Shown: positions 1 through 64,000 of the stretch, piece after piece | How positions within the stretch are numbered: position 1 is the stretch's first letter | Layout of the letters: each line of letters starts with the position of its first letter | Assembly: GCF_900110025.1 (NCBI RefSeq) | Contig: NZ_FOCE01000003.1 | Coordinates: 186,001 to 250,000, forward strand | Origin: Gemmobacter aquatilis | GTDB lineage: Bacteria > Pseudomonadota > Alphaproteobacteria > Rhodobacterales > Rhodobacteraceae | Direction: 5' to 3' | DNA length: 64,000 bases | Notes under the pieces: generated by a model | What the model saw: the letters and a program-made list of their open reading frames with translations, nothing else | Database searches by the model: none | Told to the model about the DNA's origin: nothing | Position numbers and translations under genes: made by a program

Positions 1-1
1 G

Positions 2-370
2 GTGCTGTCGGGCGAAGGGAAAATGGTCAACGTGACCCTGTGTTTCAGCGTCAATCAGGCGCTGATCGCGGCCAAGGCCGGGGCCACCTTCATCAGCCCG
101 TTCATCGGGCGGCTGGATGACATCAACCTGGATGGCATGGACCTGATTTCCGACATCCGTCAGGTCTATGACAATTACGGCTTTGAAACCCAGATCCTTG
201 CCGCCTCGATCCGCACGCTGAACCATGTCACGCAATGCGCGCTGGTCGGCGCCGACGTGATGACGGCGCCGCCTTCGGTGATCAAGGGGCTGGCCAGCCA
301 TGTGCTGACCGACAAGGGCCTTGACCAGTTCGTGAAGGACTGGGCGAAAACCGGCCAGTCGATCCTCTGA
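2..370 (+). CDS. Transaldolase / fructose-6-phosphate aldolase family, C-terminal part (5' end outside window)
   Basis: This is the last 122 codons of a small (TalC/Fsa-type) transaldolase, an alpha/beta-barrel enzyme that transfers or releases a dihydroxyacetone unit from fructose 6-phosphate in the cytoplasm. The visible part has the family pattern: NVTLCFS, then the barrel strand with [15 protein letters not shown], then [12 protein letters not shown] and a final GADVMTAPP. The Schiff-base lysine should lie upstream of the window edge and is not seen. A strong terminator follows the stop codon. The call to the superfamily is firm. Transaldolase versus F6P aldolase cannot be decided from this fragment. 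Confidence 0.85.
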
Positions 371-384
371 TCGGACCCGTGCTG

Positions 385-414
385 AAACGGCCCGGCCCCG
401 TGCCGGGCCGTTTT
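385..414 (+). terminator. Rho-independent terminator after the transaldolase gene
   Basis: A 10-bp perfect stem (ACGGCCCGGC / GCCGGGCCGT) with a 5-nt loop, extended by two A-T pairs, runs straight into TTTT. It starts 14 nt after the stop codon and ends before DUF484. Confidence 0.85.
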
Positions 415-493
415 CACATTTACGATAAAAAGATGAAGAAAACCGCGCAAATCGCTGCTAATCTTGCGCAACAAGAACAACGGGCAGCCTGAC

Positions 494-1186
494 ATGATCG
501 AACCCGACCTGCGCGACCGCATCATGGCGGCGCCGGAAGTCATCCTTGAAGACCAGGATCTGATGCGCGCGCTCATCGGGGCCAATGAACGCGCGATGGG
601 CAGCAACATCGTCGATCTGCGCGGCATTGCCATGGAACGGCTGGAACACCGGCTGGAGCGGTTGGAGGATACCCACCGCACCGTGATCGCCGCCGCCTAT
701 GAAAATCTGGCCGGCACCAATCAGGTGCATCGCGCGATCCTGCAAATGCTCGATCCGCTGTCGTTCGAGGATTTTCTGAAAAGCCTGTCCTCCGATGTGG
801 CGGCGACGCTGCGGGTGGATTGCATCCGGCTGGTGCTGGAATCGGTGCAAGAGGCCGAAGACCCGGCGCTGCGTCGTCTGGGCGATGTGCTGTGCGTGGC
901 CGAACCGGGCTTTACCGCCGATTATGTCAGCGGCGGGCGCAATGTTTCGTTGCGGGCAGTGACACTGCGTCAGACCGTGCCCACTTCGGAACTGATCTAT
1001 GGCGAACGGGTTGGCTGGATCCGGTCCGAGGCGCTGATGCGGCTGGATTTCGGCAAGGGGCGGCTGCCGGGGCTGCTGGTGATGGGGTCGGAAGATCCGC
1101 ATCACTTCAAACCCACCCATGGCACCGATCTGCTGGCCTTCTTCGCCGGGGTGTTCGAGCGGACGATGCGCCGCTGGCTGTCATGA
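494..1186 (+). CDS. DUF484 family protein (GAF-like)
   Basis: The protein has about 230 residues and belongs to DUF484, a family of unknown biochemical role with a GAF-like fold that is commonly encoded directly before xerC. The N-terminal third (DLRDRIMAAPEVILEDQDLMRALI) is the recognisable helical lead-in, followed by a heptad-like stretch around RLEHRLERLEDTHR and the GAF-like part. The ATG at 494 is chosen. A TTG ten codons upstream is possible, and neither has a clear Shine-Dalgarno. The stop overlaps the xerC start by 4 bp (ATGA), so the two genes are probably translated together. Confidence 0.75.
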   Translation: MIEPDLRDRIMAAPEVILEDQDLMRALIGANERAMGSNIVDLRGIAMERLEHRLERLEDTHRTVIAAAYENLAGTNQVHRAILQMLDPLSFEDFLKSLSSDVAATLRVDCIRLVLESVQEAEDPALRRLGDVLCVAEPGFTADYVSGGRNVSLRAVTLRQTVPTSELIYGERVGWIRSEALMRLDFGKGRLPGLLVMGSEDPHHFKPTHGTDLLAFFAGVFERTMRRWLS

Positions 1187-2106
1187 CCCTTGCCATCTCG
1201 CCTGCGGCCCGTGCCGCCATGGCGGAATGGCTGACCCATCTGCGCGCATTGGACGGGCGGGCCGATCTGACGGTCAAGGCCTACGGCGCCGATGTCGCGG
1301 GCTATCTGAGCTTTCTCGCCCATCATCGTGGCGGCACCGAGGGGCTGGCGGCGCTGGCGCAAGTGCCGCTGTCAGACCTGCGCGCCTGGATGGCGCATGA
1401 ACGCGGGCGCGGTGTGGCACCCCGCTCGCTGGCACGGTCGCTTTCGGCGGTGAAGGGCTTTACCGGCTGGCTGGCGGAACGCGAAGGGGTGGATGCCACT
1501 GCCGTTCTGTCCGCCCGCGCCCCGCGCTTTCAGAAGAAACTGCCCCGCCCGCTGAGCATCGACGCGGCAGCCGATGTGCTGGACAGCGTGGGCGACGACG
1601 CGCGCAGCCCATGGGTGGCGGCGCGCGATACCGCCGTGGTCACGCTGCTGTACGGCTGCGGCCTGCGGATTTCCGAGGCGTTGGGGCTGACCGGCGCCGA
1701 CCATCCGCTGGCGCAGGTGCTGCGCATCCGCGGCAAGGGCGGCAAGGAACGGCTGGTGCCGGTGCTGCCCGCCGCCCGCGCCGCCGTGGCCGAATATGCG
1801 CGGCTCTGCCCGCATGACCTGACCGCCACCGCACCGCTGTTTCGCGGCACACGCGGCGGGCCGCTGAACCCGCGCCTGATCGCAGCGGCGATGGAGCGGA
1901 CACGCAACCGGCTTGGCCTGCCCGCCACCGCCACGCCCCACGCGCTGCGCCACAGCTTTGCCACCCATCTTCTGGGCGCGGGCGGTGACCTGCGGGCGAT
2001 TCAGGAATTGCTGGGCCATGCCTCGCTGTCCACCACCCAGACCTATACGGCGGTGGATGCCGCCCGTCTGATGGAGGTCTATGCCCGCACCCATCCGCGC
2101 GCCTGA
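1183..2106 (+). CDS. xerC: Tyrosine recombinase XerC
   Basis: This is a site-specific tyrosine recombinase that acts with XerD at dif to resolve chromosome dimers. It has 307 aa, the usual size. An N-terminal SAM-like core-binding domain covers about residues 10-100. The catalytic domain shows the full set: Arg162 (GLRISEAL), Lys185 (RGKGGKER), His253-x-x-Arg256 (HALRHSFATHLL), His279 (LGHASLS) and the nucleophile Tyr288 (TTQTYTAV). The start is the ATG overlapping the DUF484 stop. The pairing with DUF484 and the lack of any phage context favour the housekeeping XerC over a mobile-element integrase. Confidence 0.92.
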   Translation: MTLAISPAARAAMAEWLTHLRALDGRADLTVKAYGADVAGYLSFLAHHRGGTEGLAALAQVPLSDLRAWMAHERGRGVAPRSLARSLSAVKGFTGWLAEREGVDATAVLSARAPRFQKKLPRPLSIDAAADVLDSVGDDARSPWVAARDTAVVTLLYGCGLRISEALGLTGADHPLAQVLRIRGKGGKERLVPVLPAARAAVAEYARLCPHDLTATAPLFRGTRGGPLNPRLIAAAMERTRNRLGLPATATPHALRHSFATHLLGAGGDLRAIQELLGHASLSTTQTYTAVDAARLMEVYARTHPRA

Positions 2107-2157
2107 CCCCCAATCCCGCCGGTTGCGCCGCCCCGGAATTTGCGGCATTCCTGTCGC

Positions 2158-2862
2158 ATGACCCTGCGCTTCAAAGCCCTTCTCGTTCACCTCTTCACCG
2201 GCACCGGTGCGGTTCTTGCCATGCTCGCCATGCTGGAGGCGGTGGAACTGCGCTGGGATGCCATGTTCGTCTGGCTGGTGGTAGCGCTGTTCGTCGATGG
2301 CATCGACGGGCCGCTGGCCCGGCGCTACGATGTGAAAACCAACTGGCCCACCTATGACGGCGTGCTGCTGGATCTGATCATCGACTATCTGACCTATGTG
2401 TTCATCCCCGCCTTCGCGCTGTTCAAATCCGACCTGCTGCCGGGCTGGACAGGGTGGCTGGCGATCATCGTCATCACCTATGGGTCGGCGATCTATTTCG
2501 TCGATACGCGGATGAAAACAAAGGATAACTCCTTCGCGGGCTTTCCGGCCTGCTGGAACATGTTCATTCTGGTGATGTTCGCCCTGCATCCAAGCGAAGG
2601 CGTGATTCTGGCCTTCGTGATCGCGCTGACCGTGGCGATGTTCACCAATCTGAAATTCATCCACCCCACCCGCACCAAACGCTGGCGCAAGATCAGCCTG
2701 CCAATCGCGCTCGCCTGGACCTTCTTTGCCGGCTGGGCCGCCTGGGTGGATTTCCACCCGGCCAGTTGGGCGCATTGGGGGCTGGTGGTCACCTCGCTTT
2801 ACCTGACCTTCGCGGGAATCGCGCAGCAGATCATCCCCGAACGCCCGCAGCGCCTCGCCTGA
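2158..2862 (+). CDS. pcs: Phosphatidylcholine synthase (CDP-diacylglycerol--choline O-phosphatidyltransferase)
   Basis: This membrane enzyme of the CDP-alcohol phosphatidyltransferase family condenses choline with CDP-diacylglycerol to give phosphatidylcholine in one step, the bacterial Pcs route. The signature metal-binding motif is visible as DGPLARR, then DGVLLDLIIDY (DG..AR, G...D...D). About eight hydrophobic segments fill 234 residues. The Pcs-specific run KTKDNSFAGFPACWN is present. The ATG at 2158 is preferred to a TTG six codons upstream. The gene sits alone, 51 bp after xerC, and is convergent with the exporter downstream. Its presence implies phosphatidylcholine in the membrane, given external choline. 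Confidence 0.9.
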   Translation: MTLRFKALLVHLFTGTGAVLAMLAMLEAVELRWDAMFVWLVVALFVDGIDGPLARRYDVKTNWPTYDGVLLDLIIDYLTYVFIPAFALFKSDLLPGWTGWLAIIVITYGSAIYFVDTRMKTKDNSFAGFPACWNMFILVMFALHPSEGVILAFVIALTVAMFTNLKFIHPTRTKRWRKISLPIALAWTFFAGWAAWVDFHPASWAHWGLVVTSLYLTFAGIAQQIIPERPQRLA

Positions 2863-2884
2863 ACCGGGCAAGACTGAGAGATCG

Positions 2885-3721
2885 TCAGAGCCGGGTGACG
2901 ATGACCCCGGCCACGATCATCAGCGATGCGATGGCCTTGTCGCGTGTCATCCGCTCGCCAAAAGCCAGCCAGCCGATCAGCACGGCAAACAGGATCGAGG
3001 TTTCGCGCAAGGCGGCCACCAGCGCGATGGGGGCAATGGTCATCGCCCAGATCGAGATCGCATAGGCACCATACGAGGCGGCAGAGGCCGCGCTGCCCAG
3101 CACCCAGGCGCGGGGCGCGCGCGGCAGGGCATCCGTGCCGCGCAGGGCCAAAGTGCCCAAAGTGAAAATCAGGCCGTCGAACACGAAAACCCAGGCGACA
3201 TAGGCCACCGCATCGCCGGACACCCGGGCCCCCAGCCCGTCGATCAGCGTATAGGTGGCCGTCGCAGCGGCAGAACCGAAGGCGAAGGGCAACAACTTGC
3301 GGCTTTCACCATCGGTAAACACGCCCCGTGCCATCAGTGCGATCCCCAGCGCCAGCAACAGGATGCCGCCATATTGCGGCGCGGTCATTTCGTCATGCAG
3401 GAAGGCCGCCCCGAACAGCGCCACCGCCATCGGCGCGGCGCCCCGGGCAATCGGATAGACGCGCGACAGATCGCCCCGATCATAGGCGAAGGTCAGGAAC
3501 GTCTTGTAAAAGAAATGCGTGCAGCCCGCCGCCACGGCCCAGGGCCAGGCCTCCGGCGCGGGCAGCGGACGGCTGAGCGCAATGGCAAGCCCGATGGGGA
3601 TTTCGGCCACCGACAGGATCAGCATTGCGCCCAGCCGCGAGGTGCCCAGCTTGATCAGCGCATTCCACAGCGCATGAAGGAAGGCCGCGCCCAGCACCGC
3701 CAGAAGAACCAGAAAACTCAC
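2885..3721 (-). CDS. DMT-superfamily (EamA) exporter
   Basis: This is a ten-helix drug/metabolite transporter of 278 aa with two EamA repeats, roughly residues 5-125 and 135-275. The first begins with the typical FLHALWNALIK helix and the second holds the APIALVAALRETSILFAVLIGW segment near the end. The substrate is unknown. The GTG at 3721 is chosen because GGAGGG lies 6 bp upstream, and the hydrophobic first helix begins at once. A longer reading frame upstream adds only basic residues. The gene is convergent with pcs, and its 5' side faces a palindromic repeat. Confidence 0.8.
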   Translation of the reverse strand: MSFLVLLAVLGAAFLHALWNALIKLGTSRLGAMLILSVAEIPIGLAIALSRPLPAPEAWPWAVAAGCTHFFYKTFLTFAYDRGDLSRVYPIARGAAPMAVALFGAAFLHDEMTAPQYGGILLLALGIALMARGVFTDGESRKLLPFAFGSAAATATYTLIDGLGARVSGDAVAYVAWVFVFDGLIFTLGTLALRGTDALPRAPRAWVLGSAASAASYGAYAISIWAMTIAPIALVAALRETSILFAVLIGWLAFGERMTRDKAIASLMIVAGVIVTRL

Positions 3722-3790
3722 GCGCGCCCTCCGATCAGATCGGCTCTGGGTAAGGCGGCTGTGGCGGCGCTGCAAGGTGGATTGCGGGCT

Positions 3791-3915
3791 GCCCCCTCAC
3801 CCTGCCCTCTCCCCCAAGGGGAGAGGGTGCGTTGCGCTTGGTTGCGAGGCGCGCCCATCCCGACCGTGCGACCGGCTCCCTCTCCCCTTGGGGGAGAGGG
3901 TTGGGGTGAGGGGCA
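3791..3915. repeat. Large REP-like palindrome, copy 1
   Basis: Two hairpins, each of the form CCCTCTCCCC-n-GGGGAGAGGG, are flanked by outer arms CCCCTCACCC and GGGTGAGGGG, so the whole 125 bp can also fold as one long inverted repeat. The same sequence family recurs at 9047-9233 and 33292-33418. It fills the space between the DMT exporter and ogt. Confidence 0.85.
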
Positions 3916-3928
3916 TCCGCACGTCCCC

Positions 3929-4384
3929 TCAGATCAGCAGCCCCGCCGCCCCTTCATGGCGCAACAGCGCCACCTTGGTTTCCACGCCCCCCGGCGCCGA
4001 AAACCCGCCCAGAGTGGCGCGACCCAGCACCCGGTGGCAGGGGATCAGGATCGGCAGCGGGTTGGCACCGCAGGCCTGCCCCACCGCCTGCGCCGGGGCG
4101 CCGATGGCGCGGGCAATCTCGCCATAGGTCCGGGTTTCGCCGAAAGGGATCGCGGCCATGGCCCGGCGCACCTGCGCATGTATCCCCTGCCCCCAGTCGA
4201 AGGGCAGATCGAACGCGATCAGACGGCGGTCGAAATAGGCGGCCAACTGGTGCAGCGCCTCATCCAGCAGAGCCGAGCCTTCGCCGGGATCATCCCGCCA
4301 GTCAAGGCGGACAAGAACCCCGTCCGCCTCGTGGATCGTCATCGCGCCGAACGGGCCTTGCAGCACCGCCCGGCGCGTCGTCAT
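3929..4384 (-). CDS. ogt: Methylated-DNA--[protein]-cysteine S-methyltransferase
   Basis: A suicide DNA-repair protein that moves the methyl group from O6-methylguanine to its own cysteine. It has 151 aa, the single-domain Ogt/MGMT length. The active site is PCHRV with Cys116, preceded by the helix-turn-helix-like stretch ETRTYGEIARAIG that binds DNA and followed by LGGFSAPGGVETK. The start overlaps the ileS stop by 4 bp (ATGA), which defines the ATG at 4384 and implies co-translation with ileS. There is no Ada regulatory domain. Confidence 0.92.
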   Translation of the reverse strand: MTTRRAVLQGPFGAMTIHEADGVLVRLDWRDDPGEGSALLDEALHQLAAYFDRRLIAFDLPFDWGQGIHAQVRRAMAAIPFGETRTYGEIARAIGAPAQAVGQACGANPLPILIPCHRVLGRATLGGFSAPGGVETKVALLRHEGAAGLLI

Positions 4385-7347
4385 GCCAATGCCTCGTCGC
4401 AGCGGGCGCAGGTATGGGGGTGCTTGTGCGCGCCGACATCCGGCAGGATCTGCCAGCAGCGCTGACATTTCTCGCCCTCTGCCAGTTCAAAGACCACCGC
4501 AACGCCCGGCACTTCGGGCAGGCGGAACGCCTCGTTCGGGGCCGGATCGGCGGTCACCTGAATCGCAGAGGTGATGCAGATATTGGCAAAATCCACCGAT
4601 TTCAGCGCTTTGAGCACCCCGGCATCCTCCACATGCACCACCGGCGCCGCCTCCAGCGAGGCACCGATCACCTTCGCAGTGCGCTGCACCTCCAGTGCCG
4701 CCGTGACCACGCGGCGCACCTGCCGCAGTTGCGCCCATTTCGCCGCCAGCGGCTCGTCCAGCCAATCCTTCGGCGTATCGGGCATATCCTGCAGGTGGAT
4801 CGACGACTCCGTCCCCGGGAAGCGGCAGAGCCAGACCTCCTCCATCGTGAAGACGAGGATCGGCGCCAGCCAGGCGGTCAGCCGGTGGAACAGGATGTCC
4901 AGCACCGTGCGCGCGGCGCGGCGGCGCAGCGCCGTCGGCGCATCGCAATACAGGCTGTCCTTGCGGATGTCGAAATAGACCGAAGACAGATCGACGGTGC
5001 AGAAGGTGAACAGCTTCTGGAACACGCCCTGGAAATCATAGGCCGCATAACCTTTGCGCACCTCGGTATCCAGTTCGGCCAGCCGGTGCAGCACCCAGCG
5101 TTCCAGTTCGGGCATGTCGGCGGTGGCCACCCGTTCCGCCTCGGTGAATCCGTCAAGGTTTCCAAGGATATAGCGCATGGAGTTGCGCAGGCGGCGATAG
5201 CTGTCGGCCACCCCTTTCAGGATTTCCTTGCCGATGCGCAGATCGACCGTGTAGTCGGCCTGCGCCACCCAAAGCCGCAGGATGTCGGCGCCGTATTCCT
5301 TGATCACCTGTTCCGGCGCCACGGTATTGCCCAGCGATTTGGACATTTTCATGCCCTTCTCGTCCAGCGTGAAACCGTGGGTCAGCACGCCGCGATAGGG
5401 CGCGCGGCCCTTGGTGCCGCAGGCTTGCAGCATGGAGGAATGGAACCAGCCGCGATGCTGGTCGGTGCCTTCCAGATAGAGGTCGGCCAACCCATCCGCG
5501 CTGCCATCCGGCCGGTCGCGCAGCACAAAAGCATGGGTCGATCCACTATCGAACCACACATCCAGCACGTCGAAGACCTGTTCATAATCCGACGGATCGA
5601 CGATGCCAGACAGCACCTTTTCCTTGAAACCTTGCACATACCAGACATCGGCGCCTTCAGCCTCGAAAGCCGCCGCGATACGGGCGTTGACCTCGGCGTT
5701 GCGCAGCAGGAAGTCGGGATCGGTGGGTTTGGCGCCCTTTTTGGTGAAGCAGGTCAGCGGCACGCCCCAGGCGCGCTGGCGCGACAGCACCCAATCGGGG
5801 CGTGCCTCGATCATCGAATGCAGGCGGTTGCGGCCAGTGACCGGGGTCCATTGCACCAGTTGGTTGATCGAGTTCAGCGCCCGTTTGCGGATCGTGTCGC
5901 CATAGGTGCCCATGCCGTCATCCAGCGGCTTGTCGATGGCGACAAACCATTGCGGCGTGTTGCGATAGATCAGCGGCGCCTTCGACCGCCAGCTATGTGG
6001 GTAGCTGTGTTTCAGCTTGCCCTTGGCAAACAGCGCCCCGGCGCCATGCAGCGCCTTGATATTGCTGACATTGGCCGGGCCTTCCTTGCCATCGGGATTG
6101 ATGATCGCCTGTCCGCCAAACAGCGGCAGATCCTTGCGATAGGAGCCGTCAGCCTCGACATTATAGGTCATCGGCAGGCCGAATTTCAGGCCCATCTGAT
6201 AGTCGTCATCGCCATGGCTGGGCGCGGTATGCACAAAGCCGGTGCCCGCGTCATCGGTGACGTGATCGCCGGGGAGGAGGGGGACGTCATAGTCCCATTC
6301 GCCTTTGCCGCCTTCGATACCGCGGTAGGGATGGGCCAGTTGCACATCATCGAAATCATCCGGCCGACAGTTGATCTCGCGCGTGAAGGCGGTGACTTTT
6401 GCGGCAGTCATCACCGCCTCGGCAAGCTTGTCTGCGAGAATCAGGCGTTCGCCGACCTGCGCGGTGGCGTTCTCGGCCACCGCATCGACGCGATAGACGC
6501 CATAGGCGATTGTGGGGTTGAAGGCCACAGCGCGGTTCTGCGGGATCGTCCAGGGCGTGGTGGTCCAGATCACCACCGAGGTGCCGGGCAGATAAAGCTG
6601 GCGCTGTTCGCCAAAGAAGGCGTCCTCGTCATCCTCGTAATCCCGACGTGCCGCACCAACCGCAACAACCTTGAACCGCACCCAGATCGTGTGGCTGGTA
6701 TGGTCGTGATACTCAACCTCTGCCTCGGCCAGCGCGGTCTTTTCCACCGGCGACCACATGACCGGCTTCGACCCCTGATAGAGCGAGCCGTTCATCAGGA
6801 ACTTCATGAACTCCTCGGCGATCACCGCCTCGGCGTGGTAATCCATGGTCAGATAGGGGTCAGCCCAGTTGCCGGTGATGCCCAGACGCTTGAATTCCTC
6901 GCGCTGGATGTCGATCCAGCCCTCGGCGAATTTGCGGCATTCCTGACGGAAGGCCACCACATCCACGTCGTCCTTGTTCAACCCCTTGGCGCGGTATTGC
7001 TCCTCGATCTTCCATTCGATCGGCAGGCCGTGGCAATCCCAGCCGGGCACATAGCGCGCGTCATGGCCCAGCATCTGCTGGCTGCGCACGATGAAATCCT
7101 TGAGGATCTTGTTCAGCGCGTGGCCGATATGCAGGTGGCCATTGGCATAGGGCGGGCCGTCATGCAGGGTGAAGGGCGTGCGGCCCGGCTTTTCGCGCAG
7201 CCGGTCATAGATGCCGATTTCGGCCCAGCGGGCCAGCCATGCCGGTTCGCGGGCGGGCAGGCCTGCGCGCATCGGGAATTCGGTTTCGGGCAGAAACACG
7301 GTGTCTTTGTAGTCGGAGCCAGTGGTTTCAGGCGTATCGGCGCACAT
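4381..7347 (-). CDS. ileS: Isoleucyl-tRNA synthetase
   Basis: The class I aminoacyl-tRNA synthetase charges tRNA-Ile in the cytoplasm. At 988 aa it is full length. The HIGH motif appears as HLHIGH at residues 71-76, the KMSKS motif near residue 666 (KMSKSLGN), the CP1 editing domain lies between them (WTTTPWTIPQN), and the C-terminal zinc finger is seen as CQRCW with a second CARC pair. An AAGGA Shine-Dalgarno sits 9 bp before the ATG. ogt follows with a 4-bp overlap. The gene is 176 bp downstream of the FAD oxidase gene and read on the same strand. Confidence 0.97.
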   Translation of the reverse strand: MCADTPETTGSDYKDTVFLPETEFPMRAGLPAREPAWLARWAEIGIYDRLREKPGRTPFTLHDGPPYANGHLHIGHALNKILKDFIVRSQQMLGHDARYVPGWDCHGLPIEWKIEEQYRAKGLNKDDVDVVAFRQECRKFAEGWIDIQREEFKRLGITGNWADPYLTMDYHAEAVIAEEFMKFLMNGSLYQGSKPVMWSPVEKTALAEAEVEYHDHTSHTIWVRFKVVAVGAARRDYEDDEDAFFGEQRQLYLPGTSVVIWTTTPWTIPQNRAVAFNPTIAYGVYRVDAVAENATAQVGERLILADKLAEAVMTAAKVTAFTREINCRPDDFDDVQLAHPYRGIEGGKGEWDYDVPLLPGDHVTDDAGTGFVHTAPSHGDDDYQMGLKFGLPMTYNVEADGSYRKDLPLFGGQAIINPDGKEGPANVSNIKALHGAGALFAKGKLKHSYPHSWRSKAPLIYRNTPQWFVAIDKPLDDGMGTYGDTIRKRALNSINQLVQWTPVTGRNRLHSMIEARPDWVLSRQRAWGVPLTCFTKKGAKPTDPDFLLRNAEVNARIAAAFEAEGADVWYVQGFKEKVLSGIVDPSDYEQVFDVLDVWFDSGSTHAFVLRDRPDGSADGLADLYLEGTDQHRGWFHSSMLQACGTKGRAPYRGVLTHGFTLDEKGMKMSKSLGNTVAPEQVIKEYGADILRLWVAQADYTVDLRIGKEILKGVADSYRRLRNSMRYILGNLDGFTEAERVATADMPELERWVLHRLAELDTEVRKGYAAYDFQGVFQKLFTFCTVDLSSVYFDIRKDSLYCDAPTALRRRAARTVLDILFHRLTAWLAPILVFTMEEVWLCRFPGTESSIHLQDMPDTPKDWLDEPLAAKWAQLRQVRRVVTAALEVQRTAKVIGASLEAAPVVHVEDAGVLKALKSVDFANICITSAIQVTADPAPNEAFRLPEVPGVAVVFELAEGEKCQRCWQILPDVGAHKHPHTCARCDEALA

Positions 7348-7523
7348 CTCGGGCGGTCCTTGGAATGGCGAAGGGGGCGGCCGCTTGGGGGCCGCAGAAT
7401 GGCTCGTAACCCGGCGGCTGGATCAGCGCGCCGGGCCGGTAATTCGATGGATGATCGCAGGATGGCTCATCATATGCGCCTTATAGGCAAGGGCGCGAGG
7501 CGGGTCCAGCCTTTCGGCGCGGG

Positions 7524-8888
7524 TCAGCGCCCGGTCAAGACGTTGCCGATGGCGGCAAGGCGGGAGGCGCGCCCTGTGCGGGTTTCGCGTTTGTCGGCAA
7601 GGGCATAGAGCGCATACATGCCGTGCACACCCAGCCAGCGCAGCGGCTCCGGCTCCCAGCGGCGGACCTTTCGGTTGACCCAAGGCAGGGCGGTGAGGTC
7701 GGTTTCGCGGCCCAAGGCCAGATCGGCGAGGGTGCGCCCGGCGAGGTTGGAGGTGCTGACCCCCACCCCCACATAGCCGCCTGCGAAGCCCAGCCCCGTT
7801 TCGCGCGCGAACCCGACCGAGGCGCACCAGTCGCGCGGCACGCCGAGCACGCCGCACCAGGCATGGTCGATGGGGTGGCGGGCGGCGTCTGGGAAATGGC
7901 GGTGCAGAATGGCGGTCAGGCGGCGGATGGTTTCGTCGCCCGGCGCGCCGCCGGTATCGGTGCGCGAGCCGAAACGGTAGGGCACCCCCCGCCCGCCGAC
8001 CGCGATCCGGCCTTCACGGGTGCGCTGGCAATAGCAATAGGCGTTGGCGAAATCTCCAATGATTTCATGGCCCTGCCAGCCGATCTTTGCCCATGTTTCC
8101 GGCGGCAGAGGCGCGGTGACGATCTGGGCAGAGTTCAGCGGCAGCCAGTCGCGGTGATGGCCGGGCAGATCGGCGGTGAAGCCTTCGGTGCAGCGCAGGA
8201 TCACCGGGGCGGTGACGCTGCCGTGGGGCGTTTCGACTGAGCCGGGGGCATAGGCGGTGACCGGGGTATCTTCGGCGATGCGGACGCCCAAAGCCGCGAC
8301 GACACGGGCCAGACCCTGCACCAGCTTGGCGGGCTGCACCCGCGCAACGCCGCCGATCACCATCGCCCCCAACGCGCCGGGGATGGCGACGCGATCAGAA
8401 ATTTCCTTTTTATTCAGTGCGCTTACCCGGGTTTCGCCCCAGCGTTGGCGGTGCGTCACCTCGGCCTTCAGGCGGGAAAGCTGGGCGGGGTTGGTGGCGA
8501 CCATCAGCTCGTCGGTGCGCAGGATGTCGGCCTCGATCCCCTCCGCCTCGGTCACGCGGATCACCTCGTCCACCGTGCCTTCCATCGCCTGCACCAGCGC
8601 GCGCAGGGCGGCGGGGGAGGATTGGCGCAGATAGGTGTCGTGGTTCCAGGCAAAGCCGCCAGTGAGCCAGCCGCCATTGCGGCCCGAGGCGCCAAAACCT
8701 GCGAATTCCCGCTCCAATACCAGCACATTCAGGGCTGGATTTGCCTTTTTCAGATAATAGGCCGTCCAGAGCCCGGTATAGCCTGCGCCGATGATGCAGA
8801 CATCTGCGGTGGTGTCACCTGCCAATGCCGGGCGGCGCGGGGGCAGGCCAATGTCGGCATACCAGAAGGAAATCTCGCCTTTGCGCAT
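7524..8888 (-). CDS. FAD-dependent oxidoreductase (DAO family, PuuB-like)
   Basis: A 454-aa flavoprotein of the D-amino-acid oxidase/glycine oxidase superfamily. The dinucleotide-binding motif is IIGAGYTGLWTAYYLKK near residue 32, followed by the second FAD contact GFGASGRNGGWLTGG. The C-terminal FAD segment is GLGFAGGYVGVGVSTSNLAG. This pattern matches gamma-glutamylputrescine oxidase-like enzymes that oxidise secondary amines, but the substrate cannot be named from sequence. No amine-catabolism genes flank it. A plausible promoter with a TTTGATCAAA palindrome lies about 60 bp upstream. Confidence 0.8.
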   Translation of the reverse strand: MRKGEISFWYADIGLPPRRPALAGDTTADVCIIGAGYTGLWTAYYLKKANPALNVLVLEREFAGFGASGRNGGWLTGGFAWNHDTYLRQSSPAALRALVQAMEGTVDEVIRVTEAEGIEADILRTDELMVATNPAQLSRLKAEVTHRQRWGETRVSALNKKEISDRVAIPGALGAMVIGGVARVQPAKLVQGLARVVAALGVRIAEDTPVTAYAPGSVETPHGSVTAPVILRCTEGFTADLPGHHRDWLPLNSAQIVTAPLPPETWAKIGWQGHEIIGDFANAYCYCQRTREGRIAVGGRGVPYRFGSRTDTGGAPGDETIRRLTAILHRHFPDAARHPIDHAWCGVLGVPRDWCASVGFARETGLGFAGGYVGVGVSTSNLAGRTLADLALGRETDLTALPWVNRKVRRWEPEPLRWLGVHGMYALYALADKRETRTGRASRLAAIGNVLTGR

Positions 8889-8924
8889 CGGTTTTGCCCT
8901 GTGTTGCCGCTGTGGTTTGGTGGC

Positions 8925-8953
8925 AGGCTAGCGCAAGGTCTGGATTTGATCAA
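8925..8953 (-). promoter_or_regulatory. Candidate promoter of the FAD oxidase gene with palindromic -35 region
   Basis: Read on the minus strand, TTGATC and TAGCCT are separated by 17 nt. The -35 hexamer lies inside a perfect 10-bp palindrome, TTTGATCAAA (8945-8954), which could be a repressor site. Confidence 0.35.
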
Positions 8954-9046
8954 ACACACTTCGCAACGGCGGAAATGGGGGGGTGACATTGCGGCACCCC
9001 CTGTACACCCCCCGTGCCGCCTGTGTCGGGCGAAATTGGGGGGTTG

Positions 9047-9233
9047 CCCCCTCCCCAACCCTCCCCCTGACAGGGGGAGGGAGCCGTTGCGCGGCGTGGT
9101 GGGGGGTCTCTGTCCCCCTCACCCTGCCCTCTCCCCCGGGGGGAGAGGGGGGCGTGGTGCGGGTGGATTGGCTGCGGCCTCTGTCCTGTCACACTGCCCT
9201 CTCCCCCTGGGGGGAGAGGGGGCGTTGTGTGGG
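9047..9233. repeat. REP-like palindromes, copy 2 (three hairpins in tandem)
   Basis: Three successive hairpins of the CCCTCTCCCCC/GGGGGAGAGGG type are spaced by related linkers (GCGTGGTG, GCGTTGTG). Compared with copy 1 there is an extra hairpin and the outer arms have drifted. The array ends about 10 bp from the ychF stop codon. Confidence 0.85.
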
Positions 9234-9243
9234 GTGGAGGGCG

Positions 9244-10341
9244 TCAGCCGTTGAACAGGAAGTGCAGCACGTCGCCGTCCTTCACCTCATACGTCTTACC
9301 TTCGACGCGGAACTTGCCGGCCTCTTTCGCGCCGGCTTCGCCCCTGCCGGCGATGTAATCGTCATAGGCGATGGTTTCGGCGCGGATGAAGCCTTTTTCA
9401 AAGTCGCCATGGATGACGCCTGCGGCCTGCGGTGCCAGCGTGCCCTTGGTGATCGTCCAGGCGCGGGCCTCTTTCGGGCCGATGGTGAAATAGGTCTGCA
9501 GGCCAAGAAGCTGGTAACCGGCGCGGATCAGACGATCCAGCCCGGCCTCGTGCAGGCCCATTTCCTCAAGGAACATCGCGGCCTCGTCATCGGGAAGCTG
9601 GCTGATTTCCTCTTCGATCCGGGCTGAGATCACGACGGAGGCTGCGCCCTGTTTGGCGGCCATTTCGGCGACGCGGGCGGATTGGCTGTTGCCCTCGGCC
9701 GCCTTCGATTCCTCGACATTGCAGACATAGAGGACGGGTTTGGAGGTGAGCAGTTGCAAAAGCTGCCACTGGCGCAGGTCATCGGCGGCGATCTGGATCG
9801 TGCGGGCGGGCTTGCCCTCGTTCAGCGCGGCTTGCGCCAGGGCCAGCAGGCGGTCCTGATCGGCGGCGTCCTTGTCGGCGCCCTTCAGCTTGCGGGCGAG
9901 GTTGGCGCGGCGGCGTTCGATGGATTCGAGATCGGCCAGCATCAGCTCCGTCTCGATGGTTTCGGCATCGGCGACCGGGTCGATGCGGCCTTCGACATGG
10001 GTGATGTCGCCGTCTTCAAAGCAGCGCAACACATGGGCGATGGCGTCGCATTCGCGGATATTGGCGAGGAACTGGTTGCCCAGACCTTCGCCCTTCGAGG
10101 CGCCGCGCACGAGGCCCGCAATATCGACGAAGGTCATCCGCGTCGGGATGATCTGCCTGGATCCGGCGATTTCGGCAAGCTTTTCGAGCCGCGGATCGGG
10201 CACGGCGACCTCGCCCACATTCGGCTCGATCGTGCAGAAGGGGAAGTTGGCGGCCTGAGCGGCGGCGGTGCGCGTCAGCGCGTTGAAGAGGGTCGATTTG
10301 CCCACATTCGGCAGGCCGACAATGCCCATCTTGAAGCCCAT
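9244..10341 (-). CDS. ychF: Redox-regulated Obg-like ATPase YchF
   Basis: A universally conserved P-loop ATPase/GTPase of the Obg-OLA1 branch that binds ribosomes and is tied to stress responses. It has 365 aa, the family length. GLPNVGKS is at residues 9-16, the G3 motif appears as [16 protein letters not shown], and a coiled coil occupies the middle ([16 protein letters not shown]). The TGS domain forms the last 85 residues, ending in the diagnostic [13 protein letters not shown]. The start at 10341 follows AAGGGGAACGCC. It diverges from trpA. Confidence 0.95.
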
Positions 10342-10486
10342 GGCGTTCCCCTTTGCAAAAGCCCGCCTGGCTTCTAGGGGTGCGCGGGCGGAATCGCAAG
10401 CGCGGGCTTGGCAGGCAGGCCCGTGGCCCATTGATTTCCGCCGCGCAATTCTGCACACCGGGCCGGACTGCATGAGAGGACGCCCG

Positions 10487-11278
10487 ATGACCCGCATTGA
10501 CGCCAAATTCGCCGCCCTGAAGGCCGAAGGGAAGAAAGCCTTCGTCGCCTATATCATGGGGGGCGACCCGGATGTGGAAACCTCGCTGGCGGTGATGAAG
10601 GGGATGCCGGGCGCGGGCGTGGATGTGATCGAGCTGGGGATGCCCTTCACCGATCCGATGGCGGACGGGCCGACGATCCAGCTCGCGGGGCAGCGAGCGC
10701 TGGATGGCGGCATGACCATGGACAAGGTTCTGGGCATGGTGACCGAGTTCCGCAAGGGCGACTCGACAACGCCGATCGTGCTGATGGGCTATTACAACCC
10801 GATCTATTCGCGCGGGGTGGAGCGGTTTTTGACCGAGGCCACGGCGGCGGGGATTGACGGGCTGATCGTGGTGGATCTGCCGCCCGAGGAGGACAGCGAG
10901 CTGTGCCTGCCGGCGCAGGCGGCGGGGCTGAACTTCATCCGGCTGGCGACACCGACGACCGACAACAAGCGCCTGCCCAAGGTGCTGCAGAACACCTCGG
11001 GTTTCGTCTATTACGTCTCGATCACCGGGATCACCGGGGCAGCGGCGGCACAGGCGGCGGATGTGGCGCCCGAGGTGGCGCGGATCAAGGCACAGACAGA
11101 TCTGCCGGTGATCGTGGGCTTCGGGATTTCGACGCCGGACAATGCGCAGGCGATTGCCGGGATTGCCGATGGCTGCGTCGTCGGTTCGGCCATCGTGAAG
11201 GACATCGGCGCGGGCAAGCCGGTGGCCGAGGTGCTGGCCAATGTGGCGGCGCTGGCGGCGGGCGCGCATCGCGCCTGA
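10487..11278 (+). CDS. trpA: Tryptophan synthase alpha subunit
   Basis: Cleaves indole-3-glycerol phosphate to indole, which channels to TrpB in the alpha2-beta2 complex. It has 263 aa. The catalytic residues are at the canonical positions Glu49 (VIELG) and Asp60 (DPMADGP), and the phosphate-binding loop appears near the C-terminus ([10 protein letters not shown]). GAGAGGA precedes the ATG. A strong terminator follows. Unusually, trpB is not adjacent but lies 10 kb away on the other strand. Confidence 0.96.
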
Positions 11279-11312
11279 GCCCTGCCCTTTCTGCAGCGGT
11301 GATCTGACGGAG

Positions 11313-11342
11313 CGCGGCCTTGCGGCCGCGCTTTTCTTTTGC
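11313..11342 (+). terminator. Rho-independent terminator of trpA
   Basis: The 8-bp stem GCGCGGCC/GGCCGCGC with loop TTGC is followed by TTTTCTTTT, 34 nt after the trpA stop. Confidence 0.9.
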
Positions 11343-11391
11343 CTCGCCGCCCGTGCGTGCCGCACGGATCGGCTCAGGTTGCCTCCGGCGG

Positions 11392-11454
11392 GAGTATTTT
11401 TGCCAGGATGAAGGGGGGCGAATCGGTGCTGCTTTCACCCTGGCCCAAATACTC
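11392..11454. repeat. Dispersed 21-nt element, inverted pair
   Basis: Left arm GAGTATTTTT-GCCAGGATGAA (11392-11412) and right arm TTCACCCTGG-CCCAAATACTC (11434-11454) are near-complementary (three mismatches) around a 21-nt loop. It is one of nine loci in the window with this sequence and lies between the trpA terminator and lldD. Confidence 0.85.
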
Positions 11455-11504
11455 ATCTGCGGCTGGTCCGGGCGTGCAGGCCGGGATTGCGCGGAATGGC
11501 TATT

Positions 11505-11527
11505 ATTGGTAAAGGAATCTAACCAAT
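11505..11527. promoter_or_regulatory. Candidate operator upstream of lldD
   Basis: An inverted repeat ATTGGT-N11-ACCAAT lies 17 bp before the lldD start, in an AT-rich patch unlike its surroundings. Lactate-utilisation genes are often controlled by GntR-family repressors that bind TTGGT/ACCAA-type palindromes. The spacing here is longer than in the E. coli LldR site, so the regulator is a guess. Confidence 0.4.
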
Positions 11528-11543
11528 ATCGAAGAGGCGCCGC

Positions 11544-12707
11544 ATGACCGTCATCACCTGCATCGAAGATCTGAAGCGGCTGCACGCCCGGCGGGTGCCG
11601 CGCATGTTTTATGACTATGCGGAGAGCGGCAGCTATACCGAGCAGACCTTCCGCGAGAATGTCAGCGATTTCAGCAAGATCCGGCTGCGGCAGAAGGTGG
11701 CGGTCGATATGTCCGACCGGCGGGTGACCGGGCGGATGCTGGGGCGCGCGGTGACGATGCCGGTGGCGCTGGCGCCGGTGGGTCTGACCGGGATGCAATC
11801 GGCGGATGGCGAGATCAAGGCGGCGCGGGCGGCGGAGAAGTTCGGGGTGCCGTTCACGCTGTCCACCATGTCGATCTGTTCGATCGAGGATGTGGCGGCG
11901 CAGACCTCCAGCCCGTTCTGGTTTCAGTTGTATGTGATGCGCGACGAGGCGTTCGTGGACAACATCATCGAGCGGGCGCGCAAGGCGGGCTGTTCGGCGC
12001 TGGTGTTGACGCTGGATTTGCAGATCCTCGGGCAGCGGCACAAGGATCTGAAGAACGGGTTGAGCGCGCCGCCGCGGCTGACGATCCCGAACATCCTGAA
12101 CATGGCGACCAAGCCGCGCTGGTGTCTGGGGATGCTGGGCACCAAGCGGCACACGTTCGGCAATATCGTGGGCCATGCGAAGGGCGTGGGCAATCTGGCC
12201 TCGCTGTCGAGCTGGACCAACGAGCAGTTCGACCCCAAGCTGGATTGGGACAAGATCGCGCGCATCCGTGACCGCTGGGGCGGCAAGCTGATCCTGAAGG
12301 GCGTGCTGGATGCCGAGGATGCGACGCGGGCGGCGGAGTTTGGCGCGGATGCGATTGTGGTCAGCAACCATGGCGGGCGGCAGTTGGACGGGGCGTTGAG
12401 TTCCATTCGGATTCTGCCCTCCATCGTGCGGGCGGTGAAGGGCAAGACCGAGATCTGGATCGACAGCGGCATCCGGTCGGGGCAGGACATTCTGAAGGCG
12501 CTGGCTTTGGGCGCCGATGCGGCGATGATCGGGCGCAGCTACATCTACGGGCTGGGCGCGATGGGCGAGGCTGGAGTGACCAAGGCGCTGGAGGTGCTGC
12601 ACAAGGAGCTGGACGTGACCATGGCGCTGTGCGGCGAGCGCGACATAGCGGCGCTGGGGGCGCATAACCTGCTGGTGCCGCAGGATTTCGAGGGGACCTG
12701 GGCCTGA
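11544..12707 (+). CDS. lldD: FMN-dependent L-lactate dehydrogenase
   Basis: A membrane-associated alpha-hydroxy-acid dehydrogenase that oxidises L-lactate to pyruvate and feeds electrons to the quinone pool. It has 387 aa and one FMN-binding TIM barrel. Visible landmarks are the FMN-contacting APVGLTGM, the PFWFQLYV strand, the catalytic His276 in SNHGGRQLDG, and the phosphate-binding WIDSGIRSG and GRSYIYGLGAMGE. The loop region GTKRHTFGNIVGHAKG fits bacterial LldD rather than glycolate oxidase. A palindromic site precedes the gene. It ends two bases before the convergent MFS gene, and the two stop codons lie in the palindrome CCTGAGGTCAGG. Confidence 0.88.
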   Translation: MTVITCIEDLKRLHARRVPRMFYDYAESGSYTEQTFRENVSDFSKIRLRQKVAVDMSDRRVTGRMLGRAVTMPVALAPVGLTGMQSADGEIKAARAAEKFGVPFTLSTMSICSIEDVAAQTSSPFWFQLYVMRDEAFVDNIIERARKAGCSALVLTLDLQILGQRHKDLKNGLSAPPRLTIPNILNMATKPRWCLGMLGTKRHTFGNIVGHAKGVGNLASLSSWTNEQFDPKLDWDKIARIRDRWGGKLILKGVLDAEDATRAAEFGADAIVVSNHGGRQLDGALSSIRILPSIVRAVKGKTEIWIDSGIRSGQDILKALALGADAAMIGRSYIYGLGAMGEAGVTKALEVLHKELDVTMALCGERDIAALGAHNLLVPQDFEGTWA

Positions 12708-12709
12708 GG

Positions 12710-13849
12710 TCAGGCGCGGCGGGTCAGGAGCGGGGCAAGCACCCAGACCGACAGCAGCAGGACGGCGGTGAAGACGAAGGCGGCGCGGAGCCCGAAGGCC
12801 CCGGCCAGGAACCCCAGCGTGGGCGGGCCGACGAAATAGCCGCAATAGCCGTAAAGCGTGGCACGGGCGACGGCGCGGGCGCGCAGGTCGGGGTGGGCGC
12901 CCTGCCCCACCAGCGAAAAGGCGGTGGGGGCGATGACCGATGACCCAAGCCCCATGGTGATGAAACCCGCATAGGCCATGCCGGGGCTGGTGGCGAAGGC
13001 GGCGGTCAGCACACCGCAGGCCGACAGCGTGGCGCCCAGCGTCAGCAGCCGGGCCGGGTGGATATGGCGCAGCAGCCTTTGCCCGGCCAGCCGGGCAAAG
13101 CCCATGGTCAGCGCCAGCGTGGCGGGCCCCATGGCGCCCTGCGCGGGCGAGCCGCCCAGCGTTTTTTCGATATGCAGCGCCGACCAGCTTTCGGCGGCGT
13201 TTTCCGTCAGGAAGGCGATCAGCACCACGGCGCCGCCGATCAGCGGCAGCAGGCCGGTGCCGGGGCTGTCGCCCTTGGGGCGGGCGAGGCCGTGGATCGT
13301 GCCGTCCCGCTCGATGCTCGGCAGGGCGAGGCTGGCGGCGGCAAGGGCGAGGCAGAGCAGGATCACAGCGGGCGGCCATGTGGCGTTGCGCATCGCCCCC
13401 GTGGCCAGCGCGCCACCGGCATAGCCGAAGGAATAGGCGGCGTGGCAGAGGTTCATCAGCGGCTGGCTGCGCGCCGCCTCGATCGCCGAGACGCGGGCGT
13501 TCATCAGCACATCGGTCAGCCCGGTGGCGGCCCCGGCGGCAAGCATGGCCAGCGCGAAGCCGAAGGGGGTGTGCGCCTGCCCCGGCAGGGCAAAGCCTGC
13601 CGCCATGGCGAGGCAGGCCAGCGGCAGGGCAAGGCGGCCCAGCGCCGCGCCGAGGGTGGGGGCGGCCAGCATGGCGCAGATGGCGGCAACCGGGGTCATC
13701 AGCAAGAGCAGGCCCAGCCCGGCCTCGGACACGCCAAGCTGCGCCTTCAGATCGGGCAGCACCGCCGCATAGCCACCCCAGAGCACGCCCATGGCGGCAA
13801 AGGCCGCGAGGGGCGCGCGGGCGGCGGCAAGGATGGGCGTGGGGGGCAT
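12710..13849 (-). CDS. MFS transporter (YbjJ-like)
   Basis: A 12-helix major facilitator of 379 aa. The first helix starts at [27 protein letters not shown], and the segment [20 protein letters not shown] is typical of the YbjJ-like branch of unknown substrate. The ATG at 13849 has GGAG six bases upstream and removes a proline-rich extension of 23 residues that would otherwise precede the first helix. It is convergent with lldD, so it need not be functionally linked. Confidence 0.8.
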
Positions 13850-14036
13850 GGCGGCTCCGGGTCCGGGTGTGCCAGTGCTAGAGGGGGGCGGGCAGGACGG
13901 CAAGTCTGGCGCCGACACGCGGGCTTCAGCCGCGACACGGCAGTTTTCCCTTTCCCTGCAGGCGAATCCCCGCTATAGGCCCCCGGTCGCGCCATGCACC
14001 CTTGGAGGATGGCGGATATACATATGGAGAATGACT

Positions 14037-14624
14037 ATGGCACGCGAGATCCCGGATCTTCAGGCTGTGGTGCGGACGGGGACAGGCAAGGGGGCCGCTC
14101 GTCAAGCTCGTCGTGAGGGCTACGTACCCGGCATCGTTTATGGCGACGGCAAAGAGCCGCAGCCGATCAACCTTGGCTACAACATGCTGCTGAAGCGCCT
14201 GAAAGCGGGCCGCTTCATGTCCACGCTGATCAACCTGAAGGTTGAAGGCCAGCCGGACGTGCATGTGGTGTGCCGCGGCGTCCAGCGCGACGTCGTGAAA
14301 GACCTGCCGACGCATATCGACTTCATGCGCCTGCACGATGACAGCCGCATCAACCTGTTCATCCACGTCACGTTCATCAACCACGACGCGGCCCCCGGGC
14401 TGAAGCGTGGCGGCACGCTGACCGTGGTGCGCCCGGAAGTGGAGCTGGAAGTTCTGGCCTCGGACATCCCGAACGAGATCGTGGTGGACCTGACCGGCAA
14501 GACCTTCGGCGATGTGATCCACATCAACGACGTGACCCTGCCGAACGGCGCCAAGCCGACGATCGACCGGAACTTCGTGATCGCCAATATCACGGCGCCC
14601 TCGGGTCTGGTGGCGGAAGAATAA
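14037..14624 (+). CDS. rplY: 50S ribosomal protein L25 (Ctc form)
   Basis: The 5S-rRNA-binding ribosomal protein in the long CTC form of 195 aa. An N-terminal L25 domain covers residues 1-95 ([22 protein letters not shown]) and a C-terminal TL5-like beta domain follows ([15 protein letters not shown]). The ATG at 14037 is chosen because GGAG stands 7 bp upstream. An in-frame ATG two codons earlier is too close to the GGAG. A strong terminator follows. In many bacteria rplY is followed directly by pth. Here two minus-strand genes separate them. Confidence 0.95.
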
Positions 14625-14652
14625 TTCCACCCGTCAGGGCCGGAATTGCAAA

Positions 14653-14680
14653 CGCGGCGAGGGCAACCTCGCCGCGTTTT
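14653..14680 (+). terminator. Rho-independent terminator of rplY
   Basis: The 10-bp perfect stem CGCGGCGAGG/CCTCGCCGCG with a GCAA tetraloop is followed by TTTT. It also sits at the 3' side of the convergent transglutaminase-like gene. Confidence 0.92.
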
Positions 14681-14700
14681 GCGTTTGGAGCCTGCGGACC

Positions 14701-15531
14701 TTATGCCGGGGTGGGCACGAAGGCCGGGGCGGGGACTTCGTCTGTCCAGACGGTGAAGCCCTTGAGCACATGTGGGCCGAAGGAATTGACCAGCGGCACA
14801 TCTGCCGCATCGCGGCCCCGCGCCACGACGATACGCCCGATGCGGCGCTTGTTGTTGCGGGCGTCGAAGGTCCACCAGCGGCCGCCGAGGTAAACCTCCA
14901 TCCAGGCGGCGAAATCGCCGGGGCCGGTATAGGGGTGGCCGATGTCGCCGAGATAGCCGTTCACATAGCGCGCCGGGATGTTCATCGCCCGGGTCAGCGC
15001 GATGGAAAGATGCGCGAAATCGCGGCACACGCCCTTGCGCTCGTTGTAGGCATCAAAGGCCGATCGGGTGGAGCTGGCCTCCATGTAGTTGAACTTGATG
15101 TGGCCATGCACGAAATCGCAGATCGCCTGCACCCGCGCCCAGCCGGGCGGCGTGGCGGCGAACAGATCCCAGGCAGTCTGGCTGAGCCGGTCTGTTTCGC
15201 AATAGCGGCTGCCCATCAGATAGGTGAGCGTGTCATCCGGCAGATCGGCGATGGGCATTTCTGCGGCGTCGGGCGCATAGGCATCGGGCAGGCCGCTGTC
15301 ATGCAGCGTGCAATCGGACCGCAGGGTGAAATCGCCCGCGGGCGCCACGAAGCGGCGGCAGAGATTGCCGAACAGATCGAAATAGCTGTGGATCGGCACC
15401 TGTGGCGAGGTGGTCACCACCTCGGGCAGGGCGAGATCGGGGAGGCGGTCACGGTGTGGGGCAAGCAGGCAAACCATCGCTGTGGGCTGCGGGCAGGTAA
15501 CAGTCATCTCGTGGCCGAAGCGGATCAGCAT
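14701..15531 (-). CDS. Transglutaminase-like cysteine protease-fold protein
   Basis: A 276-aa protein of the bacterial transglutaminase-like superfamily with an N-terminal beta domain (residues 1-80) and a papain-like core. The nucleophile Cys169 lies in ERKGVCRDFAH, and the Asp of the triad is Asp223 in WWTFDARNN. At the place where a catalytic His often stands (HAW) this protein reads FAAW (207-210), so the usual triad is not obvious. There is no signal peptide. It lies between rplY and pth on the opposite strand. Substrate unknown; cytoplasmic peptidase or amidase activity is possible. Confidence 0.75.
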   Translation of the reverse strand: MLIRFGHEMTVTCPQPTAMVCLLAPHRDRLPDLALPEVVTTSPQVPIHSYFDLFGNLCRRFVAPAGDFTLRSDCTLHDSGLPDAYAPDAAEMPIADLPDDTLTYLMGSRYCETDRLSQTAWDLFAATPPGWARVQAICDFVHGHIKFNYMEASSTRSAFDAYNERKGVCRDFAHLSIALTRAMNIPARYVNGYLGDIGHPYTGPGDFAAWMEVYLGGRWWTFDARNNKRRIGRIVVARGRDAADVPLVNSFGPHVLKGFTVWTDEVPAPAFVPTPA

Positions 15532-15755
15532 TCAGGTGTCCTTAGCGTTTCAGGTTCCATGGCTCTACCCAAGTGAACCGGGGCCGAGCGGATTGGTTCC
15601 GGGGCGGTGAAAAGAAAGATGACAGGCCTGCCGGCACAATGCCATGCACGAACGCCCGTTCTCTGGGCAGAGGGTCTGGCGACGGGCCGCACGGGGTAGA
15701 TTTGCCTGCGGATAAGGCAGAGTCCTGTTATTTGGGCGTGTCTGGCGCCAGCCGG

Positions 15756-16733
15756 TCAAGGCGTGGCGGCGGCCATATGGGCCAGCCAGCGCGGGTCTTG
15801 CTGCGGGTCGCGCCCGGCCTGTGCCGCCAGCCGGGCGGCGTAATCGGCGCAGCAGAGGTGATGCAGGCGGGCCACCCCCGGCAGGGCCATGGCCTGCGCG
15901 TGCAGGGCGTCGAAATCGGCCTCGTAGCGCAGGGCCGACAGGTCGCGCAGTTCGTTGCGGTTGGTGGATTTGTAATAGCTGTCGTTATAGCGGTCCGCCC
16001 CCTGCACCGCCGAGGGCGTGCCGCGTTTGAGGCCCCAGCTTTCCTCGGACCGCAGCATGTAATGGTTCATCTGCGCCACGGCATGGGTGGTCAGCTCGGG
16101 CGGCAGCAGGCGCAGGTATTTGCCCTCGGGCGTCCAGTCGGGGATGGGGGTGCCTTCGGTGTTGACGTAAAGCGGCGGCGTGGCGGTCTTTTCGGGCGCA
16201 AAGCCCTTGGGGCCGTGTTCGCCCAGCGCGCGGAAGGCCAGCGGATCGCGGTGCAAGACCTTGATCCAGCGCGAGATCCAGTTGCGGGTGGGACCGGCGC
16301 GCAGGAATTGGCGGTGGGTCAACCCGTCCTCCCATGTCTGGAGGCCGGAGGTGCCGAAGACGCGCCAGTTGATCGCCATGGCGAGGAAATCCGGGGTGGC
16401 GCCCAGCAGATCGGGCAGGCGCCCTGCCCCGCGATGGATGGTCAGGAATTCGTCCACATCGCAGACCAGCACCCAATCGGCGCGGCGGACAGTGCGGTGA
16501 CTGCGGGCCAGTTTCAGCTTGGTGGCGACAACCTTTTCGCCCGGTTTCACATCGCAGCGCAGATGGTGCAGCCAGCCCGCCTGTTCCAGCGCATCCAGCA
16601 GATCGGGCGAGCGGTCGGTGCAATCATTGGTCACCACCAGAATGTCGGTGAAGCCCAGCATCCGATACCAGGTGACCCATTCGACGAGGAACGGGCCTTC
16701 GTTGCGCATCGAACAGACGACAGTGGTGCGCAC
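15756..16733 (-). CDS. Family 2-type glycosyltransferase
   Basis: A 325-aa nucleotide-sugar transferase of GT-A fold. The N-terminus reads TTVVCSMRNEGPFLVEWVTWYRMLGF, typical of the branch annotated as Glyco_tranf_2_4, and the metal-binding motif is DVDEF. A later region GPKGFAPEKT and Trp/Tyr-rich stretches may bind acceptor. No membrane anchor is seen. No capsule or LPS cluster surrounds it, so the glycan is unknown. The 224-bp gap between it and the downstream transglutaminase-like gene holds nothing I can identify. Confidence 0.72.
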   Translation of the reverse strand: MRTTVVCSMRNEGPFLVEWVTWYRMLGFTDILVVTNDCTDRSPDLLDALEQAGWLHHLRCDVKPGEKVVATKLKLARSHRTVRRADWVLVCDVDEFLTIHRGAGRLPDLLGATPDFLAMAINWRVFGTSGLQTWEDGLTHRQFLRAGPTRNWISRWIKVLHRDPLAFRALGEHGPKGFAPEKTATPPLYVNTEGTPIPDWTPEGKYLRLLPPELTTHAVAQMNHYMLRSEESWGLKRGTPSAVQGADRYNDSYYKSTNRNELRDLSALRYEADFDALHAQAMALPGVARLHHLCCADYAARLAAQAGRDPQQDPRWLAHMAAATP

Positions 16734-16885
16734 GCGATCCTCCTTGATCTGGCGCGAGGGTGCGGGGCGGCGCGGGCGGCGTCAAGTCATTGGCGTCGGG
16801 CCGTTGACGCCGGGCGGGGTTGCACTTTGGGCCGGGCTTGCGCAAATGAAGGTTGGGCAAGGGACTGGGCAACGGAGAGGCGGCG

Positions 16886-17587
16886 ATGAAGCTTTGGGTC
16901 GGTCTGGGCAATCCGGGCGCGAAATATGCGGGAAACCGGCACAATATCGGCTTCATGGCGCTGGACCGGATCGCGGCGGATCACGGGTTCGGGCCGTTCC
17001 GGCGCGGCTTTCAGGGGCTGGTGGCCGAGGGGCGGCTGGGGCCGGAAAAGGTGGTGCTGCTGAAGCCCGAAACCTTCATGAACCTGTCGGGGCAGGCGGT
17101 GGCCGAGGCGCTGCGCTTTCACAAGCTGACGCCTGCCGATGTGCTGGTGTTCCATGACGAGCTGGATCTGGCGCCGGGCAAGTGCCGGTTGAAACAGGGC
17201 GGCGGGCACGCGGGGCATAACGGGTTGCGGTCGATCCACCAGCATATCGGCGAGGCTTACGGGCGGGTGCGGCTGGGCATCGGCCATCCGGGGCACAAGG
17301 ATGCGGTGGCAGGCTATGTGCTGCATGATTTCGCCAAGGCGGATCAGACCTGGCTGGACGATCTGCTGCGCGGGATTTCCGACGGGGCGGTGATGCTGGC
17401 GGCGGATGATTCGGCGAAGTTCCTGAATGCGGTGGCCTTGCGGGTGGCGCCGCCGCGTTCTTCGACCGGGACAGGACGGGTGCAGGAAGGTGCAGGGAAA
17501 ACGGCGGCGGCGGTGAAGCCCGACGCAACGGAACCCGCCCCGGACGGGCGCACGGCGCTGCAGAAGCTGGCGGATCGGTTCCGCTAG
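16886..17587 (+). CDS. pth: Peptidyl-tRNA hydrolase
   Basis: Recycles tRNA from peptidyl-tRNA that drops off ribosomes. At 233 aa it is longer than the usual 190 because of a low-complexity, Ala/Pro-rich tail after residue 190. The active-site residues are visible: Asn9 (GLGNPG), His19 (RHNIGF), Asn in FMNLSG, Asp in FHDELDL and Asn in GHNGLRS. GGAGAGG precedes the ATG. The serine hydrolase gene starts 27 bp after its stop. Confidence 0.95.
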   Translation: MKLWVGLGNPGAKYAGNRHNIGFMALDRIAADHGFGPFRRGFQGLVAEGRLGPEKVVLLKPETFMNLSGQAVAEALRFHKLTPADVLVFHDELDLAPGKCRLKQGGGHAGHNGLRSIHQHIGEAYGRVRLGIGHPGHKDAVAGYVLHDFAKADQTWLDDLLRGISDGAVMLAADDSAKFLNAVALRVAPPRSSTGTGRVQEGAGKTAAAVKPDATEPAPDGRTALQKLADRFR

Positions 17588-17614
17588 GCTAAGTTGCGGC
17601 AGGGAGGACCGGAC

Positions 17615-18778
17615 ATGCGGCATTTGTTCAGGGCTTTGGCTGGGGTCGTGCTGCTGCTGGCGGCGCTGGCGGTGTGGAAGCGCGACGATCTTGTGCGCCT
17701 GCAAGCGGTGCTGACGTTGTTCGAGGAAGATCGGATCACCGGCAATTTCAGCCATATGGACGCGGCCTTCCTGTCGGTGCCGGTGCCCAAGGGCAGCACG
17801 CCGCCCCTGCCCCTGCCTGCGGGCACGCCCTTTGACTTGCCGCAGGCGGCGCAGGATTGGGTGGTGGAACGGGCGGTCACCGCGCTGGTGATCGTGAAGG
17901 ACGGCGCGCTGCGGCACGAAAGCTATTACCTTGGCACCGGGCCAGAGGATCGGCGGATTGGCTGGTCTGTCTCGAAAAGCTTTCTGTCGGCGCTGATGGG
18001 CACGCTGGTCGCGGAAGGTGTGATCGCGCTGGACCGGCAGGTGGTGGACTATGTGCCCGCCCTGCGCGGATCGGCCTATGAAGGGGCGACGGTGCGACAG
18101 GTGGCCAACATGACCTCGGGCGTGGCCTTTGACGAGGATTATCTGGATTTCTGGAGCGACATCAACAAGATGGGCCGGGTTCTGGGGCTTGGCGGCTCGA
18201 TGGACGACTTCACGGCGGGCATCACGGCGCGGCGCGGGGCGCCGGGCGGGCCTTGGGCCTATGTGTCGATCGACACGCATGTTCTGGGCATGGTGATCCG
18301 GGGCGCGACCGGGCGCGCGGTGGTGGACCTGCTGGCCGAGCGGATCATCGCGCCGCTGGGGTTTGAGGTGGAGCCCTACTACCTGACCGATGGCACGGGC
18401 CAGCCCTTCGTGCTGGGCGGGTTGAACCTGATCACGCGCGATTATGCGCGGATGGGGGTGCTGTTCGCGCAGAACGGGCAGGTGCAGGGGCGCCAGATCG
18501 TGCCGGCCGACTGGATCGCCGTCTCTACCCGCCCGCAGGCAGACACGCCGCCGGGCAAGATGGGCTACGGCTATCAGTGGTGGATCCCGCAAGGCGCCGA
18601 GCCGGGCGAGTTTCTGGCGCAGGGGGTTTACGGCCAGTTCATCTATATCAACCAGCGCGCGGGCGTGGTGATTGCGGCGAATGGTGCCGACAGGGGCTTT
18701 ACGGCAGAGGGGGTCGAGGCGCAGAATATCGCCATGTTCCGCACCCTTACCGCCGCAATGGAGGCCGCAGATGGTTGA
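17615..18778 (+). CDS. Membrane-anchored beta-lactamase-family serine hydrolase
   Basis: A penicillin-binding-protein-like/class C serine hydrolase of 387 aa. The first 20 residues are a hydrophobic anchor or signal (ALAGVVLLLAALAVW). The catalytic SxxK motif is S118-V-S-K121 (IGWSVSKSF), and the second motif is likely the Tyr of AYVSIDTH. The gene has a good GGGAGGA before the ATG. These proteins act outside the inner membrane as esterases, peptidases or amidases. There is nothing to suggest true beta-lactamase activity. It overlaps the DUF2237 gene by 8 bp. Confidence 0.82.
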   Translation: MRHLFRALAGVVLLLAALAVWKRDDLVRLQAVLTLFEEDRITGNFSHMDAAFLSVPVPKGSTPPLPLPAGTPFDLPQAAQDWVVERAVTALVIVKDGALRHESYYLGTGPEDRRIGWSVSKSFLSALMGTLVAEGVIALDRQVVDYVPALRGSAYEGATVRQVANMTSGVAFDEDYLDFWSDINKMGRVLGLGGSMDDFTAGITARRGAPGGPWAYVSIDTHVLGMVIRGATGRAVVDLLAERIIAPLGFEVEPYYLTDGTGQPFVLGGLNLITRDYARMGVLFAQNGQVQGRQIVPADWIAVSTRPQADTPPGKMGYGYQWWIPQGAEPGEFLAQGVYGQFIYINQRAGVVIAANGADRGFTAEGVEAQNIAMFRTLTAAMEAADG

Positions 18779-19154
18779 CAAGGAAACCTCGGTCAATGTT
18801 CTGGGCGGGCGGCTGGAAAGCTGTTCCACCGCGCCGGTGACCGGATTCTTCCGCAATGGCTGCTGCGATACCGGGCCTGCGGATGCCGGACGGCATACGG
18901 TCTGTGCGGTGATGACGGCAGAGTTTCTGGCAATGTCGAAATATCTGGGCAATGACCTGAGCACGCCGCGCCCGGAATACGGCTTTGCCGGGCTGAAGCC
19001 GGGGGATCACTGGTGCCTGTGCGCCGGGCGCTTCCTGCAGGCGCATCAGGAAGGGGCGGCGCCACAGGTGCGGCTGGCGGCGACGCATCTTCGCACGCTG
19101 GATATCGTGCCGCTGTCGGTGCTGCGCGGCTATGCCACCGATCTGCCGAAGTGA
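18771..19154 (+). CDS. DUF2237 family protein
   Basis: A 127-aa protein matching DUF2237: a compact globular family with the conserved core VLGGRLESCSTAPVTGFFRNGCCDTG, the central TVCAVMTAEFLAMSKYLGNDLSTP and the Trp/Cys cluster GDHWCLCAGRFLQA. Its function is unknown. Five cysteines are retained. It begins inside the last codons of the serine hydrolase gene, so translation is coupled, and it is convergent with the LuxR-type gene, whose stop codon is the next base. Confidence 0.8.
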   Translation: MVDKETSVNVLGGRLESCSTAPVTGFFRNGCCDTGPADAGRHTVCAVMTAEFLAMSKYLGNDLSTPRPEYGFAGLKPGDHWCLCAGRFLQAHQEGAAPQVRLAATHLRTLDIVPLSVLRGYATDLPK

Positions 19155-19715
19155 TCAGGCGGCGCGGGCCGGTTTCGGCGGGGCGGTGCGGATCGGGCTG
19201 TCGTCGCGCATCAACTCCTCGATGAACAGGCTGAGCAGTTGCGGGCGCCCGGTCACCCCGGCCTTGCGATAGATCGCATTGGTCTGCGCCTTCACCGTGC
19301 CTTCCGAGGTTTCGCGCAGGCTGGCGATTTCGGCGGTGGACAGGCCCTTGATCGCGAACAGCGCCACATCGCGTTCGGCGGGGGTCAGCGCCCATTCGGT
19401 AAAGCGTTCCTCCAGCATCTCGGCAAAGGCGCCCGAGGCGCGGCGCAGGCGTTCTTCGGCGACATTGCGTTCGCCCAGCACATGACGCAGTGCATAGGTG
19501 CCTAGGCCCAGGCCGATCAGCAGGCCGAAGGCGGCGCAAATCTCGATGATCTCGCGCAGTTCCCAACTGATCGGGACGGCGGTGATGCCCACCACCGACG
19601 AGAAGATGTCGAGGATGAACACCGCCGCGCAGAGAATCTGGATCGCCAGCAGCGCTGCGATACCCAAGGGCGCGCGGGTCAGCAGGCGGTGAAACCCGGT
19701 GGCGGGCGCGCTCAC
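19155..19715 (-). CDS. Membrane-anchored LuxR-type transcriptional regulator
   Basis: A 186-aa one-component regulator. Two hydrophobic helices (about residues 15-42 and 58-78) are followed by a linker and a C-terminal LuxR/GerE helix-turn-helix (about 105-170: LTPAERDVALFAIKGLSTAEIA, then SEGTVKAQTNAIYRKAGV). There is no receiver or ligand domain, so the sensor part would be the membrane hairpin and its short loop. The start is GTG, with GGGAGGGG 4 bp upstream, overlapping the stop of the preceding secreted-protein gene by 4 bp. The coupling suggests that the secreted partner and the regulator work together. Confidence 0.78.
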   Translation of the reverse strand: MSAPATGFHRLLTRAPLGIAALLAIQILCAAVFILDIFSSVVGITAVPISWELREIIEICAAFGLLIGLGLGTYALRHVLGERNVAEERLRRASGAFAEMLEERFTEWALTPAERDVALFAIKGLSTAEIASLRETSEGTVKAQTNAIYRKAGVTGRPQLLSLFIEELMRDDSPIRTAPPKPARAA

Positions 19716-20101
19716 GGCGCCCCTCCCACGGGGTCGCCCTTGCCCACCTCGGAGCTGCGGTCCAGCAGTTCGGGCGCATCGCCGGTATCAGCTGCCGTTG
19801 CCGTTGCAGCAGTGGAGCCCGCCCCCATGCCATGGCCCGACGAACGGTCTGCATAGCGCGGGATCAGGCTTTGGTAATCGCGAAGAATCTCGCCAGTGCG
19901 GGGGTTTACGACGATTTCGCGCTGAAACTCGCCCAGAACGGCAGTGATGCGCAACCGGCCCAGCAGGGTATGGCCAACTTCGACGCGGCCATAGCCCTGC
20001 GCCGTAAGTTGGGCCACAAGCTGCTCCTCCAGCGGATCGGCCCGCAGGGGGGCGGAGGCAAAGGTGGCCAGCAGAAGCACAAGCGGGAACAGATGTTTCA
20101 T
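19712..20101 (-). CDS. Small secreted protein, PepSY-like
   Basis: A 129-aa protein with an N-terminal signal peptide (MKHLFPLVLLLATFASAPLRA, cleavage after ADP likely). The segment EQLVAQLTAQGYGRVEVGHTLLGRLRI, then REIVVNPRTGEILRDY, resembles PepSY-type periplasmic domains, which inhibit peptidases or sense ligands. The C-terminal 40 residues are Ala/Thr/Gly-rich and probably disordered. The gene is coupled to the membrane LuxR-type gene by a GTGA overlap. Family assignment is by eye only. Confidence 0.65.
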   Translation of the reverse strand: MKHLFPLVLLLATFASAPLRADPLEEQLVAQLTAQGYGRVEVGHTLLGRLRITAVLGEFQREIVVNPRTGEILRDYQSLIPRYADRSSGHGMGAGSTAATATAADTGDAPELLDRSSEVGKGDPVGGAP

Positions 20102-20188
20102 CGTTGTCTCTTGATGCGCCGGGGCTGCGACATACAAAGCCGCCCCGAGCTTGGCACCCCGGGGCAGCATGTCAAGCGCGGCTGCGGC

Positions 20189-20821
20189 TCAGTTGTCGCA
20201 GGTTTTGGTCACGGTGGCGTCACAGGCCCGGCCTTGCGCGGCTTTTGCGCTGGGAGTGCTGGCTTGCGGGGTGCGCGGCGTGCCACCGAAGGTCTGCATC
20301 ACCGCAGGGTCGATTTCGACACCGCCACAGGCTTCGCAGAAATCCGGGCTGCCCCCGGCCCAGACCATGCCGTCATCGACCACGACATCGGGGGTCTCTT
20401 CCACCGGGTCTTCGGAGATGTCGGTCGGGTCTTCCTCGGTCGGCGGTTCTTCGGTCGGGTCTTCTTCGTCCCCGCGACAGAAATCGCAGTTCTCGCGGCC
20501 ATCGATCCAACCGTCGATCGGATCGACAAGAGCGCCGTCATCGACGGGATCGTCTATGCTGCCATCGTCGGCGGGATCATCGACAGGTGTGTCGTCGGCA
20601 AGTGTATCGTCGGTGGTGTCATCCGTGGCCGGATCGCCGACGCTGCCCTCCTCCGAGGTGGCCTCATCTTCCGTGGTCACCCTCACCAGCGGCCCGTTCA
20701 GGGCCTGGCCCGGCAGGGTGATCCCGCCGGGGGGCACCATCGGCAGGGCCAGCGCGGTGCCGGGAACCAGCAGCCAGAGCGCGGCGCCTGTCAGAAATGC
20801 GCGGGTCACATCAACCTTCAT
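20189..20821 (-). CDS. Secreted Asp/Glu-rich low-complexity protein
   Basis: A 210-aa exported protein of unknown function. A signal peptide (MKVDVTRAFLTGAALWLLVP, then ALA) is followed by a Pro/Gly segment and a long acidic tract (residues 50-150) built from short units such as DDTxxDD and DEEDPTEEPP. Two cysteine pairs, CDFC near 110 and CEAC near 160, flank the second acidic block, with two more Cys near the end. GGGGAGG stands 5 bp before the ATG. It is the first gene of a three-gene minus-strand group ending in the membrane LuxR-type regulator. Calcium binding is a possibility only. Confidence 0.7.
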   Translation of the reverse strand: MKVDVTRAFLTGAALWLLVPGTALALPMVPPGGITLPGQALNGPLVRVTTEDEATSEEGSVGDPATDDTTDDTLADDTPVDDPADDGSIDDPVDDGALVDPIDGWIDGRENCDFCRGDEEDPTEEPPTEEDPTDISEDPVEETPDVVVDDGMVWAGGSPDFCEACGGVEIDPAVMQTFGGTPRTPQASTPSAKAAQGRACDATVTKTCDN

Positions 20822-20924
20822 CGAAACCTCCCCAAAACCTGTATCAGGTCCATCACGCCAAACACCCGGCGCCAGACCATCAGGCGCCCCTGCCCCCGCC
20901 GCGTCCATGCCGCAAATGTTTAGA

Positions 20925-20953
20925 AGGCCCCGATTCCGCAGAAATCGGGGCCT
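20925..20953 (-). terminator. Terminator of trpB
   Basis: The perfect 11-bp stem AGGCCCCGATT/AATCGGGGCCT has a 7-nt loop. On the minus strand it runs into TTCTAAACATTT. It lies 30 bp after the trpB stop and before the acidic-protein gene. Confidence 0.8.
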
Positions 20954-20982
20954 AAACCAGAGTTTATCACGAAATGGGGGCG

Positions 20983-22215
<1,233 letters not shown>

Positions 22216-22270
22216 GGCTGCCCCCTGCGTGTGTTGCCCCCGATGTAGCGCGGATGGGAACCGGGGGAAA

Positions 22271-22340
22271 GGGGGCTGTCTGCCCCCTCTTGAGCGCGGC
22301 GCGCTCAATTCACCCCCGAGAGTATTTTTGTCAGGTTGAA
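22271..22340. repeat. Composite repeat: GC hairpin, palindrome and 21-nt element
   Basis: From left to right it contains GGGGGCTGTCTGCCCCC (22271-22287), the perfect 9-bp-arm palindrome TTGAGCGCG-G-CGCGCTCAA (22290-22308), and GAGTATTTTT-GTCAGGTTGAA (22320-22340). The first and last parts recur elsewhere in the window. Confidence 0.8.
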
Positions 22341-22648
22341 TGAGGAAGCCTTTGTCCTGGCGCGACGGTCCGGCCTTATGGGCAAAGGCACCAGGATTTC
22401 GGAATCCTTCGTGCGTTCTATGGGGAAACGGTCCCCATGCAAGGCAAGACGGGGATTGCCCTTTGGCCCGATGCATGTCGCAGAACTTCGCGCAAGCGGT
22501 CTCCCCGCCCTTCCTGAAGGAAGAATTGGCTCAGAGTGCGAACGGTGGCAGGGCGGAGGACGTGTTACGACAGGATGGGCTGTTTCGTTGCCGTGCGACT
22601 ATAATCAGCCCAGTTGCGTCTCACAGACTGGGGCTTATGTTCCTTTTA

Positions 22649-22665
22649 CGCTGATTTTATCAGCG
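22649..22665. repeat. Perfect short inverted repeat CGCTGAT-TTT-ATCAGCG
   Basis: Seven-bp arms around TTT lie about 190 bp before the acquired gene. This could be an operator, a small hairpin or a recombination remnant. No other copy was seen in the window. Confidence 0.45.
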
Positions 22666-22856
22666 CAGGCGACATCTGCCGGAATATGCCGACCGGGAAC
22701 GGATGGCCGCCCCCTGTTGACGCCCGCGTTCAGGCGAAAAGGCGTGACTTCTGCGCAGCGTGTGGAGAAGCTTGCGGTATTGGGAATCGATGGAAAGGAG
22801 GGGAACGCCCGCAACACGCTTTCCTGTGGGGAGTTTACTGCGGCGTTCCAGGTGCA

Positions 22857-23825
22857 ATGCCTAAACGAAATTGGCTGCGAAAAGGTTGGTCTGTAATAAT
22901 ATATTACTTGAGCCTGGCACTTCAAGTACTTGTATTGCCTATTATATTGTTGATATCTGCATACCTTTCATATCTTTGCTATACCGGTTCTGTAGAACAG
23001 TCCGCAATCGAAGACGAATCCAAGCTGCGCAGCAAAAGCTCCTTCAACGCCATCTACCAAGCAGAGTGGCAGCGATGCTCGGGCCTCACCATCGCCGAGC
23101 GCAAGGACTGCCGGATTGACACAGAAGAAGCGATCCGCGAAAACGAACTCAAGGAGCATGATCTTGTAGCGCAAGAGGTTACCGCTCTGTGGACGCGTAT
23201 AACTGGTCTTGCCGCTATTCTCGGTGCTTTGTCTGGCCTTCTCGGTCTTGGACTGATTTGGGCGGCTTACAAGGAATCCCGTGAGACGAATAAGGGTTCC
23301 CGCGAGGCGAATGCGATTACCCGAGAGATTGGTCAGGCACAGGTGAGAGCTTATCTTTCCATCAAAACGGCAACATATACGCGGGATAGTGATGGGACAA
23401 GCAAGATAGCCTTGGAATTTATTAACACCGGCCAGAGCCCCGCATCTGATATTGAGGTCATTGTAACTGCAGATCTCAAAGACGAAGTGAACAAGAACAG
23501 TATCACGACACCTCTAAATGTAGACATATGGAAACCTGGTGCAGTTGCCGCTAGAGAAATAATATCTGGTGTATTTGCTGTACTTCCTCCCGCTCATTCC
23601 GATAACAAAACCACGATCTCTTACGAAGTGACCATAATGTTTCGAACAGTCTTTGATGACCTTGGTGTTAGGGTACTGAAAGTCAGTGGCAGCCGCAATT
23701 TGGCCAACATTAGGCATGTCAGCTGCGGGCGTCTGGAACTCCCCCGAGAACATGCCGCAGAACACAAGGTGGAAACCGCCCAACCACCTCAGCCCCTCCT
23801 GCCGCCTGCGGCGTCTGCCACGTAA
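22857..23825 (+). CDS. AT-rich acquired two-helix membrane protein, hypothetical
   Basis: A 322-aa protein of no named family. The N-terminus is basic (MPKRNWLRKGW), followed by a transmembrane helix (about residues 12-42), an extracytoplasmic Glu/Lys-rich helical part with three Cys (QRCSGLTIAERKDCRID), a second helix (about 108-135), a cytoplasmic charged coiled segment (KESRETNKGSREANAITREIGQAQVRAYL) and a C-terminal beta-sandwich-like domain (FINTGQSPASDIEV). Similar hypothetical proteins are common on small genomic islands. Codons are clearly more AT-rich (ATA, TTA-type, TAT) than in all neighbours. It lies on the opposite strand between trpF and trpB. The ribosome-binding site is weak (CCAGGTGCA). 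Confidence 0.7.
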   Translation: MPKRNWLRKGWSVIIYYLSLALQVLVLPIILLISAYLSYLCYTGSVEQSAIEDESKLRSKSSFNAIYQAEWQRCSGLTIAERKDCRIDTEEAIRENELKEHDLVAQEVTALWTRITGLAAILGALSGLLGLGLIWAAYKESRETNKGSREANAITREIGQAQVRAYLSIKTATYTRDSDGTSKIALEFINTGQSPASDIEVIVTADLKDEVNKNSITTPLNVDIWKPGAVAAREIISGVFAVLPPAHSDNKTTISYEVTIMFRTVFDDLGVRVLKVSGSRNLANIRHVSCGRLELPREHAAEHKVETAQPPQPLLPPAASAT

Positions 23826-23871
23826 GGCCGGGGCGTCTTGCCGGGATGACTGCAAACCCCTGCCTTTGCCC

Positions 23872-23892
23872 TTCATCTTGGCGCAAATATCC
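23872..23892. repeat. Dispersed 21-nt element, single copy
   Basis: TTCATCTTGG-CGCAAATATCC lies 46 bp after the acquired gene and upstream of the trpF stop codon. It is followed by a GGGGGCGC/GCGCCCCC hairpin near 23917-23936. Confidence 0.75.
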
Positions 23893-23946
23893 TCAGGGGG
23901 TGAGCCGCGCAGCGGCGAGGGGGCGCGAGCGCCCCCTTGGGACGGG

Positions 23947-24612
23947 TCAGCCCGGCAGGCGAAAGCCGGTGGGCGCCAGTGCCGCCCGGGTGAAGGCGGC
24001 GATCTTGCCTGCGTCCTTGATCCCCGGTGCGGATTCCACCCCCGAGGAGACATCGACCTGCCGCGCATTGGTCAGGCGGATCGCCTCGGCGACGTTTTCG
24101 GGGGTCAGGCCGCCCGCCAGCATCCAGGGCTTCAGCCAGCGGCGCTGCGCCACCAGCCGCCAGTCGAAGGAGAGGCCATTGCCCCCCGGCAGGGCGGCAC
24201 CTTTCGGGGGCTTGGCGTCGATCAGCAACTGGTCGGCCACAAGGCTGTACTCGAACAGCGGCGCCAGATCGCCTTCATCGGCCACGCCCAGCGCCTTCAT
24301 CACCGGCAGGCCATAGCGGGCGCGCACGTCCGCCACGCGGTCGGGCGATTCGTGGCCGTGCAGTTGCAACATGTCGAGCGGCACCGCTTCGACAATCGCA
24401 TCCAGCGTGGCGTCATCGGCATCGACGGTCAGCGCGACCTTGGCGAGGCCGATGGGTGCTGCGAGGGCCAGATCGCGGGCGACTTCAAGGCTCAGATGCC
24501 GGGGGCTTTTGGCGAAGAACACGAAGCCCGCATAGGCCGCGCCTGCGGCGGCGACCGCAGCCACATCCGCCACGGTCCGCAGACCGCAGATCTTTACCCG
24601 GATGTCCGCCAT
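23947..24612 (-). CDS. trpF: Phosphoribosylanthranilate isomerase
   Basis: Catalyses the Amadori rearrangement of phosphoribosylanthranilate in tryptophan synthesis. It has 221 aa and a single TIM barrel. The catalytic Cys is in VKICGLR at the N-terminus, and the catalytic Asp lies in the strand following DQLLIDAK. The phosphate loop is [14 protein letters not shown]. The start lies 3 bp after the lapA stop, so translation is coupled. The next tryptophan gene, trpB, is now 1.7 kb downstream beyond the acquired gene. Confidence 0.95.
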
Positions 24613-24615
24613 GGG

Positions 24616-24978
24616 TCAGCTTGCCTTCTTCTTCTCGATCAGCGAGAGAACATCATCCTGCTGCACTTCGCCCTTGGCATCGCGCATCGCGGCGAGTTCG
24701 CGCTGCAGGCGGCGGGCTTCGGCGGCCTTGCTGGAGGCTTCGGCCCGGTGGCGGTGTTCGCGCAGCCATTCCCAGACGAAGCCGATCAGCAGGCCGATGG
24801 CCACGCCGCCGAACAGCACGGCGAACAGTGGCAGATCCATCTGCCAGCCATAGCCGAGCAGGGCGGTCAGATCATCGGGCAGCGCCTTGACGGTGACCGG
24901 CGCCCGGTTGGCGAGGGCCACGGTCAGCAGGCACAGGGCGATGGCCAGCAGGACGAGATAGCGGAGATATCGCAGCAT
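24616..24978 (-). CDS. LapA-domain (DUF1049) inner-membrane protein
   Basis: A 120-aa protein with two transmembrane helices (about residues 6-23 and 48-70) and a C-terminal cytoplasmic coiled coil (HRHRAEASSKAAEARRLQRELAAMRDAKGE). It fits the LapA/YciS family, which in enterobacteria acts with LapB in controlling LPS synthesis. That link is not shown here, as no lapB is present. It lies between ihfB and trpF, the arrangement I expect in Rhodobacteraceae. Confidence 0.82.
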   Translation of the reverse strand: MLRYLRYLVLLAIALCLLTVALANRAPVTVKALPDDLTALLGYGWQMDLPLFAVLFGGVAIGLLIGFVWEWLREHRHRAEASSKAAEARRLQRELAAMRDAKGEVQQDDVLSLIEKKKAS

Positions 24979-25007
24979 CGGCCCCGGGGCCTCCCCTCCC
25001 CTGTCGC

Positions 25008-25292
25008 TTACGCTTTGCCGTTCAGGCGGTCGCGCAGCAACTTGCCGGTCTTGAAGAACGGCACTTTCTTGTCTTCCACCTCGACCGATTCGCCGGTGCG
25101 GGGGTTGCGCCCGGTGCGGGCGTCGCGTTCCTTCACCGAGAAGGCGCCGAAGCCGCGCAGTTCCACCCGGTCGCCTTTGGCGAGTGCCTCGATGATCTCA
25201 TCGAAGACAGTGTTCACGATCCGCTCTACATGGCGTTGCGTGAGATGCGGGTTTTCATCCGCGATCTTCTGGATCAGTTCCGAACGGATCAT
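25008..25292 (-). CDS. ihfB: Integration host factor beta subunit
   Basis: DNA-bending nucleoid protein of the HU/IHF family, acting as a heterodimer with IhfA. It has 94 aa with the family fold: helical N-terminus [18 protein letters not shown], then [27 protein letters not shown] with the intercalating Pro in the arm. The start at 25292 has GGGGGG 9 bp upstream. It lies after rpsA, and a stem-loop terminator at the rpsA 3' end separates them. Confidence 0.95.
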
Positions 25293-25446
25293 CCGAAAAT
25301 TCCCCCCAGGGGCAAGGTCATGGCAGCCGGCCCGCATTTCTTGGTCTGAGGGGACTATAGGCGGAAATCTTCGGCGCACAAAAGGAAAACCGTGCAATCG
25401 CCATGACTTGGCCGGGTGGCCCGGCGTTTTATCGCCAGAAACGGCA

Positions 25447-25472
25447 CAGGCCCCGCCTTTCGGCGGGGCCTG
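25447..25472 (-). terminator. Stem-loop at the rpsA 3' end
   Basis: A perfect 11-bp stem CAGGCCCCGCC/GGCGGGGCCTG closes on a GAAA tetraloop (minus strand), 24 bp after the rpsA stop. The T-tract that follows is weak (TGCCGTTTCT), so it may attenuate rather than stop transcription into ihfB. Confidence 0.7.
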
Positions 25473-25495
25473 CATGTCCTGACCGAGGGTCAGGA

Positions 25496-27178
25496 TCAGG
25501 TACGATCGGCCTTGAGCGCCGCGCCGAGGATATCCCCCAGCGATGCACCCGAATCGGACGAGCCATACTGTTCCACGGCTTCTTTCTCTTCGGCGATTTC
25601 CTTCGCCTTGATCGAGAGGCCGAGGCGGCGGGTTTTCGAATCCACGTTGGTCACGCGGGCATCGACTTTGTCGCCAACCTGGAAACGCTCGGGGCGCTGG
25701 TCGGCACGGTCGCGGGCCAGATCCGAACGGCGGATGAAAGCCTTCATGCCGTTGTATTCGACCTCGATGCCGCCGTCTTCGATCGCGGTCACGGTGCAGG
25801 TGACAACACCGCCCCGCTTCACGCCATCAACCGCGTCGGTGAAGGTGTCGTCGCCCAGAGCCTTGATCGACAGCGAGATACGCTCTTTGTCGATATCCAC
25901 TTCGGTGACGGCGGCCTTGACCGTGTCGCCCTTGCGGTAGTTCTGGATCGCGTCTTCGCCGCGCTGGTCCCACGACAGGTCGGACAGGTGAACCATGCCG
26001 TCGATGTCGTTTTCCAGACCCACGAACAGACCGAATTCGGTGATGTTCTTGACTTCGCCTTCGATGGCGGTGCCAACCGGGTGGTTTTCGGCAAACACTT
26101 CCCACGGGTTGCGCTGGGTCTGCTTGAGGCCCAGGGACACGCGGCGCTTGGCGCTGTCGATTTCCAGCACCATGACGTCAACCTCTTGCGAGGTGGAGAC
26201 GATCTTGCCGGGGTGCACGTTCTTCTTGGTCCACGACATTTCGGAGACGTGAACGAGACCCTCGACACCGGCTTCCAGCTCCACGAAGGCGCCGTAATCG
26301 GTGATGTTGGTGACACGGCCCTTGTGGACCGAGTTGATCGGATAGGCTTTTTCCACGGCATCCCACGGATCGGACTGAAGCTGCTTCATGCCGAGCGAGA
26401 TACGATGGGTTTCCTTGTTGATCTTGATGACCTGCACTTTGACAGTTTCACCGATCGCCAGGATTTCCGACGGGTGGTTGACGCGGCGCCAGGCCATGTC
26501 GGTGACGTGCAGCAGGCCGTCCACGCCGCCGAGGTCAACGAAGGCACCGTATTCGGTGATGTTCTTGACCACGCCATCCACGGTCTGACCTTCGGTCAGG
26601 TTGGAGATGACTTCGGCACGCTGTTCGGCGCGCGATTCTTCAAGGATCGCACGGCGCGAGACAACGATGTTGCCGCGACGACGGTCCATCTTCAGGATCT
26701 GGAAGGGCTGCTTGATGCCCATCAGCGGGCCGGCGTCGCGCACGGGGCGCACGTCAACCTGCGAACCCGGCAGGAACGCAACAGCGCCGCCCAGATCGAC
26801 GGTGAAGCCACCCTTGACGCGGCCAAAGATCGCGCCATCGACGCGGGTCTCGTTGGCGTAGGCTTTTTCCAGACGGTCCCAAGCTTCTTCGCGGCGGGCC
26901 TTGTCACGGCTGATGACAGCTTCGCCACGGGCATTCTCGACGCGGTCAAGGTAGACCTCGACTTCATCGCCCACGTTGATGTTCGGGGCTTCGCCGGGAT
27001 TCGCGAATTCTTTCAGATCGACGCGGCCTTCCATCTTGTAGCCGACGTCGATGATGGCCTGGCCCGCTTCGATCGCGATGACCCGGCCTTTGACAACCGA
27101 ACCCTCTTCGGGGGTGTCAATCTCGAAGCTCTCTTTCAGAAGGGCTTCGAATTCTTCCATGGATGCTTTAGCGCACAT
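25496..27178 (-). CDS. rpsA: 30S ribosomal protein S1
   Basis: The mRNA-binding protein of the small subunit, 560 aa with six S1 (OB-fold) repeats. Repeats 3-6 show the typical [25 protein letters not shown] pattern (shown here in part: [36 protein letters not shown]). The N-terminal 20 residues ([14 protein letters not shown]) form the ribosome-docking helix. The leader is about 135 nt if the promoter proposed at 27314-27342 is used, long enough for S1 autoregulation. AAAGGAAAC precedes the ATG. Confidence 0.97.
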
Positions 27179-27313
27179 ATAGATCAGTTTCCTTTACACG
27201 TGATTTTACTGGCCTTGCGGTTGGCTCCGCCGGTCTTTGCTCACCCCGTTTGGCAATGCCGCTGGCTGGCCGGAAAACCGGCACGAGACGCGACTCTGCC
27301 TCGGGATGAGCGG

Positions 27314-27342
27314 CCTATACTGCCTTTGCCCTGTCAAAACAA
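27314..27342 (-). promoter_or_regulatory. Candidate rpsA promoter
   Basis: On the minus strand, TTGTTT and TATAGG are separated by 17 nt. A TTGACA overlaps the spacer but is too close to TATAGG to pair with it. The site lies about 135 nt before the rpsA start, close to the stop of the upstream secreted-protein gene. Confidence 0.4.
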
Positions 27343-27360
27343 GCAAAAGAGGCTGGCGGA

Positions 27361-27984
27361 TCAGTCGCAGACCCTGACGCGCAGAAGGCTGCCGGGGGCG
27401 GGCAGCGGCGGCGGGCCGGGTGGTGCCGGGTCTGCCGAGGCCAGCGGCGGCAGGCGGCCCGCGACGGGATCTGCCGGGCCGACGCCGGGCGGCGGGGCGG
27501 CATGTGGCAGGCGCGCGACCTCGCGCCGCTGGCACAGGGACAGACCACGGACCGCAACGCCGCCCCCTGCCGCCAGATCGCCCAGCACGATCCGGTGCCC
27601 CTGTTTGCGCGCCACGTCCGTCAGCGCGAAATCCAGCGGGCCGATCACCAGATGGCGGGTGTCGGGGCCGAACAGCGCGGTGTCATCCTGCCATGTGGCG
27701 CCCAGATCCAATCGGATGTCATACCGGCCCGGCGGCACCAGCACCCGGAAGAACGCGCCGCCCCGCACATAGGCCGACAGAACGAGCGTGCCGGTGTCCG
27801 GGTCCACCAGCCGCAACAACGCGTCCTGCCCGGCGGGGCTTTGCACCAGCAACGGAAAGCTGCGCGGCAGGGCGGTGTGGCTGGCGATCAGGCCGGGTTC
27901 GGGCGGCGCGGCAAAGGGCACGCCGGGGGCGAACAGCACGAATGCCACTGCGCAGGTGACAGATTGAAGAAGGGCCCGGATCAT
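27361..27984 (-). CDS. Hypothetical secreted protein between aroA and rpsA
   Basis: A 207-aa protein with a clear signal peptide (MIRALLQSVTCAVAFVLFAP, cleavage near FAA|PPEP). The mature part is beta-rich (FPLLVQSPAGQDALLRLVDPDTG, GGAFFRVLVPPGRYDIRLDLGATWQDD), like a small periplasmic beta-sandwich, and ends in a proline-rich tail. No family is recognised. The position is notable, because the cytidylate kinase gene cmk is expected here between aroA and rpsA. It starts 96 bp after aroA on the same strand. Confidence 0.65.
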   Translation of the reverse strand: MIRALLQSVTCAVAFVLFAPGVPFAAPPEPGLIASHTALPRSFPLLVQSPAGQDALLRLVDPDTGTLVLSAYVRGGAFFRVLVPPGRYDIRLDLGATWQDDTALFGPDTRHLVIGPLDFALTDVARKQGHRIVLGDLAAGGGVAVRGLSLCQRREVARLPHAAPPPGVGPADPVAGRLPPLASADPAPPGPPPLPAPGSLLRVRVCD

Positions 27985-28080
27985 CCTGCCACATTCGGCG
28001 GATCGCCCTGCGCCTGCAAGGGCCAAGATAAACCGCCCGGAGGACTGCTCTCCGGGCGAATTTTCTGCGAAAATTCGGAA

Positions 28081-29427
28081 TCAGCCCCGCGCCAGCGTGG
28101 CGCCAAGGCCGGTCATCAGCCCTTCAAAGATCGGGAAGGAGGTGACGATGGGCGAGGCGTCATCGACCGAAACCGGCTGTTGCGCGGCCATGCCGGCCAC
28201 CAGAAAGCTCATGGCGATGCGGTGATCCAGATGGGTGGCCGCCGTGGCGCCCCCCGGCATGCCGCCCGGCCCCCTGCCGTGGACGATGAGGGTATCCTCA
28301 TCTTCCTCGATGGTCACGCCGCACGCCTCAAGGCCCCGCGCCATGGCGTCGATGCGGTCGGATTCCTTCACGCGCAATTCCTTGACGCCCTTCATCACGG
28401 TCTTGCCCGTGGCAAAGGCGGCCACGACCGAGAGGATCGGGTATTCGTCGATCATGCTGGGCGCACGGTCGGGCGGCACCTCGATGCCCTGCATGTTGCC
28501 CGAGAAGCGCACGCGCAGATCGGCCACCGGCTCGCCCCCCTCGGTCCGCGGGTTCTGGAAGTCGATCTCGGCGCCCATCTCGACAAGGGTGATGTAGAGG
28601 CCGTTGCGCGTCAGGTTCTGGCTGACGCCGGGCACGAGGATGTCGGAGCCTTCGACGATCAGCGCGGCGCAGACCGGGAAGGCGGCAGAGGACGGATCGC
28701 GCGGCACGGCCACGGTTTGCGGGCGCAGTTCGGGCTGGCCGGTGAGGGTGATGATATGCCCCTCGGCGCCCTTTTCGACATGCAGTTGCGCGCCGAAGCC
28801 CAGCAGCATCCGTTCGGAATGGTCGCGCGTCGGTTCGCGCTCGATCACCACGGTTTCGCCGGGGGCGTTGAGGCCGGCCAGCAGCACCGCCGATTTCACC
28901 TGCGCCGAGGCGACGGGCAGCGCATAGCGCACCGGCACGGGATTGGCGGCGCCGACCACGGTCATCGGCAGGCGCCCGCCTTGCCGGCCATAGGCGCGGG
29001 CGCCGAACAGGGAAAGCGGATCGGTGACGCGGCCCATCGGGCGTTTGCGCAGCGAGGCGTCGCCGGTGAAGGTGGCGGTCATCGCGGTGGTGGCCATGCA
29101 GCCCATGATCAGCCGCACGCCGGTGCCGGAATTGCCGCAGTCGATCACATCGGCGGGTTCGCGGAAGCCGCCGACGCCCACGCCATGCACCGACCAGGCG
29201 CCGGGGGCGTGCTGCGTCACCTCGGCCCCGAAGGCGCGCATGGCTTTTGCGGTATCCAGCACGTCCTGCCCTTCGAGCAGGCCGGTGATCTTCGTCTCGC
29301 CCACCGCCATGGCGCCGAAGATCAGCGCGCGGTGGCTGATCGACTTGTCGCCCGGCACGGCGGCGGTGCCGCGCAGCGGCCCCGATTTGCGGGCGGTCAT
29401 CGGTTGCGGTTCGCCATGGCCAGACAT
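28081..29427 (-). CDS. aroA: 3-phosphoshikimate 1-carboxyvinyltransferase (class II-type EPSP synthase)
   Basis: Sixth step of the shikimate pathway: shikimate 3-phosphate plus PEP to EPSP. It has 448 aa. The motifs used to define class II enzymes are all present: GDKS (26-29), RDHSE, SAQVK and NLTR. The substrate-binding loop reads [10 protein letters not shown], with Gly where the insensitive CP4 enzyme has Ala100. GAGGAA lies before the ATG at 29427. It is the first gene of the aroA-(secreted)-rpsA-ihfB-lapA-trpF run on the minus strand. Confidence 0.95.
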
Positions 29428-29550
29428 CGGGGTTCCTCTGCGCAAATTCTGCGCCCCCGGTTAGCGCAACCGCGCGGGCCGGTCCAGTCTTTCAGGACGG
29501 GTGGCCCGGCGGGCGTGGCGCGGGAATGGGGCGGCAGACGCCTTCGGCGA

Positions 29551-29603
29551 GAGTATTTGGGCCAGGATGAATGGGCAGGTGTTTCACCCTGGTTCAAATA
29601 CTC
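29551..29603. repeat. Dispersed 21-nt element, inverted pair
   Basis: GAGTATTTGG-GCCAGGATGAA (29551-29571) and TTCACCCTGG-TTCAAATACTC (29583-29603) face each other with an 11-nt loop. It lies between the amidohydrolase stop and the aroA start, which are read in the same direction, so it may insulate the two. Confidence 0.85.
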
Positions 29604-29637
29604 AATTCTGCCGCTGCCGCTTGCGGGGCCTCGAAGG

Positions 29638-30684
29638 TCAGCGCTGCTCGCCCAGCCAGCGTTCCGGGTTGGTTTCGGCGATCTGGCGGAACAGGTCTTC
29701 GCCAAGCCCCGCGCGCAAGCGGACGGCCATGGCACGTTCTGACAGGTCTTCTTGCCGGGTCATGTAGAAATCCGATCCGAACAGGGTACGGGCGCGCAGT
29801 CTGGGGTGGGAGAGAAACAGGCGCAGGAAGGGCAAAAAGGCCTCGGACTGGAACAGGGTATAGGAGACATCGGTCCAGAGATTGGGAAAATCGCCGCTTT
29901 CGATCATCTGGCGCAGGGTGACCAGCCAGTTGTCGGTCTGCCGGGCATAGGGGTTGAGGCCGTCGGCGATATAGCTCTCCCAATCGCATTGACCGCCAAA
30001 ATGGGCGAGGTTGACCTGCATCTGCGGGAAGGCGCGCAGGACGGGGGCGAAGGCCATGGGCGAGGAGACGCGATCCGCCTCGGCGCGCGGCAGGGGGCCG
30101 GTGACGCCGCCGCGCGAACAATGGCTGACCACGGCAAGGCGGCGGGCGTTCAGCAGCGGGTAGATGTCGCGCATCAGGGTGGGGTGGTCGGGGGCGTAAC
30201 CGAGGCGGGGGTAAAGTTTCAACCCGCGGAAGCCGAGGGTTTCGATGCAGCGGCGCACCTCGTCCGCCGCCCCTGGCAGGCGGGGGTCGCAGGTGGCGAA
30301 GGGGAGGACCAAGCCGGGGTTGGCCCGGGCCAGCGCCGCCAATTCGTCATGCTGGGCGGCAAGGCTCGCGCGGGGTGCGCCTTGCCCCAGGCCCGCCATC
30401 TGCATCGGCAGCACGACAAAGCGGGTGCCGCGCGGGTATTGCGCCACAAGCCGGGCGAAGATTTCGGCCTGAGACGTGGCGCGCGCCTCGCATTGAAAGC
30501 GGTGCAGGCGCCGCAGGCTGGCAGCGGCCTGTTCATGGCCGATCACGCGCGCCGCAAGGCCCAGCCCACGCACGAGGCCGGGCAAGCGCTTGAACGGGGT
30601 CAGCAGCGGATGGGGATAGCGCGCCGGGATATGCGCGTCGGTGAAGGTATGGGTGTGGCAATTGGTGATGCGGATGCGCGACAT
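29638..30684 (-). CDS. Amidohydrolase-type TIM-barrel metal hydrolase
   Basis: A 348-aa protein of the Amidohydro_2 family. The metal-site residues are visible in order: HTH near residue 10 (NCHTHTF), Lys in GLKLYPR, His in VSHCSRGG, His in LAHFGG and Asp in LFGSDFY. Members include decarboxylases and lactonases, and the substrate here is unknown. There is no signal peptide. It has its own small intergenic spaces on both sides, so it looks like a single-gene unit between trmB and aroA. Confidence 0.75.
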   Translation of the reverse strand: MSRIRITNCHTHTFTDAHIPARYPHPLLTPFKRLPGLVRGLGLAARVIGHEQAAASLRRLHRFQCEARATSQAEIFARLVAQYPRGTRFVVLPMQMAGLGQGAPRASLAAQHDELAALARANPGLVLPFATCDPRLPGAADEVRRCIETLGFRGLKLYPRLGYAPDHPTLMRDIYPLLNARRLAVVSHCSRGGVTGPLPRAEADRVSSPMAFAPVLRAFPQMQVNLAHFGGQCDWESYIADGLNPYARQTDNWLVTLRQMIESGDFPNLWTDVSYTLFQSEAFLPFLRLFLSHPRLRARTLFGSDFYMTRQEDLSERAMAVRLRAGLGEDLFRQIAETNPERWLGEQR

Positions 30685-30762
30685 AGGCCCCTCGACTGGC
30701 TGAGGCGGCCAGACTGCCGGGGGCGCCCCAAGGCGGGGCTAATGCAGCGCGCGCTGGGGTCT

Positions 30763-31476
30763 TCAGCCTTGACGGCGGAAGGTCAGGTAATGGGGATCGC
30801 GGCCTTCGCGCAGGGCCTTTTGTTCATAGCGGGTAGAGAGCCAGTCTTCCCATGCCGCCCCTGCGCCGGTCTGCGCGATCAGATCGAACCCCGCCGGGGG
30901 CACCTCTTCCAGCGTCTGGCGGACGTAATCGGGAATGTCGGTCGCCACGCGAAATTCGGCGCCGGGTTGCAGCACGCGGGCCAGCGCCGACAGGTAGCCG
31001 GGGGTCACGAAGCGGCGGCGGTGATGGCGCGCCTTGGGCCAGGGGTCGGGATAGTTGAGGAAGGCCTTGGCGATGCTGGCATCGGGCAGCACATCGAACA
31101 GGTCGCGCACATCGCCGGGATGGATCCGCAGGTTATCGGCCCCGGCGGCGCGGATCTTGCCCAGCAGCATGGCCACGCCATTGACGAAAGGCTCGCAGCC
31201 GATCAACCCGACCTCGGGGTAGCGCGCGGCCATGTGGACCAGATGCTCGCCGCCGCCAAAGCCGATTTCCAGCCAGACCGGGCGGCCGCCGAACAGCGCC
31301 GCCGGGTCCAGCCGCGCGCGGCCCGGGTTGTCCTGCACCGTCACGCCTTGCAGGGTGACGCGGCCCAGATCCTCGGCCAGATATTGCTTCTGGCTGGCGC
31401 GCAGCGTCTTGCCATGCACGCGGCCATAGAAATTGCGGCGCTCCCCTTCGGGTTTCGGCTGTTCCGCGTCACTCAT
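30763..31476 (-). CDS. trmB: tRNA (guanine46-N7)-methyltransferase
   Basis: Rossmann-fold SAM methyltransferase that makes m7G46 in the tRNA variable loop. It has 237 aa. SAM motif I is LEIGFGGGEHL, then GCEPF, and the family signature is LNYPDPWPKARHHRRRFV. The ATG at 31476 has GGAGG five bases upstream. A further ATG four codons earlier would bury that site in the coding region. The gene follows tadA by 48 bp, so two tRNA-modifying genes share a strand. Confidence 0.95.
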   Translation of the reverse strand: MSDAEQPKPEGERRNFYGRVHGKTLRASQKQYLAEDLGRVTLQGVTVQDNPGRARLDPAALFGGRPVWLEIGFGGGEHLVHMAARYPEVGLIGCEPFVNGVAMLLGKIRAAGADNLRIHPGDVRDLFDVLPDASIAKAFLNYPDPWPKARHHRRRFVTPGYLSALARVLQPGAEFRVATDIPDYVRQTLEEVPPAGFDLIAQTGAGAAWEDWLSTRYEQKALREGRDPHYLTFRRQG

Positions 31477-31524
31477 TCCGGCCTCCATGCTCGCGCCGCG
31501 CCCTACAGGCCACCCGGCCCAAGG

Positions 31525-31983
31525 TCAAGCGCCGCGGCGTGTGGCGAAGAAATCGCGCAGCAGCGCCGCCGCCTCGGCCTCGGCCAACCCGTCATAGACC
31601 TCGGGCACATGATGGCATTGCGGATGGGTGAAGACCCGCGCGCCGACCGCGACACCGCCCGATTTCGGGTCTGCCGCCCCGTAATACAGCCGCGCGATGC
31701 GCGCTGCCGAAATCACGGCGGCACACATCGGGCAAGGCTCCAGCGTCACATACAGGTCGTGCCCCACCAGCCGCTCCTGCCCCAGCGCGGCGCAGGCGGC
31801 GCGGATCGCCAGCATCTCGGCATGGGCCGACGGATCACACAGCTCGCGCGTGCGGTTGCCCGCCTGCGCCACCACGGCCCCCGATGGCGCCACCACGACC
31901 GCCCCCACCGGCACCTCGCCGCGCGCCGCCGCGGCCCGTGCCTCGGCCAAAGCCAGATCCATATAGCTGCGGAATTGGCTCAC
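31525..31983 (-). CDS. tadA: tRNA(Arg) adenosine-34 deaminase
   Basis: Converts A34 of tRNA-Arg(ACG) to inosine. About 152 aa. The zinc deaminase motif is HAE (His54-Ala-Glu56) with PCPMC (Cys84, Cys87). The start is uncertain: GTG at 31983 has AAAGGG upstream and is chosen. A GTG at 31998 and an ATG at 31962 are alternatives. The upstream side abuts a dispersed repeat element, so the untranslated leader carries that sequence. Confidence 0.9.
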   Translation of the reverse strand: MSQFRSYMDLALAEARAAAARGEVPVGAVVVAPSGAVVAQAGNRTRELCDPSAHAEMLAIRAACAALGQERLVGHDLYVTLEPCPMCAAVISAARIARLYYGAADPKSGGVAVGARVFTHPQCHHVPEVYDGLAEAEAAALLRDFFATRRGA

Positions 31984-31993
31984 GCATTGCCCT

Positions 31994-32041
31994 TTCACCC
32001 TGGTTCAAATACTCTCGGGGGTCCGGGGGCAGACAGCCCCC
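31994..32041. repeat. Composite repeat in the tadA/rluB divergent region
   Basis: TTCACCCTGG-TTCAAATACTC (31994-32014) is followed 10 bp later by GGGGGCAGACAGCCCCC (32025-32041). The element lies directly upstream of tadA and so would sit in its leader, unlike most copies, which are near gene ends. Confidence 0.8.
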
Positions 32042-32108
32042 GGCGCCTGCCACCCCCACACCGCCCCCAACGCCGCTCTGTGGCCCCCTCATACATGCCG
32101 GACAACCC

Positions 32109-33278
32109 ATGACAGAACAAGCCAAGCCGAAAGCCGCCACCCCGGAGGGAGAGCGCATCGCCAAGGTGCTGTCGCGCGCCGGCGTTGCCTCGCGCCGCGA
32201 GGCGGAGCGGATGATCGAACTGGGCGAGGTTTCGGTGAATGGCAAGGTGATCTCCTCGCCCGCGCTGAATGTGACCCCGCAGGACCGGATCACCATCAAC
32301 GGCAAGCCGCTGGCCGAAAAGGAACCGGCACGGCTGTGGCTGTATTACAAGCCCGAGGGGCTGGTGACATCGGCCAGCGACGAGAAGGGCCGCGATACGG
32401 TGTTCGACCATCTGCCCGAGGATCTGCCGCGGGTGATGAGCATCGGGCGGCTGGACCTCAATTCCGAAGGGTTGCTGCTGCTGACCAATGACGGCGGGCT
32501 GAAGCGGCAGCTGGAACTGCCTTCGACCGGCTGGTTGCGCAAATACCGCGTGCGCATCCATGGCAACCCGACCGATGTCGATCTGGAGCCGCTGCGCAAG
32601 GGGATCGAGGTGGACGGCGAACGCTTCCAGCCGATGATCGTGATCCTGGACCGGGTGCAGGGCTCGAACGCCTGGCTGACCGTGGGCCTGCGCGAAGGGC
32701 GCAACCGCGAGATCCGCCGGGCGATCGCGGCGATCGGGCTGGTGGTGAACCGGCTGATCCGGGTGTCCTATGGCCCGTTCCGGCTGGGCGATCTGGCCGA
32801 GGGTGAGGTGCAGGAGGTGAAGGGCCGGGTGCTGCGCGATCAACTGGGCTTCGACCCGGATGGGGACGAGGCGCCCGAGCCGCGCAAGGCCGGTGCCAAG
32901 CCGGGCCGCACCCGCGGGCCGCGCGGCGGGGGTGGCGCCGGGGCCGAGGCCCCGCGTGGGGCGGCAGCCGGGCCGCGCCGGGTGGCGAAACCTGTGGCAG
33001 ACGAGGGCGCGGCGCGTCCAGCCCGGGCGGGCATCGGCGCCGTGCGGCGTGGCGCGAAACCTGCGGGCGAGGCGGAGGGGGCTGGGCCCGCTCGTGCGCG
33101 GCCCGCAAAGGCGGGGGCGGCCCGGGCCGGCGCCGCGCTGGCCGGATCGGCAAAGACCTATCTCGACGCCGTGCCGCGCAAGGGCGCGGGCGCCCCTGCG
33201 GCGAAAGGCCCCCGGCCTGCCTCGGGCGGGCCGCGCGGCAAGGGGCCTGCGCCTTCGGGCCGCCCGCGCAAGGGCTGA
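32109..33278 (+). CDS. rluB: 23S rRNA pseudouridine synthase (RluB family) with long basic tail
   Basis: A RsuA/RluB-type pseudouridine synthase of 389 aa. An S4 RNA-binding domain is at residues 15-65 (RIAKVLSRAGVASRREAERMI). The catalytic Asp is in the diagnostic GRLDLNSEGLLLLTNDG, followed by EGRNREIRRA. From about residue 255 to the end the protein is a disordered, Arg/Lys/Ala/Gly/Pro-rich tail of about 135 residues (GPRGGGGAGAEAPRG), like the tails of enterobacterial RluB but longer. The exact uridine modified is inferred from the family. Confidence 0.88.
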   Translation: MTEQAKPKAATPEGERIAKVLSRAGVASRREAERMIELGEVSVNGKVISSPALNVTPQDRITINGKPLAEKEPARLWLYYKPEGLVTSASDEKGRDTVFDHLPEDLPRVMSIGRLDLNSEGLLLLTNDGGLKRQLELPSTGWLRKYRVRIHGNPTDVDLEPLRKGIEVDGERFQPMIVILDRVQGSNAWLTVGLREGRNREIRRAIAAIGLVVNRLIRVSYGPFRLGDLAEGEVQEVKGRVLRDQLGFDPDGDEAPEPRKAGAKPGRTRGPRGGGGAGAEAPRGAAAGPRRVAKPVADEGAARPARAGIGAVRRGAKPAGEAEGAGPARARPAKAGAARAGAALAGSAKTYLDAVPRKGAGAPAAKGPRPASGGPRGKGPAPSGRPRKG

Positions 33279-33291
33279 CGCCGGATCGTTG

Positions 33292-33418
33292 CGCCCCCTC
33301 ACCCTGCCCTCTCCCCCGAGGGGAGAGGGTATGTGGCGCGGGATGACCGATGTTTGCGCGCCGATCCCGCGCGGGGCAAGCCCTCTCCCCCCGGGGGAGA
33401 GGGTTGGGTGAGGGGGGC
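33292..33418. repeat. Large REP-like palindrome, copy 3
   Basis: Same architecture as 3791-3915: two CCCTCTCCCC-type hairpins about 50 bp apart with outer arms CCCCTCACCC and GGGTGAGGGG. It begins 13 bp after the rluB stop, where it may act as a transcription barrier or mRNA stabiliser. Confidence 0.85.
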
Positions 33419-33470
33419 CGGGCTTTGCCGGTGGGGGGAAATTTGCGCGATATTTCCGCCTCATCCACCT

Positions 33471-33500
33471 CTGGCAAGATGCGCCCCCACTGCCTATAGT
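33471..33500 (+). promoter_or_regulatory. Candidate promoter of the micro-ORF/XpaC unit
   Basis: CTGGCA (33471-33476) and TATAGT (33495-33500) are spaced by 18 nt. The start point would lie about 30 nt before the micro-ORF. Confidence 0.4.
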
Positions 33501-33539
33501 TGAAGGGCGCGACCTGCGCCCGTTCGGCCCGGAGGCTTC

Positions 33540-33623
33540 ATGACCGGCTCTCGCCTTCAGACGCTCAGTTTCGTGCTGTTGCTGGCACTGATCCTTTATG
33601 TTGCCCTGCAAGGGGGCGCGTGA
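33540..33623 (+). CDS. 27-aa membrane micropeptide coupled to the XpaC gene
   Basis: A short gene with ATG, GGAGG five bases upstream and 27 codons. The peptide MTGSRLQTLSFVLLLALILY continues as VALQGGA, a single transmembrane helix with a basic N-terminal side. Its stop overlaps the ATG of the XpaC-family gene (TGATG), so ribosomes finishing it would restart there. It may be a real membrane subunit of the cluster or only a leader that sets translation of the next gene. The strong ribosome-binding site and the clean helix favour a made peptide. Confidence 0.6.
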   Translation: MTGSRLQTLSFVLLLALILYVALQGGA

Positions 33624-34525
33624 TGGCGCAGCGCTTTGGTGGCAAATACTCTCCCGACGGCTCGGTGCAGCAGGATCATGGCCCCGCACCTGCGCCGGGT
33701 GGCCCGCCCAACCTGTTCGATGGCAAGCGCCCGGCCAAGGCGGGGGCGCGGTCGAACCTGCTGTTTCTGGTGCCACTGGTGTTTGGCGTGCAGGCTTTCC
33801 GGCAGGAACCTGCGGGCATGACCTTGGGGCTGGCTGCGCTGGGGCTGATGCTGGGCGCCGCCTGGCTGACGCGCGAAGGGATCCGCGCGCAAGAGGCCTA
33901 TGATCTGCGCCGGGTGGCGAAACGCCCGGCCTTTCCGCGCAAGATCGCCGGGTCGCTGCTGATGGGGATCGGGCTGTTCGCAGGTGGGCTGATGAGCACC
34001 GGCAACCCGCTGACCTCGGCCCTGTTCGGGCTGCTGGGGCTGGGGCTGCATCTGGCCAGTTTCGGCCCCGACCCGCTGACCGACAAGGGCGCCGAAGGCA
34101 TCGACACCTTCCAGACCGAGCGCGTCGCCCGCGCGGTGGACGAGGGCGAGGCCTATCTGGCCGCGATGAAGGATGCGATCCTGCGCGCCCGTGACCGCGC
34201 GCTTGACGCGCGGGTGGAACGTTTCGCGGTGGCGGCGCGGCAATTGTTCCGATCGGTCGAGGCCGATCCGCGCGATCTGACGGCGGCCCGCAAGTATCTG
34301 GGCGTCTATCTGATGGGCGCCCGTGATGCGACTGTCAAATTTGCCGACTATTACGCCCAAAGCCGCGACGCCAAGGCGCGGGCCGAGTATGAAAGCCTGC
34401 TGTCGGACCTTGAAACCACCTTTGCCGGGCGCACCCAGGCGCTGCTGGTGCAGGATTCCGGCGATCTGGATGTTGAAATTCAGGTGCTGCGCGAGCGGCT
34501 GCACTATGAAACGCCCAAAGCCTAG
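33623..34525 (+). CDS. XpaC-family (5-bromo-4-chloroindolyl phosphate hydrolysis) membrane protein
   Basis: A 300-aa protein. The first 45 residues are polar and Pro/Gly-rich (GGKYSPDGSVQQDHGPAPAP). Four hydrophobic helices follow in two pairs (about 46-85 and 110-155). The C-terminal 140 residues are a charged helical domain (ERVARAVDEGEAYLAAMKDAILRARD, then RKYLGVYLMGARDATVKFADYY) characteristic of XpaC. In Bacillus, xpaC is paired with a telA homologue, and the same pairing is seen here. The biochemical role is unknown. The historical name comes from a hydrolysis phenotype, and no catalytic motif is visible. Confidence 0.78.
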   Translation: MAQRFGGKYSPDGSVQQDHGPAPAPGGPPNLFDGKRPAKAGARSNLLFLVPLVFGVQAFRQEPAGMTLGLAALGLMLGAAWLTREGIRAQEAYDLRRVAKRPAFPRKIAGSLLMGIGLFAGGLMSTGNPLTSALFGLLGLGLHLASFGPDPLTDKGAEGIDTFQTERVARAVDEGEAYLAAMKDAILRARDRALDARVERFAVAARQLFRSVEADPRDLTAARKYLGVYLMGARDATVKFADYYAQSRDAKARAEYESLLSDLETTFAGRTQALLVQDSGDLDVEIQVLRERLHYETPKA

Positions 34526-34554
34526 GCAGAGGCACCCGCGACCTGCCAAGCCGA

Positions 34555-34583
34555 TTGAGAATGCCCCTGCCCCGGCCTATAGA
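34555..34583 (+). promoter_or_regulatory. Promoter of telA
   Basis: TTGAGA (34555-34560) and TATAGA (34578-34583) are separated by exactly 17 nt, the best sigma-70-type match seen in the window. It would give a leader of about 68 nt before telA. telA can therefore be transcribed without the XpaC gene. Confidence 0.55.
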
Positions 34584-34658
34584 GGAAACCTGCTGCACCT
34601 GCACAGCTTTTCCGGGTTCGGGGCGCATCTTGTGACACGTCCAGAGTGAGGCCAGACC

Positions 34659-35843
34659 ATGACTGACACCGTTCGCAGCCAAGCCGTAGCCGCCCTTGCG
34701 GAAGCCGAAAAGATCACCGCAACCATCCTGCCCGAAGCCAATGCGGCGCAGGTCACGCTGGCCGCCGCCCCCGCGCCACAGGCCGAGGCGATCCGCAAGC
34801 GCATGGCCGAGCTGGACATGGGCAATACCCAGTCGATCATCTCGTTCGGGTCTGCGGCGCAGCAGGAATTGCAGGTGATCAGCCAGCAGATGCTGGAAGA
34901 TGTAAAGAACAAGGATGTCGGCCCGGCAGGTGACGGGCTGCGCAACATGGTGGCGACGATCCGGGGCTTTTCGGTGTCGGAACTGGATGTGCGGCGCGAG
35001 CGGAGCTGGTGGGAAAAGCTGCTGGGCCGTGCCGCGCCCTTCGCCAAATTCGTGTCGAAATACGAAGAGGTGCAGGGCCAGATCGACCGCATCACCGAAA
35101 CCCTGCTGCAGCATGAACACAAGCTGTTGAAGGATATCAAAAGCCTCGACATGCTGTATTCCAAGACGCTGGATTTCTATGACCAGCTGGCGCTGTATAT
35201 CGCAGCGGGCGAGGCAAAGCTGGCGGAACTGGATGCCATCGACATTCCGGCGCGCGAGGCCGCCGTTGCCGCCGCCCCGGAAAACGATCAGGTGATCCGC
35301 GCGCAGGAGTTGCGCGACCTGCGCGCCGCACGCGACGATCTGGAACGCCGGGTGCATGACCTGAAACTGACGCGGCAGGTGACCATGCAGTCGCTGCCCT
35401 CGATCCGGCTGGTGCAGGAAAACGACAAGTCGCTGGTGACCAAGATCAACTCGACGCTGGTGAACACCGTGCCGCTGTGGGAAACCCAGCTGGCGCAGGC
35501 CGTCACCATCCAGCGGTCGCGCGAGGCGGCGCAATCCATCAAGGCCGCCAATGACCTGACGAATGAATTGCTGACCGCGAACGCGAAGAACCTGCAGGAA
35601 ACCAACCGCGTCGTGCGCACGGAAATGGAGCGCGGCGTGTTCGACATCGAAGCAGTGAAACAGGCCAATGCGACGCTGATCGCCACGATCAACGAAAGCC
35701 TTGCCATCGCCGATGCCGGCAAGGCGAAGCGCGCCGCCGCCGAGGCGGATCTGACCAAGATGGAGGCCGAGCTGCGCGATACGCTGGCCTCGGCCAAAGC
35801 CCGCCGCGACGGCGTGGGCACCACAACCGGCACCGCCGTCTGA
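34659..35843 (+). CDS. telA: TelA family protein (toxic anion resistance)
   Basis: A 394-aa soluble, almost wholly helical protein of the TelA/YaaN/KlaA family, which is linked to tellurite and other envelope or anion stress but has no established biochemistry. Landmarks are IISFGSAAQQELQVISQQML near residue 62, the WWEKLLGRAAPFAKF segment near 125, the coiled-coil stretch QGQIDRITETLLQHEHKLLKDI, and the highly conserved end region NSTLVNTVPLWETQLAQAV with ETNRVVRTEMERGVFDIEAVKQAN. No membrane segment is present. DUF2927 follows after 11 bp. The length and coiled-coil make-up resemble PspA/ESCRT-III-like proteins in general form only. Confidence 0.88.
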   Translation: MTDTVRSQAVAALAEAEKITATILPEANAAQVTLAAAPAPQAEAIRKRMAELDMGNTQSIISFGSAAQQELQVISQQMLEDVKNKDVGPAGDGLRNMVATIRGFSVSELDVRRERSWWEKLLGRAAPFAKFVSKYEEVQGQIDRITETLLQHEHKLLKDIKSLDMLYSKTLDFYDQLALYIAAGEAKLAELDAIDIPAREAAVAAAPENDQVIRAQELRDLRAARDDLERRVHDLKLTRQVTMQSLPSIRLVQENDKSLVTKINSTLVNTVPLWETQLAQAVTIQRSREAAQSIKAANDLTNELLTANAKNLQETNRVVRTEMERGVFDIEAVKQANATLIATINESLAIADAGKAKRAAAEADLTKMEAELRDTLASAKARRDGVGTTTGTAV

Positions 35844-35854
35844 CGGAGGACAGC

Positions 35855-36820
35855 GTGACACCTGACAAGCGCCAGACCCCGGCCCGCATCGCTGCCACAG
35901 CGGCGCTTGTCACTGCCCTGCTGGGCGGCTGTGCTGCGCCGCAGCTTGCGGTCTCGCCGCGCCCGGTGCCGCGCCCGGCGGCGGCGCAACCCGCCCCGGC
36001 GCCGGTGCAGCCCTCGGCCGAAAGTCAGGCGCTGGCCGCCTATTATGCGCGGGTGCAGGCCGATCTGCTGGATCAGGGCCTGCTGCGTTCGGACGGGGGC
36101 GGGACAGATACGCCGTTCACCGACACGATGCTGACGGAAAACTTCATCCGCGTGGCGCTGTTCGACGAATACCGTCGCACCGGCGGTGGTCTGGTGGCGC
36201 AGGAAACCCAAAGCCGCCTGCGCCGCTGGGAGGCGCCTGTGCGCGTGTCGCTGAACTTCGGTGCCTCGGTTTCCGCCGACCGGCGCGCCACGGATCGCGC
36301 GCGCATCAGCTCCTACCTTACGCGGCTCAGCCAGATCACCGGCCACCCGATCATGCTGGATGACCGCAACCCCAACTTCTTCGTGCAGGTGGTGAACGAG
36401 GATGAACGCCGCGCGCTTGGCCCGGTGATCCGCGCCACCCTGCCCGAACTGAGTTCGGCCGAAGTGGCCGGTCTGACCGACCTGCCGCGATCGACCTATT
36501 GCATCGTCTATGCGCTGTCGGAAGGCAGCGCCTCGACCTATGCCCGGGCCTTTGCGGTGATCCGCGCCGAACATCCCGACCTGCTGCGCCTGTCCTGCAT
36601 GCACGAAGAAATTGCCCAGGGGCTTGGCCTTGCCAATGACAGCCCGCTGGCCCGCCCCTCGATCTTCAACGATGATGAAGAATTCGCGCTGCTGACGCGG
36701 CAGGACGAAATGATGCTGCGTATTCTTTACGACCCGGCGCTGCACCCCGGCATGACCGCCACCGAAGCCCGCCCCGTGGTGCGCCAGATCGCCGCACGGA
36801 TGCTGGGCGGTGCAAGCTGA
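35855..36820 (+). CDS. DUF2927 lipoprotein
   Basis: A 321-aa protein starting at GTG with CGGAGGA upstream. The signal ends in a lipobox (LVTALLGGC with Cys near 26), so it should be a lipid-anchored periplasmic protein. A Pro/Ala-rich linker (residues 30-60) leads into the DUF2927 domain: RWEAPVRVSLNFGASVSADRRA, DRNPNFFVQVVNEDERRALGP and the terminal LRLSCMHEEIAQGLGLANDSP. HEEIAQGLGL resembles the metal-site helix of zinc proteases (HExxxxxxG), so peptidase ancestry is possible. It is coupled to telA by short spacing. Confidence 0.8.
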   Translation: MTPDKRQTPARIAATAALVTALLGGCAAPQLAVSPRPVPRPAAAQPAPAPVQPSAESQALAAYYARVQADLLDQGLLRSDGGGTDTPFTDTMLTENFIRVALFDEYRRTGGGLVAQETQSRLRRWEAPVRVSLNFGASVSADRRATDRARISSYLTRLSQITGHPIMLDDRNPNFFVQVVNEDERRALGPVIRATLPELSSAEVAGLTDLPRSTYCIVYALSEGSASTYARAFAVIRAEHPDLLRLSCMHEEIAQGLGLANDSPLARPSIFNDDEEFALLTRQDEMMLRILYDPALHPGMTATEARPVVRQIAARMLGGAS

Positions 36821-36825
36821 TCCCT

Positions 36826-36846
36826 TTCATCCTGGCAAAAATACTC
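36826..36846. repeat. Dispersed 21-nt element, single copy
   Basis: TTCATCCTGG-CAAAAATACTC starts 5 bp after the DUF2927 stop. It is the copy closest to consensus. Confidence 0.8.
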
Positions 36847-37029
36847 CCCGCGGAGCGTCCGCACGCCCCATCCCGCACCACGCCGGAGGGGGGAAAAAAC
36901 GCCAAGCTGACGCAGCCCCGCGCGAAGGGGCTTCAAACCCCGCGCGGCTCGGCTATGGTATCGGCAAACGGGGCAACCCCCGCCCGCGCCCAGAGGGGCG
37001 CCGGTTTCGCAAGGTGAAAGGTCCACGCC

Positions 37030-38139
37030 ATGGTGTTCGATTTCCTGAAGGGCGAATTCATTGATGTCATCTCCTGGCTGGATGACACGCGCGACACGAT
37101 GGTCTGGCGGTTTGAACGGCGCGGGCAGGCGATCAAATATGGCGCCAAGCTGACGGTGCGCGAAGGTCAGGCGGCGGTGTTCGTGCATGAGGGGCAATTG
37201 GCCGATGTGTTCGGCCCCGGGCTTTACATGCTTGAAACCAACAACATGCCGATCCTGACCACGCTGCAGCACTGGGATCACGGCTTCAACTCGCCCTTCA
37301 AGTCCGAGATCTATTTCGTATCGACCACCCGCTTCAACGATCTGAAATGGGGCACCAAGAACCCGATCATCTGCCGTGACCCCGAATTCGGCCCGGTGCG
37401 GCTGCGCGCCTTCGGGTCGTATTCGATGCGCGTCTCTGATCCCGGCGTGTTCCTGAAGGAAATCGTCGGCACGGATGGCGAGTTCACCGCCGACGAGATC
37501 AGTTTCCAGATCCGCAATGTGATCGTGCAGGAAATGAGCCGGGTGCTGGCCTCGTCCGGCATTCCGGTGCTGGACATGGCGGCGAATACCGCCGATCTGG
37601 CCAAGCTGATCGCCACCGCCATCGCGCCGAAGATCACCGAATACGGGCTGAGCCTGCCGGAATTCTACATTGAAAACATCAGCCTGCCGGAAGAGGTGGA
37701 AAAGGTGCTCGACAAGCGCACCTCGGTCGGCATCGCGGGCGATCTGCACAAATACATGCAATTCAACACGGCCGAGGCGATGAGCGCACCGGGCGGCGCC
37801 ATGGGCGGGGCGATGGGCGCCGGCATGGGCGCAGCCATGGGGCTTGGCATGGCGCAGCAGATGCAACCCGGCCCCTGGGGCGCCGCGCCTGCCGCAGCAG
37901 CCCCTGCCGCGCCCCCGCCCCCACCGCCTGCGGCACCGTCCTGGCATCTGGCGGAAAACGGCGCCACCAAGGGGCCTTTCTCTGAATCCGATCTGCAAGC
38001 CATGGCCGCCAGCGGTGCGCTGAGCCGCGCCAGTCTGGTGTGGACTGCCGGGCAGGACGGCTGGAAGCCTGCCGGCGACACCGCGCTGGCGCGGCTGTTC
38101 GCCATGGTCCCGCCGCCCCCGCCGCCGCCCGGAGCCTGA
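37030..38139 (+). CDS. SPFH-domain protein with C-terminal GYF_2 domain (YdjI-like)
   Basis: A 369-aa protein of the group often labelled virion core protein, related to Bacillus YdjI. An SPFH (band-7) domain covers about residues 25-240 (LPEFYIENISLPEEVEKVLDKR). A Gly/Ala/Met-rich hinge (255-285) and a poly-Pro linker come next, then a GYF_2 domain at about 304-350 (WHLAENGATKGPFSESDL, later LVWTAGQDGWKPA), which typically binds proline-rich peptides. A Pro-rich end follows. There is no transmembrane helix, so it would reach the membrane as an oligomer or through a partner. The zinc-ribbon gene begins two bases after its stop. Confidence 0.85.
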   Translation: MVFDFLKGEFIDVISWLDDTRDTMVWRFERRGQAIKYGAKLTVREGQAAVFVHEGQLADVFGPGLYMLETNNMPILTTLQHWDHGFNSPFKSEIYFVSTTRFNDLKWGTKNPIICRDPEFGPVRLRAFGSYSMRVSDPGVFLKEIVGTDGEFTADEISFQIRNVIVQEMSRVLASSGIPVLDMAANTADLAKLIATAIAPKITEYGLSLPEFYIENISLPEEVEKVLDKRTSVGIAGDLHKYMQFNTAEAMSAPGGAMGGAMGAGMGAAMGLGMAQQMQPGPWGAAPAAAAPAAPPPPPPAAPSWHLAENGATKGPFSESDLQAMAASGALSRASLVWTAGQDGWKPAGDTALARLFAMVPPPPPPPGA

Positions 38140-38141
38140 TC

Positions 38142-39239
38142 TTGACCGAGACCCAACGGCATTTCCCCTGCGAGGCGTGCGGGGCCGACCTGCGCTTCAC
38201 GCCGGGGGAGACATCGCTGCGCTGCGATCATTGCGGCCATGTGCAGCAGATCCCCGCCGCCCCGGCGGGCAAGACCCTGACCATGGGCGAACTGGATCTG
38301 CACAAGGCGCTGCGCCATGCCCTGCCCCCCGGCGCGATGGAGGAGGTGCGCACCACGCCCTGCCCCTCTTGCGGGGCGCTGGTGGAGTTTCAGGGCGCGG
38401 AACATGCGAAGGAATGCCCGTTCTGCGCCACCCCGGTGGTGATCGGCACCGGCACCAATCGGCAGATCAAGCCACAGGCGCTGATCCCTTTCGCGCTGGA
38501 TGAACGCACGGCGCGGGCGGCGATGACCGACTGGCTGGGCGGGCTGTGGTTCGCGCCGAACGGCTTGGTGGAATATGCCCGCAAGGGCCGGGCGATGAGC
38601 GGGATCTATGTCCCCTACTGGACCTTCGACGCCGCCACCCGCAGCCAGTATACCGGCCAGCGCGGCGAGCATTATTATGAAACCCGCACGGTGATCGTGG
38701 ATGGCAAGCGCCAGCAGCAGCAAGAGCTGAAGGTGCGCTGGTATCCGGCGCGCGGCTGGGTGAAGCGGCTGTTCGACGATGTGCTGGTGCTGGCCAGCCA
38801 GTCCTTGCCGCGCCGCTATACCGATGCACTGGCGCCGTGGGATCTGGGCCAGCTTACCCCTTACCGCGCCGATTTCCTCGCCGGGTTCACCGCCGAGGGC
38901 TATACGATCGGGCTGGAGGAAGGCTGGGCGCGGGCGCAGGAGGTGATGGCGCAGGTGATCGATCAGGACGTGCGCCGCGACATTGGCGGCGATGAACAGC
39001 GCGTCACCAGCATCGACACCGAATATTCGGCAGAAACCTTCAAGCACGTTCTGCTGCCGGTCTGGATGGCGGCCTATAAATACAACGCGAAGACCTATCG
39101 CTTCGTGGTGAATGGCCAGACCGGCAAGGTGCAGGGCGAACGGCCCTACAGTGCCTGGAAGATCGCCTTTGCGGTGCTGCTTGCGGCGCTGGTGGCGGGG
39201 GGGCTGGCCTATCTGAAGCAAAGCGGCAAGCTGGGCTAA
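38142..39239 (+). CDS. Double zinc-ribbon membrane protein (YdjG-like)
   Basis: A 365-aa protein starting at TTG two bases after the SPFH stop, with GGAG upstream in the SPFH end. Two zinc ribbons are seen: Cys10/13 with Cys28/31, and Cys74/77 with Cys92/95. The middle is a beta-rich domain with [17 protein letters not shown] and [25 protein letters not shown] single transmembrane helix ends the protein ([19 protein letters not shown]). Such proteins are often mislabelled as helicase PriA-like because of the ribbons, and no helicase motif is present. Bacillus YdjG, which anchors a PspA homologue, has a similar make-up. Confidence 0.8.
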
Positions 39240-39274
39240 CGGCCAGAGGGGGCTCCGCCCCCGCCCTGCGGGCA

Positions 39275-39347
39275 CCCCCGGGGTATTTTTACAAAGAAGA
39301 AGACAGGGCCGTTGCGGCTTCTTCTTTGTCAAAATACCCTCGGGGGG
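39275..39347. terminator. Long inverted repeat (variant of the 21-nt element) ending the TelA cluster
   Basis: The left arm CCCCCGGGGT-ATTTTTACAA-AGAAGAAG pairs with the right arm CTTCTTCTTT-GTCAAAATAC-CCTCGGGG over about 28 bp with few mismatches and a 15-nt loop. The inner 12 bp are perfect. It lies 35 bp after the zinc-ribbon gene and before purC, so it could terminate transcription or block it in both directions. There is no simple T-tract. Confidence 0.65.
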
Positions 39348-39365
39348 AGGGGCCGCAGGCCCCGT

Positions 39366-39384
39366 GGGGGGCAGACAGCCCCCC
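39366..39384. repeat. GC hairpin GGGGGGC-AGACA-GCCCCCC
   Basis: Seven-bp arms enclose the constant AGACA/TGTCT loop, as in the copies at 22271, 32025 and 40442. Confidence 0.8.
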
Positions 39385-39456
39385 TGCCACAGCCGCCGCA
39401 TTGACTCCGCCCCGCCCCTGCGCGAAGAGGCGGTCATCCCCAAGCCGGAGACCCAG

Positions 39457-40422
39457 ATGCGCGTCCTGACCGAAGCCCGAATCCCGGAACTGCCGAGCCC
39501 CTATTTCGGCAAGGTGCGCGATTGCTATGATCTGCCCGCCACGGCGGAATTTCCCGAGGGGCGGCGCATCCTGATTTCCTCGGACCGGATCAGCGCCTTT
39601 GACCGCATTCTTGCGGCGATCCCGTTCAAGGGGCAGGTGCTGACACAGGTGGCGCGGTTCTGGTTCGACCGCACGGCGGATATCTGCCCCAACCATGTGA
39701 TCGCCTATCCCGACCCGAATGTGGTGATCGGCCAGCATCTGACCATCCTGCCGGTGGAGATCGTGGTGCGCGGTTATCTGGCGGGGACCACCGGCACCTC
39801 GATCCTGACGCTGTACAAGAAGGGGCAGCGGCAGATGTATGGGCATACGCTGCCCGACGGGCTGCGCGACAACGCGGCGCTGCCGCAGGCGATCATCACC
39901 CCCACGTCCAAGGCGTTCGACGGGGGCCATGACGAGCCGCTGACGGCGGCGGAGATCGTGGCGCAGGGCTTGCTGACGCAGGCGCAGTGGGACGAGGTTT
40001 CCGCCAAGGCGCTGGCGCTGTTCGCGCGCGGGCAGACCATGGCGGCAGAGCGCGGGCTGATTCTGGTGGATACGAAATACGAGTTCGGCGTGGATGCCGC
40101 GGGCAATATCCTGCTGGCCGACGAGATCCACACGCCGGATTCCTCGCGCTACTGGCTGGCGGATGGCTATGACGCGGCGCTGCGCGATGGCACGCGGCCG
40201 CCCTCGTTCGACAAGGATGTGATCCGGTCCTGGGTGGCGGCGCGCTGCGATCCCTATGTGGATGACATTCCCGAAATCCCGGCCGAGATGATCGAGGCCA
40301 CGTCGCAGGTGTATATTCAGGCCTATGAGGCGATCACTGGCACGCGCTTTGTGCCCGATCTGTCAGGCGCCACGGTGCTGGAGCGGGTGCGCGGCAATCT
40401 GGCGCCTTATTTCACCGCCTGA
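39457..40422 (+). CDS. purC: Phosphoribosylaminoimidazole-succinocarboxamide synthase (SAICAR synthase)
   Basis: Joins aspartate to CAIR in purine synthesis. At 321 aa it is the longer, yeast-like form rather than the 235-255-aa form usual in bacteria. Motifs include [72 protein letters not shown] and [14 protein letters not shown] lies 7 bp before the ATG. It is flanked by repeats on both sides and is not in a pur operon. Confidence 0.95.
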
Positions 40423-40441
40423 GCCTGCGGCGGGGCAAGAC

Positions 40442-40506
40442 GGGGGGCTGTCTGCCCCCCGGCGCCCTTTGGGCGCGCCCCCCGAGAGTATTTGGGCCAG
40501 GATGAA
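40442..40506. repeat. Composite repeat after purC
   Basis: GGGGGGC-TGTCT-GCCCCCC (40442-40460), a GGCGCCC/GGGCGC hairpin, then GAGTATTTGG-GCCAGGATGAA (40486-40506). It is the fullest joint copy of the two repeat families. Confidence 0.85.
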
Positions 40507-40517
40507 GGGGGATCGCA

Positions 40518-40552
40518 AATGTTTGCGCTAACATTGCAGTTTCGGGTATAAG
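40518..40552 (+). promoter_or_regulatory. LacI-type operator overlapping a promoter, upstream of the sugar kinase
   Basis: AATGTTTGCGCTAACATT (40518-40535) is an 18-bp palindrome with one mismatch and the central CG typical of LacI-family operators. It covers the -35 hexamer TTGCGC (40523-40528) of a promoter whose -10 is TATAAG (40547-40552, spacer 18). This geometry fits direct repression by a sugar-responsive LacI protein encoded elsewhere. Confidence 0.6.
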
Positions 40553-40577
40553 CCGGAAAACATCGGGGAGGAGTGCC

Positions 40578-41501
40578 ATGATTCTGAGCTGTGGCGAGGC
40601 GCTGATCGACATGCTGCCGCGGGAAAGCACGCTGGGCGAAGCGGCTTTTGCGCCCTATGCGGGCGGGGCGGTGTTCAACACCGCCATCGCGCTGGGGCGG
40701 CTGGGCGCGGCATCGGGGTTCTTCTCGGGGCTTTCGACCGACATGCTGGGGCAGATTCTGGTGGAGACGCTGGAAGCCTCGAAGGTCGATACAGGGTTCG
40801 CGGCGCGGTCTGACCGGCCGACGACGGTGGCCTTCGTGAAGCTGGTCAACGGGCAGGCGACCTACGCCTTTTATGACGAGGGCACGGCGGGGCGGATGCT
40901 GGCCGAGGCCGATCTGCCCGCGCTGCCGCCCGAGGTGAATGCGCTGTTCTTTGGTGGCATCTCGCTGGTCAATGATCCGGCGGCCAGCACCTATGAGGCG
41001 TTGCAGGCGCGCGAGGCCCCGGCCCGCGTGACGATGATCGACCCCAATATTCGCCCCGGCTTCATCGCCGGGAAAGAGGAGGTGTATCGGGCGCGGATCG
41101 ACCGGATGATCAGACGGGCCGATATCGTGAAACTGTCGGACGAGGATCTGCACTGGTTGATGGGCGAAGGCGACGTGTCGGCGCTGGCGCGCGAGGTGCT
41201 GGCGCTGGGGCCGAAGGTGGTGTTCATCACCGAGGGTGCGGCGGGCGCGCGGGCGGTGACTGCGACGCAAAACCGCTTTGTCGCCGCCACGCCGGTGACG
41301 GTTGCCGATACGGTCGGCGCGGGCGATACGTTCAACGCCGGCGTGCTGGCGGCGCTGGATGAGGCGGGGGCGCTGACCAAGGCCGCGCTGGCGGCTTTGC
41401 CCGATGCGGTGCTGGATGCGGCGCTGAGCCTTGGCACGCGCGCGGCGGCGATCACGGTCAGCCGCGCCGGGGCCAACCCGCCATGGAGAGACGAGCTTTG
41501 A
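40578..41501 (+). CDS. PfkB-family carbohydrate kinase (fructokinase-like)
   Basis: A ribokinase-superfamily sugar kinase of 307 aa. The N-terminal [10 protein letters not shown] and the [15 protein letters not shown] substrate/Gly motif are followed by the C-terminal signature [17 protein letters not shown] with the catalytic base Asp near residue 250. The pattern is closest to fructokinases. GGGGAGGAG precedes the ATG. A LacI-type operator overlaps its promoter, which supports sugar-inducible expression. It overlaps dtd by 4 bp (TTGA). Confidence 0.85.
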
Positions 41502-41938
41502 GGGCCGTGGTGCAGCGGGTTTCCCGCGCGAAGGTGACGGTTGAGGGCGCGGTGACGGGCGAGATTGGCGCGGGGCTGATGATTCTGGTCTGCGCCATGC
41601 AGGGCGATGGCGAGGCTCAGGCAGAGCAACTGGCTGCCAAGATCGCCAAGCTGCGGATTTTCAGGGACGAGGCGGGCAAGATGAACCGCTCGGTCAAGGA
41701 TATCGGCGGCGCCTGTCTGATCGTCAGCCAGTTCACACTGGCCGCCGATCTGCGCGGCAACCGGCCCGGCTTTTCCACCGCCGCCGCCCCGGACGCGGGC
41801 AAGCGGCTGTATGAATATTTCACCGCGCGGCTGCAGGCCGAAGGGTTGCCCACCGCCAATGGCATCTTTGGAGCCGATATGGCGGTGGAGTTGGTAAATG
41901 ACGGGCCGGTGACCATCTGGATGGACACCGCCGCGTGA
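41498..41938 (+). CDS. dtd: D-aminoacyl-tRNA deacylase
   Basis: Removes D-amino acids (and glycine) from mischarged tRNAs. It has 146 aa. The conserved motifs are SQFTL near residue 77 and [17 protein letters not shown] near the end, the latter with the Gly-Pro pair. The TTG at 41498 is chosen because it overlaps the kinase stop (TTGA), has GGAGAG upstream and gives the standard N-terminus ([15 protein letters not shown]). An ATG five codons earlier would add residues not seen in the family. Confidence 0.93.
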
Positions 41939-41972
41939 CGTGCGCGTGGGGCGGCACCCGCCGCACCACCCG

Positions 41973-42506
41973 TCAGTTGAACGGGTTGTCGTCCGTATCG
42001 TCGCCCAGCGCATCGACGCAGGCGATCAGCGCCTGAATAGAGGCGGACGATCCGGCCAGCGAATAGCTTTGCACATGGCTGCCGGAATCGTTCTTCAGGT
42101 GCAGGGTATTGCCATTCACCACCTCCATCAGGAAGCGGCTGGAAGAATCCCCCTCGGGCAGGTTGAACAGCACCGAGTTCTTGAACAGTTCGGCATCGGT
42201 CAGCGACCAGGGCGAGCGGCGGTCGATCTGCACACCCAGATCGGCGCTGCCGCCATCGCTGAAATCCCACGAGCTGGAATAGAATTGCAGCCGCACCGGG
42301 TTCCACGGATCGGCCCAGACCGAGAAGTTGTCATCCCCGTCGGACACCTGCGCCACACAGGAAAAACTGCCATCGTCGAAACCGACGATTTCGACCATCC
42401 AGTTCTTGTGCGTGAACAGCCGCTCCGACTGGGGATCTGCCCCCGCCGTGCCCGCAGCCATCAGCCCCGCCCCCAGCAATGCACCTGCAAGAATGCGCCC
42501 TGCCAT
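41973..42506 (-). CDS. Hypothetical secreted protein
   Basis: A 177-aa protein with a signal peptide (MAGRILAGALLGAGLMAAGT, cleavage near AGA|DPQ). The mature part is beta-rich with repeated aromatic and acidic residues (NWMVEIVGFDDGSFSCVAQV, WNPVRLQFYSSSWDFSDGG) and two Cys that could pair. The overall shape recalls IalB-type periplasmic proteins but the match is not convincing. The ATG at 42506 has GGAG 7 bp upstream. It is convergent with dtd. Confidence 0.65.
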   Translation of the reverse strand: MAGRILAGALLGAGLMAAGTAGADPQSERLFTHKNWMVEIVGFDDGSFSCVAQVSDGDDNFSVWADPWNPVRLQFYSSSWDFSDGGSADLGVQIDRRSPWSLTDAELFKNSVLFNLPEGDSSSRFLMEVVNGNTLHLKNDSGSHVQSYSLAGSSASIQALIACVDALGDDTDDNPFN

Positions 42507-42573
42507 CAAAATTCTCCTAACGACTCAGAACATCAGTTTTTCGTGAGCCGGAGAATGACGCAAGATCAAAGCG

Positions 42574-44460
42574 TCAGGACTGCCATTCCCAGGCGGTGGT
42601 GAAGCTTCCCAGCACGGATTGAACGGCAGCCTCCTCCGCTTTCGGGGCGAGGCGGGCGACCAGACCGCGTTTCTTGTCCTCCACCACCTCGACCACGCGG
42701 GCGCGGCAGCCGGAATCGGCCAAAGCGGCGTTCAGCACCCGGGCAATGGCGCGGCGGCGCAGATCGGGCTTGAACACCTTGCCGACGGCGGTTTTCGGCA
42801 ATTCGGGCAGGATCTCGATATGTTTGGGCACGGCCGCGCGTTCGTGGATATGGGCGCGGGCGTAATCCATCAGGTCCGCTTCGGTGACGGTGGCACCCTT
42901 GACCAGTTCGACATAGGCGCAGGGCAGCTCGCCCGCATGGGCATCGGGCTGGCCGATGGCGCCGACGAAACTGACCGCCTCGTGGCCCATCAGCGCCTCT
43001 TCGATCACCGCCGGGTCGATGTTGTGGCCGCCGCGGATGATCAGATCCTTGGCGCGGCCGGTGATGAACAGATAGCCCTCGGCATCCAGCCGCCCCAGAT
43101 CGCCGGTGCGCAGATAGCGGCCTTCGGCAAACAGGCTGCGGTTTTTGTCCACCTCGGTATAGGTGGAGCCTTCAAAGACGCCGGGATTGGCGACGCAGAT
43201 CTCGCCGATCTCGTCCACCGCACATTCACGGAAGCCGCCATTGCCATCGGTGCGCAGGATGCGGACATGGGTATGCGGGAAGGGAATGCCGACCGAGCCG
43301 ATCTTCTTCGCCCCCTCGGGCGGGTTGACGGAGACAAGGCAGGTGCATTCGGTCAGGCCATAGCCTTCGACGATCTGCACGCCGGTGGCCTTTTCAAACC
43401 GGGTGAACAGCTCGATCGGCAGCGGGGCCGAACCGGAAAACGCGCCGCGCAGGGTGGAGACATCGGCATCGACCGGGCGCTGCATCAGGGCGGCAAGGGC
43501 GGTGGGCACGGTGACCATATAGGTCACCTTCCAGCGCGCGATCAGTTTCCAGAAATTGTCGAACACGCCGTCGCCGCGATAGCCCGCCGGGGTGGGGAAG
43601 ATCACATGCGCGCCCGAGGCGATCATCGACATCAGGATCGGATAGACGGCGAAGACATGGAACAGCGGCAGCGGGCAGATCACCACATCGGCTTCGCGGA
43701 ACAAGAGCCGCGCGCCCAGCCAGCCGTTATAGACCATGCCAGACACCTTGTGCTGTGCCACCTTGGGCATCCCCGTGGTGCCACCGGTATGGAAATAGGC
43801 CGCCACGCGATCCGGTGCCGGATCGGCGAAGGTCAGCCGGTCGGCGGGGTGTTTGCGCAGTTCGGCATGGAAGCTTTTCACATTGGCCGTATGCACCGGC
43901 CCGCCCTTGGGGCGCAGGAAATGCGCGATCCATTTCTTTGGCGGCTTCAGATAGCGCAGAAGATCGATCTCCAGCACGGTCTTCACCTCGGGCGCGAATT
44001 TCACCGCCTCGCCGACCTTGGCCGACAGTTCGGTCTTGGGGAAGGCGCGCAGGGTGATCACCACCTTGGCGCGGGTTTCGCGCAGGATGGCGCTGATCTG
44101 TTCGGCTTCCAGCAGCGGGTTGATCGGGTTGACGATGCCCGCCACCATGCCGCCCAGCAGCGCCCAGACGGTTTCGGAACAGTTGGGCAGCACGAAGGCC
44201 ACCACATCCTGCGGGCCGATGCCAAGGCTGCGCAGCAGGTTCGCCGTTTGGGTGACGCGGGCGTGCAACTCGGCCCAGCTGAGCGTTTCCGACGGGTCAT
44301 CAGGGCCAGAGGTCAGTTGATAGGACACCGCAGGCCGCGCGCCATGGGCGGCGGCGGCGCGGCCCAGAAAGGCGTGCATGGTCTGCGCCACATCGCGCGC
44401 CTCCCACGGCATTTCCGCTTCGATGGCCTTGATATCGGCCAGATTGGCAAAGCTGCCCAT
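42574..44460 (-). CDS. AMP-forming acyl-CoA synthetase
   Basis: An adenylate-forming enzyme of 628 aa that activates a carboxylic acid to its CoA thioester through an acyl-AMP. The ATP-binding P-loop-like motif is HTGGTTGMPKVAQHK, the A5 motif EGYGLTECT, the A7/A8 region YLRTGDLGRLDAEGYLFITGRAKDLIIRGGHNIDP, and the catalytic lysine lies in PKTAVGKVFKPDLRRR. The 50-residue extension at each end is longer than in the core family. The chain-length preference is unknown. No fatty-acid genes adjoin it. The 231-bp gap to the upstream ABC gene holds nothing recognisable. Confidence 0.86.
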   Translation of the reverse strand: MGSFANLADIKAIEAEMPWEARDVAQTMHAFLGRAAAAHGARPAVSYQLTSGPDDPSETLSWAELHARVTQTANLLRSLGIGPQDVVAFVLPNCSETVWALLGGMVAGIVNPINPLLEAEQISAILRETRAKVVITLRAFPKTELSAKVGEAVKFAPEVKTVLEIDLLRYLKPPKKWIAHFLRPKGGPVHTANVKSFHAELRKHPADRLTFADPAPDRVAAYFHTGGTTGMPKVAQHKVSGMVYNGWLGARLLFREADVVICPLPLFHVFAVYPILMSMIASGAHVIFPTPAGYRGDGVFDNFWKLIARWKVTYMVTVPTALAALMQRPVDADVSTLRGAFSGSAPLPIELFTRFEKATGVQIVEGYGLTECTCLVSVNPPEGAKKIGSVGIPFPHTHVRILRTDGNGGFRECAVDEIGEICVANPGVFEGSTYTEVDKNRSLFAEGRYLRTGDLGRLDAEGYLFITGRAKDLIIRGGHNIDPAVIEEALMGHEAVSFVGAIGQPDAHAGELPCAYVELVKGATVTEADLMDYARAHIHERAAVPKHIEILPELPKTAVGKVFKPDLRRRAIARVLNAALADSGCRARVVEVVEDKKRGLVARLAPKAEEAAVQSVLGSFTTAWEWQS

Positions 44461-44691
44461 CGTTCTTCCCTCCCCTGCCCCGGCTCCCCCCGGGTTATCG
44501 CGCCGAACCTGCGCGCTTTCGCCCCGGCGGGCAAGCGACGGCCCCGACCGAAACGCAACGTCAGAGCGCGCGGTGCGTCTGTGACGTTACGGCGCCCCGC
44601 CACTGCGGGCCGCGCAGGATGGGGTGGGCCGCGCAAGCCTCTGAAACCCTGATCTTATCGCAGCACGCTTCGGCGCGCGGCGCAAGCGGGG

Positions 44692-46476
44692 TCAGGCGGC
44701 GTCATCGGTGAATTGCAGCCGGGCGAGCCGGGCGTAAAGCCCGCCTTCGGCCACCAGTGCCTCATGCGTGCCCTGGGCGACGATCTGCCCATCTTCAAAC
44801 ACCACGATCCGGTCGGCGCGTTTCACCGTGGCCAAGCGATGCGCCACCACCAGCGTGGTGCGGCCCTGCGCCAGATGATCCACCGCCGCCTGCACCAGAC
44901 GTTCGCTTTCGGCATCCAGCGCCGAGGTCGCCTCGTCCAGCAGCAGCACCGGCGCGTCGCGCAGGATGGCGCGGGCGATGGCGATGCGCTGTTTCTGGCC
45001 GCCCGACAGCATCACGCCGCGTTCGCCGAGGAAACTGTCATAGCCTTCGGGCAGGGCCGCGATGAACTCATGCGCGGCAGCGGCGCGGGCGGCGGCCTCC
45101 ACCTCGGCATCGGTCGCCTCGGGGCGGCCAAAGCGGATATTGTCACGCGCCGAGGCGGCGAAGATCATCGGGTCTTGCGGCACCAGCGCCAGCGCGCGGC
45201 GGAAATCGTGGCGCGCCATCGTGCGCAGGTCGATACCGTCCAGCGTGATACGGCCCTCTTGCGGGTCGTAGAAGCGTTGCAACAGTTGCAGCACCGTGGT
45301 CTTGCCCGCGCCGGACGGGCCGACCAGCGCCACTGTTTCGCCGGGTTGCACCGTCAGGCTGACACCGTTCAGCGCCGAGACACCGGGCCGTGACGGATAG
45401 GCAAAGCGCACGCCTTCAAACGCGATGGCGCCGCGCACCGGGCGCGGCAGGGCCACCGGCGCCACCGGATCGGCGACAGGATCGGAGGTGTTGAGCAGTT
45501 CGACCAGCCGTTCGGTGGCCCCCGCCGCGCGCTGCAACTCGCCCCAGATTTCCGACAGCGCGCCGACAGAGCCGGCCACCATCACCGCATAGATGACGAA
45601 TTGCACCAGCTCGCCCGCGCTCATCTCGCCCGCGCGCACGTCGCGCGCGCCGATCCACAGCACGCCCACCACGCCCGCAAAGACAAGGAAGATCACGATC
45701 ACCGTCATCTGCGCCCGCGTGCCGATGCGGGTCAGCGCCGAGGTATAGGATTTCTCGGTCACGTCGGCAAAGGCGGCGCGGGTGCGGGATTCGTGGGTAT
45801 AGGCCTGCACCGTCTGCACCGCCTGCAACGCCTCGGACGCCGCGCCGGAGGAGGCTGCGATCCAATCCTGATTCTCGCGGCTGAGCACGCGCAGCTTGCG
45901 GCCCAGCACGATGATCGGCACGATGACCAGCGGCACGATCAGCAGCACAAGGCCGGTCAGCTTGGCCGAGGTGAAGAACAAAAAGCCCAAGCCCCCGAAC
46001 AGGATCAGCACATTGCGCAGCGCGACCGAGACGGAGGAGCCGATCACCGACAGGATCAGCGTCGTGTCGGTGGTCAGGCGCGAAATCACCTCGCCGGTCA
46101 TCACCTTTTCGAAAAACGCAGGCGACAGGCCCGAGACGCGATCAAACAGCGCGCGGCGGATGTCGGCCACCACCCGTTCGCCCAGCCGGGTGACAAGGTA
46201 ATAGCGCGCGCCGGTGCCCAGCGCGAGCAGGGCCGCGATGATCAGCGCCGCGCCGAAATACTGGTCGAGCAATTGCGCGGTGCCGCTGCTGAAACTGTCC
46301 ACCACGCGGCGCACGGCGATCGGCAGGATCAGGCTGACCGTCGCGGTCAGCGTCAGCGCCGCCAGCGCCGCCAGCACCATCAACCGATAAGGCGCCAGAA
46401 ACGGCTTCAGCCCGCGCAGCGCGCCCACACGTTTCGAGGTGGCCCGGTCGGGCAGGGGTTGGGGTCCACGGGCCAT
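44692..46476 (-). CDS. ABC exporter, fused membrane and ATPase domains (MsbA/LmrA-like)
   Basis: A 594-aa half-transporter. The six-helix ABC_membrane domain covers about residues 30-315 and the nucleotide-binding domain 350-590. Walker A is VGPSGAGKTT, the Q-loop ALVPQDPMIF, the signature MLSGGQKQRIAIARAI, Walker B VLLLDEATSALD, and the switch His is in VVAHRLATV. It would act as a homodimer exporting lipids or amphiphiles. The long basic N-terminus (MARGPQPLPDRATSKRVG) is usual in alphaproteobacterial members. It diverges from the haloacid dehalogenase gene. Confidence 0.88.
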   Translation of the reverse strand: MARGPQPLPDRATSKRVGALRGLKPFLAPYRLMVLAALAALTLTATVSLILPIAVRRVVDSFSSGTAQLLDQYFGAALIIAALLALGTGARYYLVTRLGERVVADIRRALFDRVSGLSPAFFEKVMTGEVISRLTTDTTLILSVIGSSVSVALRNVLILFGGLGFLFFTSAKLTGLVLLIVPLVIVPIIVLGRKLRVLSRENQDWIAASSGAASEALQAVQTVQAYTHESRTRAAFADVTEKSYTSALTRIGTRAQMTVIVIFLVFAGVVGVLWIGARDVRAGEMSAGELVQFVIYAVMVAGSVGALSEIWGELQRAAGATERLVELLNTSDPVADPVAPVALPRPVRGAIAFEGVRFAYPSRPGVSALNGVSLTVQPGETVALVGPSGAGKTTVLQLLQRFYDPQEGRITLDGIDLRTMARHDFRRALALVPQDPMIFAASARDNIRFGRPEATDAEVEAAARAAAAHEFIAALPEGYDSFLGERGVMLSGGQKQRIAIARAILRDAPVLLLDEATSALDAESERLVQAAVDHLAQGRTTLVVAHRLATVKRADRIVVFEDGQIVAQGTHEALVAEGGLYARLARLQFTDDAA

Positions 46477-46613
46477 GCTGCTCTCCTGTATCGCGTGCCG
46501 GGTTTAGGCGCTGTTCCCCAGCGGGGCAAGCGCGACGAAGGGCCGCCCCCCGGCGCCGCAGGGGGTTTAACCTGCCGGAAAGCTGTGCAAGGCTGCGCGC
46601 AGGAGGACTTGCG

Positions 46614-47288
46614 ATGCCGATCCGCACTGTCATCTTTGATGCCTATGGCACCCTGTTCGACGTGGCCGGCGCCGCGCGTCTGGCTGCGGCCGACTGGCCC
46701 GTTCTGGGCGAGGTCTGGCCCCGGCTGGCCGAAGACTGGCGCCGCAAGCAGTTGGAATACAGCTGGCTGCGCACCATCCTGCGCCAGCACGCCGATTTCG
46801 CCCACGTCACCGCCGAGGCGCTGGATTGGGCGCTGGAGGCGCAGGGGCTGGCCGGGGCGGCGCTGCGCACCCGCCTGCTGGACCTCTATCAGGTGCTGCC
46901 CCCCTATCCCGAGGTGCGCCAGACCGTGGCGCAACTGAAGGCCCAGCGCATCCCCCGCGCGATCCTGTCGAACGGCACGCCTGAGATGCTGGAGGCCGCC
47001 GTAAGCTCGGCCGGGCTGGAGGGAAGTTTCGACGCCCTGCTGTCGGTCGAGGATGTGGCCACCTACAAGCCCGCGCCCATCGTCTATGATCTGGTGCTGG
47101 AACGGTTCGCCGCCCGCCCCTCCGAGGTGCTGTTCGTGTCGTCGAACGGCTGGGATATTTCCGGCGCGGCGAGTTTCGGCTTTCGCACGCTTTGGGTGAA
47201 CCGCGCGGGCCTGCCGGTGGACCGCCTGCCCCATCGTCCGGCGCATATCGCGCCCGATCTGACCACAGTCACGGAATATCTTGCATGA
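46614..47288 (+). CDS. Haloacid dehalogenase type II
   Basis: A HAD-superfamily L-2-haloacid dehalogenase of 224 aa. The nucleophile is Asp9 in IFDAYGTLFDV. The halide/substrate Arg lies in YSWLRTIL, the Ser-Asn pair in LSNGTPEML, Lys in TYKPAPIVY, and the acidic motif in VSSNGWDISGA. These are the residues that mark true type II dehalogenases rather than phosphatases. A 4-bp overlap (ATGA) couples it to the next hydrolase. It is the first gene of a four-gene unit. Confidence 0.87.
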   Translation: MPIRTVIFDAYGTLFDVAGAARLAAADWPVLGEVWPRLAEDWRRKQLEYSWLRTILRQHADFAHVTAEALDWALEAQGLAGAALRTRLLDLYQVLPPYPEVRQTVAQLKAQRIPRAILSNGTPEMLEAAVSSAGLEGSFDALLSVEDVATYKPAPIVYDLVLERFAARPSEVLFVSSNGWDISGAASFGFRTLWVNRAGLPVDRLPHRPAHIAPDLTTVTEYLA

Positions 47289-48109
47289 CCGAATATTTCA
47301 CCGCCTCCGACGGCGCCCGCATCGCCTTTCAGGACGAGGGCGCGGGCCTGCCGCTGCTGTGCCTTTCGGGGCTGACGCGCACCATGGCGGATTTCGACTA
47401 TCTGGCGCCGCATCTGCCGCCGCTGCGGCTGATCCGCATGGATTATCGCGGGCGCGGCGCCAGCCAGTGGACCGGGGCCGACAGCTATACCCTTGCGGTC
47501 GAGGGGCGCGATGCGCTGGAATTGCTGGATCATCTGGGGGTGGCGCAGGCGGCGGTGCTGGGCACCTCGCGCGGGGGGCTGATCGCCATGCTGCTGGCGG
47601 CGGTGGCGAAGGACCGGCTGCTGGGCATCTGCCTGAACGATGTCGGCCCGGTGATCGACCGGGGCGGGCTGGACCGGATCTTTGATTATCTGGGCCGCAA
47701 CCCCGCCGCGAAAACCTTTGACGCGCTGGCCGAGATGCTGCCCCGCGTCAATCCGGGCTTTGCCAATGTGCCCGCAAGCCGCTGGATGGAGGAGGCGCGC
47801 AAGCATTATGTGCAGACCGACCGGGGGCTGGGCATCACCTATGACCCGGCGCTGCGCGAGGCGTTTCTGAAAGCGTTCGAAGGCCCGCCCGCCGATGCCT
47901 GGCCGCTGTTCGACGCCTGCGCCGGGCTGCCCCTGGCGCTGATCCGCGGGGCGAACAGCGATCTGCTGTCGCCGGAAACCGTTGCCGAAATGCGCCGCCG
48001 CCGCCCCGACATGGTGTTCGCCGATGTGCCCGACCGCGCGCATATCCCTTTCCTTGACGAGCCCGAGGCGCTGGCCGCCATCAACGCCTGGCTGGAGTTG
48101 CACCCGTGA
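47285..48109 (+). CDS. Alpha/beta-fold hydrolase
   Basis: A 274-aa hydrolase. The oxyanion region is LSGLTRTMADFDYL, the nucleophile Ser95 lies in the elbow GTSRGG, the acid is probably in IRGANSDLLSP and the base His in DRAHIPFLDEP. The type is close to ester or C-C bond hydrolases, and the substrate is unknown. Both ends overlap neighbours by 4 bp (dehalogenase before, dehydratase after), so all three are probably made together. Confidence 0.82.
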   Translation: MTEYFTASDGARIAFQDEGAGLPLLCLSGLTRTMADFDYLAPHLPPLRLIRMDYRGRGASQWTGADSYTLAVEGRDALELLDHLGVAQAAVLGTSRGGLIAMLLAAVAKDRLLGICLNDVGPVIDRGGLDRIFDYLGRNPAAKTFDALAEMLPRVNPGFANVPASRWMEEARKHYVQTDRGLGITYDPALREAFLKAFEGPPADAWPLFDACAGLPLALIRGANSDLLSPETVAEMRRRRPDMVFADVPDRAHIPFLDEPEALAAINAWLELHP

Positions 48110-49083
48110 CCGACATCGCCCGGATCGAGGCCGCCGCCTTTCGGCTGGCCGGTCATGCGCTGCGCACGCCGCTGCTGGGATCGGCCTTCCTGAACGACAT
48201 CGCCGGGCGGCGGGTCTGGGTGAAGGCGGAATGCCTGCAACATACCGGGTCTTTCAAGTTTCGCGGCGGCTGGTCGGCGGTGTCGGCGCTGCCGCCCGAG
48301 GTGCGCGCGCGCGGGGTGATCGCCTATTCCTCGGGCAACCATGCGCAGGGGGTGGCGCTGGCGGCGCAGCGGCATGGGGTGCCCTGTGTCATCGTGATGC
48401 CCTTCGATGCGCCCCGGCTGAAGATCGCCAATACCCGCGCCTATGGCGCCGAGGTGGTGCTGTATGACCGGGCGCGCGAAAACCGCGATGCCATCGGCGC
48501 CCGCATCGCGGCAGAGCGGGGGCTGACGCTGATCAAGCCCTATGACGAGCCCGAGGTGATCGCCGGGCAAGGCACCACCGGGCTGGAAATCGCCGAACAG
48601 GCGGCGGAACTGGGCATCACCCAGGCCGATGTGCTGGTGTGCTGTGGCGGGGGCGGGCTGACCGCCGGGATCGCGCTGGCGCTGGAAAGCCGCGCGCCCG
48701 GGTTGCGCGCCCGCCCGTGCGAGCCGGAAGGCTTTGACGATACCGCCCGCAGTCTGGCCAGCGGCACGGTGCAGCGCAATGCGCAGGCCACAGGCTCGAT
48801 CTGCGACGCGATCGTGACGCCGGTGCCCGGCGCGATCACCTTTCCGATCAATCAGCGGCTCTGCGGCCCCGGCCTTGTGGTCAGCGATGACGAGGCGCTG
48901 CAGGCCATCGCCCTCGCCTTCAGCCGGCTGAAGATCGTGCTGGAACCGGGCGGCGCCGTGGCGCTGGCCGCCGCGTTGTTCCGCCCCGACCAGATCGCGG
49001 GCGATGACGTGATCGCCGTCGCCTCGGGCGGCAATATCGACGCCGACCTATTCCGGACGGCGCTGGATCGGTTCGGAGCGTGA
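48106..49083 (+). CDS. PLP-dependent threonine/serine dehydratase-like enzyme
   Basis: A 325-aa fold-type II PLP enzyme without the C-terminal regulatory domain of biosynthetic IlvA. The PLP lysine is Lys51 in HTGSFKFRGG, Asn lies in YSSGNHAQGVA, and the phosphate loop is CCGGGGLTAG. The size and pattern match catabolic threonine dehydratases and hydroxyaspartate/serine dehydratases. It starts at GTG overlapping the hydrolase stop (GTGA). The lactonase gene follows after 1 bp. Confidence 0.86.
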   Translation: MTDIARIEAAAFRLAGHALRTPLLGSAFLNDIAGRRVWVKAECLQHTGSFKFRGGWSAVSALPPEVRARGVIAYSSGNHAQGVALAAQRHGVPCVIVMPFDAPRLKIANTRAYGAEVVLYDRARENRDAIGARIAAERGLTLIKPYDEPEVIAGQGTTGLEIAEQAAELGITQADVLVCCGGGGLTAGIALALESRAPGLRARPCEPEGFDDTARSLASGTVQRNAQATGSICDAIVTPVPGAITFPINQRLCGPGLVVSDDEALQAIALAFSRLKIVLEPGGAVALAAALFRPDQIAGDDVIAVASGGNIDADLFRTALDRFGA

Positions 49084-49084
49084 C

Positions 49085-49867
49085 ATGCCCACCGCCTTTC
49101 TTCCCGATCTGCGGCTGAATTACCGTGACGAGGGCGCGGGGGCGCCGGTGGTGTTTTCGCATGCGCTGGGGCTGGACCTTGCGATGTGGGACGCGGTGCT
49201 GCCGCTGTTGCCCCCCGGCCTGCGGCTGATCCGCTATGACCATCGCGGCCATGGCGGCAGCGACGTGCCCGCCGCGCCCTACAGCATGGGCGCGCTGATC
49301 CGTGATGCCGAACGCCTGCTGGATCATCTGGCCGTCAAGGATTGCGTGTTTGTCGGGATCTCGATGGGCGGGCTGGTGGCGCAGGGGCTGGCGGTCAAGC
49401 GGCTGGATCAGGTGCGCGGTCTGGTGCTGTCGAACACCGCCGCACGGATCGGCCATGAAAGCCAGTGGCAGGCCCGCAGTGCGGCCGTGGCGGCAGGCGG
49501 CATGGAAGCGGTGGCCGACGCGGTGATGGAGCGCTGGTTCCCCCGCCGCTTCCGGGCCGAGGGGTTGGCGGCGCCCTGGCGCGACCGCTTGCTGGCCTGC
49601 GCGCCCGAAGGCTATCGTGGCGGTTGCGCGGCGATTGCGGGAACGGATTTCTATACGCCCACTGCCAGCCTTACTTTGCCCGCGCTGGTGATCGCGGGCA
49701 GCGAAGACGGATCCACCCCCGCCGATCTGGTGCGCGAAACCGCCGATCTGATGGCGGGGGCCGAGTTCAAGCTGCTGCGCCCTTCGGGCCACCTGCCCCC
49801 CGTCGATGCCCCCGAAGCCTTCGCCGAGGCTCTGGCCGGTTTCCTGCGACGGATCGGCCATATCTGA
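49085..49867 (+). CDS. pcaD: 3-oxoadipate enol-lactonase-like hydrolase
   Basis: A 260-aa alpha/beta hydrolase. The nucleophile is Ser93 in VFVGISMGGLVAQ, followed by the PcaD-like RGLVLSNTAARIG. The acid is in AGSEDGSTP and the base His in PSGHLPPVD. The N-terminus (LNYRDEGAGAPVVFSHALGLDLAMWD) also fits PcaD, which hydrolyses beta-ketoadipate enol-lactone in protocatechuate breakdown. No other pca gene is in the window, so the true substrate may differ. It closes the coupled four-gene unit. Confidence 0.75.
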   Translation: MPTAFLPDLRLNYRDEGAGAPVVFSHALGLDLAMWDAVLPLLPPGLRLIRYDHRGHGGSDVPAAPYSMGALIRDAERLLDHLAVKDCVFVGISMGGLVAQGLAVKRLDQVRGLVLSNTAARIGHESQWQARSAAVAAGGMEAVADAVMERWFPRRFRAEGLAAPWRDRLLACAPEGYRGGCAAIAGTDFYTPTASLTLPALVIAGSEDGSTPADLVRETADLMAGAEFKLLRPSGHLPPVDAPEAFAEALAGFLRRIGHI

Positions 49868-49936
49868 ATCGAACATTTTGGCCTGCGATGGCCAAAGCTG
49901 TGGCACATGAGCTTTGCGGCAAAAGGGTCTGATAAA

Positions 49937-50611
49937 ATGCGGTTTCTATTCATCCCCGGCTCTTGCCATGGCCCTTGGTGCTGGCGCGATGTCTTGCCTT
50001 TTTTCAACAATGCCCATGCAATCGACCTGCCCCATGGCCCGGATGCCACTCTGGCCGCCCATGCCACCGCCATTGCCGAACACCTGCCCGAACCCACCAT
50101 CCTCGTCGGCCATTCCGCCGGGGGCTTTGCCATCACCGCCGCCGCCGAGGCCGCCCCCGACCGCGTGGCGGGGCTGATCCATGTCTGCGCCTATGTGCCC
50201 CGCGACGGCGAAAGCCTGGCCCAGATGCGCCGTGCCTGGCCCGATCGCCCGCTGTCGGGCAGCTACAATGTGAACGCCGACCGCACGCTGTTCAGCTTCG
50301 ATCCCGCACGCATCGACGCGCTGTTCTACCATGATTGCCCCGCCGAGGCGCGCGCGCTGGCCCATGCCCACCTGCGCCCCGAGCCGATCCGCCCGCAGGA
50401 AACCGCGCTTTCCCTGCGCCACAGCCCCCACCTGCCGCGCGCCTATATCCGCTGCACCGAGGATCGCGCGATCCCGCCCGCCTTCCAATCGGCCATGGCC
50501 AGCGGCCTGCCGCAGATCGACCTGCCCTCCTCGCATTCGCCCTTCTTCTCGATGCCCGAGCGGCTGGCGCAGGCGATCCACCGCCTTGCCAAGCCCATGA
50601 CGCGCGGCTAG
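49937..50611 (+). CDS. Alpha/beta hydrolase, esterase-like (hydroxynitrile-lyase/MES branch)
   Basis: A 224-aa protein whose N-terminus FLFIPGSCHGPWCWRDVLP is typical of the plant-methylesterase/hydroxynitrile-lyase-like branch. The nucleophile is Ser60 in LVGHSAGGFA, and the likely base is His in PSSHSPFFSMPE. The ATG at 49937 is preferred to one ten codons upstream because AAAAGGG precedes it. It is 69 bp after the lactonase gene and may extend the same transcript. Confidence 0.78.
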   Translation: MRFLFIPGSCHGPWCWRDVLPFFNNAHAIDLPHGPDATLAAHATAIAEHLPEPTILVGHSAGGFAITAAAEAAPDRVAGLIHVCAYVPRDGESLAQMRRAWPDRPLSGSYNVNADRTLFSFDPARIDALFYHDCPAEARALAHAHLRPEPIRPQETALSLRHSPHLPRAYIRCTEDRAIPPAFQSAMASGLPQIDLPSSHSPFFSMPERLAQAIHRLAKPMTRG

Positions 50612-50644
50612 CGTCCGGGCTTTTCCAGTGCCGGACCTGCCGCC

Positions 50645-51862
50645 ATGCGTGCCAACCTCGCCCTCACCTTCATTCTGCAAACCGTGCTGCTGGATGCCAT
50701 CGGCATCGGGCTGATCTTCCCGGTGATGCCCGATCTGCTGACCGAGGTCACCGGGCGCAGCCTTGCCGATGCCGCCCTCTGGGGCGGGGTGCTGGCCACG
50801 GCCTTCGCGGTGATGCAGTTCCTCTGCGGCCCGCTGATCGGCAACCTGTCAGACCGTTTCGGGCGCCGCCCGGTGTTGCTGGTGTCGATGGGCGCCATGG
50901 CGCTGGATTATGTGCTGATGGCACTGGCCCATACCGTCTGGCTGCTGCTGATCGGGCGGCTGATCGCCGGGGTGGCCGCCGCCACCCACAGCACCGCCAA
51001 TGCCTATGTCGCCGATATTTCCGCCCCCGATGATCGCGCCCGCCGCTTCGGCCTGATCGGCGCGGCCTTCGGCGTGGGCTTCGTGGCCGGGCCGATGCTG
51101 GGCGGCTTTCTGGCTCTGATCGACAGCCGCGCGCCGTTCTGGGCCGCCGCCGTGCTGGCGCTCGCCAACCTCGCTTTCGGCGCTTTCGTGCTGCCGGAAT
51201 CGCTGCCGCGCGAGTTGCGCCGCCCCTTCGCGTTGTCCCGCGCCAACCCGCTGGGCGCCTTTGCCGCGCTGCGCCACCTGCCGGGGCTGAAGGCGCTGCT
51301 GCTGGTCAGCTTCCTCTACGCGCTCACCTTCAACGTCTGGCCCGCGATCTGGAGCTTTTATGGCAAGGCCGCCTTCGGCTGGGATGCCTGGTGGATCGGG
51401 ATCTCGCTGGCGGTGTTCGGCATCTGCATGGCGGGGGCGCAGGCGGCGCTGGTGCAGCCGATGATCTCGCGCCTTGGCGAACGGCGCACCGGCATCCTCG
51501 GCATGGCGGTCGAGGTCGGCAGCTACAGCTTCTACGCCGTCGTCACCTCGGGTTTCTGGGCACTGGTCTTCACCCCGCTCACCGCTCTGGGCGGCATCAC
51601 CGGCCCGGCGCTGCAATCCATGCTGTCACGCCGCACCCCCGAAACCCAGCAGGGCGAGCTGCAGGGCCTCGCCGCCTCGCTGAACGCGCTGGCCACCATT
51701 CTTGCGCCCTTGGTGATGACCACGATCTTCGGCCTGTTCACCCGCGACAGCGCGCCGATCTACTGGCCCGGCGCGCCTTTCCTGCTCTCCGCCCTCATCA
51801 TGGTCGCTGCCATGGCAGTCTTTGTCGCCCAAACGCGCGAGAGCGCCCCGCCACGCGCCTAG
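50645..51862 (+). CDS. Tet-type MFS transporter
   Basis: A 12-helix major facilitator of 405 aa in the TCR/Tet branch. The first helix reads LALTFILQTVLLDAIGIGLIFPVMPDLL, and motif A is GNLSDRFGRRPVLL between helices 2 and 3. The antiporter motif C is seen as GVGFVAGPMLGG in helix 5. This branch is the most common Tet-like annotation in environmental alphaproteobacteria and does not by itself show drug resistance. There is no tetR neighbour. It begins 33 bp after the esterase gene. Confidence 0.82.
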   Translation: MRANLALTFILQTVLLDAIGIGLIFPVMPDLLTEVTGRSLADAALWGGVLATAFAVMQFLCGPLIGNLSDRFGRRPVLLVSMGAMALDYVLMALAHTVWLLLIGRLIAGVAAATHSTANAYVADISAPDDRARRFGLIGAAFGVGFVAGPMLGGFLALIDSRAPFWAAAVLALANLAFGAFVLPESLPRELRRPFALSRANPLGAFAALRHLPGLKALLLVSFLYALTFNVWPAIWSFYGKAAFGWDAWWIGISLAVFGICMAGAQAALVQPMISRLGERRTGILGMAVEVGSYSFYAVVTSGFWALVFTPLTALGGITGPALQSMLSRRTPETQQGELQGLAASLNALATILAPLVMTTIFGLFTRDSAPIYWPGAPFLLSALIMVAAMAVFVAQTRESAPPRA

Positions 51863-51864
51863 CC

Positions 51865-51885
51865 TTCATCTTGGCTCAAATATCC
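51865..51885. repeat. Dispersed 21-nt element, single copy
   Basis: TTCATCTTGG-CTCAAATATCC begins 2 bp after the MFS stop. The hairpin GTCCGGGGGC-GTGAA-GCCCCCGGC lies just after it, a relative of the GGGGGC hairpin with a different loop. Confidence 0.78.
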
Positions 51886-51942
51886 CACGGGGGTCCGGGG
51901 GCGTGAAGCCCCCGGCGGTCAGGCACAGGCAAGAGGCAGATC

Positions 51943-53187
51943 ATGAAGCTCAAAGACCTCGACCTTTTCATCGTGGCGCCCCCCGCCCCCGGCTGGGGCG
52001 GGCGCTACTGGATCTTCCCGAAACTCACCACCGCCTGCGGCATCACCGGTTACGGCGAATGCTACGCCTCCACCGTCGGCCCCAAGGCGATGGCAGCGGT
52101 GATCGAGGATGTATTTTCCCGCCACATGCAGGGCGAAAACCCCGAGAATATCGAGCTGATGTTCCGCCGCGCCTATTCCGCAGGCTTCACCCAGCGCCCC
52201 GATCCCACGGTGATGGGCGCCTTTTCGGGGCTGGAGCTCGCCTGCTGGGACATTCTGGGCAAGGCGCGCAACCGCCCGGTCTGGGCCTTGCTGGGCGGGC
52301 GGGTGAATGACCGCATCCGCTCTTACACCTATCTCTATCCCGAACCCGGCAAGGAAACCGCGCAATTCTGGGTCGATCCCGATCAGGCGGCCGAGGCGGC
52401 GCTGCGCTTTGTCGATCAGGGCTTCACCGCTGTCAAATTCGATCCCGCCGGGCCCTATACCATCCATGGCGGTCACGAACCGTCGATGTCCGACATCACG
52501 CGCTCGGTCGCCTTCTGCCGCGCGATCCGGGCGGCGGTGGGGGATCGCGCCGACCTGCTGTTCGGCACGCATGGCCAGTTCACCACCCCCGGCGCGATCC
52601 GGCTGGGGCAAGCGCTCGAACCGTTCAACCCGCTGTGGTATGAAGAGCCGATCCCGCCCGACAACCTGCTGGAATTCGCCGAAGTGGCGCGCCACATCCG
52701 CATTCCGCTGGCCACGGGCGAGCGGCTGACCACCAAGGCCGAATTCGGCACCCTGCTGCGCGCGGGCGGGGTAAAGATCCTGCAACCGGCCCTAGGTCGC
52801 GTCGGCGGCCTGTGGGAGGCCAAGAAGATCAGCGCCATGGCCGAGATCTTCAATGCCGAAATGGCGCCGCATCTTTATGCCGGGCCGGTGGAATGGGCGG
52901 CGAATATCCACCTCGCCGCCTCGATCCCCAACCTGTTGATGGCTGAAACCATCGAAACCGGCGGCGCCTTCCACATGAAGCTGATCCGCAACAGCATCCG
53001 CTGGGAAGATGGCCATATCCTGCCGCCCGAAGCCCCCGGCCTCGGCATCGACTTCGACGAAGATCTGGCCCGCGCCCATCCCTATACCGGCACGCAACTG
53101 CATCTGCAGATGCAAGAGGCGCCCTGCGACTACAGCCGCCCCAACCTGTTCGAAGGCGGCGCACCAATCACGCTGCCGCAGCGCTAG
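51943..53187 (+). CDS. Enolase-superfamily enzyme (mandelate racemase/muconate lactonizing type)
   Basis: A 414-aa enzyme of the MR/MLE subgroup with an N-terminal capping domain (residues 1-130) and a C-terminal barrel. Candidate residues are Lys in FTAVKFDPAG, the first metal Asp or its substitute in DLLFGTHGQFT, Glu in LWYEEPIPP, Glu in LATGERLT and His in MAPHLYAGPVEWAA. The pattern suggests a sugar-acid dehydratase rather than a racemase, but the substrate cannot be read from the sequence. A G-rich site (AAGAGG) precedes the ATG. It is convergent with the tRNA. Confidence 0.78.
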   Translation: MKLKDLDLFIVAPPAPGWGGRYWIFPKLTTACGITGYGECYASTVGPKAMAAVIEDVFSRHMQGENPENIELMFRRAYSAGFTQRPDPTVMGAFSGLELACWDILGKARNRPVWALLGGRVNDRIRSYTYLYPEPGKETAQFWVDPDQAAEAALRFVDQGFTAVKFDPAGPYTIHGGHEPSMSDITRSVAFCRAIRAAVGDRADLLFGTHGQFTTPGAIRLGQALEPFNPLWYEEPIPPDNLLEFAEVARHIRIPLATGERLTTKAEFGTLLRAGGVKILQPALGRVGGLWEAKKISAMAEIFNAEMAPHLYAGPVEWAANIHLAASIPNLLMAETIETGGAFHMKLIRNSIRWEDGHILPPEAPGLGIDFDEDLARAHPYTGTQLHLQMQEAPCDYSRPNLFEGGAPITLPQR

Positions 53188-53205
53188 GGGTTTGGGAATA
53201 CCTGT

Positions 53206-53224
53206 CCGGGGCGCGATGCCCCGG
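53206..53224. terminator. Stem-loop between the enolase-superfamily gene and the tRNA
   Basis: CCGGGGC-GCGAT-GCCCCGG, a 7-bp perfect stem, lies in the 45-bp space between two convergent genes. No T-tract is present on either side. Confidence 0.35.
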
Positions 53225-53232
53225 CGCATTTC

Positions 53233-53309
53233 TGGCGGGCCCAGAAGGAATCGAACCCTCAACCTGCCGATTAGAAGTCGGCTGCTCTATCCAGTTGAGC
53301 TATGAGCCC
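53233..53309 (-). tRNA. tRNA-Arg (anticodon UCU)
   Basis: The 77-nt cloverleaf reads complete on the minus strand. The acceptor stem GGGCTCA pairs with TGGGCCC, the D arm is GCTC...GAGC, the anticodon stem GCCGA/TCGGC holds loop CTTCTAA with TCT at 34-36, the T arm is GAGGG-TTCGATT-CCTTC, discriminator G, and CCA is encoded. It decodes AGA, a rare codon in this GC-rich genome. A hairpin TGCCGC/GCGGCA lies just 5' of it, 30 bp after the GNAT stop, so it may be processed from a longer transcript. No integrase gene adjoins it. Confidence 0.97.
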
Positions 53310-53339
53310 GCTGCCGCTCTTTTGCGGCATGGCGGGGCG

Positions 53340-53801
53340 TCATGCAAGACGGAGCGACATGAAAATGGAGTTCGGGTCTTCGCGGTAATCGGCAAAGGGG
53401 CCACATTCGGCGAATCCGGCGCGCAGATACAGCGCGCGGGCCGGGGCAAAGATGCCTTCCACGCCAGTCTCAAGGCTCAGCCGGGTGAAGCCCTGCGCCC
53501 GCGCCTCGGCGATCAGGTGGTCAAGCATGGTTTTCGCCAGCCCCCGCCCCCGGGTTTCCGCCAGCACATGCATGGATTTGATCTCGGCATGGCTGTCGTC
53601 GATCCGCTTCACCGCGCCCATGCCGATGGCCTGCCCCGCCTCGCGCATCACGAAGAACGCGATCCCGGGTGCCGCCAGTGCATCGGCGGGCAGCATGTGG
53701 ATCGATTCGGGCGGGGTTTCGGCGTGCATCGCCTCGGTATGGCGCTGATGCAGCAGCGCCAGATCGTCCTGCACCGGATGTTCGCGGGCGATGGTGATCA
53801 T
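53340..53801 (-). CDS. GNAT-family N-acetyltransferase
   Basis: A 153-aa acetyltransferase. The acetyl-CoA loop is in ETRGRGLAKTMLDHLIAEARAQG, preceded by the beta strands AEIKSMHVL, and the end (ALYLRAGFAECGPFADYREDPNSIFM) resembles PhnO/YedL-like members acting on small molecules. The ATG at 53801 is chosen over a TTG two codons upstream. The gene follows the NDUFS4-like gene by 24 bp on the same strand. Confidence 0.82.
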   Translation of the reverse strand: MITIAREHPVQDDLALLHQRHTEAMHAETPPESIHMLPADALAAPGIAFFVMREAGQAIGMGAVKRIDDSHAEIKSMHVLAETRGRGLAKTMLDHLIAEARAQGFTRLSLETGVEGIFAPARALYLRAGFAECGPFADYREDPNSIFMSLRLA

Positions 53802-53825
53802 CGGCAAGGCCTGACCGGCAGCCGG

Positions 53826-54137
53826 TCAGTGCGTCCAGGCGCCACGGCGGCTGGTGGCGAAATTCTCGCCATAGCCCATCGGCCGGATATTGGCCTTGCG
53901 CGCCTGCGGTTCCATCACCACGGCTTCGATGCCATTGGCAGTGGCATAGTCTTGTGCGGCTTCGCGCGTGTCGAAGCGCAGCTTGACCTGCGTGCTGGTG
54001 TCGGTGGTCGAGGTCCAGCCCATCAGCGGGTCAACTTCACGCGCCGAGGCGGGCACGAATTCCAGCACCCAGCCCTTGGTCTTGGCGGTGCCCGATTGCA
54101 TGGCGTTGCGGGCGGGCTGGTAGATGCGTGCGCGCAT
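53826..54137 (-). CDS. NDUFS4-like accessory subunit of NADH dehydrogenase (ETC complex I conserved region)
   Basis: A 103-aa protein of the ETC_C1_NDUFA4/NDUFS4 family, known as an accessory subunit of complex I in mitochondria and in Paracoccus. Signature parts are [55 protein letters not shown] and the end [18 protein letters not shown]. It is encoded away from the nuo operon, as expected in alphaproteobacteria. A candidate promoter lies 30 bp upstream. Confidence 0.92.
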
Positions 54138-54163
54138 GGGATGCTCCTTGACCGGTCTGCCCT

Positions 54164-54192
54164 CTTATTGGCGAAAACGCTGTCTGAGGCAA
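54164..54192 (-). promoter_or_regulatory. Candidate promoter of the NDUFS4-like gene
   Basis: On the minus strand, TTGCCT and AATAAG are separated by 17 nt, placing the start about 20-25 nt before the ATG. Confidence 0.4.
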
Positions 54193-54350
54193 GGCCTTGG
54201 CGGGCTGTCGCAGCAAGGATTTCAGAGGGAAGGCAAGGTCTGTCGGCCAGCCACTGGGTGTGGGGTGTGGGTGTGGTGCGGCCAGCCGACAGTGCGTTGC
54301 TTGCCCCTTGACCATGGCAGAGCGGCTCCCACATTTCAACCTAAAGTTTA

Positions 54351-54366
54351 TTAACGGCGCATTAAC
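54351..54366 (+). promoter_or_regulatory. CtrA-type box upstream of uvrB
   Basis: TTAACGGCGCATTAAC matches the full CtrA consensus TTAA-N7-TTAAC. It lies 97 bp before the uvrB start and is preceded by another AT-rich run (AAAGTTTATTAA). Confidence 0.6.
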
Positions 54367-54462
54367 TTCTCGCCATGGTTCACGCAGGCCAAGCCAGATG
54401 CCGCAGACCCTTGAACCGGAACAAAAACGGATCATCTTGGGGGCTGCATCAGGGAATCAGCC

Positions 54463-56643
<2,181 letters not shown>

Positions 56644-56703
56644 ACCGCCTCAGGTTCCGTTCGAGGCGGACCCGCCGCGGGTGGGGTGTGAGGCGGAACC
56701 GCT

Positions 56704-56958
56704 TCAGGCGCGTTTGAGCACGCGCACCACCACCAGCAGGATCACCGCCCCCAGCGTGGAATAGATGATCCCCCACAGGATGCCGCCGCCCGGCCCGAAG
56801 CCCAGACGCGGCAGGATCAGCGAGGCCACCAGCGCGCCCAGAATGCCGATGACGATGTTGCCGATCAGCCCAAACCCCGAGCCGGAGACCAGCTTGCCCG
56901 CAATCCAGCCCGCGACGGCGCCGATGAGCAGCATCACCAGCAGACTTCCAATTCCCAT
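56704..56958 (-). CDS. GlsB/YeaQ/YmgE family stress-response membrane protein
   Basis: An 84-aa protein of three hydrophobic helices. It matches the transglycosylase-associated/GlsB family: LIGAVAGWIAGKLVSGSGFGLIGNIVIGILGALV, then FGPGGGILWGIIYSTLGAVILL. Its molecular role is unknown, and in other bacteria expression rises under stress. GGAGGG stands 5 bp before the ATG at 56958. It is convergent with uvrB. Confidence 0.9.
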   Translation of the reverse strand: MGIGSLLVMLLIGAVAGWIAGKLVSGSGFGLIGNIVIGILGALVASLILPRLGFGPGGGILWGIIYSTLGAVILLVVVRVLKRA

Positions 56959-57025
56959 GACATCCCTCCGGGTTATTGCTGCGTCAAGCCTAGGCCGCCG
57001 ATCCCGCAGCCGCAAGCGCCGCCGG

Positions 57026-57343
57026 TCAGAACACCGCCTGCACCTCGTACATCACCGGCTCGAACCCGCGGCACAGCGTGGCGATGCGGCGATTGCGCGT
57101 GCGCATTTCCTCGGTGCGCAGCATGGCCTGATAATCCTCGCGCCGCTGCCATTTGGAGTAATTGGCAATCCGCGTCTGCGCGTCGTTCATATGCAGGCCC
57201 GCGCCAAGAAACCCCGGCTGGTGGCGGATGAAGTCGCGATACGCCTCTTCCAGCGCCTCCATCAGGTCATGGGCGGTGCCCGGCGTCATCTCGAACGTGG
57301 TGATGATCGTCTGGCCTTGAAACTCCGTCGTGATCTCTGGCAT
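57026..57343 (-). CDS. ABM-domain (antibiotic biosynthesis monooxygenase-like) protein
   Basis: A 105-aa dimeric alpha+beta-barrel protein. The ABM pattern is visible as TIITTFEMTPGTAHDLMEALEEAYRDFIRHQPGFLGAGLH, then RIANYSKWQRREDYQAML. Members include heme-degrading and quinol monooxygenases and many of unknown role. No catalytic residue assignment is possible here. The ATG at 57343 follows GGAGGACGAAAACC. It diverges from a small membrane-protein gene across 50 bp. Confidence 0.8.
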   Translation of the reverse strand: MPEITTEFQGQTIITTFEMTPGTAHDLMEALEEAYRDFIRHQPGFLGAGLHMNDAQTRIANYSKWQRREDYQAMLRTEEMRTRNRRIATLCRGFEPVMYEVQAVF

Positions 57344-57393
57344 GGTTTTCGTCCTCCCTCCGCCCGAGGGTAGCATCCGGCCGGGAAAAAACC

Positions 57394-57582
57394 ATGCAGA
57401 TCATCGACCCGAACCACCCGTTCTTCCGCCCGGTCTGGCGGCGCTGGGCCACGGCACTGTTTCCGCTGGCTTGGGCGGGGATCGAGGTCTACGGCGGCAG
57501 CCCGGGCTGGGCGATGCTGTTCGGCGCGGTGGGGGCCTATGCGGTGTGGCAACTCCTCATCGTCGGCCCTTCGGACACTTGA
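57394..57582 (+). CDS. Small two-helix membrane protein
   Basis: A 62-aa protein starting MQIIDPNHPFFRPVWRRWAT, followed by two hydrophobic helices (about residues 18-34 and 39-57). The N-terminal IDPNHPFFxPxWRR pattern is one I recognise from short conserved proteins of Rhodobacteraceae, all of unknown function. Its 3' end overlaps the convergent lipoprotein gene by 26 bp. Confidence 0.7.
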   Translation: MQIIDPNHPFFRPVWRRWATALFPLAWAGIEVYGGSPGWAMLFGAVGAYAVWQLLIVGPSDT

Positions 57583-57868
57583 TCCGCGCGCGCATGTCGC
57601 CGCTGTCGCCTTCGATACTGCGCGGCACCACCTCGCAGCCGGTCAGGCCCGTCACCACGCCGATCATGTTGGCACGGATCAGATCGTGATCCGCGCCAAA
57701 GGCTGAACCAAGGCGGATCACCTCCACCCGGTCCTGCTTGCGGTACAGCACATAATCATGCCCGCCGAGCCGGGTTTCATGGCGGGCCGCGCCCAACATG
57801 CCGGGCGCGGGCTGCGCACCGCAGGCCACAAGGCAGAGAATCAGCAAAAGGGAAACAATGCGCATCAT
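57557..57868 (-). CDS. Small lipoprotein
   Basis: A 103-aa protein with a lipobox near residue 16 (SLLLILCLVACGAQ). The mature part is a compact domain (HDYVLYRKQDRVEVIRLGSAFGADHDLI, then GLTGCEVVPRSIEGDSGDMRARIKC) with two Cys that could form a disulfide. Its function is unknown. A CtrA-type box lies 24 bp upstream of the start. The 3' end overlaps the convergent small membrane-protein gene. Confidence 0.72.
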   Translation of the reverse strand: MMRIVSLLLILCLVACGAQPAPGMLGAARHETRLGGHDYVLYRKQDRVEVIRLGSAFGADHDLIRANMIGVVTGLTGCEVVPRSIEGDSGDMRARIKCPKGRR

Positions 57869-57891
57869 CTGCCCACCCTGCCGCAGCGCCG

Positions 57892-57907
57892 GTTAAGGCC
57901 GGGTTAA
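57892..57907 (-). promoter_or_regulatory. CtrA-type box upstream of the lipoprotein gene
   Basis: Read on the minus strand, TTAACCCGGCCTTAAC is a full TTAA-N7-TTAAC match. Its closeness to the start codon (24 bp) would fit repression or a very short leader. Confidence 0.5.
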
Positions 57908-58094
57908 GCCACACCCACCAGTGATTGCGCCCGGCCCTTCTGGTTCCACTGTTTCTTGCGATTTTCCGCCCCATCGGCCAATCTTCGCCGAGACACCGCG
58001 CCGCATTGCAAAAAACGCCCGGAAACGGCATAGTTCATGCAAGAAAATGACCCGTGGCGGAGGATTTCCCCGCCCATGAGGCAAGAGGCAGAAA

Positions 58095-58409
58095 ATGGCA
58101 AAACTCGTTCTGGCAGGCGCTATTGCGGCGCTTTTGCTTCCCCTGATGTCCATGCAAGTGCAGGCTGGCCCGATCGAGCGCGCCTGTCTGCGCTCGGATC
58201 GCGCGAATGGCGACCGCGGGCTGTGCGCCTGCATCCAGCAGGTCGCCGACCGCACGCTGAAAGGCGGAGATCAGCGCAAGGCCGCGCAATTGCTCAACAA
58301 TCCCGACAAGGCGCATGATGTCTGGATCTCCAAACGCGCCTCGGACGATGCGTTCTGGGAACATTACAAAGCCTTCGGTCAGGCCGCCGAGGCCTATTGC
58401 GGCGGCTGA
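58095..58409 (+). CDS. Small secreted Cys-containing protein
   Basis: A 104-aa exported protein. The signal peptide is LVLAGAIAALLLPLMSMQVQA and the mature part begins GPIERACLRSDRANGDRGLCACIQQVADRTL. Four Cys (about 31, 44, 46, 102) could form two disulfides. The family is conserved in Rhodobacteraceae to my recollection but has no assigned function. AGAGG lies before the ATG. Its last 16 bp overlap the convergent phosphatase gene. Confidence 0.72.
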   Translation: MAKLVLAGAIAALLLPLMSMQVQAGPIERACLRSDRANGDRGLCACIQQVADRTLKGGDQRKAAQLLNNPDKAHDVWISKRASDDAFWEHYKAFGQAAEAYCGG

Positions 58410-58864
58410 GCCGCGCGTAGCGCCGCGATCAGCCCCCGGCTCGCCGCCTCGACCAGATCCAGCGTCTGGTCGAAATCATGGGTATACCAGGGGTCGGGCA
58501 GGTCGCTCAGCCCACAGTCTGGCGCGTAGTCCAGAAACAGGCGTGGGGCGGCCCCCTGCCCCGCCTGCCGCCACAGCGCCATGGCGTCGCGCAGATTGCT
58601 GCGATCCATCACCAGAACCTGATCGAAGCGGGCGAAATCGCCCCGCTGCACCTGCCGTGCCCGCAGCGCGCGCAGGTCATAGCCGCGTGCGGCAGCGGCG
58701 GCGATCATCGGCGGATGCGGCGGCTCGCCGACATGCCAGCCCCCCGTTCCGGCACTGTCCACCACGACCGGCAGCCGCACGGTCTGCGCCATCTGGCGAA
58801 ACACCGCCTCGGCGGTGGGCGAGCGGCAGATATTGCCGAGGCAGACAAAGAGGATACGGTGCAT
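58394..58864 (-). CDS. Low-molecular-weight protein-tyrosine phosphatase
   Basis: A 156-aa phosphatase. The P-loop is VCLGNICRSP with Cys8 and Arg14, and the general acid lies in DPWY near residue 122. It would dephosphorylate phosphotyrosine on proteins in the cytoplasm. No tyrosine kinase or exopolysaccharide genes are adjacent. A second ATG one codon earlier (58867) is equally possible. It diverges from the sirtuin gene across 31 bp. Confidence 0.92.
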   Translation of the reverse strand: MHRILFVCLGNICRSPTAEAVFRQMAQTVRLPVVVDSAGTGGWHVGEPPHPPMIAAAAARGYDLRALRARQVQRGDFARFDQVLVMDRSNLRDAMALWRQAGQGAAPRLFLDYAPDCGLSDLPDPWYTHDFDQTLDLVEAASRGLIAALRAAQPPQ

Positions 58865-58895
58865 CATCCGCAAGATGTGCCACGGAGGCCACGCG

Positions 58896-59600
58896 ATGGA
58901 AAGACTGGTGATCCTGACCGGCGCGGGGATCAGCGCCGAAAGCGGGCTGGGCACCTTCCGCGACAAGGACGGGCTGTGGACCCGCCATGACCTGTCAGAG
59001 GTCGCCACGCCCGAAGGATTTTCCCGTAACCCAAAGCGCGTGCTGGATTTCTACAACGCCCGCCGCGCCAACAGCCGGGCCGCCGCCCCCAACCCCGCCC
59101 ATGAGGCCCTGGTACGGCTGGAGCAGAGCTATCTCGGCGAGATGCTGATCGTGACCCAGAATGTCGATGACCTGCACGAACGCGCCGGGTCGCGCAATGT
59201 GTTGCACATGCACGGCACGCTGGAGGGCGCGCTGTGCGCCGCCTGCGGCCACCGCTGGCCCGCCCCCGCCATCCAGCGCCCGCAAGACCCCTGCCCCGCC
59301 TGCACCACGGCGCAGGCGCGGCCGGATATCGTCTGGTTCGGCGAATATCCCTATCACATGGAGGACATCTGGCAGGCGCTGCGCCGGGCCGATGCCTTTG
59401 TGGCCATCGGCACCTCGGGCACCGTCTATCCGGCGGCGGCCTTTGCGCAGGATGCCGGGCGCGCCGGGGCCTTCTGTCTGGAACTGAATGCCGAGGCCAG
59501 CGCCGTGGCCCCGGATTTCGACGAGGTGCGCCTCGGCCCCGCCTCCCGCATCGTGCCGGATTGGGTGGCCGAGGTGCTGGCGCGGGGGCGCGTGCTTTAG
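58896..59600 (+). CDS. cobB: NAD-dependent protein deacylase (sirtuin, CobB type)
   Basis: Removes acyl groups from protein lysines using NAD. It has 234 aa. NAD-binding motifs are TGAGISAESGLGTFR (8-22) and TQNVDDLHERAG (87-98), with the catalytic His106 in HMHG. The zinc is held by Cys114/117 and Cys133/136. Tyr53 and Arg56 (FYNARR) form the class III signature for negatively charged acyl groups such as succinyl. GGAGG precedes the ATG. It is convergent with the copper chaperone gene. Confidence 0.94.
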   Translation: MERLVILTGAGISAESGLGTFRDKDGLWTRHDLSEVATPEGFSRNPKRVLDFYNARRANSRAAAPNPAHEALVRLEQSYLGEMLIVTQNVDDLHERAGSRNVLHMHGTLEGALCAACGHRWPAPAIQRPQDPCPACTTAQARPDIVWFGEYPYHMEDIWQALRRADAFVAIGTSGTVYPAAAFAQDAGRAGAFCLELNAEASAVAPDFDEVRLGPASRIVPDWVAEVLARGRVL

Positions 59601-59616
59601 CCCCCCGCCGCGCCGG

Positions 59617-60105
59617 TCAGTTGGAGGCGCCGCCCTGCATCTTCATGCCGCCGCCCATCTTCATCCCGTCCTTGCGGGCCAGATCGACCGGGATTTCCAC
59701 GGTCATCGGCCCGGCCTTCTCGAAGGTCAGCGTCACGCTGACCTTGTCGCCCTGCGCCAGTTCGCGCGTCAGGCCGAGGAACATCACATGATCGCCGCCG
59801 CGCGCCAGCGCATGGCTGCCATGGGCCGGAACCACGAAACCTTCCGGCACTTCGACCATCTGCATCACGCCATCGGCCCCGGCGATATGGGTGTGCAGTT
59901 CCACCCGCTGCGCCACGTCAGAGGCGGCAGAGACCAGCCGGTCATCGGCAGCGGCGTGATTCTCGATCACCATGAAGGCCGCGCCGCTTTTGGCCATCAT
60001 GCCAGAGGTGCGGGCATAGGCGTCGGTGATGGTAATATCCTGCGCAAAGGCGGGAAGGGCCACGACCATGGCGGTGGCGGCAAGCAGGGATTTCAGCAGG
60101 GTCAT
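59617..60105 (-). CDS. Periplasmic copper chaperone PCu(A)C
   Basis: A 162-aa exported cupredoxin-like chaperone that passes Cu(I) to cytochrome oxidase. The signal peptide ends AFA|QDI at about 21. Copper ligands fit the family motif: His71 or His73 in ELHTHI, Met81/Met83 in GVMQMVEV, His106 and Met108 in DHVMFL. The Met/Gly-rich end (DGMKMGGGMKMQGG) could bind further copper. It follows the Cys-containing DUF2946-like gene by 35 bp on the same strand, which suggests a copper operon. Confidence 0.9.
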   Translation of the reverse strand: MTLLKSLLAATAMVVALPAFAQDITITDAYARTSGMMAKSGAAFMVIENHAAADDRLVSAASDVAQRVELHTHIAGADGVMQMVEVPEGFVVPAHGSHALARGGDHVMFLGLTRELAQGDKVSVTLTFEKAGPMTVEIPVDLARKDGMKMGGGMKMQGGASN

Positions 60106-60140
60106 CTGTTCTGTCCTTTGAATGAGAAAATACGAAGGGA

Positions 60141-60491
60141 TCAGAGCAGGATCGGTGGCCCCCGCGCCTGTGGCGGCAGGCCCGCGCAAGGCTGCGCCGC
60201 AACCCCGGTCGGCAGGATCAGCGCAACACAGCGCTGCGGCACGGCCAACGGGCCGCTGGCCTGTGCCAGCAATACACCGGGCGCCATGGCCAGCGTGCAA
60301 TCGGGGCACAAATGCAGCGTGCCCACCGGCTGGCCCTCGGCATTGACGGAAATCTCCATCATGCCAGACCCCGAACAGATCACGATCGTCCCCGCCATCG
60401 GGGCCTGCACCCGCGCGACAGCCATGCCAACAGCGCCGATGCCCAGCACCAGCGCAAGCAGCAAACCAGACAGAAGACGGAACCGCATCAT
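60141..60491 (-). CDS. DUF2946-like membrane/periplasmic protein
   Basis: A 116-aa protein with one N-terminal hydrophobic helix (LLSGLLLALVLGIGAVGMAV). It is followed by MAGTIVICSGSGMMEISV and HLCPDCTLAMAP, a Cys/Met arrangement like DUF2946 proteins, which usually lie next to copper genes. Met, Cys and CxxC residues are possible copper ligands. It is directly upstream of the PCu(A)C gene. The start is at one of two adjacent ATG codons. Confidence 0.68.
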   Translation of the reverse strand: MMRFRLLSGLLLALVLGIGAVGMAVARVQAPMAGTIVICSGSGMMEISVNAEGQPVGTLHLCPDCTLAMAPGVLLAQASGPLAVPQRCVALILPTGVAAQPCAGLPPQARGPPILL

Positions 60492-60551
60492 GGGGCACAG
60501 CCATAGCGGCTTGCCCGGCACTTGCAAGGCGGCAAAATCACGCGGCCCCAA

Positions 60552-60587
60552 ATGCGAAAACCCCGCCCTTTCGGGCAGGGTTCGCAT
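60552..60587 (-). terminator. Rho-independent terminator of rpmB
   Basis: On the minus strand, ATGCGAA and TTCGCAT form the outer arms around CCCTGCCC-GAAA-GGGCGGGG, ending in TTTT. It lies 22 bp after the rpmB stop. Confidence 0.85.
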
Positions 60588-60608
60588 ATCGGCGAAAGAC
60601 GCAAGAAA

Positions 60609-60896
60609 TCAGGCGGCGGCCTGAACCTTGGCGATTTCTTTCTTGATCTTCAGCGCCTTGTCCGACAGCTCGTCGTCCTTCGACTTGGCGAGGAACGCGT
60701 CGAGCCCGCCACGGTGGTCCACCGTGCGCAGCGCAGCCGCGGAAATGCGCAGCTGGAAGGATTGCCCCAGAACGTCAGAGATCAGGGTGACCTCGTTCAG
60801 GTTCGGCAGGAAGCGCCGACGGGACTTGTTGTTGGCGTGGCTGACAGTGTTGCCAGTCATCGGGCCTTTTCCGCTCAGTTCGCAGACGCGCGACAT
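60609..60896 (-). CDS. rpmB: 50S ribosomal protein L28
   Basis: A 95-aa ribosomal protein in the long alphaproteobacterial form. The start [22 protein letters not shown] and the core [13 protein letters not shown], then [21 protein letters not shown], are diagnostic. AAGGA lies 8 bp before the ATG. A clear terminator follows. It is transcribed alone, without rpmG. Confidence 0.96.
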
Positions 60897-61070
60897 CGTC
60901 GTGATCCTTGTCTTGACGGGCCCTTGCGCCACGGCGGAAGCCCGAAGTAACACTATTAGACCCCGCTGTCAGCAGCGAGACCGAATTCCATTGCCGCCGT
61001 TTAGGTGCAAACCGAACCGAGGTCAAGCGATTCACCTGTGCCGCCTCGATATTTTGCGCCCGCAGACGGC

Positions 61071-62045
61071 TCAGCGGCCCAGCAGCGCCAGAACCTCGCC
61101 CGCCGCCTCGTCCGGCGTGCGCAGCCCGGCGCCGACATCGGTGCCCAGCTTCTGCATCAGCCCGCGCAGCGGATCGCGGGTCAGGCTGGCCAGCAGCCCC
61201 TGCCGCACCTCTTCTTCAAACCAGTGGCGGGCCTGCAGGGCGCGGCTTCTGTCCCAATGGCCGTGATCGCGGCGCCATTGCGCCAGCGCCTGCATTTCGC
61301 CCCAGGCATCCTTCAGCCCCTGTTCGGCCAGCGCCGAAACCGTCAGCGCCTTGGGAAAGCCCTCGGGGTCTTGCGGGCGGCGGCGCAGCAGCCGCAGTGC
61401 CCCCGCATAATCCGCTTGGGTGCGCAAGGCGGCGGGTTTCAGATCGCCATCGGCCTTGTTCACCAGAATCAGGTCGGCCATTTCCATGATGCCGCGCTTG
61501 ACGCCCTGCAATTCATCGCCCCCGGCAGGCGCCAGCAGCAGCAGAAACAGATCGCACATCTCGGCCACCATGGTTTCCGACTGTCCCACCCCCACCGTTT
61601 CGATCAGCACCACGTCGAACCCCGCCGCCTCGCACAGCGCCACCGCCTCGCGGGTGCGCCGCGCCACGCCGCCCAGATGGGTCTGGCTGGGCGAGGGGCG
61701 GATGAAGGCCAGCGGGTCGCGGCTGAGCCGTTCCATCCGCGTCTTGTCCCCCAGAATCGAGCCACCCGACCGCGCCGAAGACGGATCGACCGCCAGCACC
61801 GCCACCCGCAGCCCCTGCGCCGTCAGCAACAGGCCGAATGCCTCGATGAAGGTCGATTTGCCCACGCCCGGCGTGCCCGAAAGCCCGATGCGCAGCGCCT
61901 GCCGCCCGTTTCGCGCCACCTCGGCCACCAGCGCGCGGGCCTGCGCGCGGTGATCCTCGCGCGCGCTTTCCACCAGCGTGATCGCCCGGGCCAGCGCCCG
62001 GCGCTCCCCGGCTTTCACGGATTGTGCAAGGGCTGTAACATCCAT
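61071..62045 (-). CDS. meaB: Methylmalonyl-CoA mutase-associated GTPase MeaB
   Basis: G3E-family GTPase that protects and reloads B12-dependent methylmalonyl-CoA mutase. It has 324 aa. The P-loop is GLSGTPGVGKSTF (55-67), followed by the MeaB-specific AVDPSSARSGGSILGDKTRM, the switch region in VVLIETVGVGQSE and the base motif NKAD. The C-terminal dimerisation arm follows. The mutase gene is not in the window. It diverges from the DUF3108 gene across 155 bp. Confidence 0.94.
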   Translation of the reverse strand: MDVTALAQSVKAGERRALARAITLVESAREDHRAQARALVAEVARNGRQALRIGLSGTPGVGKSTFIEAFGLLLTAQGLRVAVLAVDPSSARSGGSILGDKTRMERLSRDPLAFIRPSPSQTHLGGVARRTREAVALCEAAGFDVVLIETVGVGQSETMVAEMCDLFLLLLAPAGGDELQGVKRGIMEMADLILVNKADGDLKPAALRTQADYAGALRLLRRRPQDPEGFPKALTVSALAEQGLKDAWGEMQALAQWRRDHGHWDRSRALQARHWFEEEVRQGLLASLTRDPLRGLMQKLGTDVGAGLRTPDEAAGEVLALLGR

Positions 62046-62200
62046 GGCAGTGCTCCGGCAGGCAAAACGGATTATGCCGCCCAGACCGGCAGGGAATGGC
62101 CGAAAGAAGGCTGGCGGGGCTGTAATGCCCGCTTGTCACATTATATTCCAGCCCAAGATGCAGATTGCGTTGCGAAAGCAACCGGAAAGGGCCTTGCGCC

Positions 62201-62929
62201 ATGAAAATGAACAGCAGACTTGCGGCGGCACTGGTCGGGTTTGGCCTGTCGGCGGCCCCGGTCACGGCAGCGGCGGAAGAGGCGCGTTTCGATTTCGTGC
62301 TGGCGGGCCTGACCGCAGGCACGCTCAGCTGGTCGGGATCGGGCGCACCGGGCGGCAGCTACAGCGTGACCGGGCGACTGAAAACCTCGGGCATGGCGGC
62401 CTTGCTCAAGAAGGTCAGCTATGACGCCACGGCCAGCGGCATCATCAGCGTCGATGGCCGCTATCAGCCCGCCAGCTATAGCGAGGATGCCGATACCGGG
62501 CGCCGTCAGTCGCAATCGCAGATCAGCTATGCTAACGGCGTGCCCACCGTCACCCGCAGCCAGCCAGAGCGCAAGGCCCGCCCTTATGACATCTCGCCCG
62601 CCGATCAGGGGGGCAAGGTCGATCCGCTGACCGCGATGTTCGCCACGCTGCGCGACGTGGCGCCGGGGGAAGAATGCAACCGCAGCCTGCAGATCTTCGA
62701 TGGCCGCCGCGCCAGTCAGGTGACCACCGGCACCCCGCAGGCGCAGGGCAACAAGGTGACCTGCACCGGCGAATACCGCCGCATCGCCGGCTTCTCGGCC
62801 GATGACATGGCCGAAAAGACCCGCTTCCCCTTCACGCTGACCTATGCCCCCGGCCCCGATGGCAAGATGCGGGTGGTCGAGGTGGCGATGGATTCGCTCT
62901 ATGGCAAGGCCCGGCTGGTGCGCCAGTAA
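62201..62929 (+). CDS. DUF3108 periplasmic protein
   Basis: A 242-aa exported protein with signal MKMNSRLAAALVGFGLSAAP (cleavage near AAA|EEA). The DUF3108 pattern is seen in FDFVLAGLTAGTLSWSG, GRLKTSGMAALLKKVSYDATASG, the Tyr/Asp-rich KARPYDISPADQ, DPLTAMF and ECNRSLQIFDGRRASQV. Two Cys flank the central beta-domain. Function unknown. The leader contains the hairpin GTTGC-GAAA-GCAAC (62169-62182). hrpB starts 70 bp after its stop. Confidence 0.85.
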   Translation: MKMNSRLAAALVGFGLSAAPVTAAAEEARFDFVLAGLTAGTLSWSGSGAPGGSYSVTGRLKTSGMAALLKKVSYDATASGIISVDGRYQPASYSEDADTGRRQSQSQISYANGVPTVTRSQPERKARPYDISPADQGGKVDPLTAMFATLRDVAPGEECNRSLQIFDGRRASQVTTGTPQAQGNKVTCTGEYRRIAGFSADDMAEKTRFPFTLTYAPGPDGKMRVVEVAMDSLYGKARLVRQ

Positions 62930-62999
62930 CCCCGGCGCGAAAGCCTTGCACCGCGCGGCGTGATCTGGTCATTCCGGCATCACGCCTGCGAGGATGCCG

Positions 63000-64000
63000 A
63001 TGCCACCCCATAGCCCCCTGCCGCCCCCTGCCGCCTTGCCGATCGACGAGGCCCTGCCCGACCTGCGCGCCGCACTGCAAGCGCGCGGCATGGCGGTGCT
63101 GCAGGCGCCCCCCGGCGCGGGCAAGACCACCCGCGTGCCGCTGGCGTTGCTGGATTGGGGGATGGTGCAGGGCCGCATCCTAATGCTGGAACCGCGCCGC
63201 CTTGCCGCCCGCGCCAGCGCCGAACGCATGGCCGCCACCTTGGGCGAGGAACCGGGGCAGACCGTCGGCTACCGCATCCGCGGCGAATCCAAGGTCAGCC
63301 GCGCCACGAAGATCGAAGTGGTCACCGAAGGCATCCTGACCCGGATGCTGCAATCCGACCCGTCGCTGGACGGCATCGGCGCGCTGATCTTCGACGAATT
63401 TCACGAACGCAGCCTGAATGCCGATCTGGGCCTTGCCCTGACGCTGGAGATTCGCGCCGCGCTCCGCGACGACCTGCTGCTGATCGTGATGTCCGCCACG
63501 CTGGACGCCGCCCCGGTGGCCGCCCTGATGGGCGATGCGCCGCTGGTCACCAGCGCGGGCCGCGCCTTCCCGGTGGAAACCCGCTGGCTGCCCCGCCCGC
63601 TGGACGCCCGCGCCAGGCTGGATGGCGCCACCGCCGCACTTGTGCAGCAGGCGGTGGAAGACTGCCCCGACGGCGGCGTGCTGGTCTTTCTGCCCGGCGA
63701 GGGCGAGATTCGCCGGGTCGAATCCCTGCTCCGCAACCGCCTGCCCGCCGAGTGCGACCTGCGCCCGCTGTTCGGCGCGATGGAATTTGCCGCCCAGCGT
63801 GCCGCCCTTGCCCCCGCCCCCGCAGGCCGCCGCAATATCGTGCTGGCCACCTCCATCGCAGAAACCTCGCTGACGCTGCCCGATATCCGCGTGGTGGTGG
63901 ATGCCGGGCGCGCCCGCCGCGCGCGGTTCGATGCGCCCTCGGGCATGGCGCGGCTGATCACCGAACGGGTGACCAAGGCCGAGGCCGAACAGCGCCGGGG
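63000..64000 (+). CDS. hrpB: ATP-dependent helicase HrpB (3' end outside window)
   Basis: The first 333 codons of a DEAH-box helicase of the HrpB family. Walker A is APPGAGKTTRVP (residues 36-47), motif Ia is MLEPRRLAARASAERMA, motif II is DEFH at 132-135, motif III is MSATLD, and motifs IV-V are VLVFLPGEGEIRRVE and VLATSIAETSLTLPDI. The frame is open to the window edge. The ATG at 63000 is chosen because GAGG stands 6 bp upstream. An ATG two codons earlier has no room for a ribosome-binding site. The role of HrpB in vivo is not well defined. Confidence 0.93.
   Translation, partial: MPPHSPLPPPAALPIDEALPDLRAALQARGMAVLQAPPGAGKTTRVPLALLDWGMVQGRILMLEPRRLAARASAERMAATLGEEPGQTVGYRIRGESKVSRATKIEVVTEGILTRMLQSDPSLDGIGALIFDEFHERSLNADLGLALTLEIRAALRDDLLLIVMSATLDAAPVAALMGDAPLVTSAGRAFPVETRWLPRPLDARARLDGATAALVQQAVEDCPDGGVLVFLPGEGEIRRVESLLRNRLPAECDLRPLFGAMEFAAQRAALAPAPAGRRNIVLATSIAETSLTLPDIRVVVDAGRARRARFDAPSGMARLITERVTKAEAEQRR

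Follow-up and report, generated by a model that had tools for sequence, protein, structure and literature searches.

Positions 33,540–39,239 of the window, the 64,000-nt stretch of Gemmobacter aquatilis DNA that was analysed, contain six consecutive open reading frames on the plus strand, as confirmed by reading the sequence. A gene for a single-span membrane micropeptide (27 aa, 33,540–33,623) overlaps by 1 bp the start of a gene for an XpaC-type membrane protein (300 aa, 33,623–34,525; Pfam PF10112, E = 2.6e-23). These are followed by telA (394 aa, 34,659–35,843; PF05816, E = 1.5e-104), a GTG-initiated gene for a DUF2927 protein that is probably a lipoprotein (321 aa, 35,855–36,820; PF11150, E = 4.3e-64), a gene for an SPFH protein with a GYF_2 domain (369 aa, 37,030–38,139; PF13421, E = 1.5e-101; PF14237, E = 6.1e-18), and a TTG-initiated gene for a YdjG-like double zinc-ribbon protein with a C-terminal membrane anchor (ZR; 365 aa, 38,142–39,239). 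ZR was recognised from its sequence and hydropathy, and matched no Pfam family above the cut-off. The frames and the Pfam matches agree with the kinds and the placement of the six genes given in the first-pass annotation. An NCBIfam search of the cluster proteins gave nothing near the cut-offs. Against PHROGs, TelA matched a tellurite-resistance family (5.2e-46), and the other cluster proteins gave only weak matches (0.0011 or worse).

The tight spacing described earlier was confirmed at the micropeptide–XpaC overlap, between telA and the DUF2927 gene (11 bp) and between the SPFH and ZR genes (2 bp), but the readings given to the two wider gaps did not stand. The XpaC–telA gap, taken to hold a promoter, measures 133 bp here, a length peculiar to the G. 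aquatilis genome; none of 77 relatives has more than 88 bp between the two genes (median, 28 bp), so that a conserved telA promoter at this place is unsupported. The 209-bp gap before the SPFH gene (36,821–37,029) had been described as a repeat, but none of 22 inverted repeats of at least 18 nt overlaps that interval, and none of the 20 direct-repeat families listed, out of 35, touches it.

A membrane peptide of 20–60 aa ends at this place before XpaC in 76 of 77 relatives, which confirms the 27-aa membrane peptide. Similar peptides occur before TelA in 0/77 loci, before DUF2927 in 0/80 (with estimated starts), before SPFH in 0/78 and before ZR in 1/22. The synonymous fraction for the micropeptide was 0.66/0.77, compared with 0.27/0.28 expected, a pattern indicating that it is under purifying selection. 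With it, the module gains a tangible new component.

The XpaC-type protein has a single 19-residue stretch above the hydropathy limit. The predicted model of TelA is a bundle of long helices (including residues 127–205 and 208–294); it is of modest confidence (mean pLDDT, 68.5), and PspA is not among the 50 fold matches listed. By hydropathy, the SPFH protein is free of membrane stretches. It carries polyproline runs before the GYF domain and at the C-terminus, and two polyproline runs within it are invariant in 13 of 13 aligned rows. Its profile matched in the PDB only the GYF domain of AgmX (7z3c, 2.8e-6), on which a literature search found nothing, and PDB sequence searches with the TelA, ZR, DUF2927 and XpaC profiles gave nothing firm. 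ZR carries two cysteine quartets (10, 13, 28 and 31; 74, 77, 92 and 95) and one hydrophobic stretch, at the C-terminus. Binding of the GYF_2 domain to proline-rich stretches of the neighbouring proteins had been suggested. The XpaC N-terminal prolines are not conserved in 13 aligned rows, Pro11 excepted, and contact with the DUF2927 linker is topologically unlikely, because DUF2927 looks like a lipoprotein and the SPFH protein is without a membrane stretch.

DUF2927 carries a lipobox-like sequence, LLGGC, ending at Cys26, and is probably a lipoprotein. Its predicted fold is that of the metzincins (MMP catalytic domains, karilysin), and in the model the sequence EExxQxxGxxN occupies residues 251–261. 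E251, E252, Q255 and G258 were present in 64/64 aligned rows and N261 in 63/64. The glutamate and the glycine of the metzincin motif HExxHxxGxxH are thus kept, whereas the zinc motif HExxHxxGxxH/D itself is absent, the three histidines that bind zinc in metzincins being replaced by E, Q and N.

The TelA–SPFH gene association is no local accident. Among 80 loci of close relatives, fetched by TelA match, TelA, DUF2927 and SPFH stand in this order on one strand in 78, and the DUF2927 gene stands after telA in most of the Rhodobacteraceae loci examined. TelA is carried by 35 of 37 Rhodobacteraceae genomes, a distribution unlike that of defence islands, which are usually patchy. At the locus the PF10112 gene lies directly upstream of the PF05816 gene, and this pair is adjacent in 34/35 family genomes; TelA and SPFH lie within 10 kb of each other in 31 of the 35 that have TelA. 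In a sample of 207 Alphaproteobacteria of families other than Rhodobacteraceae, all six carriers of the SPFH family PF13421 also have TelA, which is found in only 13 of the 207 overall (hypergeometric probability, 1.7e-8, with genomes treated as independent). Four of these six carry XpaC–TelA–SPFH–ZR on one strand without DUF2927, so that the core consists of four genes. The core gene order is common to five alphaproteobacterial families, and the association of SPFH/ZR with telA/xpaC, on which the first-pass annotation had let its proposal stand or fall, is conserved in Rhodobacteraceae and in four other families of the class. The arrangement is not invariable. SPFH–ZR is inverted in genomes G005 and G006 and, judging by contig ends, in G008. 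TelA and SPFH do not lie together in G028 and G014, and they are unlinked in G450 of the phylum sample and in G048 and G184, which belong to the six carriers from other families. The distance between ZR and SPFH exceeds 300 bp in 27 of 71 loci, so that transcription as one unit does not hold generally. TelA was found beside SPFH in none of 19 PF13421 carriers outside Alphaproteobacteria. In genome G432, also outside the class, the protein encoded after XpaC–TelA contains GYF_2 and shows a faint resemblance to SPFH. We recognised no paper on a joined TelA–SPFH cluster in the literature searched, which included few subscription papers.

The gene context supports well the view that the cluster is a YdjI/YdjG-like platform joined to XpaC–TelA. 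In the part of the Bacillus study available (PMC8581546), YdjI, together with YdjG and YdjH, is needed for bringing PspA to the membrane. The B. subtilis pspA-ydjGHI operon resembles the cluster in combining, as a membrane platform, an SPFH protein without a membrane stretch and a membrane-anchored double zinc ribbon, and PF13421 (Band_7_1) also matches in B. subtilis. The operon differs in having PspA and the TPM protein YdjH, whereas here XpaC–TelA adjoin the platform and no TPM-domain protein is found among the six genes; the SPFH protein ends in GYF_2 here, in contrast to the zinc finger described for YdjI. The proposed likeness to ydjGHI holds through an Enterococcus homologue of ZR (profile match 9e-36 over 316 columns) lying between SPFH and TPM genes. 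In the Enterococcus gallinarum plasmid pK205-4a-A (L226), homologous SPFH and ZR genes occur in the same order, but a TPM gene stands third, the SPFH protein has a zinc ribbon at its C-terminus, and no TelA or XpaC match was found within the 17 kb read. The Enterococcus ZR, used as a query on plasmids, returned the same 12 records, none from Bacillus. The other half of the cluster resembles xpaC-yaaN (xpaC-telA) of Bacillus, Listeria and Lactococcus, in which XpaC is directly followed by TelA. Here, unlike in those bacteria, the pair is joined to SPFH–ZR; the micropeptide precedes XpaC, and DUF2927 follows TelA in most of the Rhodobacteraceae seen.

PspA is lacking from the locus, as had been noted, and no PspA/IM30 protein (PF04012) was found in any of 11 genomes of the genus, that of G. 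aquatilis included. These data do not establish that TelA does the work of PspA. PF04012 occurs in 6 of 37 family genomes and coexists with the module in five of the 37. The five module profiles gave no matches at five family PspA loci; ten proteins from three of these five were scanned, one of them being PspA beside a TetR regulator and none SPFH.

TelA and XpaC appear in several envelope-stress regulons. In partial texts, the CesSR response (PMC3139573) and exposure to garvicin KS (PMC12791056) both raise xpaC and telA, and xpaC rises in a liaR mutant (PMC10269926). The module unites two gene sets that are linked to membrane stress elsewhere among bacteria, and its role is inferred. We consider it rather probable that the four-gene core XpaC–TelA–SPFH/GYF–ZR, with the micropeptide in front, is a conserved module serving the inner membrane under stress. 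The soluble SPFH protein would multimerise, perhaps via the GYF domain together with the polyproline runs that the protein itself carries, and would dock on tail-anchored ZR, as YdjI needs YdjG/YdjH in Bacillus. TelA, with its long helices, would be gathered at the membrane on this platform with XpaC and the micropeptide, forming a layer beneath the membrane that protects or mends it; sub-membrane structures are proposed for TelA in the accessible part of PMC7824862. DUF2927, on the periplasmic side, may be a binding or sensing part rather than a protease of the usual kind. More tentatively, the module may be an alphaproteobacterial, PspA-independent membrane repair or protection complex, in which TelA takes the place of PspA on the SPFH–ZR platform, XpaC and the 27–29-aa micropeptide are integral, and, in Rhodobacteraceae, the zinc-less metzincin lipoprotein is the periplasmic sensor. 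In Bacillus the counterpart of SPFH/ZR recruits PspA to the membrane, and the fixed genetic partnership of TelA with this pair lets the role of TelA be tested directly.

A less likely explanation is that XpaC–TelA and SPFH–ZR are independent stress units answering the same envelope signal, neighbours for shared regulation and not in contact. Bacillus xpaC-yaaN and pspA-ydjGHI are listed as separate sigma-W operons in the portion seen of PMC3498285, SPFH–ZR pairs without TelA occur on Vibrio, Comamonas and Tsukamurella plasmids (about 17 kb read), several Alphaproteobacteria have TelA with an XpaC match nearby and no SPFH, and the inversions and splits between the halves point the same way; however, the shared core order in five families, and outside the class with a degenerate SPFH, argues against this. 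It is improbable that lowering metalloid toxicity is the main task of TelA and its partners in a tellurite or oxyanion resistance locus. The TelA family name suggests it, and so do the citation of R. sphaeroides telA as a chromosomal tellurite determinant (PMC6955997, in part) and a cited 2-fold higher tellurite susceptibility of a Listeria telA mutant, but in the same partial source that mutant is 4-fold more susceptible to nisin (PMC12791056), and the regulon data indicate membrane-active agents (PMC3498285, PMC3139573 and PMC10269926, each in part); none of the Ter partners TerC, TerD and TerB is among the six genes. Least probable of all is that TelA and the SPFH platform hinder phage or foreign DNA from entering the cell, an idea put forward in the text available for Ter systems of jumbo phages, TelA included (PMC7824862), because TelA is near-uniformly present in the family and PADLOC gave a single match (E = 0.045) for five proteins.

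A distant relative of DUF2927 (L318) retains the full zinc motif, as HELAHGFGFAH. DUF2927, formerly of unknown function, becomes a predicted metzincin-fold family; the zinc histidines are missing from most members seen, and the full motif persists in at least one.

The new feature of this locus is that an XpaC-TelA half and an SPFH-zinc-ribbon half are joined in one module. Six plus-strand genes (33540–39239) encode a micropeptide, an XpaC protein (PF10112), TelA (PF05816), a DUF2927 protein (PF11150), an SPFH protein with a GYF_2 domain (PF13421/PF14237) and a zinc-ribbon protein. Sequence reading and Pfam searches recovered every frame of the row reported in the first-pass annotation, with the same families and spacings. 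Upstream of telA the window has a gap of 133 bp, whereas across 77 relatives this gap never exceeded 88 bp. A repeat had also been placed upstream of the SPFH gene, but none of at least 18 nt was found there among the inverted repeats or the 20 of 35 direct-repeat families listed. Inverted repeats lie on both sides of the cluster, at 33294–33416 and 39275–39345, with arms of 47 nt and 28 nt.

To the same annotation, the SPFH and zinc-ribbon genes were partners of telA and xpaC, and this association proved to be conserved. We searched 61 genomes, 37 of them Rhodobacteraceae, and tallied presence and linkage by eye from the tables. TelA, XpaC-type PF10112, SPFH PF13421 and the zinc-ribbon protein were each present in 35 of the 37 family genomes, SPFH additionally as a contig-end fragment in G032. 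All four were missing from G024; G032 (85% complete) lacked TelA and XpaC, and G031 lacked the zinc ribbon alone, its contig stopping within SPFH. XpaC adjoined TelA in 34 of 35 TelA-bearing genomes (exception, G033), and TelA and SPFH lay less than 10 kb apart in 31 of 35. The two genes were separated by about 37 kb in G028, and were located on two large contigs in G014 and on separate draft contigs in G004 and G008, the latter consistent with an inverted neighbour. SPFH and the zinc ribbon were in the opposite orientation in G005, G006 and, judged from contig ends, G008. A TelA-alignment scan of named genomes confirmed 584 relatives, of which the best 80 were kept; these are 74–86% identical to the window's TelA and thus not independent, their titles indicate either Rhodobacteraceae genera or alphaproteobacterial MAGs without further placement, and one or more of them (L143) also belong to the first genome set. 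TelA, DUF2927 and SPFH followed in the same order on one strand in 78 of these best 80; the exceptions were L143 (Gemmobacter caeruleus; SPFH-zinc-ribbon inverted) and L217 (Tritonibacter mobilis; no SPFH match within 9 kb downstream). A match to the zinc-ribbon gene was obtained at 72 of the 80 loci; six of the eight misses stop at a contig end, L207 and L217 being the other two. In G023, the zinc-ribbon gene is broken across two frames (L092, 8127–9166).

We drew an even sample of 210 Alphaproteobacteria, 207 of which do not belong to the family. At an E limit of 1e-10, 6 of these 207 had SPFH and 13 had TelA, and all six SPFH carriers had TelA (p = 1.7e-8, hypergeometric, genomes treated as independent). 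XpaC-TelA-SPFH-zinc-ribbon rows on one strand occurred in G093, G100, G153 and G167, which represent four different families; SPFH and TelA were both present but unlinked in G048 and G184. A sample of 299 Pseudomonadota listed 15 family members; 14 of them carried both genes, separated in every case by less than 3 kb on the listed coordinates. Both were again present but unlinked in G450, from another alphaproteobacterial family. Outside the class, this sample yielded SPFH in 19 genomes and TelA in 9; three carried both, always on different contigs. On one strand, G432, which lies outside the class, carries genes for XpaC, TelA and, after them, a 283-aa protein in which GYF_2 matched at 8.8e-10 and Band_7_1 weakly (0.0027, below cut-off).

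The SPFH-zinc-ribbon pair is more widely distributed than its linkage to TelA. Outside the class, we read 14 loci with SPFH: seven had a near full-length zinc-ribbon match next to SPFH, five had partial zinc-ribbon matches only, and two had none; at one of the latter (L295) the contig ends, and at the other (L303) the protein next to SPFH carries DUF4178. The SPFH protein of L300, also outside Alphaproteobacteria, terminates in SHOCT. Plasmids of Vibrio, Comamonas and Tsukamurella carry the pair without TelA in the roughly 17 kb read, and an Enterococcus gallinarum plasmid encodes SPFH, a zinc-ribbon homologue (profile match, 9e-36) and then a TPM domain, equivalent to the ydjGHI content minus PspA. 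YdjG is described as combining two zinc ribbons with a membrane segment and a domain related to YpeB (PMC11237479); the window's zinc-ribbon protein is likened to it by this description, the profile match being to the Enterococcus homologue. A second zinc-ribbon copy, about 30% identical, was seen in four family genomes (G012:C21, G021:C20, G025:C3 and G030:C26; L111, L120–L122).

In Bacillus, PspA is reported to require YdjI for membrane localisation, and both require YdjG and YdjH (PMC8581546). PspA (PF04012) was missing from all 11 genus genomes, the window's included, as had been noted for this locus, and was detected in six of the family's 37 genomes; its absence is the usual state in the family. 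TelA could, as suggested, fill the role of PspA, but the module is not simply a PspA substitute: five of the six PspA-bearing family genomes (G011, G012, G013, G030 and G035) also carry it.

DUF2927 is an optional part of the module, because the core rows of G093, G100, G153, G167 and the family member G433 do without it. The row of G025 also lacks DUF2927, and in G014 its copies lie about 12 kb away. Residues 251–262 (36605–36640) fall in a predicted metzincin fold in which the zinc histidines are replaced by E, Q and N; HExxHxxGxxH is intact in a relative in G037 (L318). The family may mix active and inactive metzincins. The window's genome contains another DUF2927 gene (G000:C25:87618–88211, L119), and it too has EExxQxxGxxN spacing.

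Published reports tie XpaC/TelA to envelope stress: they are placed under sigma-W (PMC3498285) and in the CesSR response (PMC3139573), and are linked to garvicin KS and, as cited in the same paper, nisin (PMC12791056); the liaR mutant link concerns xpaC alone (PMC10269926). TelA has been proposed to build sub-membrane structures (PMC7824862). The mechanism by which the module would act in membrane stress is our inference. The best listed folds for the TelA model were ClyA-type alpha pore-forming proteins, with Z of a size common for helical bundles.

The row begins with a conserved membrane micropeptide of 27–29 aa (33540–33623, plus strand; same place in L143–L222), whose frame often shares 1 bp with the start of XpaC. 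Of 77 loci, 76 had a 20–60-aa frame with a membrane stretch terminating where XpaC begins, and 68 still did under strict limits (ATG, 24–32 aa, gap −12 to 10). The loose test gave 0/77 before TelA, 0/80 before DUF2927 (starts estimated), 0/78 before SPFH and 1/22 before the zinc ribbon. Among single-change codons, 66% were synonymous in the 27-aa micropeptides (n = 40, window's included; 27% expected) and 77% in those of 29 aa (n = 23; 28% expected), the compared pairs sharing ancestry. A similar small frame precedes XpaC in G093, G167 and G432 and is lacking in G153; in G100 the sequence stops too close to judge. Where TelA has no adjoining SPFH (G040, G184, G205, G078 and G072), XpaC matches were preceded by a small frame, a doubtful one, only in G072. 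Directly upstream of XpaC, a divergent second XpaC-like frame is present in L137, L099, L103, L164, L200 and L216.
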